Shown piece after piece: positions 1 through 22,116 of a DNA stretch of 22,116 nucleotides (position 1 is its first letter; each line of letters opens with the position of its first letter). The stretch lies in IMG/VR virus record IMGVR_UViG_3300043418_000213, positions 1 to 22,116 of that record; one strand, written 5' to 3'. The notes under the pieces were generated by a model. That model was not told the origin of the DNA, did not search any database, and saw nothing but the letters and a program-made list of their open reading frames with translations. Source of the DNA: a virus. A program made the position numbers and the translations under genes.

Positions 1-135
1 CATAAACCCTTTGAACCAGGTGACAAGATACAAGCCGACCACCTAGTGCCAGCCGCCTATGTCACCGATATCAGCCAGCTCGCGCCAGCCCATGCTTACT
101 GCAACCAAGCCCGAGGCAACAAGCCGCTAGGTTAG
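1..135 (+). CDS. HNH endonuclease, C-terminal fragment (5' truncated)
   Basis: Frame 1 is open from the window edge to TAG at 133-135 and gives 44 residues. They contain ADHLVPAAYV, then LAPAHAYCNQARGNKPL. This matches the second half of a phage HNH nuclease: the DH pair with the catalytic His (codons 13-14), the Asn/Cys-containing CNQARG helix, and a basic GNKP tail. In HK97-like phages an HNH protein encoded beside the terminase assists cos cleavage. The position here, directly before the small terminase, suits that role. The N-terminal zinc-binding part lies outside the window, so completeness cannot be judged. Confidence 0.8.
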   Translation, partial: HKPFEPGDKIQADHLVPAAYVTDISQLAPAHAYCNQARGNKPLG

Positions 136-264
136 CCATACCCCCCACCGGTCATCCCCCCAGACCCCCCTTTTTCTGCCAAACTGGTTACACAGGACAC
201 CCCGACCTCACTTTCTCGTGCCTATCCGCAGTTCAAACCCCTTGAACTTTGCTAAGGTTGAACT
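136..264. other. C-tract-rich intergenic region before terminase; candidate cos/packaging region
   Basis: This 129-bp gap has no plausible ORF. It holds three C6 tracts at 141-146, 156-161 and 165-170, the last followed by T5 at 171-175. The complementary strand therefore carries three G6 runs within 30 bases. No inverted repeat pairs with the C tracts, so it is not an ordinary hairpin terminator. Many cos phages place the packaging site between the HNH gene and the terminase genes, which makes this a reasonable candidate. The exact site cannot be read from sequence alone. Confidence 0.35.
253..258 (+). promoter_or_regulatory. Candidate -10 box of a leaderless promoter for small terminase
   Basis: TAAGGT fits the actinobacterial -10 pattern TANNNT and is followed by exactly 6 bases before the ATG at 265, so transcription would start at the start codon. 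The spacing is identical at 9618, 12148 and 19265. No convincing -35 was seen. The AAGG inside the box could instead be a Shine-Dalgarno sequence 7 bases from the ATG, so the two readings compete. Confidence 0.4.
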
Positions 265-705
265 ATGCCCAACCCACCGAAGCCAGCCGAGCTAAAGATT
301 TTGCAAGGCAACCCAGGCAAGCGAGGCTTGCGATCGAATGATGCAATCGCGCCTTTGGAGTATGGATACACCGAACCGAGCCGACCGCTTGGCCCTGTTG
401 GTCAGCAATTCTGGGATTCCATCTTTGGCGCTGGGGAGTTATGGATTTCTATCAAGACTGATACCGCTTTGGTGCAGATGCTTTGTGAGGCTTATGACCG
501 ACGCGAGAAGTTGCGCGAGATTTGGGATACTAACCCGACTGACCGCCCAACCAATATGAGCTTGTTGGAAACTGAGAAGCAGATTATCTCTGGCTTGTCT
601 TTGCTCGGCTTCAGCCCTGCTGATCGCACTCGCCTCGGGCTTGTGTCGGCTAAGACTAAGACCAAACTCGAGGAACTACTAGCGAAGAAGAATGACCGCG
701 CATAA
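265..705 (+). CDS. terS: Phage terminase small subunit, P27 family
   Basis: A 146-aa protein of normal family length. Its N-terminus (PPKPAELKILQGNPGKR, about residues 4-20) is the hallmark of P27-type small terminases, which usually read as 'KP..LK.L.GNPGKR'. Small subunits bind the packaging site as a ring and recruit the large subunit to viral DNA. The helical middle contains FWDSI and LVQMLCEAYDRREK. The C-terminus (GLSLLGFSPADRTRLGLV) resembles the usual conserved 'FGLTPSSRSRL' segment. The gene overlaps the large terminase by 14 bases, so the two are probably translationally coupled. The ATG at 265 is chosen because the conserved motif begins immediately after it. Confidence 0.92.
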   Translation: MPNPPKPAELKILQGNPGKRGLRSNDAIAPLEYGYTEPSRPLGPVGQQFWDSIFGAGELWISIKTDTALVQMLCEAYDRREKLREIWDTNPTDRPTNMSLLETEKQIISGLSLLGFSPADRTRLGLVSAKTKTKLEELLAKKNDRA

Positions 706-2221
706 GGCTTGGCCGCCTAAGTGGCTGACCCCTGTTGCTGATGAGGATGCTGCTCGCGGTGATGGTGACTTAGCTGTTGACTTTGCTGAGTTGTTTGGCT
801 CTATCGGCAAGGATGGTATTGCTGGCTCTCGCGGTCAGACTTTGGTCTTTAGGGATTGGCAGAAGGAACTAACTCGCGCTGTGTATGCTCGCGATGCTAA
901 TGGTGACCTGAACTTCAGGACTGTTTTAGTCGGGATGCCGCGCAAGTCTGGCAAGTCCGCTTGGGCTTCTGCCTCTGTAGCAATCTTCAAGCTCTTCGCT
1001 GAGGGTGTGAATGGCGCGGAAATCATCATTGCTGCTGCTGAAAAGGAACAGGCTCGCATCATCTTTGAAGAGTGCAAGCGCATGATTGTGGATTCTGAAC
1101 TGGGCGAACTTTGCAATGTCTACAAGGACTCGGTGTTTGTGCCTAGTTCGGGCAATGTCATGAAGGTTGTTTCCGCTGAGGCTTACTCAAAAGAAGGCTA
1201 CAACCCGAGCTGTGTCATCATTGACGAACTCCATGCCCATAAGGATAGGGCGCTGTTCGATGTGTTCTCGCTGGCTATGGGTAACCGAGGCAAACTCGGG
1301 CAACTGTATTGTGTGACTACCGCTGGAACTCGCACCGATTCAACAGGGCAAGACTCTATCGCATACAGCCTTTATCAGTATGGCAAGCAGGTAGCCTCTG
1401 GCGAAGTAGTTGACCCTACCTTCTTCATGGCTTGGTGGGAGGCTGATGAGGATGCAGACCACCGCTTGCCTGAAACTTGGGCGAGCTGCAACCCTGGCTT
1501 TGATGATCTGGTTTCGGAGGAGGACTTTGCTTCTGCGGTGCGCCGAACCCCCGAGGCTGAGTTCCGCACTAAGCGACTGAACCAATGGGTGAACAGCAAG
1601 ATGGCTTGGTTGCCAGCCGGTGCTTGGGATGCGCTTGCTGAGGATTGGGAGATGACCGCTGACACCGAGTATGTCCTCGGCTTCGATGGTTCTTGGTCTG
1701 GTGACTCGACTTCGATTGTCGCGGTTGCCCTGCCTACTGAAGAGGGCGAGCCTTACCGAGTCAAGCGAGTTGCCTCTTGGGAGAAGAACTTTGCCATTGA
1801 TGATGACTCTTGGCGAGTTAGCAAGGATGAGGTAACAGCCTTCCTAATGCAGTTTCACACCGAGTTCCCTCGGATGCGCGAGATGGCCTGTGACCCTTCC
1901 TATTGGTTTGATGAGTTGCTTCTCTGGCAAGAATCGGGTGTGCCTGTGGTTATGTATCGCAACTCACCTGAGCGAACTGTGCCAGCGACCTCGAAGCTGA
2001 TGGATGGCATTATGACTGGCAAGTTAGTTCATGATGGTGATCCTGCCTTGTCGCGCCATATCGACAACTGCATCTTGAAGATTGACCCTCGCGGTGGTCG
2101 AATTACTAAGGATTACAAGCAGCCAAAGCTCAAGGTTGACAATGCTATTGCTTTGATGATGGCTTATGATAGGGCTTCGGCTAGAATGGAAGAGGAGATT
2201 GTTCCGCAGTTTTTCTTTTAG
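692..2221 (+). CDS. terL: Phage terminase large subunit (packaging ATPase and nuclease)
   Basis: A 509-aa protein that pumps DNA into the prohead and cuts the concatemer. The Walker A-like loop GMPRKSGKS is at residues 81-89. Walker B CVIIDE is at 174-179, with D178 and the catalytic E179, followed by LHAH. The C-terminal RNase H-like nuclease is visible as LGFDGSWSGDSTSI near residue 330 (first acidic residue), ACDPSYW (second) and KVDNAIALMMAYDRA near the C-terminus (third). Length and motif order fit the Terminase_1/HK97 class. The ATG at 692 lies inside the end of the small terminase. The portal gene follows after 6 bases. Confidence 0.96.
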   Translation: MTAHKAWPPKWLTPVADEDAARGDGDLAVDFAELFGSIGKDGIAGSRGQTLVFRDWQKELTRAVYARDANGDLNFRTVLVGMPRKSGKSAWASASVAIFKLFAEGVNGAEIIIAAAEKEQARIIFEECKRMIVDSELGELCNVYKDSVFVPSSGNVMKVVSAEAYSKEGYNPSCVIIDELHAHKDRALFDVFSLAMGNRGKLGQLYCVTTAGTRTDSTGQDSIAYSLYQYGKQVASGEVVDPTFFMAWWEADEDADHRLPETWASCNPGFDDLVSEEDFASAVRRTPEAEFRTKRLNQWVNSKMAWLPAGAWDALAEDWEMTADTEYVLGFDGSWSGDSTSIVAVALPTEEGEPYRVKRVASWEKNFAIDDDSWRVSKDEVTAFLMQFHTEFPRMREMACDPSYWFDELLLWQESGVPVVMYRNSPERTVPATSKLMDGIMTGKLVHDGDPALSRHIDNCILKIDPRGGRITKDYKQPKLKVDNAIALMMAYDRASARMEEEIVPQFFF

Positions 2222-2227
2222 GCAGGT

Positions 2228-3574
2228 ATGATGGCTAACTTCTTTGATAGATTCAAGCGCGAAGATCGCGCCCTCTCCTTCCAGACTGTCTGGGGAATGG
2301 GCGGCGATGTTGTCATGGGCAACCAGTCCAACACCCGAGTGGATGCCAAGACAGCCTTCTCGCTGATTCCAGTCTTTAGCGCAATCAGCCTAATCTCGGA
2401 CACTATTTCGACTCTGCCGGTTGATGCCTTCCAGCGCATTGATGGCAACCGCAAACCATACCGCCCTCGCCCTAGCTGGGTAGACCAGCCAGATGTTGAC
2501 CAGACTCGCTCAGGTCACTATGGCTCGGTGTTGGTTTCCATGCTTATCTGGGGCAATGCTTATGTCCGCATCTTCCGCAACAGCAAGGGTGAGGTTGTCA
2601 ACCTTGTAGTGCTTGACCCTCAGAAGATGGAAGTCACTCGCTCGGCTATTGGCAGCAAGCTCTTTCACTATGAGGGCGAAGCAACCGCACTAACTACCGA
2701 GGACATTGTTCACCTAACTGACCTACTTGAGCCGGGCGCAATCAAGGGCATTAGCCGAGTAGAGCGCTTGCGCGAGGCGCTAGGTCTAGGCATTGCCCTG
2801 CAAGACTTCGCGGCTACCTTCTTTGGACAGGGTGTAACTGGTTCGCTCGTTGCTGAAGTGCCTGGCAACCTAACCCCTGATCAGGCTCGCCAGTTGTCAG
2901 ACTCGATGTCTAACCGCCATGGTGGTTGGCGCAAGTCTGGCCGAGTGCCAGTGCTTACTGGTGGCGCAACCATCAAGGACATCTCTATCCAGAATGATCA
3001 GAGCCAGTTCATTGAGTCGCGCCGATTCTTTGTCGAAGAGGTTGCTCGCCTATTCAATATCCCTCTGAGCATGATGGATGTGCCAGGTTCAACCAGTTAT
3101 GCATCTGTTGAGCAAAATGCGATTCAGTTTGTAACTCACACCCTGCGCCCTTTTATTGAAAAGATTGAATGGTCTTATTCGCGCCTACTGCCTGAGCAAG
3201 CCTTCTTGAAGTTCAATGTCGATGGTTTGCTTCGCGGTGACTTCAACAGCCGAATCTCTGCCTACTCAACCAGCCTTCAGTCTGGCTTCATGAGTATCAA
3301 TGATGTGCGCCGCATCGAGGACATGACTCCTGTCGAGGGTGGCGATGTCTACCGAGTCCCACTAGCCAATGTCAACCTTTCAGCTGCTAACTTACCAGAG
3401 CAAGAGGGCAAGATTTCAATGGCTCAGAAGTTGATTGCTGTTGGCTTCGATCCTGCTGCGGTTCTAGCCTCACTTGGCTTGCCAGCAGTTGCCCATACAG
3501 GTGTGCCTTCAACTCAGTTGCAGGGAGTCAACACCATTGACCCTGAGAATCCTGCTTCAGTTTATGGGGTCTAA
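2228..3574 (+). CDS. Portal protein, HK97 family
   Basis: A 448-aa protein that forms the dodecameric ring at the head vertex through which DNA passes. Typical HK97-portal features are: AFSLIPVFSAISLISDTISTLP (about 43-64); a GHYGSVLVSMLIWGNAYVRIFRN segment; the stem and clip region around GISRVERLREALGLGIALQDF; and the C-terminal stretch FFVEEVARLFNIPLSMM, then SYASVEQNAIQFVTHTLRPFIEKIE. There are tandem ATGs at 2228 and 2231, and either could start translation. A weak AGG precedes them. The stop overlaps the next ATG as TAATG, which implies coupling. Upstream terminase and downstream protease confirm a standard head operon. Confidence 0.95.
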   Translation: MMANFFDRFKREDRALSFQTVWGMGGDVVMGNQSNTRVDAKTAFSLIPVFSAISLISDTISTLPVDAFQRIDGNRKPYRPRPSWVDQPDVDQTRSGHYGSVLVSMLIWGNAYVRIFRNSKGEVVNLVVLDPQKMEVTRSAIGSKLFHYEGEATALTTEDIVHLTDLLEPGAIKGISRVERLREALGLGIALQDFAATFFGQGVTGSLVAEVPGNLTPDQARQLSDSMSNRHGGWRKSGRVPVLTGGATIKDISIQNDQSQFIESRRFFVEEVARLFNIPLSMMDVPGSTSYASVEQNAIQFVTHTLRPFIEKIEWSYSRLLPEQAFLKFNVDGLLRGDFNSRISAYSTSLQSGFMSINDVRRIEDMTPVEGGDVYRVPLANVNLSAANLPEQEGKISMAQKLIAVGFDPAAVLASLGLPAVAHTGVPSTQLQGVNTIDPENPASVYGV

Positions 3575-3837
3575 TGAGTATCACTTCTGGACAACTATCG
3601 GTCGGAACTACTGCTATCGAGATATCGGGTCATTCGGTAAGTCATATTAAGACAACTGTTCGCAATCATGAGCATGGTGCGGGTAAGAAGATATGGGTTG
3701 GTAATTCAACTGTCACTCCTCTAACAGGGATGCTTCTTGGAGATCAAGCTATTACCTTTTTACTAAACCCGATGGAACACCTCCATGCTGTAACAGATTC
3801 TGGAACTGTTTTACTTGGCTTTGTTAGGCAGGGTTAA
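3574..3837 (+). CDS. Small beta-rich protein between portal and protease, possible head decoration or accessory protein
   Basis: An 87-aa protein with no signal peptide or membrane segment. It alternates short beta-prone stretches (SGQLSVGTTAIEISG, KTTVRNHEHGAGKKIWVGN, GTVLLGFVRQG) and has a central TPLTGMLLGDQAITFLLNPMEHLHAVT. I recall similar small proteins of the type 'VGTTA.QI....TLHN....IYLG...VT...G..L......L.LNPGE.LYAV' in phage head operons, usually unassigned. A decoration or accessory virion role is inference. It is coupled on both sides by TAATG overlaps. By eye it is richer in A+T than the portal gene. Confidence 0.6.
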   Translation: MSITSGQLSVGTTAIEISGHSVSHIKTTVRNHEHGAGKKIWVGNSTVTPLTGMLLGDQAITFLLNPMEHLHAVTDSGTVLLGFVRQG

Positions 3838-5396
3838 TGCCTTATTCAATCACTGATAAGAATCCTGATTGCTTAGGCTGGGCTGTTGTTGACCCGGCAA
3901 ACAAGGTCTTTGGTTGTCACACTACTAAGGCTTCGGCAATCAAACAGGCTGTCGCTATCTCTCTAGCAACAGATGAGCCTTTTGTTGGTGAGCGCAAGGC
4001 TGATGGTAATCCAATCATCATCTGCGATATTGATGGCACTCTCTTGGCTTCAGGTGACCGCCTTATTCAAAAGACTTGGGATTATGTCCAGTCGTTAGAG
4101 GGTGCGCTTTTCATTGTTACAGGCAGACCTGAGTCAGAGCGCGATAAGACCGCTAGTGACCTACACAGCGCCGGTGTGACCTATTCCAGACTTGTGATGA
4201 ATCCTGGCTCATCTGCCGATTCGGTAGAATATAAGAAAGCAACTGCTGAAGCATTATTGAAATCTTATGATGTAGTGGCAGCTGTGGAGAACAATCCCGA
4301 TGCGCTCGCCGCGTATCGCTCACTCGGCATCAAAGCGGTTAACCCTGCTACCTTGCCAGAAGGAAAGAGAATGGCTGAAAACCGCGCAACTCCAGATGAA
4401 CTAGCAACTGGTGACTTTGTTGCTTGGCTTGTAGAAACCGAGTCTTATGCAGGGCAGGTTGTGTCAGTAGATGGCGCAACTACCATTGTCCGCATCTGGG
4501 ATGAAGATGATGAGTGCGACTGCTGCGAGGACTGCTGGGAACAGGGCGATCTGAATGTCTTGGTTGCTACTGAGGCAATCCAGCCAATCGAGCCTCTAAT
4601 GGTTTGTGACTGTGAAGCAATGGCTATGCCCCTTCAGGGTTCGACTGTGATCCCAACTCGCGACAAGTGGATTCGCGCAGCTTGGAAAATCAAGGCAAAA
4701 CTCGAAGGCCATGAAGAGCGCGCACTAGGTAAGGGCGAGATTCGCACCAACCATATCGAACTTCGCGCAGAAGGCGATGGTCGCACCTTCACCGGCTATG
4801 CTGCTGTTTTCAATGAGCCAAGCCTCCCACTACCATTCACCGAGATTGTTCAGCCTGGTGCTTTCAAGCGCTCGCTTCAGTCGCGCAACCGCATGATGCT
4901 GCTCTGGAATCATGACACCTCAAACCCTCTAGCCTCAACTCGCAATGGTTCGCTTCAGATGGTTGAAGATGCTCGCGGTCTAAAGGTCACAGCAACCTTG
5001 CCGGACACTACCCTCGGCCGCGATATCGCTGAGTTGGTTCGCACAGGTGTTGTCGATGCCATGAGCTTTGGCTTCTCAGTCAAGCGCGATTCTTGGTCAC
5101 AGGATGGAAATACTCGCTACCTTGAGGATGTCAGCCTTTATGAAGTCAGCCTTGTTTCGACCCCTGCTTATGAGCAGACCTCTGGCACAGTATCAGTTCG
5201 ATCAACCGATGGCTTGTCAGCAGATGCCCTAGCCGTTGCGCTTCAGAAGTTGGAAGAGGGCGAAGAATTGGATGCCAGCCAGAGCGAAATGATGAAGGAT
5301 GTCATCGAGCGTCTATCTGGTAAGGTTGAAGAACCAGAGGGTGATGTCACTGCCCTTTACAAAAAGAAGCTAGTTCTAGCAGAGATGGGCAACTAA
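3837..5396 (+). CDS. Capsid maturation (prohead) protease with embedded HAD phosphatase-like domain
   Basis: A 519-aa multidomain protein. Residues 1-50 hold a small motif (GWAVVDP...VFGCHTTKASAIKQ) that I associate with actinophage protease ORFs. Residues about 58-177 look like a HAD phosphatase: DIDGT (D64, D66), VTGRPE (T95), a Lys near 133, and ENNPDA (E151, D155). Residues about 185-255 look like an SH3/Tudor-like segment (GDFVAW...GQVVSVD) interrupted by a Cys/acid-rich patch with C227, C229, C230 and C233, plus C257 and C259 downstream. Residues about 303-456 are a serine prohead protease of the HK97 S78 family: FTGYAAVFNEPS, LLWNHD with H359, DAMSFGF with S410, and LYEVSLVSTPAY with E436. 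The protease cleaves the MCP delta domain during head maturation. The HAD part is in frame with no stop, so this is a true fusion, not a separate gene. Confidence 0.9.
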   Translation: MPYSITDKNPDCLGWAVVDPANKVFGCHTTKASAIKQAVAISLATDEPFVGERKADGNPIIICDIDGTLLASGDRLIQKTWDYVQSLEGALFIVTGRPESERDKTASDLHSAGVTYSRLVMNPGSSADSVEYKKATAEALLKSYDVVAAVENNPDALAAYRSLGIKAVNPATLPEGKRMAENRATPDELATGDFVAWLVETESYAGQVVSVDGATTIVRIWDEDDECDCCEDCWEQGDLNVLVATEAIQPIEPLMVCDCEAMAMPLQGSTVIPTRDKWIRAAWKIKAKLEGHEERALGKGEIRTNHIELRAEGDGRTFTGYAAVFNEPSLPLPFTEIVQPGAFKRSLQSRNRMMLLWNHDTSNPLASTRNGSLQMVEDARGLKVTATLPDTTLGRDIAELVRTGVVDAMSFGFSVKRDSWSQDGNTRYLEDVSLYEVSLVSTPAYEQTSGTVSVRSTDGLSADALAVALQKLEEGEELDASQSEMMKDVIERLSGKVEEPEGDVTALYKKKLVLAEMGN

Positions 5397-5551
5397 TGGC
5401 TACCAAAGAAGATATTGCAATCGCTATTGCTGTTGTCAAGGAGATTTCGGGTAACCCAGACTCAGGCGCAATCAAAGAACTAATCGACCTACTAGACTCC
5501 AGCACCGCGCCCAAAGAAGTGCGCATCATTGGTGCTGCTGAGAAGCGCTAA
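5396..5551 (+). CDS. 51-aa protein at the end of the head operon
   Basis: ATG at 5396 overlaps the protease stop (TAATG). The frame runs 51 codons to TAA at 5549-5551. The product is MATKEDIAIAIAVVKEISGN, then a short acidic-amphipathic helix (GAIKELIDLLDSS) and a C-terminus ending in EVRIIGAAEKR. It has no membrane segment. Similar short alanine-rich proteins ending in a basic AEKR-like tail occur beside capsid genes in actinophages, as far as I recall, with no known function. Coupling to the protease and the terminator 17 bases downstream support a real gene. Confidence 0.7.
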   Translation: MATKEDIAIAIAVVKEISGNPDSGAIKELIDLLDSSTAPKEVRIIGAAEKR

Positions 5552-5568
5552 CCTTATCTAGCGCATCG

Positions 5569-5610
5569 CCCCCCGAGAGTTATTCCCTTTCGCTCGGGGG
5601 GTTCTCTCAT
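5569..5610 (+). terminator. Intrinsic terminator closing the head operon
   Basis: A 9-bp GC-rich stem pairs CCCCCCGAG (5569-5577) with CTCGGGGGG (5593-5601). The loop is 15 bases and a pyrimidine-rich TTCTCTC tail follows. It lies between the 51-aa gene and the MCP promoter, so it separates two transcription units. Confidence 0.85.
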
Positions 5611-5638
5611 GCCCTGAAGCGACTATGTAGCAACCTTG

Positions 5639-5644
5639 TAGAAT
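5639..5644 (+). promoter_or_regulatory. Promoter of the major capsid gene (-10 TAGAAT)
   Basis: TAGAAT followed by AG repeats the TAGAATAG octamer found at three other promoter positions in this window. Here the predicted start is about 5651, leaving an 81-base leader before the MCP ATG. Unlike the leaderless copies, that leader ends in a good ribosome binding site. It lies just after a terminator, as expected for a separately controlled, strongly expressed capsid gene. No clear -35 was found. Confidence 0.7.
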
Positions 5645-5731
5645 AGTTACAGGTTCAGAGTTTGCTCGGCCTCTAGTCTGTTCAGCGTCAGCGCGGCGGA
5701 ATCCCTATTCAAACAAACAAAGGAATGACTA

Positions 5732-6883
5732 ATGTCAGAGTTCATCAAGAACCAGGCAGAAGTTCGCTCAAACCTTATCGCACAGATGCGCGAAGTTATT
5801 GACTTCGCCGATGCCGAGAAGCGCGGACTAACTGCCGAAGAAACCCAGAAGATTGACCGCCTAGAGGCAGACATCGCACAGCGCGATGCATCAATCGCAA
5901 CCGCACAGCGAGTCGAAGAGCGCGCAGCTCAGGCTTCAGAGGCTGCTGCTTCATTCGCACCTGCAACCGCTTCAGTATCAGGCGATGCAGACTTGCTTCG
6001 CGCAATTGCTCGCGGTGAAGTTCGCGGTCACGAGTTCGCTCGCGAATCTCGCGCGGCTCTTGTTCCATCAGCAAACACTGTTGGCGCATCTTTCTACAAC
6101 CGAGTTTTTGAAATCGCTCAGTTGGTTGGCCCACTGCTAACCACCTCAGAGATCTTCTCAACCACCTCGGGCGAGAACCTTGTTATCCCAACCGTAACCG
6201 CAACCTCAACTTCAGGTTCAGTTGCCGCTGGTTCAGCAATCTCAGAGAGCAACCCAACCTTCTCGTCAATCACCCTTGGCGCTGAGAAGTATGGTGCGCT
6301 TGTATCACTTGCTTCAGAGCTTGTTGCAGATGCCGGCTTCGACATCACCGCATACATCGCTCAGGAACTAGGTAAGTCAATCGGTCTACAGACCAACTCA
6401 GTTCTAACCACCAAGTTGGTTGGCGCTGCTGGTTCTGCTGTTACCGGAGGAACTGGTGTATCAGGTGCTGCTTCATATGAGAACATCATTGACCTTGTTT
6501 ATTCGGTAGATGGCTCTGCTCGTCAGCTTCCTTCAGCCGGATTCCACATGGCAACCACCGCAATCGCTTCAGCTCGCAAGCTAAAGGATGGCGCAGGTAA
6601 CTATATCTGGACCAACTCAGCAGTTCCTGGTCAGCCAGCAACCCTCCTAGGCTTCAATGTCTTCGAGAACCCTGCAATGGCTGCTGTAGCAACTGGCGCT
6701 AAGTCAATTGTTTTCGGTGACCTAGCATCATTCAAGGTTCGCATCGCTGGCGGAGTTCGTGTTGACCAGTCGGTTGACTACGCCTTCAACAACGATGTTG
6801 TGACCTACCGCGGTCTAACTCGCCTAGATGGTGGATTGGTTCACGCCAGCCACATTAAGTTCTTCAAGGGCGGCGCAAGCTAA
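5732..6883 (+). CDS. Major capsid protein, HK97 fold
   Basis: A 383-aa protein that forms the icosahedral shell. Residues about 1-85 are a coiled-coil, charged N-terminal region (VIDFADAEKRGLTAEETQKIDRLEADIAQRDA), equivalent to the HK97 delta/scaffold domain that the upstream protease removes. The shell domain follows: FYNRVFEIAQLVGPLLTTSEIFST, SGENLVIPTVTAT, then EKYGALVSLASELVADAGFDITAYIAQELGKSIG in the spine-helix region, and the late GFNVFENPAMA / IVFGDLASFKVRIAGGVRVDQS / YRGLTRLDGG motifs typical of Phage_capsid proteins. AAAGGA precedes the ATG by 7 bases. The gene has its own promoter and terminator. Confidence 0.95.
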   Translation: MSEFIKNQAEVRSNLIAQMREVIDFADAEKRGLTAEETQKIDRLEADIAQRDASIATAQRVEERAAQASEAAASFAPATASVSGDADLLRAIARGEVRGHEFARESRAALVPSANTVGASFYNRVFEIAQLVGPLLTTSEIFSTTSGENLVIPTVTATSTSGSVAAGSAISESNPTFSSITLGAEKYGALVSLASELVADAGFDITAYIAQELGKSIGLQTNSVLTTKLVGAAGSAVTGGTGVSGAASYENIIDLVYSVDGSARQLPSAGFHMATTAIASARKLKDGAGNYIWTNSAVPGQPATLLGFNVFENPAMAAVATGAKSIVFGDLASFKVRIAGGVRVDQSVDYAFNNDVVTYRGLTRLDGGLVHASHIKFFKGGAS

Positions 6884-6900
6884 GCCTTGAAGTAATAACT

Positions 6901-6941
6901 GGAAGCCCCTCGGTGTGCGTAGGCATCGGGGGGTTTCCTCT
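6901..6941 (+). terminator. Terminator after the major capsid gene
   Basis: A long imperfect hairpin pairs 6901-6915 (starting GGAAGCCCCTCGG) with 6924-6938 (ending GGGGGGTTTCC). There are about 15 pairs including three G-T pairs, with an 8-base loop at 6916-6923. A T-rich tail follows. It lies 18 bases after the MCP stop. Confidence 0.82.
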
Positions 6942-6957
6942 TACCCTGATACTTTGC

Positions 6958-6963
6958 TAGAGT
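6958..6963 (+). promoter_or_regulatory. Candidate promoter for the accessory glycan unit (-10 TAGAGT)
   Basis: TAGAGT fits TANNNT and lies directly after the MCP terminator. A start near 6970 gives a leader of about 16 bases that still includes the AAGAAAGGG ribosome binding site before the ATG at 6986. No -35 is evident. Confidence 0.45.
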
Positions 6964-6985
6964 GTTATCAAAGAAAGGGAATCTA

Positions 6986-7309
6986 ATGGATAAAGACAAT
7001 TCTGAAACTATTGAGTTTATGACTATGGGCTATCTTGCCGTTGACTCTGCCCAGTTATCTATCTCTGATCCTTGCTATTGGGATGATAAGCGCCTAAATT
7101 ATGACAAGGTGATTGAAGCTGCTGAGGCTATGGATTCTAGCGAGGAGATTTGCTACACTCTTGGCGATTTACCTCAAGCTAATGCAAGCATGGCCCTTGT
7201 CTTTCCAACTATAGACGGCGATGGTATTTATGAAGTTTCATCTGTCTGGAATGGTGACCGATTGCTTGGCTACTTTGTTTCAGTAGAGAGCGAGAGATTA
7301 AATGGCTAA
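6986..7309 (+). CDS. Phage protein with VDSxQLxISDPCY motif, function unknown
   Basis: The ATG at 6986 is preferred over an in-frame GTG at 6962. AAGAAAGGG lies about 6 bases before the ATG, while the GTG overlaps the likely -10 box. The product is 107 aa, acidic, soluble and without a signal peptide. It contains GYLAVDSAQLSISDPCYWDD near residue 15 and DGDGIYEVSSVWNGDRLLGYFV near the C-terminus. I recall this pairing of a 'VDSGQ..I.DPCY' motif with a 'GDG.Y.V' motif in many uncharacterised phage proteins. No reaction can be assigned. It overlaps the next gene by 8 bases, so it is translated with the glycosyltransferases. Confidence 0.75.
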   Translation: MDKDNSETIEFMTMGYLAVDSAQLSISDPCYWDDKRLNYDKVIEAAEAMDSSEEICYTLGDLPQANASMALVFPTIDGDGIYEVSSVWNGDRLLGYFVSVESERLNG

Positions 7310-8498
7310 GCCTAAAATCGAAGGTCTTATCTCTGTATGGTCTAACTCACCTGATCAACCAACAGGCTACGGTCAGCAAGCTGGCTACCTAGTTGACCGC
7401 TTGAAGCGCGATGGCGCAAAGGTAGCAGCCTTGTCTAACTATGGGCTTGAGGGCAACCTAAGCACCTATCAGACTAAGTTCGGTAGCATCCCTCATTATC
7501 CGCGAGGCTCTGAAGCCTACTCGAATGATGTCGGCCCTATGCATCATGCTCACTTCAATGCACAGCACCCTAACTTGCCAGCCGCTCTTATCGGCTTGTA
7601 TGACTGCTGGGTAATTCAGGGCAAGCAGTGGGAGAAGGTCAATATGGGTTGGTGGACTCCGATTGACCACCTCACCATGCCTCCGAAGGTTGAAACCTTT
7701 TTGCGCCAGAGCCATGTCACCCCAATTGCTATGGCCCCAAATGGTGTGCGCCAGATGGAAGCCAAGGGGATTGAGTGCGAGTATGTGCCGCATGGTATTG
7801 ATACCAAGATTTTCAAGCCGACAGCAACCATTGAGGGGCAACCTGCTCGCGACTATATGGGGCTGAAGGATGAGTTTGTGGTTGGCATGGTTTCAGCTAA
7901 TAAGGCTTCAGGGCTGATTCACCGCAAGGCTTTCAGCGAGAATCTACTGGCTTTCAGCATCTTCCGCCAGAAGCACCCTGATGCTGTCTTGTATATGCAC
8001 ACTGATCCGCTTGGAACTCAGGGCGGTTGGCAGTTGCTTCCTATGCTTGCTGCCTATGGGATTCCTAAAGAGGCTGTGATGTTTCCGCCTTTTGTGGATT
8101 ACCGCTATGGCATGAGCCAGCAAACTCTGGCTGGGCTTTACAGTGCAATGGATGTCTTGCTTGCTACCTCTTATGGAGAAGGCTTTGGGATTCCCTGTAT
8201 AGAGTCCTTATCCTGTGGCACGAGGGTAATCGGCTCTAGCTGGGGCGCAACCCCTGACCTTCTATCTGAGGACTCTTGGATGGTTGAGGGGCAACCGCTT
8301 TGGGATGCTGGGCAAAATGCTTTGTGGCAGATGCCTCTAGTTCCTTCGATTGTCAATGCACTTGAGGAGGCTTACCAAGCCGAGCGCGGAACTAGCCAGG
8401 TTGCTATTGATTTCGCTAAACAGTTCGATGTCGAAACTGTCTGGCAGAAGCACTGGCTTCCGGTCATTGGTCGCTTGCTAGAGAAGTCGAATAAATGA
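7302..8498 (+). CDS. GT-B fold glycosyltransferase, GT4-like (group 1)
   Basis: A 398-aa cytoplasmic enzyme predicted to move a sugar from a nucleotide-sugar donor to an unknown acceptor. The N-terminal lobe begins with a beta strand and a glycine loop (SVWSNSPDQPTGYGQQAGYL). The C-terminal lobe has FVVGMVSANKASG near 192-204, the donor-binding E-x7-E motif EGFGIPCIE (E293 and E301), then SLSCGTRVIGSSWGATPDLLS. VPHGIDTKIF at 162-171 is the usual GT4 inter-domain motif. It is embedded in a phage late region beside a second glycosyltransferase and a cytidylyltransferase. This suggests glycosylation of virion protein or host surface. The acceptor cannot be deduced. Confidence 0.9.
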   Translation: MAKPKIEGLISVWSNSPDQPTGYGQQAGYLVDRLKRDGAKVAALSNYGLEGNLSTYQTKFGSIPHYPRGSEAYSNDVGPMHHAHFNAQHPNLPAALIGLYDCWVIQGKQWEKVNMGWWTPIDHLTMPPKVETFLRQSHVTPIAMAPNGVRQMEAKGIECEYVPHGIDTKIFKPTATIEGQPARDYMGLKDEFVVGMVSANKASGLIHRKAFSENLLAFSIFRQKHPDAVLYMHTDPLGTQGGWQLLPMLAAYGIPKEAVMFPPFVDYRYGMSQQTLAGLYSAMDVLLATSYGEGFGIPCIESLSCGTRVIGSSWGATPDLLSEDSWMVEGQPLWDAGQNALWQMPLVPSIVNALEEAYQAERGTSQVAIDFAKQFDVETVWQKHWLPVIGRLLEKSNK

Positions 8499-8545
8499 AA
8501 ATGACTTTTATGAATATCTTTAAACTAGTTTTGGTTTTCTCTTGA
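8495..8545 (+). CDS. 16-codon minicistron bridging two glycosyltransferase genes
   Basis: ATG at 8495 overlaps the upstream TGA (ATGA). Sixteen codons (MKMTFMNIFKLVLVFS) end in TGA at 8543-8545, which overlaps the TTG start of the next gene (TTGA). There is no Shine-Dalgarno sequence before that TTG. The arrangement would let ribosomes leaving the first gene reach the second by two steps of termination-reinitiation. It may be a leader device rather than a functional peptide. Chance cannot be excluded at this length. Confidence 0.4.
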   Translation: MKMTFMNIFKLVLVFS

Positions 8546-9195
8546 TTCCGGTTCTTGGTTTCTGCACTCTGAAGAGGTTTGATCTTGCTGATAGGTTGCT
8601 GCGCTCTATTGATTATCCTGTTGAGCATCTGGTTATCATTGACAACTCGGGGCTAGGCTCAACCGGCTACACACCTAAGAAGCCCGATTCTGTTAAACAC
8701 CTGTGGGTTCTCAGGATGCCTTTTGGGCTGGGTTTGGTTGGTGCTTGGAATCTGATTATCAAAGCAACCCCTTATGCCCCCTATTGGCTTCTGGTGAATG
8801 ATGATGCCTATTTTGAGGCTGGGGCTTTGGAGAAGATTGCTAGCGAGGTGGATACTCAGGCTCTGAACTTCTTGCAAATTAACACAGCCTGGTCTGCTGT
8901 TGTTTTTGGTGAGGGCATGGTTGACAAGGTTGGGCTTTATGACGAGCGCTTCTATCCGCTCTACTTTGATGATAATGACCTTGAGCGCCGAGTGCGCCAT
9001 CATGGTGTGCCTATCAAGACCATTGATGCGGTTGTTCACCATGACAACAGTTCGACTCTAAACAGCGGTTATCAAGAAGTAAATCATCGCAGTTATAGTG
9101 CAAATCAGAATCTACTTACTCACAAAGAGCATGAAGGAGATTTCACTCAGGGCGAGTGGACTCTAAAAACTAGGAGGCATAACCGATGGGATTAA
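8542..9195 (+). CDS. GT-A fold glycosyltransferase, family 2-like, TTG start
   Basis: A 217-aa protein starting with the first Rossmann strand IPVLGFCTLKR. VEHLVIIDNSG (28-37), an AWNLII segment, the metal/donor motif LLVNDDAYF (D87, D88) and a later FDDNDLERR (143-151) followed by VVHHDNS (His166, His167) are standard GT2 elements. The reading frame is closed by TAA at 8521-8523 and the only start before the fold begins is TTG 8542, so that start is well supported. The C-terminus overlaps the cytidylyltransferase by 10 bases. It has no membrane segment. The acceptor is unknown. Joint presence with a GT4-like enzyme suggests a disaccharide or serial glycosylation. Confidence 0.88.
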   Translation: MIPVLGFCTLKRFDLADRLLRSIDYPVEHLVIIDNSGLGSTGYTPKKPDSVKHLWVLRMPFGLGLVGAWNLIIKATPYAPYWLLVNDDAYFEAGALEKIASEVDTQALNFLQINTAWSAVVFGEGMVDKVGLYDERFYPLYFDDNDLERRVRHHGVPIKTIDAVVHHDNSSTLNSGYQEVNHRSYSANQNLLTHKEHEGDFTQGEWTLKTRRHNRWD

Positions 9196-9620
9196 CTGTT
9201 TATACTGGTGGATCCTTCGATCTCTTCCATTCTGGCCATGTTGCTTTTCTAAAGCGGTGCAAGGAACTAGCAGGTAAAAATGGCACAGTAATTGTTAGCC
9301 TAAATAGCGATGAGTTTATTCTCGCCTATAAAGGCAAGGGCTTAGTGATGAATTATCAAGAGCGCAAGGCAGTTTTGGAATCTTGCCGATATGTCGATTA
9401 TGTCATTATGAACTTTGATGGGGCAGATAGCACAACTGCTATTGAAACAACTGGCCCTGATCTGATTGTGATTGGTTCGGACTGGGCTAGGCGCGACTAT
9501 TACAAACAGATGAACTTTACTCAAGACTGGCTGGATGAGCGAGGCATTGGTCTTGTTTACCTGCCTTATACCGCTGGCATCAGCTCGACTGAGATAAAGG
9601 CAAGACTAGCCAAGCGATAG
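9186..9620 (+). CDS. Cytidylyltransferase-like nucleotidyltransferase (TagD/RfaE-C type)
   Basis: A 144-aa enzyme of the HxGH nucleotidyltransferase superfamily. VYTGGSFDLFHSGHVAFLKRC contains HSGH (H15-H18), RKAVLESCRYVDYV lies at 60-73 and the closing GISSTEIK (131-138) is the ISSTxI(R/K) motif that binds the nucleotide. Length and motifs match glycerol-3-phosphate cytidylyltransferase and the adenylyl/cytidylyl domain of heptose synthases. It would activate a polyol phosphate or sugar phosphate as a CDP or ADP derivative. The exact substrate cannot be told. AGGAGG precedes the ATG by 9 bases, the strongest ribosome binding site here. It sits with two glycosyltransferases as a donor-supply partner. 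Confidence 0.88.
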   Translation: MGLTVYTGGSFDLFHSGHVAFLKRCKELAGKNGTVIVSLNSDEFILAYKGKGLVMNYQERKAVLESCRYVDYVIMNFDGADSTTAIETTGPDLIVIGSDWARRDYYKQMNFTQDWLDERGIGLVYLPYTAGISSTEIKARLAKR

Positions 9621-9623
9621 AAT
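9618..9623 (+). promoter_or_regulatory. Leaderless promoter -10 (TAGAAT) for the neck/tail unit
   Basis: TAGAATAG begins on the TAG stop of the cytidylyltransferase and is followed by AAGC, then ATG at 9630. The last base of the box is 6 bases before the ATG, so the start codon is the predicted +1. There is no Shine-Dalgarno sequence. The 15 bases from TAG through ATG are identical to those at 12148-12162. Confidence 0.72.
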
Positions 9624-9629
9624 AGAAGC

Positions 9630-10232
9630 ATGGCGATTACAAATGGTTACACCACTCTTGCAGAGGTAAAGGCTGCCCTGCGCATCACTGACACCATTGA
9701 TGACTCACTGCTTGAGATGGCTATTGAATCTGCCAGCCGACTTCTAGACTCATATACCGCGCGCTCTTTCTACACTCAAGGCTCGGCAACCGCTCGCTAC
9801 TTCGCAGCAGACAATGATTTTGTTTGCCAGATTGATGATGCAACTAGCATCACCCAGGTAGCAACCGACTTCTCAGCAGATGGCAGTTATGACACTGTTT
9901 GGGCAAGCACCGATTTCGAGTTGCTTCCGCTCAATGGGCGCATTGATGGTTTGGCTGTTCCTTACAATGGCCTCCGCGCAATCCAGGATTACACCTTCCC
10001 TTATCTCAATGGCGAGGGGCTAGTTAAGGTAACTGGTGTTTGGGGCTGGGCTGCTATCCCTATCGCTATCAAACAGGCTTGTATCATTCAGGCAAGCCGC
10101 ATCTTCAAGCGCCTAGATTCACCGCTCGGTGTGCTTTCATCACCAGACCTAGGCTTTATGCGAGTCGGCTCAAAGCTTGATCCAGATGTCGCACAGTTGG
10201 TTGACCCTTACAAGATTGTGAAGTTTGCTTAA
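9630..10232 (+). CDS. Head-tail connector (gp6-like adaptor)
   Basis: A 200-aa protein with the usual adaptor opening: TTLAEVKAALRITDTIDDSLLEMAIESASRLLDSYTAR, an alpha-helical bundle that docks under the portal. A beta-rich middle (ATRYFAADNDFVCQIDDATSITQVATD) and VTGVWGWAAIPIAIKQACIIQASRIFKRLDSPLGV follow, the latter being the conserved C-terminal helix with 'GWP..P..I..A....A.R..KR...P'. It joins the portal ring to the tail completion proteins. The gene starts a new unit after the glycan genes and is coupled by TAATG to the next gene. Confidence 0.88.
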   Translation: MAITNGYTTLAEVKAALRITDTIDDSLLEMAIESASRLLDSYTARSFYTQGSATARYFAADNDFVCQIDDATSITQVATDFSADGSYDTVWASTDFELLPLNGRIDGLAVPYNGLRAIQDYTFPYLNGEGLVKVTGVWGWAAIPIAIKQACIIQASRIFKRLDSPLGVLSSPDLGFMRVGSKLDPDVAQLVDPYKIVKFA

Positions 10233-10648
10233 TGGCTTCGATTGCATCGCTTCGCACAGGGATTGCCACTAACCTTGGCACTATCTCGGGGCTTCGCACC
10301 TCTGCAACTGGCTTCATCCCAGACAATGTTAATCCGCCTTATGCCATTGTTGCCCCAAGCACTGTGGACTATCACAAGAGCTTCAGCTCGGGCGGTCTAA
10401 ATACTTACAACTTCACAGTCACTGTGGTTGTTGGGCGCGTATCTGAGCGCACTTCGCAAGCAAGCCTAGATGCTTACTGTTCCCCAACAGGGTCGGCATC
10501 TATCAAGGTTGCGGTAGAATCAGATAGGACACTAGGCGGAAATGCTTATGACTGTGTAGTGACCGGCATGAGAAACTATGGATCAATTACCATAGCGGAA
10601 AATACCTACTTGGCAGCCGAGTTTGACTTGGTTGTTCAGGCTAACTAA
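10232..10648 (+). CDS. Tail terminator / tail completion protein
   Basis: A 138-aa protein: ASLRTGIATNLGTISGLRTSATGFIPDNVNPPYAIVAPSTVDYH, then YNFTVTVVVGRVSERTSQASLDAY and SASIKVAVESDRTLGG. I recall this pattern (start helix, 'P..I..P.A.V....I.YH..F', beta sandwich, 'LD.Y..P.G..SI..A') for actinophage proteins assigned as tail terminators, which cap the tail tube before it joins the head. Placement between connector and major tail protein agrees. No enzyme motifs are present. It overlaps the previous stop by one base (TAATG). Confidence 0.72.
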   Translation: MASIASLRTGIATNLGTISGLRTSATGFIPDNVNPPYAIVAPSTVDYHKSFSSGGLNTYNFTVTVVVGRVSERTSQASLDAYCSPTGSASIKVAVESDRTLGGNAYDCVVTGMRNYGSITIAENTYLAAEFDLVVQAN

Positions 10649-10662
10649 CTAGGAGAAATACA

Positions 10663-11070
10663 ATGGCAAAGTTTGTTGCTACTGATTACAAGGTGACTGT
10701 CAATGGCACTAACCTTTCGTCATCGCTAACCTCTGTTGACCTATCGCTATCAAGCGATGAGGTTGACACCACCACCTTCGGCGGAGAGTGGCGCACCGTC
10801 ACTGGCGGTCTGAAGTCTGGTTCAATCACCCTAAACTTCAACCAGGACTTCGGTGCATCATCTGTTGATGCAACCCTATTCCCACTGTTCAACACTGCTG
10901 CAACTGTGGTCATCACCCCGACCTCTGCAACTGTGTCTGCAACTAACCCAAGCTACACCGCTGTGGCACTGTGTAACTCATACCAGCCATTCGCATCTTC
11001 AGTTGGTGACCTAGCAACCCTTTCGGTTACTTGGCCAACTTCTGGCACTGTAACTCGCGCAACTGCCTAA
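10663..11070 (+). CDS. Major tail tube protein
   Basis: A 135-aa beta-rich protein: VATDYKVTVNGTNLSSSLTSVDLSLSSDEVDTTTFGGEWRTVTGGLKSGSITLNFNQDF, then LFPLFNTAATVVITPTSA and FASSVGDLATLSVTWPTSGTVTRATA. This is the usual short tail tube subunit of siphoviruses. It polymerises around the tape measure, and the T/S-rich strands and C-terminal 'TVTR' ending are typical. AGGAG with 8-base spacing precedes the ATG, consistent with high expression. It stands directly before the frameshifted chaperone, the conserved order in long-tailed phages. Confidence 0.9.
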   Translation: MAKFVATDYKVTVNGTNLSSSLTSVDLSLSSDEVDTTTFGGEWRTVTGGLKSGSITLNFNQDFGASSVDATLFPLFNTAATVVITPTSATVSATNPSYTAVALCNSYQPFASSVGDLATLSVTWPTSGTVTRATA

Positions 11071-11077
11071 TCAGGGC

Positions 11078-11083
11078 TAGACT
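11078..11083 (+). promoter_or_regulatory. Possible -10 box before the tail chaperone gene
   Basis: TAGACT fits TANNNT and lies 7 bases before the ATG at 11091, which has no good Shine-Dalgarno sequence. It may be another near-leaderless promoter, or a chance match in the 20-base gap. Confidence 0.3.
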
Positions 11084-11090
11084 CTAACTC

Positions 11091-11339
11091 ATGAAGATTA
11101 ACCTGCGCATTGAGTTTGTGTCTGGTGAGTCGCAGGAAGTTTCTGCGACCGCCCCTGATCTTGTTGCTTTCGAGGACAAGTTCAACTTGAGTGTTACAAA
11201 GCTTGAGTCTGAAATGAAGTTCACTCACCTAGTCTGGCTTGCCTGGACTTCTCTGAGCCGACAGAAACTAACCAGCAAAGAGTTCGATGCTTGGTTGGCG
11301 GATGTCGCTTCGGTAGGGCCTGAGTCTGCCCCAAAATAG
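11091..11339 (+). CDS. Tail assembly chaperone, short (G-like) product
   Basis: An 82-aa protein starting with MKINLRIEFVSGESQEVSATAPDLVAFEDKFN and ending at TAG 11337-11339 just after a slippery site. In long-tailed phages this gene sits between tail tube and tape measure. It makes two proteins, a short one and a -1 frameshift-extended one (lambda gpG and gpGT), that coat the tape measure during tail assembly. The short form carries a beta strand-rich N-terminus and LVWLAWTSLSRQKL, a helix typical of the family. The ATG has no evident Shine-Dalgarno sequence and may be leaderless or coupled. Confidence 0.88.
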   Translation: MKINLRIEFVSGESQEVSATAPDLVAFEDKFNLSVTKLESEMKFTHLVWLAWTSLSRQKLTSKEFDAWLADVASVGPESAPK

Positions 11340-11488
11340 TCGGGCTTGGCGATAAATCCGCTCATTGGTATATCGCCAGCCTTGCTTGTGAAACAGGCAT
11401 TGCCCCTCATTTGCTGATGCAGGAGAGTGAGCGGATGCTGTGGACTATGGGCAGATACTTGGTTAGCCGTAACTTGCCCAAAGGCTAA
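11091..11488 (+). CDS. Tail assembly chaperone, -1 frameshift (GT-like) product
   Basis: The zero frame ends at TAG 11337. The heptamer CCCAAAA at 11330-11336 reads C CCA AAA, the ideal X XXY YYZ pattern. After slipping back one base, codons continue from ATA at 11336 for 50 residues to TAA at 11486-11488, giving a 132-aa fusion. The added part contains WYIASLACETGIAPHLLMQE and then MLWTMGRYL, which strongly resembles the T domain of actinophage chaperones ('LA.E.GI.P..L......ML..M..YL'). A stable stem-loop starts 6 bases after the heptamer. The fusion links the tape measure to tail tube subunits during assembly. Confidence 0.9.
11330..11381 (+). promoter_or_regulatory. Programmed -1 ribosomal frameshift signal (slippery site plus stem-loop)
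   Basis: The slippery CCCAAAA at 11330-11336 is followed by a 6-base spacer. A hairpin then pairs GGCTTGGCGATA (11343-11354) with TATCGCCAGCC (11371-11381): 11 base pairs, one bulged T at 11347 and a 16-base loop. Spacer length and stem strength match known -1 frameshift stimulators. The loop could pair further to form a pseudoknot, but none is obvious. Confidence 0.9.
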
Positions 11489-11489
11489 A

Positions 11490-11522
11490 AGAAAACCCCC
11501 TGATTATCTCGGGGGGTTTTCT
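11490..11522. terminator. Bidirectional terminator between convergent genes
   Basis: GAAAACCCCC (11491-11500) pairs with GGGGGGTTTTC (11511-11521) around a 10-base loop. On the + strand TTTTCTC follows. On the - strand the stem is followed by TTTTCTTTTAG, a stronger U-run. It can therefore end both the chaperone mRNA and the leftward gene that stops at 11528. Confidence 0.85.
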
Positions 11523-11527
11523 CATGC

Positions 11528-12049
11528 CTAGATTGTTTGGAGGCCTGTAAGCCTGAAGTCTGTGCCTTGCAGGATTGCACCGGCGGCTAGGTCTAGCATC
11601 CGCTGAATCTGCTCGGGTGTGTGGCTTGAGTTGGCGAGGATGTCATTGAACTCTTTGCCATTGGTAATCTGCCCATAGGCGAGCCGAAGAACTAGCATCT
11701 GCCAGTATGGGTTGCTGTGAGGGATTGTCTGTGCAGTGATCTGCTCAACTGCCTCGCTGGCGAATGAGATGGTCATATCGATATCGCCGAATAGGTAGCG
11801 CTCTGAATCCATTGCTTCATTGGCAATCTCGAAGTTGTCACCCTCGCTGTCTAGGAAGTTCCAGTAAGCCCACCCGCGCGAATAGTATGAGGTGGTTTCC
11901 AGTTCGCCATCTGTGTATTGGATTAGCTGGGCAACCACTAGACCATGCGAGTCTAGGAATGGACTAACCGGCTGGTAGAGAGTGAAGTCATCGCCGCTTC
12001 TGTGAATGGCTGGCTTGTCGAGAATGTCGGTTGTGTAGATGGTGGTCAT
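11528..12049 (-). CDS. Leftward orphan protein inside the tail module, unknown function
   Basis: A 173-aa acidic soluble protein with no signal peptide or membrane helix. It begins MTTIYTTDILDKPAIHRSGD and has an aromatic-rich middle (ELETTSYYSRGWAYWNFLD). The C-terminal half is helical: PYWQMLVLRLAYGQ, then SHTPEQIQRMLDLAAGAIL. I do not recognise it. It is antisense to all neighbouring tail genes. It has its own ribosome binding site (GGGAGAA 6 bases before the ATG), its own candidate promoter and a shared terminator. That is the layout of a moron, an added gene expressed independently of the lytic programme. Host-interaction roles are possible but unproven. Confidence 0.75.
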   Translation of the reverse strand: MTTIYTTDILDKPAIHRSGDDFTLYQPVSPFLDSHGLVVAQLIQYTDGELETTSYYSRGWAYWNFLDSEGDNFEIANEAMDSERYLFGDIDMTISFASEAVEQITAQTIPHSNPYWQMLVLRLAYGQITNGKEFNDILANSSHTPEQIQRMLDLAAGAILQGTDFRLTGLQTI

Positions 12050-12091
12050 TTGGTTCTCCCTTTGTTTTCAGTGTGTGTTGCTGATGTGTCT

Positions 12092-12119
12092 AATGTAGCA
12101 CAAGTTACACAGCAAGCAA
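12092..12119 (-). promoter_or_regulatory. Candidate promoter for the leftward orphan gene
   Basis: Read on the - strand, TTGCTT (12119-12114) is separated by 16 bases from TACATT (12097-12092). These are reasonable -35 and -10 elements. Transcription would start near 12085, leaving a leader of about 35 bases with a GGGAGAA ribosome binding site. It lies back to back with the rightward promoter at 12148. Confidence 0.5.
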
Positions 12120-12147
12120 GCAAATAAATAAAGATTTCTTCGGGCGG

Positions 12148-12153
12148 TAGAAT
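12148..12153 (+). promoter_or_regulatory. Leaderless promoter -10 (TAGAAT) for the tail tip unit
   Basis: TAGAATAG plus AAGC leads to ATG at 12160 with 6 bases after the box, so the ATG is the predicted +1. There is no ribosome binding site. The 15-base stretch from the box through the ATG is the same as at 9618. It restarts rightward transcription after the leftward gene. Confidence 0.72.
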
Positions 12154-12159
12154 AGAAGC

Positions 12160-12801
12160 ATGGCTAAAGCACCCTTCCAATTCCAGATCGCGAAGTTTGA
12201 CCGCGCACCTGAAATGATTGATGGGCTTTCAGTTCTAGATATTCGTGCGCTTCAGAAGCGCTTAAAAGAGATTGAGCCAACTCTGCGCACTCAGCTTGTG
12301 CGCGATGCTAAAGCAGTTGCTGTTGAGCCTATCAAGCTGATCAAGACAGCAATCGGTTCAGTGACACCTAATAGCGGTTTGCTTCGACCTGGTGCGCGCC
12401 TAAATTGGAATAATGCCATCGATGCTAAGGGTCGCTCTCACCCTGCCCTTGATGTTAAGGCGCAATTCCGCACCTCACAATCAGGTCGCTCAAATGTCAC
12501 CAGCCTTGTGCGAGTAAAGGTTGGCAACCCAGCGGTTAGCCTTGCAGATATGGGTGGGCGCTCAGGTCGCTACCGCAATGCTGGTTACAAGGGTTCTGGC
12601 TACACTCGGACTTATGCCTACAAAGGCGGCACTCGTAATCACAAGGTCAATGGGCAGTTCCGAGGTATCGAAGAAAAGATTGGTAACTCACCATCTCGCT
12701 TTATCTGGCCAGCGGCAGAGCGATCTATTCCTGCTGCGCGAGAAGCGATTGAAAAGATTTTGCGCGATGCTTATGCTCGCATTAACTCGAAGGGCATTTA
12801 A
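12160..12801 (+). CDS. Putative minor tail / HK97 gp10-like neck protein
   Basis: A 213-aa basic protein. Residues 20-60 are helical (DIRALQKRLKEIEPTLRTQLVRDAKAVA). The middle is Gly/Arg/Tyr-rich (SLADMGGRSGRYRNAGYKG at 127-145). The C-terminus, SRFIWPAAERSIPAAREAIEKIL, resembles the closing part of HK97 gp10-like tail completion proteins ('.P.F..PA......A...I...'). Such genes normally sit before the tail tube gene, so a place between chaperone and tape measure is unusual. A tail component with another role is possible. It is coupled to the tape measure by TAATG. Confidence 0.5.
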   Translation: MAKAPFQFQIAKFDRAPEMIDGLSVLDIRALQKRLKEIEPTLRTQLVRDAKAVAVEPIKLIKTAIGSVTPNSGLLRPGARLNWNNAIDAKGRSHPALDVKAQFRTSQSGRSNVTSLVRVKVGNPAVSLADMGGRSGRYRNAGYKGSGYTRTYAYKGGTRNHKVNGQFRGIEEKIGNSPSRFIWPAAERSIPAAREAIEKILRDAYARINSKGI

Positions 12802-15041
12802 TGGCTGGTTCAATTCTTATACCCCTAAAAACAGTCTTTGATAACAAGGGCCTGAAGCAAGCGCAGTCTGAGTTCAGCAAGATTGGTGGCTCACTCAAGG
12901 GCATCCTAGGCGCGGCTGGTATTGGGCTTGGTTTGGCTTCTATTACTACCGCCCTAAAGGATTCAACTAAAGCAGCAGTTGAAGATGTCAAATCTCAGGC
13001 ACTTCTAGCCCAGCAACTTCGCAACACAGTTGGCGCTAATGAAGGCCAGATTGCATCTGTTGAAAAGAGCATTTCAACAATGATGATGCAAGCCTCGGTT
13101 GCTGATGATGTCATCCGCCCAGCCTTTGCTGCTCTTGTTCGCGCTACTGGCGATGTGGGCCAGGCAACTAAACTAACTAGCCTGGCACTCGATGTCGCGG
13201 CTGGAACTGGCAAAGACCTTGGCACTGTATCTCTTGCTCTTGGCAAGGCGGTCAATGGTTCAACTACTAGCCTTCTAAAGCTTGTTCCTAGTATCAAGGG
13301 TGCATCTGACCCTATGGGTGAACTGGCTAAACAGTTCAATGGCGCTGCTGCTGCTGCTTCTAATAGCGATCCTATTCAAGCAATCACTATCATCATGGGT
13401 GAGTTGCAAGAGCAGATTGGCAAGTATCTTCTTCCTGCGCTAAAAGACCTGGCGACTTATCTCAAGTCGAGTGAGTTTGCTGGTGCAGTTGACTCAGCCT
13501 TTATTGGCTTTGACAAGATTTTTGGTGCTGTTGATTCCCTAATTTCCCGCATCCCAGTTTTGGGTGATGCTATGAATGGTCTTGGCGCACAGTTGGCCAA
13601 TGGTGAGTGGACTAAGTTCATTCCAATTGTCGGCTCATGGATTGAGTTGCTAAACAATAGCAACCCTAAGCGCAGTGCAAATGCACAATCTTCTCGCATG
13701 ACTGGTCAGGCTTTGGCTTATCAGGCTTCTCTCAAACTTAGTCCTAGTAAAAGCCCAGTTGTTGCGACTGCAACTAGCACTAAGGGGCTATCAGCGGCAC
13801 AGAAAAAGGCTGAGGCTGATGCTAAAGCAGCGGCTGATAAAGCTGCTAAAGCTAGACAAGCAATCATTGATGCTTTTAAAAAAGCAGCAGATGAAGCTAA
13901 GAAGGCTTTTGATGATTTGAAATCTAGCATTGATGATTTCAACAAGAGCTTCGATGCAACCGCTCAGGGCTTCAATGCAGTATTCAAACTAACCCCAATT
14001 CTCGGTGCTTTTGAACAACAGGCTGTTGATGCCTTTGACACCATCAAGCAATCTGCGCAGGATGCTTTTGATAGCAAACTAATCACTAAGGATGCGCTTG
14101 CTTCTCTAACTGCTTATGCTGACCGCGAGAAGGCTTTGCTTCAGAGCATTGCTAAACAGCGCGATGTCTTGGCGAAGAAGATCAGCATTGCTCAGGCGAT
14201 TACCTCTGGAGTTATGGGGTCGCTCAATATCACCTCGCTACTTCAGAGCGAAACTCGCACTGTTACTCAGTCAGTTACCAAGATGGTGGATGGCATCGCC
14301 CTTACTACCACCAAGACCTTTGATGAGGTTATCTCTGGCGGTCTAGCAGACAGCTTCAAGAAGCTGGTTGACAAGACTAAGACCTTTGCAAGCAACCTAA
14401 CTAAGCTGAAAGCCCTCGGTCTAAATGGCACTCTGTTCAAGCAGATTGTGGATGCCGGTGCTGAGGCTGGCAATGCTACCGCCGAGAGCATCATCTCGGG
14501 TGGCGCTTCGGCTGTTACCGAACTCAATGGCCTATTCACTGACCTGGCAACTACTGGTGAGGATATTGCTAAGACTTCGACTGATGTCTTTTATGGCATC
14601 GGTGAAGATGTCACTAATGGCTTCATTGAGGGTTTGCGCTCGCAAGACCAGATGCTCATTGATACTGCTACCGCGATGGCTGCGCTATTCACTGTCGAGT
14701 TTAAGAAGCAACTCGACCTTGCTATTGCCCCAACTCTTAGTGCGATGCAGACTACTGGTGTGCAAGCGCAATCAGCTGTTGACCTTTCTAGCCGCCCAGA
14801 CCCTGCTAGATCGCCTCAGCGCTATGCTGCTTGGCTAGCAAGTATTGGTGGCATTGACCCTACTCGCTCACCTCAGTCTTATGCGGCAGCACAGACAGCG
14901 GTTGGATCAACCTACAATGTCACTATCAATGCGGGTGCGATTGCTAACAAGCAGGAACTACCGCAGATTATTGTTGATGCGCTAGGCACTTACACTAAAC
15001 AGTCTGGTGCTGGTGGCTTGACTCGAGTGCTAGGACTCTAA
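12801..15041 (+). CDS. Tape measure protein
   Basis: A 746-aa protein and the largest gene, directly downstream of the tail chaperone region as usual. It sets tail length and is ejected with the DNA. It opens with ILIPLKTVFDNKGLKQAQSEFSKIGGSL and a hydrophobic, Gly-rich segment (ILGAAGIGLGLASI, about 35-48). Then come helical repeats with QATKLTSLALDVAAGTGKDL and LALGKAVNGSTTSLLKL, a motif set common in actinophage tape measures. An Ala/Lys-rich coiled coil spans about 333-390 (KKAEADAKAAADKAAKARQA). A C-terminal domain follows. At the usual 0.15 nm per residue, a tail of roughly 110 nm is expected. Confidence 0.93.
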   Translation: MAGSILIPLKTVFDNKGLKQAQSEFSKIGGSLKGILGAAGIGLGLASITTALKDSTKAAVEDVKSQALLAQQLRNTVGANEGQIASVEKSISTMMMQASVADDVIRPAFAALVRATGDVGQATKLTSLALDVAAGTGKDLGTVSLALGKAVNGSTTSLLKLVPSIKGASDPMGELAKQFNGAAAAASNSDPIQAITIIMGELQEQIGKYLLPALKDLATYLKSSEFAGAVDSAFIGFDKIFGAVDSLISRIPVLGDAMNGLGAQLANGEWTKFIPIVGSWIELLNNSNPKRSANAQSSRMTGQALAYQASLKLSPSKSPVVATATSTKGLSAAQKKAEADAKAAADKAAKARQAIIDAFKKAADEAKKAFDDLKSSIDDFNKSFDATAQGFNAVFKLTPILGAFEQQAVDAFDTIKQSAQDAFDSKLITKDALASLTAYADREKALLQSIAKQRDVLAKKISIAQAITSGVMGSLNITSLLQSETRTVTQSVTKMVDGIALTTTKTFDEVISGGLADSFKKLVDKTKTFASNLTKLKALGLNGTLFKQIVDAGAEAGNATAESIISGGASAVTELNGLFTDLATTGEDIAKTSTDVFYGIGEDVTNGFIEGLRSQDQMLIDTATAMAALFTVEFKKQLDLAIAPTLSAMQTTGVQAQSAVDLSSRPDPARSPQRYAAWLASIGGIDPTRSPQSYAAAQTAVGSTYNVTINAGAIANKQELPQIIVDALGTYTKQSGAGGLTRVLGL

Positions 15042-16267
15042 TGACTACTGAACTTGTAGAACTAGGCTTTGACCTCCCAGCCTCAGTTGGCCCTTTCTTC
15101 AAACTAGATGACCCTGTAAAAGGCAAGCTAGATAATACTTCTTATCTGTTATCAGGTGTTATCTTCTTCAATGTCACTGACAGGGTTCGCAACTTCTCTA
15201 TCCGCCGAGGTAAATCGCGCCAGTTGGATAACTACCAGGCTGGAGTTTGCTCTGTTACCCTAAGCAACAATGACCGCGCTTTTGACCCAACCTATACAGC
15301 ATCGCCTTTCTATGGGCAGGTTATCCCTAAGCGAGAGCTGCGCATCACCTCGAATGGTATCCGACAAGCAACCATGCTCATTGATGACTGGAACTTGGAT
15401 TATGCCCCACAAGGCGATAGCACTGCTCAGGCGGCTGGTTCAGATGGTTTCGCTAAACTAGCCAACCAGACTCTTACAGGTGGCACAGCAACCCCTCAGT
15501 TGCCTGGTGCGCGCATCACAAGCATCCTTGACTCTTCGGATGTCTACTGGCCTACCGATCAGCGAAGCATTGATGCTGGAACAGTCTTGCTTGGTGCGGA
15601 TGTCAAGCCGAATGATGGCAATGTCTTGACCTATTTGCAGACCATCGAAACAACAGAGTCAGGTCGCTTGTTCATTGATAAGTCTGGCAACCTAGTTTTC
15701 GATGATGCAACTGGTTCGCTGCCAATCGGTTCGACCGCTGTCAACTTGGCTGATGATGGAACTGGCATCCGATACACAGGGATGCAAGTTGTTTATGGTT
15801 CAGAGCTTCTTTACAACCAGACTGTTATTGGCTCAGTTATCACTGCTGCTGGAACTGCAATTGCTAATGATGTCAACAGCCAAAACCTGTATGGTATCCA
15901 GACTTACACTCGCACTGACCTCCTTATGGCTAACAGCGCGGATGTCGATGCTCTAGCAGTTCACCTTGCTAGACAGTATGCAAACCCTGAGTTCCGCTTT
16001 GAAGCGGTCACAGTCAACCTTGATGAAATCAGCGAGGCTGAAGCGACCCAGGTTCTCGGGCTTGAGATTGGTGGCTTGTGCCGAATCAAGTTCACCCCGA
16101 ATGGGATTACCCCAGCCATCCAGAAGTATGCGGAAGTTATTGCTATTTCTCACAGCGCAGATGTGCGCAGACACCAAGTAACCCTCGGGTTCTCTACCCT
16201 TGACTATGTGCCACTTATCTTGGATGACATAGCCTTTGGTAGACTAGACACAGCAACCCTGAAATAG
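15041..16267 (+). CDS. Minor tail protein (distal tail / tail-tip hub type)
   Basis: A 408-aa protein after the tape measure, where distal tail and tail-tip proteins are encoded. It contains VTDRVRNFSIRRGKSRQLDNYQAGVCSVTLSNNDRAFDP, a pattern I associate with actinophage minor tail proteins that begin with an OB-like or Dit-like domain ('...RG....L....AG..tv.L.N.dg.y.P'). Further on are MLIDDWNLDYAP and a repeated-fold segment with TTESGRLFIDKSGNLVFDD, typical of tail hub proteins. There are no enzymatic motifs. It starts at a TAATG overlap with the tape measure stop. Confidence 0.82.
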   Translation: MTTELVELGFDLPASVGPFFKLDDPVKGKLDNTSYLLSGVIFFNVTDRVRNFSIRRGKSRQLDNYQAGVCSVTLSNNDRAFDPTYTASPFYGQVIPKRELRITSNGIRQATMLIDDWNLDYAPQGDSTAQAAGSDGFAKLANQTLTGGTATPQLPGARITSILDSSDVYWPTDQRSIDAGTVLLGADVKPNDGNVLTYLQTIETTESGRLFIDKSGNLVFDDATGSLPIGSTAVNLADDGTGIRYTGMQVVYGSELLYNQTVIGSVITAAGTAIANDVNSQNLYGIQTYTRTDLLMANSADVDALAVHLARQYANPEFRFEAVTVNLDEISEAEATQVLGLEIGGLCRIKFTPNGITPAIQKYAEVIAISHSADVRRHQVTLGFSTLDYVPLILDDIAFGRLDTATLK

Positions 16268-16276
16268 GAGAAGTAA

Positions 16277-17455
16277 ATGGCCGGACTCGGTAGAAAAGTT
16301 TTTGCAGCAGGTGATGTCCTAGCAGCTGCTGATGTTGATGGTTACCTAATGGATCAGACTGTTATGACCTTTGCTGGCACTGCTGCTAGAAGTTCAGCAA
16401 TTGGCACTGCCTCTGAGGGTATGTATACCTATCTAAGCGATTCAAATGATACCCAGTTTTACAATGGTTCAGCTTGGGAGTCACAGTTTGGCAAGGGTCG
16501 CAACGCGATTATCAATGGTGGGTTTGACTTCTGGCAGCGCGGCACATCATTTAACGGTGCTGGCTTGCTCTATTCAGCAGACCGTTGGACTTATTGGCGC
16601 GACGCTTATGCTTCGGGCATTACGGCTAGTCGTCAACTGTCAGGTGACACCGCTAATCTGCCGAACGCAAAGTATTGCCTACGAATCGCCCGCGATTCAG
16701 GTAACAGCAACACCGGCTTGATATACACCAATCAGCCAATTACCAATGACGATTCACTACCACTAATCGGCAAGACCATTACACTATCGGCTTGGATTCG
16801 TAAGGGTGCGAACTTTTCCGGCTCTACTGTATCCATGCTCGTTCGTTCTGGAACTGGGACAGACCAGCCAGTTAACAACATGACCGGCGCGACAACTGTC
16901 GCAACTACCCCGGCCGCAGTTACTACTACTTGGCAAAGATTTACGGTTACTGGAACCGTCGGTGCTTCGGCAACTCAACTCGGAGTCGAGTTCAATTACA
17001 CACCTACCGGAACTGCTGGCGCTGCCGACTATTTTGAAGTAGCAAATGTTCAACTTGAGGCTGGTTCGGTTGCTACCCCGTTCTCTCGCGCTGGTGGAAC
17101 TTTACAGGGTGAACTAGCAGCCTGTCAGCGATACTTTTACCGCAAGGCTAATGGTGGAACTTATATGTTCTTTGGAAATGGTCGAGCAAACAATACAACT
17201 ACTGTTGAAGCCGAATTTAAAATGCCTGTCACTATGAGAGTAACTCCAACATCTCTCGAATATGGTGGCACTCTTGCCTCCTATGACGGAATAACAATTA
17301 GCAATATCAGTTCCATGGCTTTTAATACAAATCAACTTACAGCCGATAGTTGTGTCTTAGTTATGGCAGGAACTGGCTTCACTCAATTTAGACCTTATAC
17401 CCTTATCAGCAATAACTCGACAACATCTTATGTCGGCATTAATGCGGAACTTTAG
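16277..17455 (+). CDS. Receptor-binding / tail fibre-like protein
   Basis: A 392-aa protein with AGGAG 7 bases before the ATG. Residues about 1-70 (FAAGDVLAAADVDGYLMDQTVMTFAGTAAR) match a tail-attachment segment common at the start of phage tip proteins. NAIINGGFDFWQRGTSF (about 76-92) with YSADRWTYW opens a jelly-roll, carbohydrate-binding-like domain. Its end shows YFEVANVQLEAGSVATPFSR, followed by GGTLQGELAACQRYFYRK. These motifs recur in tail fibres of aquatic phages. The C-terminal ~115 residues look like a separate beta domain and the DNA there is visibly richer in A+T, as expected for a swapped receptor-binding tip. Host glycan binding is inferred. Confidence 0.8.
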   Translation: MAGLGRKVFAAGDVLAAADVDGYLMDQTVMTFAGTAARSSAIGTASEGMYTYLSDSNDTQFYNGSAWESQFGKGRNAIINGGFDFWQRGTSFNGAGLLYSADRWTYWRDAYASGITASRQLSGDTANLPNAKYCLRIARDSGNSNTGLIYTNQPITNDDSLPLIGKTITLSAWIRKGANFSGSTVSMLVRSGTGTDQPVNNMTGATTVATTPAAVTTTWQRFTVTGTVGASATQLGVEFNYTPTGTAGAADYFEVANVQLEAGSVATPFSRAGGTLQGELAACQRYFYRKANGGTYMFFGNGRANNTTTVEAEFKMPVTMRVTPTSLEYGGTLASYDGITISNISSMAFNTNQLTADSCVLVMAGTGFTQFRPYTLISNNSTTSYVGINAEL

Positions 17456-17465
17456 GAGATAAAAA

Positions 17466-17621
17466 GTGAACTTTGAAGAAATTGAAATCGAAACCCTAGA
17501 CGGTATCCAAAAGCACATCATCCTCGACTTGGGTGATGGTGCTTTCAAGTCTTTCCCTGCCGATGAAACCAACCCTGAGTATGTTGCTTGGCTAGAGTCA
17601 CAGACCCCAGCCAAAAAATAA
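17466..17621 (+). CDS. Small acidic tail-associated protein, GTG start
   Basis: GTG at 17466 has AGGAG 7 bases upstream. The frame gives 51 residues to TAA at 17619-17621. The product starts MNFEEIEIETLDGIQKHIIL, includes GAFKSFPADETNPEYVAWLE, and ends TPAKK. Short proteins with 'F....P.D..NP.Y..WL' after fibre genes are frequent in phages, and an accessory or fibre-assembly role is suspected but not shown. The strong ribosome binding site and the family-like core make this a real gene despite its size. Confidence 0.75.
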   Translation: MNFEEIEIETLDGIQKHIILDLGDGAFKSFPADETNPEYVAWLESQTPAKK

Positions 17622-17660
17622 CCCTTCAAGGCCTACGCAACCTGAACCCGAAAGATGCCA

Positions 17661-17879
17661 ATGCCTGAAGAACAAGTGCCAGTCTGGGCGCAAGAACTCA
17701 TCCGAGAAGTAACCATCCTCAATGAGCGGTTGCCAAACCACATCACCTGGACTGAGCGCAATGTCCTCGATCATGAGAAGCGCATTCGCACTCTTGAGCA
17801 GTTCCGCTGGATGATTCTCGGAGTAGTAGCAATTTCAGGTTTGCTCGGTGGCATTGTTACCAAACTGCTAGGCATCTAA
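17661..17879 (+). CDS. Coiled-coil protein with C-terminal membrane helix (XhlA-like, lysis region)
   Basis: The ATG at 17661 is preferred over 17655 because GAAAG at 17650-17654 is correctly spaced only from the second. The product is 72 aa. A charged helical segment (PVWAQELIREVTILNERLPNHI, then RNVLDHEKRIRTLEQ) is followed by one hydrophobic helix, WMILGVVAISGLLGGIVTKLL. This coiled coil plus TM layout matches hemolysin XhlA-like phage proteins, which act with holins at the membrane. It opens the lysis/envelope cassette and is followed immediately by the secreted Pro-rich gene. Which protein is the holin cannot be settled by reading. Confidence 0.75.
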   Translation: MPEEQVPVWAQELIREVTILNERLPNHITWTERNVLDHEKRIRTLEQFRWMILGVVAISGLLGGIVTKLLGI

Positions 17880-19073
17880 ATGCTGGCGCGATTCATCCTC
17901 GCACTCGCCCTAGCCTTCGGTGGTGTTTTCTTAGCCGCCCCTGCACAAGCTGATGAGGTGGCAAGGGTTTGGGAGAACAGCGACATCGGTGTTTATCTCC
18001 CAGAGGGTGTGACCTTCACTGCTGTTTCTGGCTGGTATGGTTCACCAGATGACCCTAACTGTGGGGTTGATGTCACAGGCTACCTAACAAGCATTGCGGT
18101 CGGGCAAAACAGTTTCCAGGTCAATGCGAACAACTCTGTGTTTGGTGACCCTTGCGGTGGTGTTTACAAGGTTCTTATCATTTCTGGCATTGATGCGAAC
18201 TGGCAACAGCCAATCACCGAACCGACACCCGAGCCGACAGCTGAACCGACTAGCGAGCCAACACCTGAACCAACAGCCACACCAGAGCCGACACAACCAC
18301 CAGCGGTGATAGAACCAACCCCACAGCCATCGCCTGAAGTAACACCAGAGCCACAACCCTCATCGCCATCCTCTCAAGATGCTGTTGACCCTATTGTGCC
18401 AGTTGCACCCCCAGTTGTCGAACCTATTGTGACACCGCCAGTTATCGAGCCAGCGCCACAACCGCAACCAATCCCTTATCCTGTCGAGCCAGCGCCTAAG
18501 CCTGAGCCGACCCCTGAACCTGCCCCACCAACTGCCGAATCTGCACCGCCTACTGCTGAACCAGCACCATCTACCCCAGAGCCAGAACCTGCAACCACAG
18601 AACCTGCCCCAGTAGCCCCTGAGCCAGCACCTGAAGCCTCGCCAGCACCAAAGCCGACAGTTGCACCAGCACCACCAGTCGAAGCCTCTAAACCTGTTGA
18701 ACCACCTAAACAGCCAGAGATAAAACTAGACCTCAAAACAGTTGACCCTGCAACAATCAGCCCAGTTCAGCAAGCAGTCATCACTCAGCAAGCCTTTGCA
18801 GTTCTCGCAACAGCCGAACAAGGATCACTAGCCTATGAACAAGCCCTCGAAGCTCTAGCAGTTGTCGCTGAAGCGGATGACCCTGAACTGCCAGCCGAAC
18901 TAGCCGCTATCCCTTTGCTGGGCAATGTCGCTGGCGCGGTCATGGATACCTTCAACAGCATTGGAAATATCGGCGCAGACATTAGCCCTGCCGAGCGCAA
19001 GAAGGGTCAGCAAGTAGTTGTCGGAACAGTCATTGTTGGTCAGATGGCTTCGGTTGCTTTACTAAGGAGATAG
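17880..19073 (+). CDS. Secreted proline-rich protein with C-terminal hydrophobic segment
   Basis: A 397-aa protein. Residues 1-24 are a signal peptide (MLARFILALALAFGGVFLAA, site AQA24|DE). Residues 25-112 form a beta-like domain with C61 and C92, which may form a disulfide. Residues about 113-280 are a Pro/Glu/Thr/Ala-rich spacer with many TPEP, TAEP and EPAP units. Residues 281-397 are helical and acidic, ending in a hydrophobic VVVGTVIVGQMASVALL and RR. The order suggests an exported protein whose spacer crosses the cell wall and whose end may sit in a membrane. I do not recognise the family. Its place in the lysis cassette suggests envelope action, such as spanin-like disruption or exclusion, but this is inference. 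Confidence 0.75.
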   Translation: MLARFILALALAFGGVFLAAPAQADEVARVWENSDIGVYLPEGVTFTAVSGWYGSPDDPNCGVDVTGYLTSIAVGQNSFQVNANNSVFGDPCGGVYKVLIISGIDANWQQPITEPTPEPTAEPTSEPTPEPTATPEPTQPPAVIEPTPQPSPEVTPEPQPSSPSSQDAVDPIVPVAPPVVEPIVTPPVIEPAPQPQPIPYPVEPAPKPEPTPEPAPPTAESAPPTAEPAPSTPEPEPATTEPAPVAPEPAPEASPAPKPTVAPAPPVEASKPVEPPKQPEIKLDLKTVDPATISPVQQAVITQQAFAVLATAEQGSLAYEQALEALAVVAEADDPELPAELAAIPLLGNVAGAVMDTFNSIGNIGADISPAERKKGQQVVVGTVIVGQMASVALLRR

Positions 19074-19075
19074 AA

Positions 19076-19252
19076 ATGAAGAAGATACTAGATGCCCTTG
19101 CAGATTTCTGGGCTGAGTTCAAAGCACAGGTGTTTACCCTGGTTGGTTTGTTCATCGCATGGGTTCTCTTGGAAGGCCAAGCGAAGACCATTGTGGGTTA
19201 TGCCACCCTTGCTGCCATTGTTGTCTGGCTTGCACCTTCCAAGAAGCGCTAA
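19076..19252 (+). CDS. Two-TM small protein, holin candidate
   Basis: The ATG at 19076 follows AAGGAGA with about 6-base spacing. The product is 58 aa: a short amphipathic start (MKKILDALADFWAEFKAQ), a first hydrophobic helix (VFTLVGLFIAWVLL, about 19-32), a short EGQAK turn, a second helix (TIVGYATLAAIVVWLA, about 38-53) and a basic PSKKR tail. Size, two helices and a charged C-terminus match class II holins. It stands directly before the M23 endolysin, which has no signal peptide and so would need such a pore. Confidence 0.78.
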   Translation: MKKILDALADFWAEFKAQVFTLVGLFIAWVLLEGQAKTIVGYATLAAIVVWLAPSKKR

Positions 19253-19264
19253 TAGCTCGCTTGG

Positions 19265-19270
19265 TAGAAT
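19265..19270 (+). promoter_or_regulatory. Leaderless promoter -10 (TAGAAT) for the endolysin gene
   Basis: GGTAGAATAG is followed by TCAT, then ATG at 19277, again with exactly 6 bases between box and ATG. No Shine-Dalgarno sequence exists. It would let the endolysin be transcribed separately from the holin. Confidence 0.7.
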
Positions 19271-19276
19271 AGTCAT

Positions 19277-19786
19277 ATGACTTACAACTGGCGCTTGCCC
19301 CTCGATAAAGGATTCAAACTCGGCCCTGCCTTCGGTGTAGTCGACACTTGGCATCCGAATGGTCACAGAGGCACAGACTTCAATGGTGTGCCTGGCGGTG
19401 CGCCTTGCAAGGCTGTTGGCGATGGTGAGATCACCATGAACCAGTTCTCTAAGGTGCTAGGCAATATTGTTGTGGTCAAGGTCGGCAAGTGGTATTTCGG
19501 TTATTGCCACCTAGTCAAGCCAAGCCCCCTCAAGGTAGGAACTAAGGTCAAGTCTGGCGATATTGTTGGTGGTGTTGGAACAACCGGCTCTGCCTCATCT
19601 GGCAATCACCTACACTTTACCCTGTCGCTTGAACCTAATGGTGTCATCGGTGGCAAGGTCTATGACGGCCATGCATTTATTAACAAGATGGCTGCTGCCG
19701 AAAAAAAAGCATCTGCCCAACCGGCTGTGACAACTGCCAGCCCTGCCTCAGTCAAGCACTGCGCGACTTGCGCCTGTAAGGAATAG
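19277..19786 (+). CDS. Endolysin, M23-family zinc endopeptidase
   Basis: A 169-aa peptidoglycan endopeptidase of the LytM/M23 type. The zinc ligands are visible as H30 and D34 in HRGTD, and H113 in NHLHF, with catalytic H78 (YCHL) and H111. The fold also shows the usual PCKAVGDGEI, GNIVVVKVG, LKVGTKVKSGDIVGGVGTTG and SGNHLHF strands. There is no signal peptide and no recognisable cell-wall binding domain. The C-terminal tail (about 138-169) is Ala/Thr-rich and ends with a cysteine cluster (C162, C165, C167). It would cut peptide cross-bridges once the holin opens the membrane. Confidence 0.92.
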   Translation: MTYNWRLPLDKGFKLGPAFGVVDTWHPNGHRGTDFNGVPGGAPCKAVGDGEITMNQFSKVLGNIVVVKVGKWYFGYCHLVKPSPLKVGTKVKSGDIVGGVGTTGSASSGNHLHFTLSLEPNGVIGGKVYDGHAFINKMAAAEKKASAQPAVTTASPASVKHCATCACKE

Positions 19787-19788
19787 AA

Positions 19789-20118
19789 ATGAAAAGAATT
19801 AAAGACGCACTTATCCGCTCTATCGGTGTCATCATGTTCGCCTTCATCCCTGGCATGGCCGCTGGATCGGCAACTGTCGGCTGGTTCATGGGTGGCATCA
19901 TTGGTGTCGCAACTGTGTTCTCGGGCATCATCATCTTTTTGGGTGTGACCTTGGCTTGGGATGCTGATATCTCTGAGAAAGATATTGAGAAGGGTTTCCG
20001 CGCGGCTGTTGCCAAGCAGGATTCACAAGAGGTTCAGGATGCTCTAAAGCTTGACCAGACCGCTGAGGTCAACTGGGCTGAGTTTGGCGATGACGAGGAT
20101 GAAGAACTAAAGCCTTAG
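19789..20118 (+). CDS. Membrane protein with two TM helices and acidic tail
   Basis: A 109-aa protein with AAGGAA about 6 bases before the ATG. A basic start (MKRIKDALIR) precedes hydrophobic segments at about 11-33 (SIGVIMFAFIPGMAAG) and 34-56 (MGGIIGVATVFSGIIIFLGV). Then comes a soluble tail of about 50 residues that is strongly acidic at its end (DDEDEELKP). It may be a second holin, an antiholin or another envelope protein of the cassette. The family is not recognised. Its stop overlaps that of the leftward whiB gene, with no terminator between them. Confidence 0.75.
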   Translation: MKRIKDALIRSIGVIMFAFIPGMAAGSATVGWFMGGIIGVATVFSGIIIFLGVTLAWDADISEKDIEKGFRAAVAKQDSQEVQDALKLDQTAEVNWAEFGDDEDEELKP

Positions 20119-20405
20119 TTTCTTCCAAGCGCTTTCATCTGTCGGCGCTCATGGGCTGTGAGGCCCGCCCAGATACCATGGTCTTCATTAGGTAGCGCAT
20201 ACTCTAAGCACTCTAGTTTCATAGGGCATCGGGCGCAGATTTGTTTAGCCAGCATGATGTCTGTGCCTTTGCTAACTGCCCAATCATCGGGATAGAAAAT
20301 GTCTGGCACTTGTGCGCACTCAGCGCCATCATTAGCCAGAATCGCCTCCATTAGTTTGCGATAGGACTGTTCGGCATCCTGATTGCCGAAGGCGAATATC
20401 TGCAT
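20115..20405 (-). CDS. whiB: WhiB-family Fe-S transcriptional regulator
   Basis: A 96-aa protein with the four cluster cysteines C30, C57, C60 and C66 (C-x26-C-x2-C-x5-C), FYPDD after the first Cys, and the HGIWAGLTAHERR turn (76-88) with the basic stretch after it. All are diagnostic of the WhiB family, which binds a 4Fe-4S cluster and partners the housekeeping sigma factor in Actinobacteria. In mycobacteriophage TM4 a WhiB protein lowers host whiB2 expression and gives superinfection exclusion. A similar role is possible here. It is transcribed leftward and divergent from the recombination operon, so it may control the switch between them. Confidence 0.95.
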   Translation of the reverse strand: MQIFAFGNQDAEQSYRKLMEAILANDGAECAQVPDIFYPDDWAVSKGTDIMLAKQICARCPMKLECLEYALPNEDHGIWAGLTAHERRQMKALGRN

Positions 20406-20411
20406 CTCTTT

Positions 20412-20417
20412 AGGTTA
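20412..20417 (-). promoter_or_regulatory. Candidate leaderless -10 for whiB
   Basis: On the - strand TAACCT lies exactly 6 bases before the whiB ATG (20405), the same geometry as the TAGAAT promoters. The intervening AAAGAG is too close to the ATG to be a good ribosome binding site. Confidence 0.42.
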
Positions 20418-20441
20418 GTTTCTTTCTGGCTGATTACCTAA

Positions 20442-20469
20442 TTGTCTGCCCTATCCCCTAACCTATTAT
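20442..20469 (+). promoter_or_regulatory. Candidate promoter for the recombination operon
   Basis: TTGTCT (20442-20447), a 16-base spacer and TATTAT (20464-20469) form the best -35/-10 pair seen on the + strand. TAACCT at 20459-20464 is an alternative -10 identical to the whiB box. Either gives a very short leader before the ATG at 20484. Confidence 0.5.
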
Positions 20470-20483
20470 TGAAAGGGGAACTA

Positions 20484-21395
20484 ATGATTAAACACCTAAC
20501 TGTCGAAACCCTAGGGGATGCTGTCCTACTAGGAGATTTCGAAAATGGATCAGCCGGTTGGCATGAACTTCGCAATCAGCCAGGCGCAATCGGTGGCTCA
20601 CAGGTTGCTGCCATCTGTGGCTTTTCAGCATGGGAAAGCCCACTGGCTCGCTACTACAAGGCAACAGGCCAGATAGATGACAAGGTTGAGCCTTCGATGT
20701 CTATGCGCTTGGGAACAAAGCTTGAGTCGCCTATCTTGGAAATCTTTGCCGAGGAACACCCTGAGCTTGAAGTCTTTACTGTCGGCACTTATGCCAGCGC
20801 AAGCAAGCCTTACCTCCATGCCAATATGGATGCGGTCTATAAGCACCGCGAAACAGGCGAGTGGGGCATTGTCGAAATCAAGTTCTCTAGAGATTACTGG
20901 GCAAGCGAATCGCCTATTGGTTACCGCGCGCAGGTCTTTCATTATTTCAATGTCACCGGCTTCAAGCAGGGCTATATTGCCGCTCTTGCTGGCTCTAGTT
21001 ATATGGAGTTCCCAATTGTCTTTGACCAGTTTGAGGCTGACTATATCAGCGAGAAGGTTGAGGACTTCCACCGCCGAGTGCTTGAGTTGCGCCCACCTGA
21101 GTTCGATGGGGCAACCTCTACCCTGGAAGCCCAGCGCAAGGTGAACCCTGAGATTGATGGCAGTGAAGTTGAGATTGCCGAGTTGCTTGGTATAGATTTA
21201 GTAAACATCGCTACACAGATTGATGAGCTGTCTGTCACCCTGACCGAACTCAAGAGCCGGACTCTTGATCAGATGGGCAAGGCTAAGACTGCTTTCATTG
21301 AGGTGGATGGCGAGAAGTTTGTTGTTGCTAAGAGGCAACAGCGCGGCGCAGGTGCGCCATTTATACAGGTAGAAAAGGGAAAGGGAAACAAATGA
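20484..21395 (+). CDS. YqaJ-type viral exonuclease/recombinase
   Basis: The ATG at 20484 is chosen because AAAGGGG lies about 6 bases before it. An upstream in-frame TTG at 20442 coincides with the -35. The product is 303 aa. It has GWHELRNQPGAIGGSQVAAICGFS at the start, then the PD-(D/E)XK nuclease core LGTKLES (E81), HANMDAVY (D116), IVEIKFS (E131, K133) and RAQVFHY (Q150). This is the lambda-exo/YqaJ family, a 5'-3' exonuclease that makes 3' overhangs for an annealing partner. The ERF gene two positions on is that partner. It overlaps the next gene as ATGA. Confidence 0.92.
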   Translation: MIKHLTVETLGDAVLLGDFENGSAGWHELRNQPGAIGGSQVAAICGFSAWESPLARYYKATGQIDDKVEPSMSMRLGTKLESPILEIFAEEHPELEVFTVGTYASASKPYLHANMDAVYKHRETGEWGIVEIKFSRDYWASESPIGYRAQVFHYFNVTGFKQGYIAALAGSSYMEFPIVFDQFEADYISEKVEDFHRRVLELRPPEFDGATSTLEAQRKVNPEIDGSEVEIAELLGIDLVNIATQIDELSVTLTELKSRTLDQMGKAKTAFIEVDGEKFVVAKRQQRGAGAPFIQVEKGKGNK

Positions 21396-21583
21396 GTATT
21401 TTGCTAGGGGATTTGGTCTTTGTATCAATCCACACAGACCGCTATGGCATCACAGGGGTTCAGGGTGTTGTCACCGCTGTTGGTGATGTCCGCGACAAGC
21501 CGGATGTCTACTGGGTGCAGATTGCTGGGCTATCAGCAACCATCTATTCAGATGAGGCTGTTATTGAGAAGGTGGCAAACTAA
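21392..21583 (+). CDS. 63-aa SH3-like small protein between exonuclease and ERF
   Basis: A 63-aa soluble protein: GDLVFVSIHTDRYGITGVQG, VVTAVGDVRDKPDVYWVQIAG, then a short end (IYSDEAVIEKVAN). The run of short strands looks like an SH3-like or KOW-like barrel. This is a fold guess from pattern only, and I do not recognise the family. It is coupled both ways (ATGA upstream, TAATG downstream), so it probably works with the recombination pair. Confidence 0.65.
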   Translation: MSILLGDLVFVSIHTDRYGITGVQGVVTAVGDVRDKPDVYWVQIAGLSATIYSDEAVIEKVAN

Positions 21584-22116
21584 TGGCTAATGCTCGTGAG
21601 GTCATTCTAGCTGTCATGGAATCGGTGCAGGGGGTTGCAAAGCGCGACCGCAACTCTGCACAGGGATTCAACTTCCGAGGCATTGATGCGGTTGTCAACA
21701 AGGTTGGCCCTGCTCTGCGCTCGGCTGGCGGATTTATCTTGCCAGAAGTCAAAGAAGTCACTCATTCAACTGCCCTAACTGCCAAGGGTTCGACAGTCAA
21801 TGTCTGCCATATGACAGTTCAGTTCGGTATCTATGGGCTTGATGGTGACCCAATTGTGGGCATAACTCATGCAGAGGCCATGGATAGCGGTGACAAGGCT
21901 ACCTCCAAAGCCCACTCGATTGCACTTCGCACCTTTCTTTTGCAGGTGCTTGCCTTGCCTACTGATGAGCCTGACCCTGACTCTTTCAGTTATGAGGCAA
22001 CTCGCGACTGGGCTGGCGAGGCTGAACAGTTAGCATTGACTTATGCGGTTGATGATCTCCGCAAGCTTTACAGTCAAGCGGTCGCGGCTAGAGTGCCAGG
22101 CGAAATCCTAGAAAGG
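21583..22116 (+). CDS. erf: ERF-family single-strand annealing protein (3' truncated)
   Basis: The ATG at 21583 is coupled to the previous stop (TAATG). The frame stays open for 178 codons to the window edge. FNFRGIDAVVNKVGPALRSAGG near residue 30 is the ERF signature. HAEAMDSGDKATSKAHSIALRTFLLQVLALPT (about 91-122) is the second conserved block. ERF proteins anneal complementary single strands and act with an exonuclease in phage recombination, as supplied here by the YqaJ gene. The C-terminus is missing from the window. This frame was read directly from the sequence. Confidence 0.9.
   Translation, partial: MANAREVILAVMESVQGVAKRDRNSAQGFNFRGIDAVVNKVGPALRSAGGFILPEVKEVTHSTALTAKGSTVNVCHMTVQFGIYGLDGDPIVGITHAEAMDSGDKATSKAHSIALRTFLLQVLALPTDEPDPDSFSYEATRDWAGEAEQLALTYAVDDLRKLYSQAVAARVPGEILER

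Follow-up and report, generated by a model that had tools for sequence, protein, structure and literature searches.

A HAD phosphatase-like module fused to a phage prohead protease: a candidate cargo enzyme of the phage head

The prohead protease encoded by a viral contig of 22,116 nucleotides (the window, by which we mean that whole stretch of DNA) carries, ahead of its S78 protease domain, a HAD domain that appears from fold modelling and alignments to be complete, intact-looking and Pnkp-like. We favor a scenario in which this domain is a cargo phosphatase taken into the prohead by the protease, detached from it in the course of maturation and delivered into the host. Taken as a whole, this chain of events seems to us evenly balanced between right and wrong; the enzyme itself and its modular fusion we hold with far greater confidence.

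The fused gene occupies the position and frame given by a first-pass annotation made from the sequence alone, and reads as a single open frame with the modules A, HAD, C and S78 protease in that order. It sits between the portal gene (2228-3574), together with the latter's 87-aa neighbour ORF, and the major capsid gene. The features referred to below are as follows, with a slash marking a predicted cut.

3597..4358, plus strand: block exchanged between the window and the related contig L004, with HAD replaced there by module D (blastn breakpoints)
3837..5396, plus strand: whole ORF (A - HAD - C - S78), 519 aa
3837..4001, plus strand: module A, N-terminal domain, residues 1-55, common to phrog_80 head maturation proteases (phrog_80 positions 1-55, E 4.5e-6)
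4005..4364, plus strand: HAD phosphatase domain, residues 57-176, from profile matches and fold model
4026..4040, plus strand: HAD motif I, D64-I-D66-G-T68
4119..4127, plus strand: HAD motif II, T95-G-R97
4233..4235, plus strand: HAD motif III, K133
4287..4292, plus strand: HAD motif IV, E151-N152
4377..4388, plus strand: predicted protease cut E-N-R183/A184, after HAD, from a linker motif
4395..4595, plus strand: module C, residues 187-253, beta-rich, GDFVAW type, with strands from the full-ORF AlphaFold2 model
4713..4724, plus strand: predicted protease cut E-E-R295/A296, before the protease, from a linker motif
4755..5210, plus strand: S78 prohead protease domain, residues 307-458 (H359 codon 4911-4913, S410 codon 5064-5066)
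5732..6883, plus strand: major capsid protein with propeptide (PF05065, protein residues 115-379)
6050..6052, plus strand: R107 codon at the capsid propeptide junction E105-S-R107/A108, a predicted maturation cut with an E-x-R step in relatives

The S78 domain is matched by PF04586 (Peptidase_S78) with an E of 1.4e-44, TIGR01543 also scores above its cut-off, and H359 and S410 are unchanged in all 13 aligned protease sequences, in agreement with the earlier view of an intact protease. A separate protease made from an internal start was considered and rejected, as the four candidate start codons (residues 255-271) show no clear ribosome-binding site by eye. The gene order of the window is also that of Pontimonas phage phiPsal1, whose product belongs with the HK97-family S78 proteases (phrog_80) and resembles the window's in its protease domain, in module A and in the order portal, small ORF, protease, capsid, but has a Cys box and module D where the window has HAD. 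Because of this matching order and of a WhiB-family transcription factor gene in the window (20115-20405, minus strand; PF02467, E 1e-14), an actinobacterial host is suggested.

Several other genes of the window deserve mention in their own right. The stretch from the capsid gene to those for the head-tail connectors (7302-9620) holds a CTP_transf_like gene and two glycosyltransferase-like genes, which possibly serve virion glycosylation; at the matching place phiPsal1 has glycosyltransferases and a methyltransferase. A 173-aa ORF with no Pfam match (11528-12049, minus strand) lies on the opposite strand amid the tail genes, and a proline-rich protein with PEPTPEP repeats (17880-19073) is followed by an M23 peptidase gene (19277-19786).

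The first-pass annotation had proposed that the protease ORF holds a HAD domain, with a motif IV recalling polynucleotide kinase-phosphatase or nucleotidase HADs; profile and structure comparisons bear out a HAD domain of the former kind. Scored within the full-length protein, residues 81-157 match PF03767 (Acid_phosphat_B) above its cut-off (E 2.1e-10) and residues 56-172 match phrog_415, 'polynucleotide kinase' (E 3.2e-15). Against PF25109, the Pnkp 3'-phosphatase family with a curated cut-off of 27.6 bits, the window's HAD reaches 25.6 bits alone and 19.6 bits in the whole protein, and the relative L097 reaches 36.1 bits. AlphaFold2 modelled HAD alone (83 sequences) with a pLDDT of 96.5 and a pTM of 0.90, and gave a pLDDT of about 90 across HAD in the full ORF; the Rossmann-type HAD fold on which the earlier proposal depends is present in the model. 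Its best match in VIA-align is the T4 Pnkp 3'-phosphatase (5uj0; Z 16.9, rmsd 1.9 A, 116 of 119 residues), followed by Pnkp1 (16.6) and a lipin-like Nir2 domain (14.6), with the remaining HADs at 12.7 or below. In a viral structure library, the proteins nearest to the HAD model (TMq 0.89-0.93, 42-48% identity) come from uncultured phages and bear the name 'Prohead protease'. The fusion has therefore been deposited already, for example in UniProt entries A0A6J5NAI8 and A0A6J5S5M9 (uncultured Caudovirales phage), which are known by entry names only.

The catalytic residues were compared across 87 HAD sequences, the window's included. D64, D66, T68, R97 and K133 are invariant, and residue 95 is T with a single S. 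By hhalign, T4 PseT residues D165, D167, R213, K258, D277 and D278 pair with D64, D66, R97, K133, E151 and N152 of the window, respectively, a pairing from which the MAFFT alignment of the 87 sequences departs by one residue at K133. From the set of motif residues named in the first-pass annotation, D64, D66, T95 and K133 stand; motif IV is E151-N152, and D155 was rejected as a catalytic residue, since that position is D in 31 of 76 fused copies. Residue 151 is D or E throughout and residue 152 is N in 81 sequences and D in the other 6, so that the window has N where T4 Pnkp has the second motif IV Asp, D278. Because this Asp is replaced, we use the label Pnkp-like and make no claim of 3'-phosphatase activity, and we also count the replacement against the cargo scenario.

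The window's HAD differs from T4 Pnkp in other respects as well: identity is 16-18%, there is no kinase domain and the domain is fused to a prohead protease. The setting is also unlike that of T4 Pnkp, as no RNA ligase (PF09414) and one PNK-like kinase (PF13671) above cut-off were found in 26 related contigs, which may be incomplete; an RNA-repair cassette with a ligase is unlikely on this evidence.

Because dN/dS for HAD is 0.035-0.194 in 16 pairs, the domain is under strong purifying selection, as expected for a working domain and unlike a drifting linker. It could be argued that the protease uses its N-terminal modules as exchangeable parts for scaffolding or targeting, and that HAD matters for its bulk or its binding surface, with its chemistry incidental. 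The free permutation and exchange of modules ahead of one protease would suit this reading, but the catalytic residues are kept, invariant or nearly so, in sequences down to 38% identity with the window's HAD, and HAD is also found as a separate gene adjoining the protease. We consider it improbable that the chemistry is incidental.

A natural exchange of the module is visible in L004, a close relative of the window. By blastn the two are 93% identical up to position 3597 and 91% identical from 4358 onward, the latter position being residue 174 at the C-terminal edge of HAD; between these points lie, in the window, HAD, module A and the greater part of the 87-aa ORF, and in L004 module D. Block exchange is shown by these breakpoints among close relatives and not, as had been claimed at first, by base composition. 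The claim was of an A+T-rich, acquired block, and it does not hold for HAD, whose GC content of 0.492 is ordinary: other coding segments of 360 nt average 0.509 (sd 0.031), and 23% of them have a GC content equally low or lower. We rejected A+T richness as a sign of acquisition. It is the separate 87-aa ORF that is low in GC (0.428), with module A (0.47) showing a weaker tendency the same way. Nine related contigs without HAD carry no copy elsewhere and 21 HAD-bearing contigs carry exactly one each, although the records in both sets may be incomplete. Because of the L004 swap and of these HAD-less relatives, HAD is a swappable, optional accessory.

This bears on the main rival to our scenario, according to which HAD has its role solely in assembly, where it would repair nicks or 3'-phosphate ends in DNA on its way into the head or would hydrolyse prohead nucleotides, and is gone before the virion is complete, so that it is not injected. 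Such a role would be consistent with the Pnkp-type fold and with the prohead location implied by the protease fusion and by linkage to other head-assembly genes. However, HAD appears to be dispensable for assembly because close relatives without it have no other copy in their contigs. In addition, the ends made by terminase normally carry a 3'-OH. For these reasons we regard a role confined to assembly as unlikely.

The window is a single metagenomic contig, and an assembly artefact or a chance match might be suspected. With at least 73 other contigs carrying the same fusion in open frames, under purifying selection and with a confident fold, we consider this extremely remote. A whole-protein search of viral contigs returned 73 relatives, 27 of which have HAD, and a search with the HAD alignment (patterns from fused copies) reached further relatives. 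HAD and the S78 protease share one ORF in 74 distinct viral contigs, the window included, in 13 module orders; modules A, HAD, C and D recur, and some ORFs add Cys-box and DUF5824 segments. Related phages therefore present the same fusion many times over, and not the protease only. Since the identities of HAD and of the protease are weakly correlated (rho 0.34), the modules have partly separate histories. The fusion was not found in 50,697 phage records searched by tblastn with three HAD-bearing queries, where the matches were PNK genes or module A only, and one scan of bacterial and archaeal genomes yielded three distant HADs and nothing else. No description of a HAD-prohead protease fusion was found in the literature covered, which excludes most subscription journals.

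Some of the variants have features of their own. Further modules in the protease region of L127, L147, L149 and others are the Cys box (CGNC..C..W), which phiPsal1 and L040 have as well, and a DUF5824 segment (PF19141), present in L147. In L097 an A-HAD-D ORF (3337-7029) has no S78 match and a long tail, and is followed by an unassigned ORF and by an ORF of the Zeta_toxin family in which a G-Q-H motif lies close to the start. An ADP-ribosyltransferase suspected by eye in the L097 tail was dropped, as it has no Pfam match.

Our main evidence that HAD may work in or through the head is that it has repeatedly been joined to different head-assembly proteins. We found: (i) a separate HAD-bearing ORF directly upstream of the protease (L123, L148); (ii) a C-terminal fusion of HAD to the protease in one contig (L093/L162); (iii) a 135-aa HAD gene that overlaps the 3' end of the protease gene by 1 nt (L163-L169); (iv) HAD inside an ORF of 800 aa with matches to other families of head proteins (L134) and (v) HAD joined to a coiled-coil-like protein in six contigs (L150, L156-L161), where the fused gene has an S49-family protease gene on one side and, just downstream, a probable capsid gene on the other. 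Alternatively, the enzyme could be an ordinary phosphatase of nucleotides or nucleic acids that works unattached in the infected cell, with fusion or linkage to the protease setting late expression only. The linked yet unfused gene in (iii) is in keeping with this, as are more distant standalone HAD relatives, which lie outside head loci in larger phages and also count against the cargo scenario in that the enzyme need not act in the head. Nevertheless, an enzyme domain has been fused repeatedly and independently to proteins that enter the prohead, with the same-ORF arrangement alone present in 74 contigs, and a free cellular enzyme seems to us rather improbable.

There is precedent for enzyme domains on head proteins. 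Nudix (NudE-like) domains are fused to MuF, to portal or to a capsid-processing serine peptidase, and the authors of that work propose packaging and injection (PMC9503650). The window is similar in having a nucleotide-phosphate enzyme on a head-assembly protein, serine peptidase included, but its enzyme is of the HAD superfamily and belongs to permuted multi-module N-terminal regions. Comparable modular enzyme domains attached to head proteins are those of polyvalent proteins and MuF-fused effectors (PMC5512222). T4 Alt is a further case, and all of these are believed to reach the host along with the DNA. The window's domain shares the tie to a head protein, whereas its carrier is an S78 protease and its ORF is without a toxin domain; HAD is not among the fused domains in the passages of PMC5512222 consulted. 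Enzyme domains on head proteins are known, and what is new is a HAD phosphatase on a prohead protease, in permuted module sets.

Predicted release sites come from a comparison with the capsid protein. In most relatives, the predicted propeptide junction of the capsid protein has an E-x-R step with A or D as the next residue, and E-x-R[ADSNT] occurs 42 times in inter-module linkers against 10.4 expected (sd 3.3) after redundancy reduction; the enrichment obtained without this reduction was discarded, being inflated by relatedness and by a conserved E-x-R at the protease start. The control motifs D.R, E.K and R.E are at chance in the linkers. Self-cutting at E-x-R/A linker steps, which resemble the capsid propeptide junction, is probable but is put forward as a prediction because the motif was chosen post hoc from the data and is enriched inside the protease domain too.

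What the computation establishes is the fold, the catalytic residues, purifying selection, repeated head-gene linkage and exchangeability; enclosure, linker cutting, virion retention, injection and the substrate we infer, in the following way. HAD would be a phosphohydrolase resembling the phosphatase of T4 Pnkp, an accessory that the prohead protease carries at its N-terminal end as a detachable module. Since the protease must be enclosed in the prohead, each copy would bring one phosphatase in with it. During maturation the protease would cut its own linkers at E-x-R/A, releasing a piece, residues 1-183, that comprises module A and the phosphatase. The freed phosphatase would most likely be retained in the virion and enter the host alongside the DNA, and early in infection it may take terminal phosphates off nucleic acids or nucleotides. 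Release or packaging during head maturation would, in our reading, be the best-supported mechanism, and delivery into the host its most likely use, as head-packaged enzymes and the Nudix domains on the peptidase, portal or MuF would suggest by analogy.

A broader and more tentative extension, which we think possible rather than probable, is that loading cargo is a general task of the prohead protease itself across a wide group of phages. Modules that can replace one another, namely HAD, C, D, the Cys box and DUF5824, would be translated ahead of the protease, enclosed with it, cut at E-x-R/A and delivered with the DNA, and HAD would be a virion-borne phosphatase whose targets, as infection begins, are damaged ends of nucleic acids or nucleotide signals. 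The window and L004, a close pair with and without HAD, and the short E-x-R/A linkers make the cargo idea directly testable. Enzymes packaged with phage DNA act ahead of any phage gene expression, and only in a few phages is it known by what route packaged proteins enter the head. By carrying a swappable enzyme, the prohead protease would offer a simple route for loading and release, and the arrangement would predict where other capsid cargo sits.
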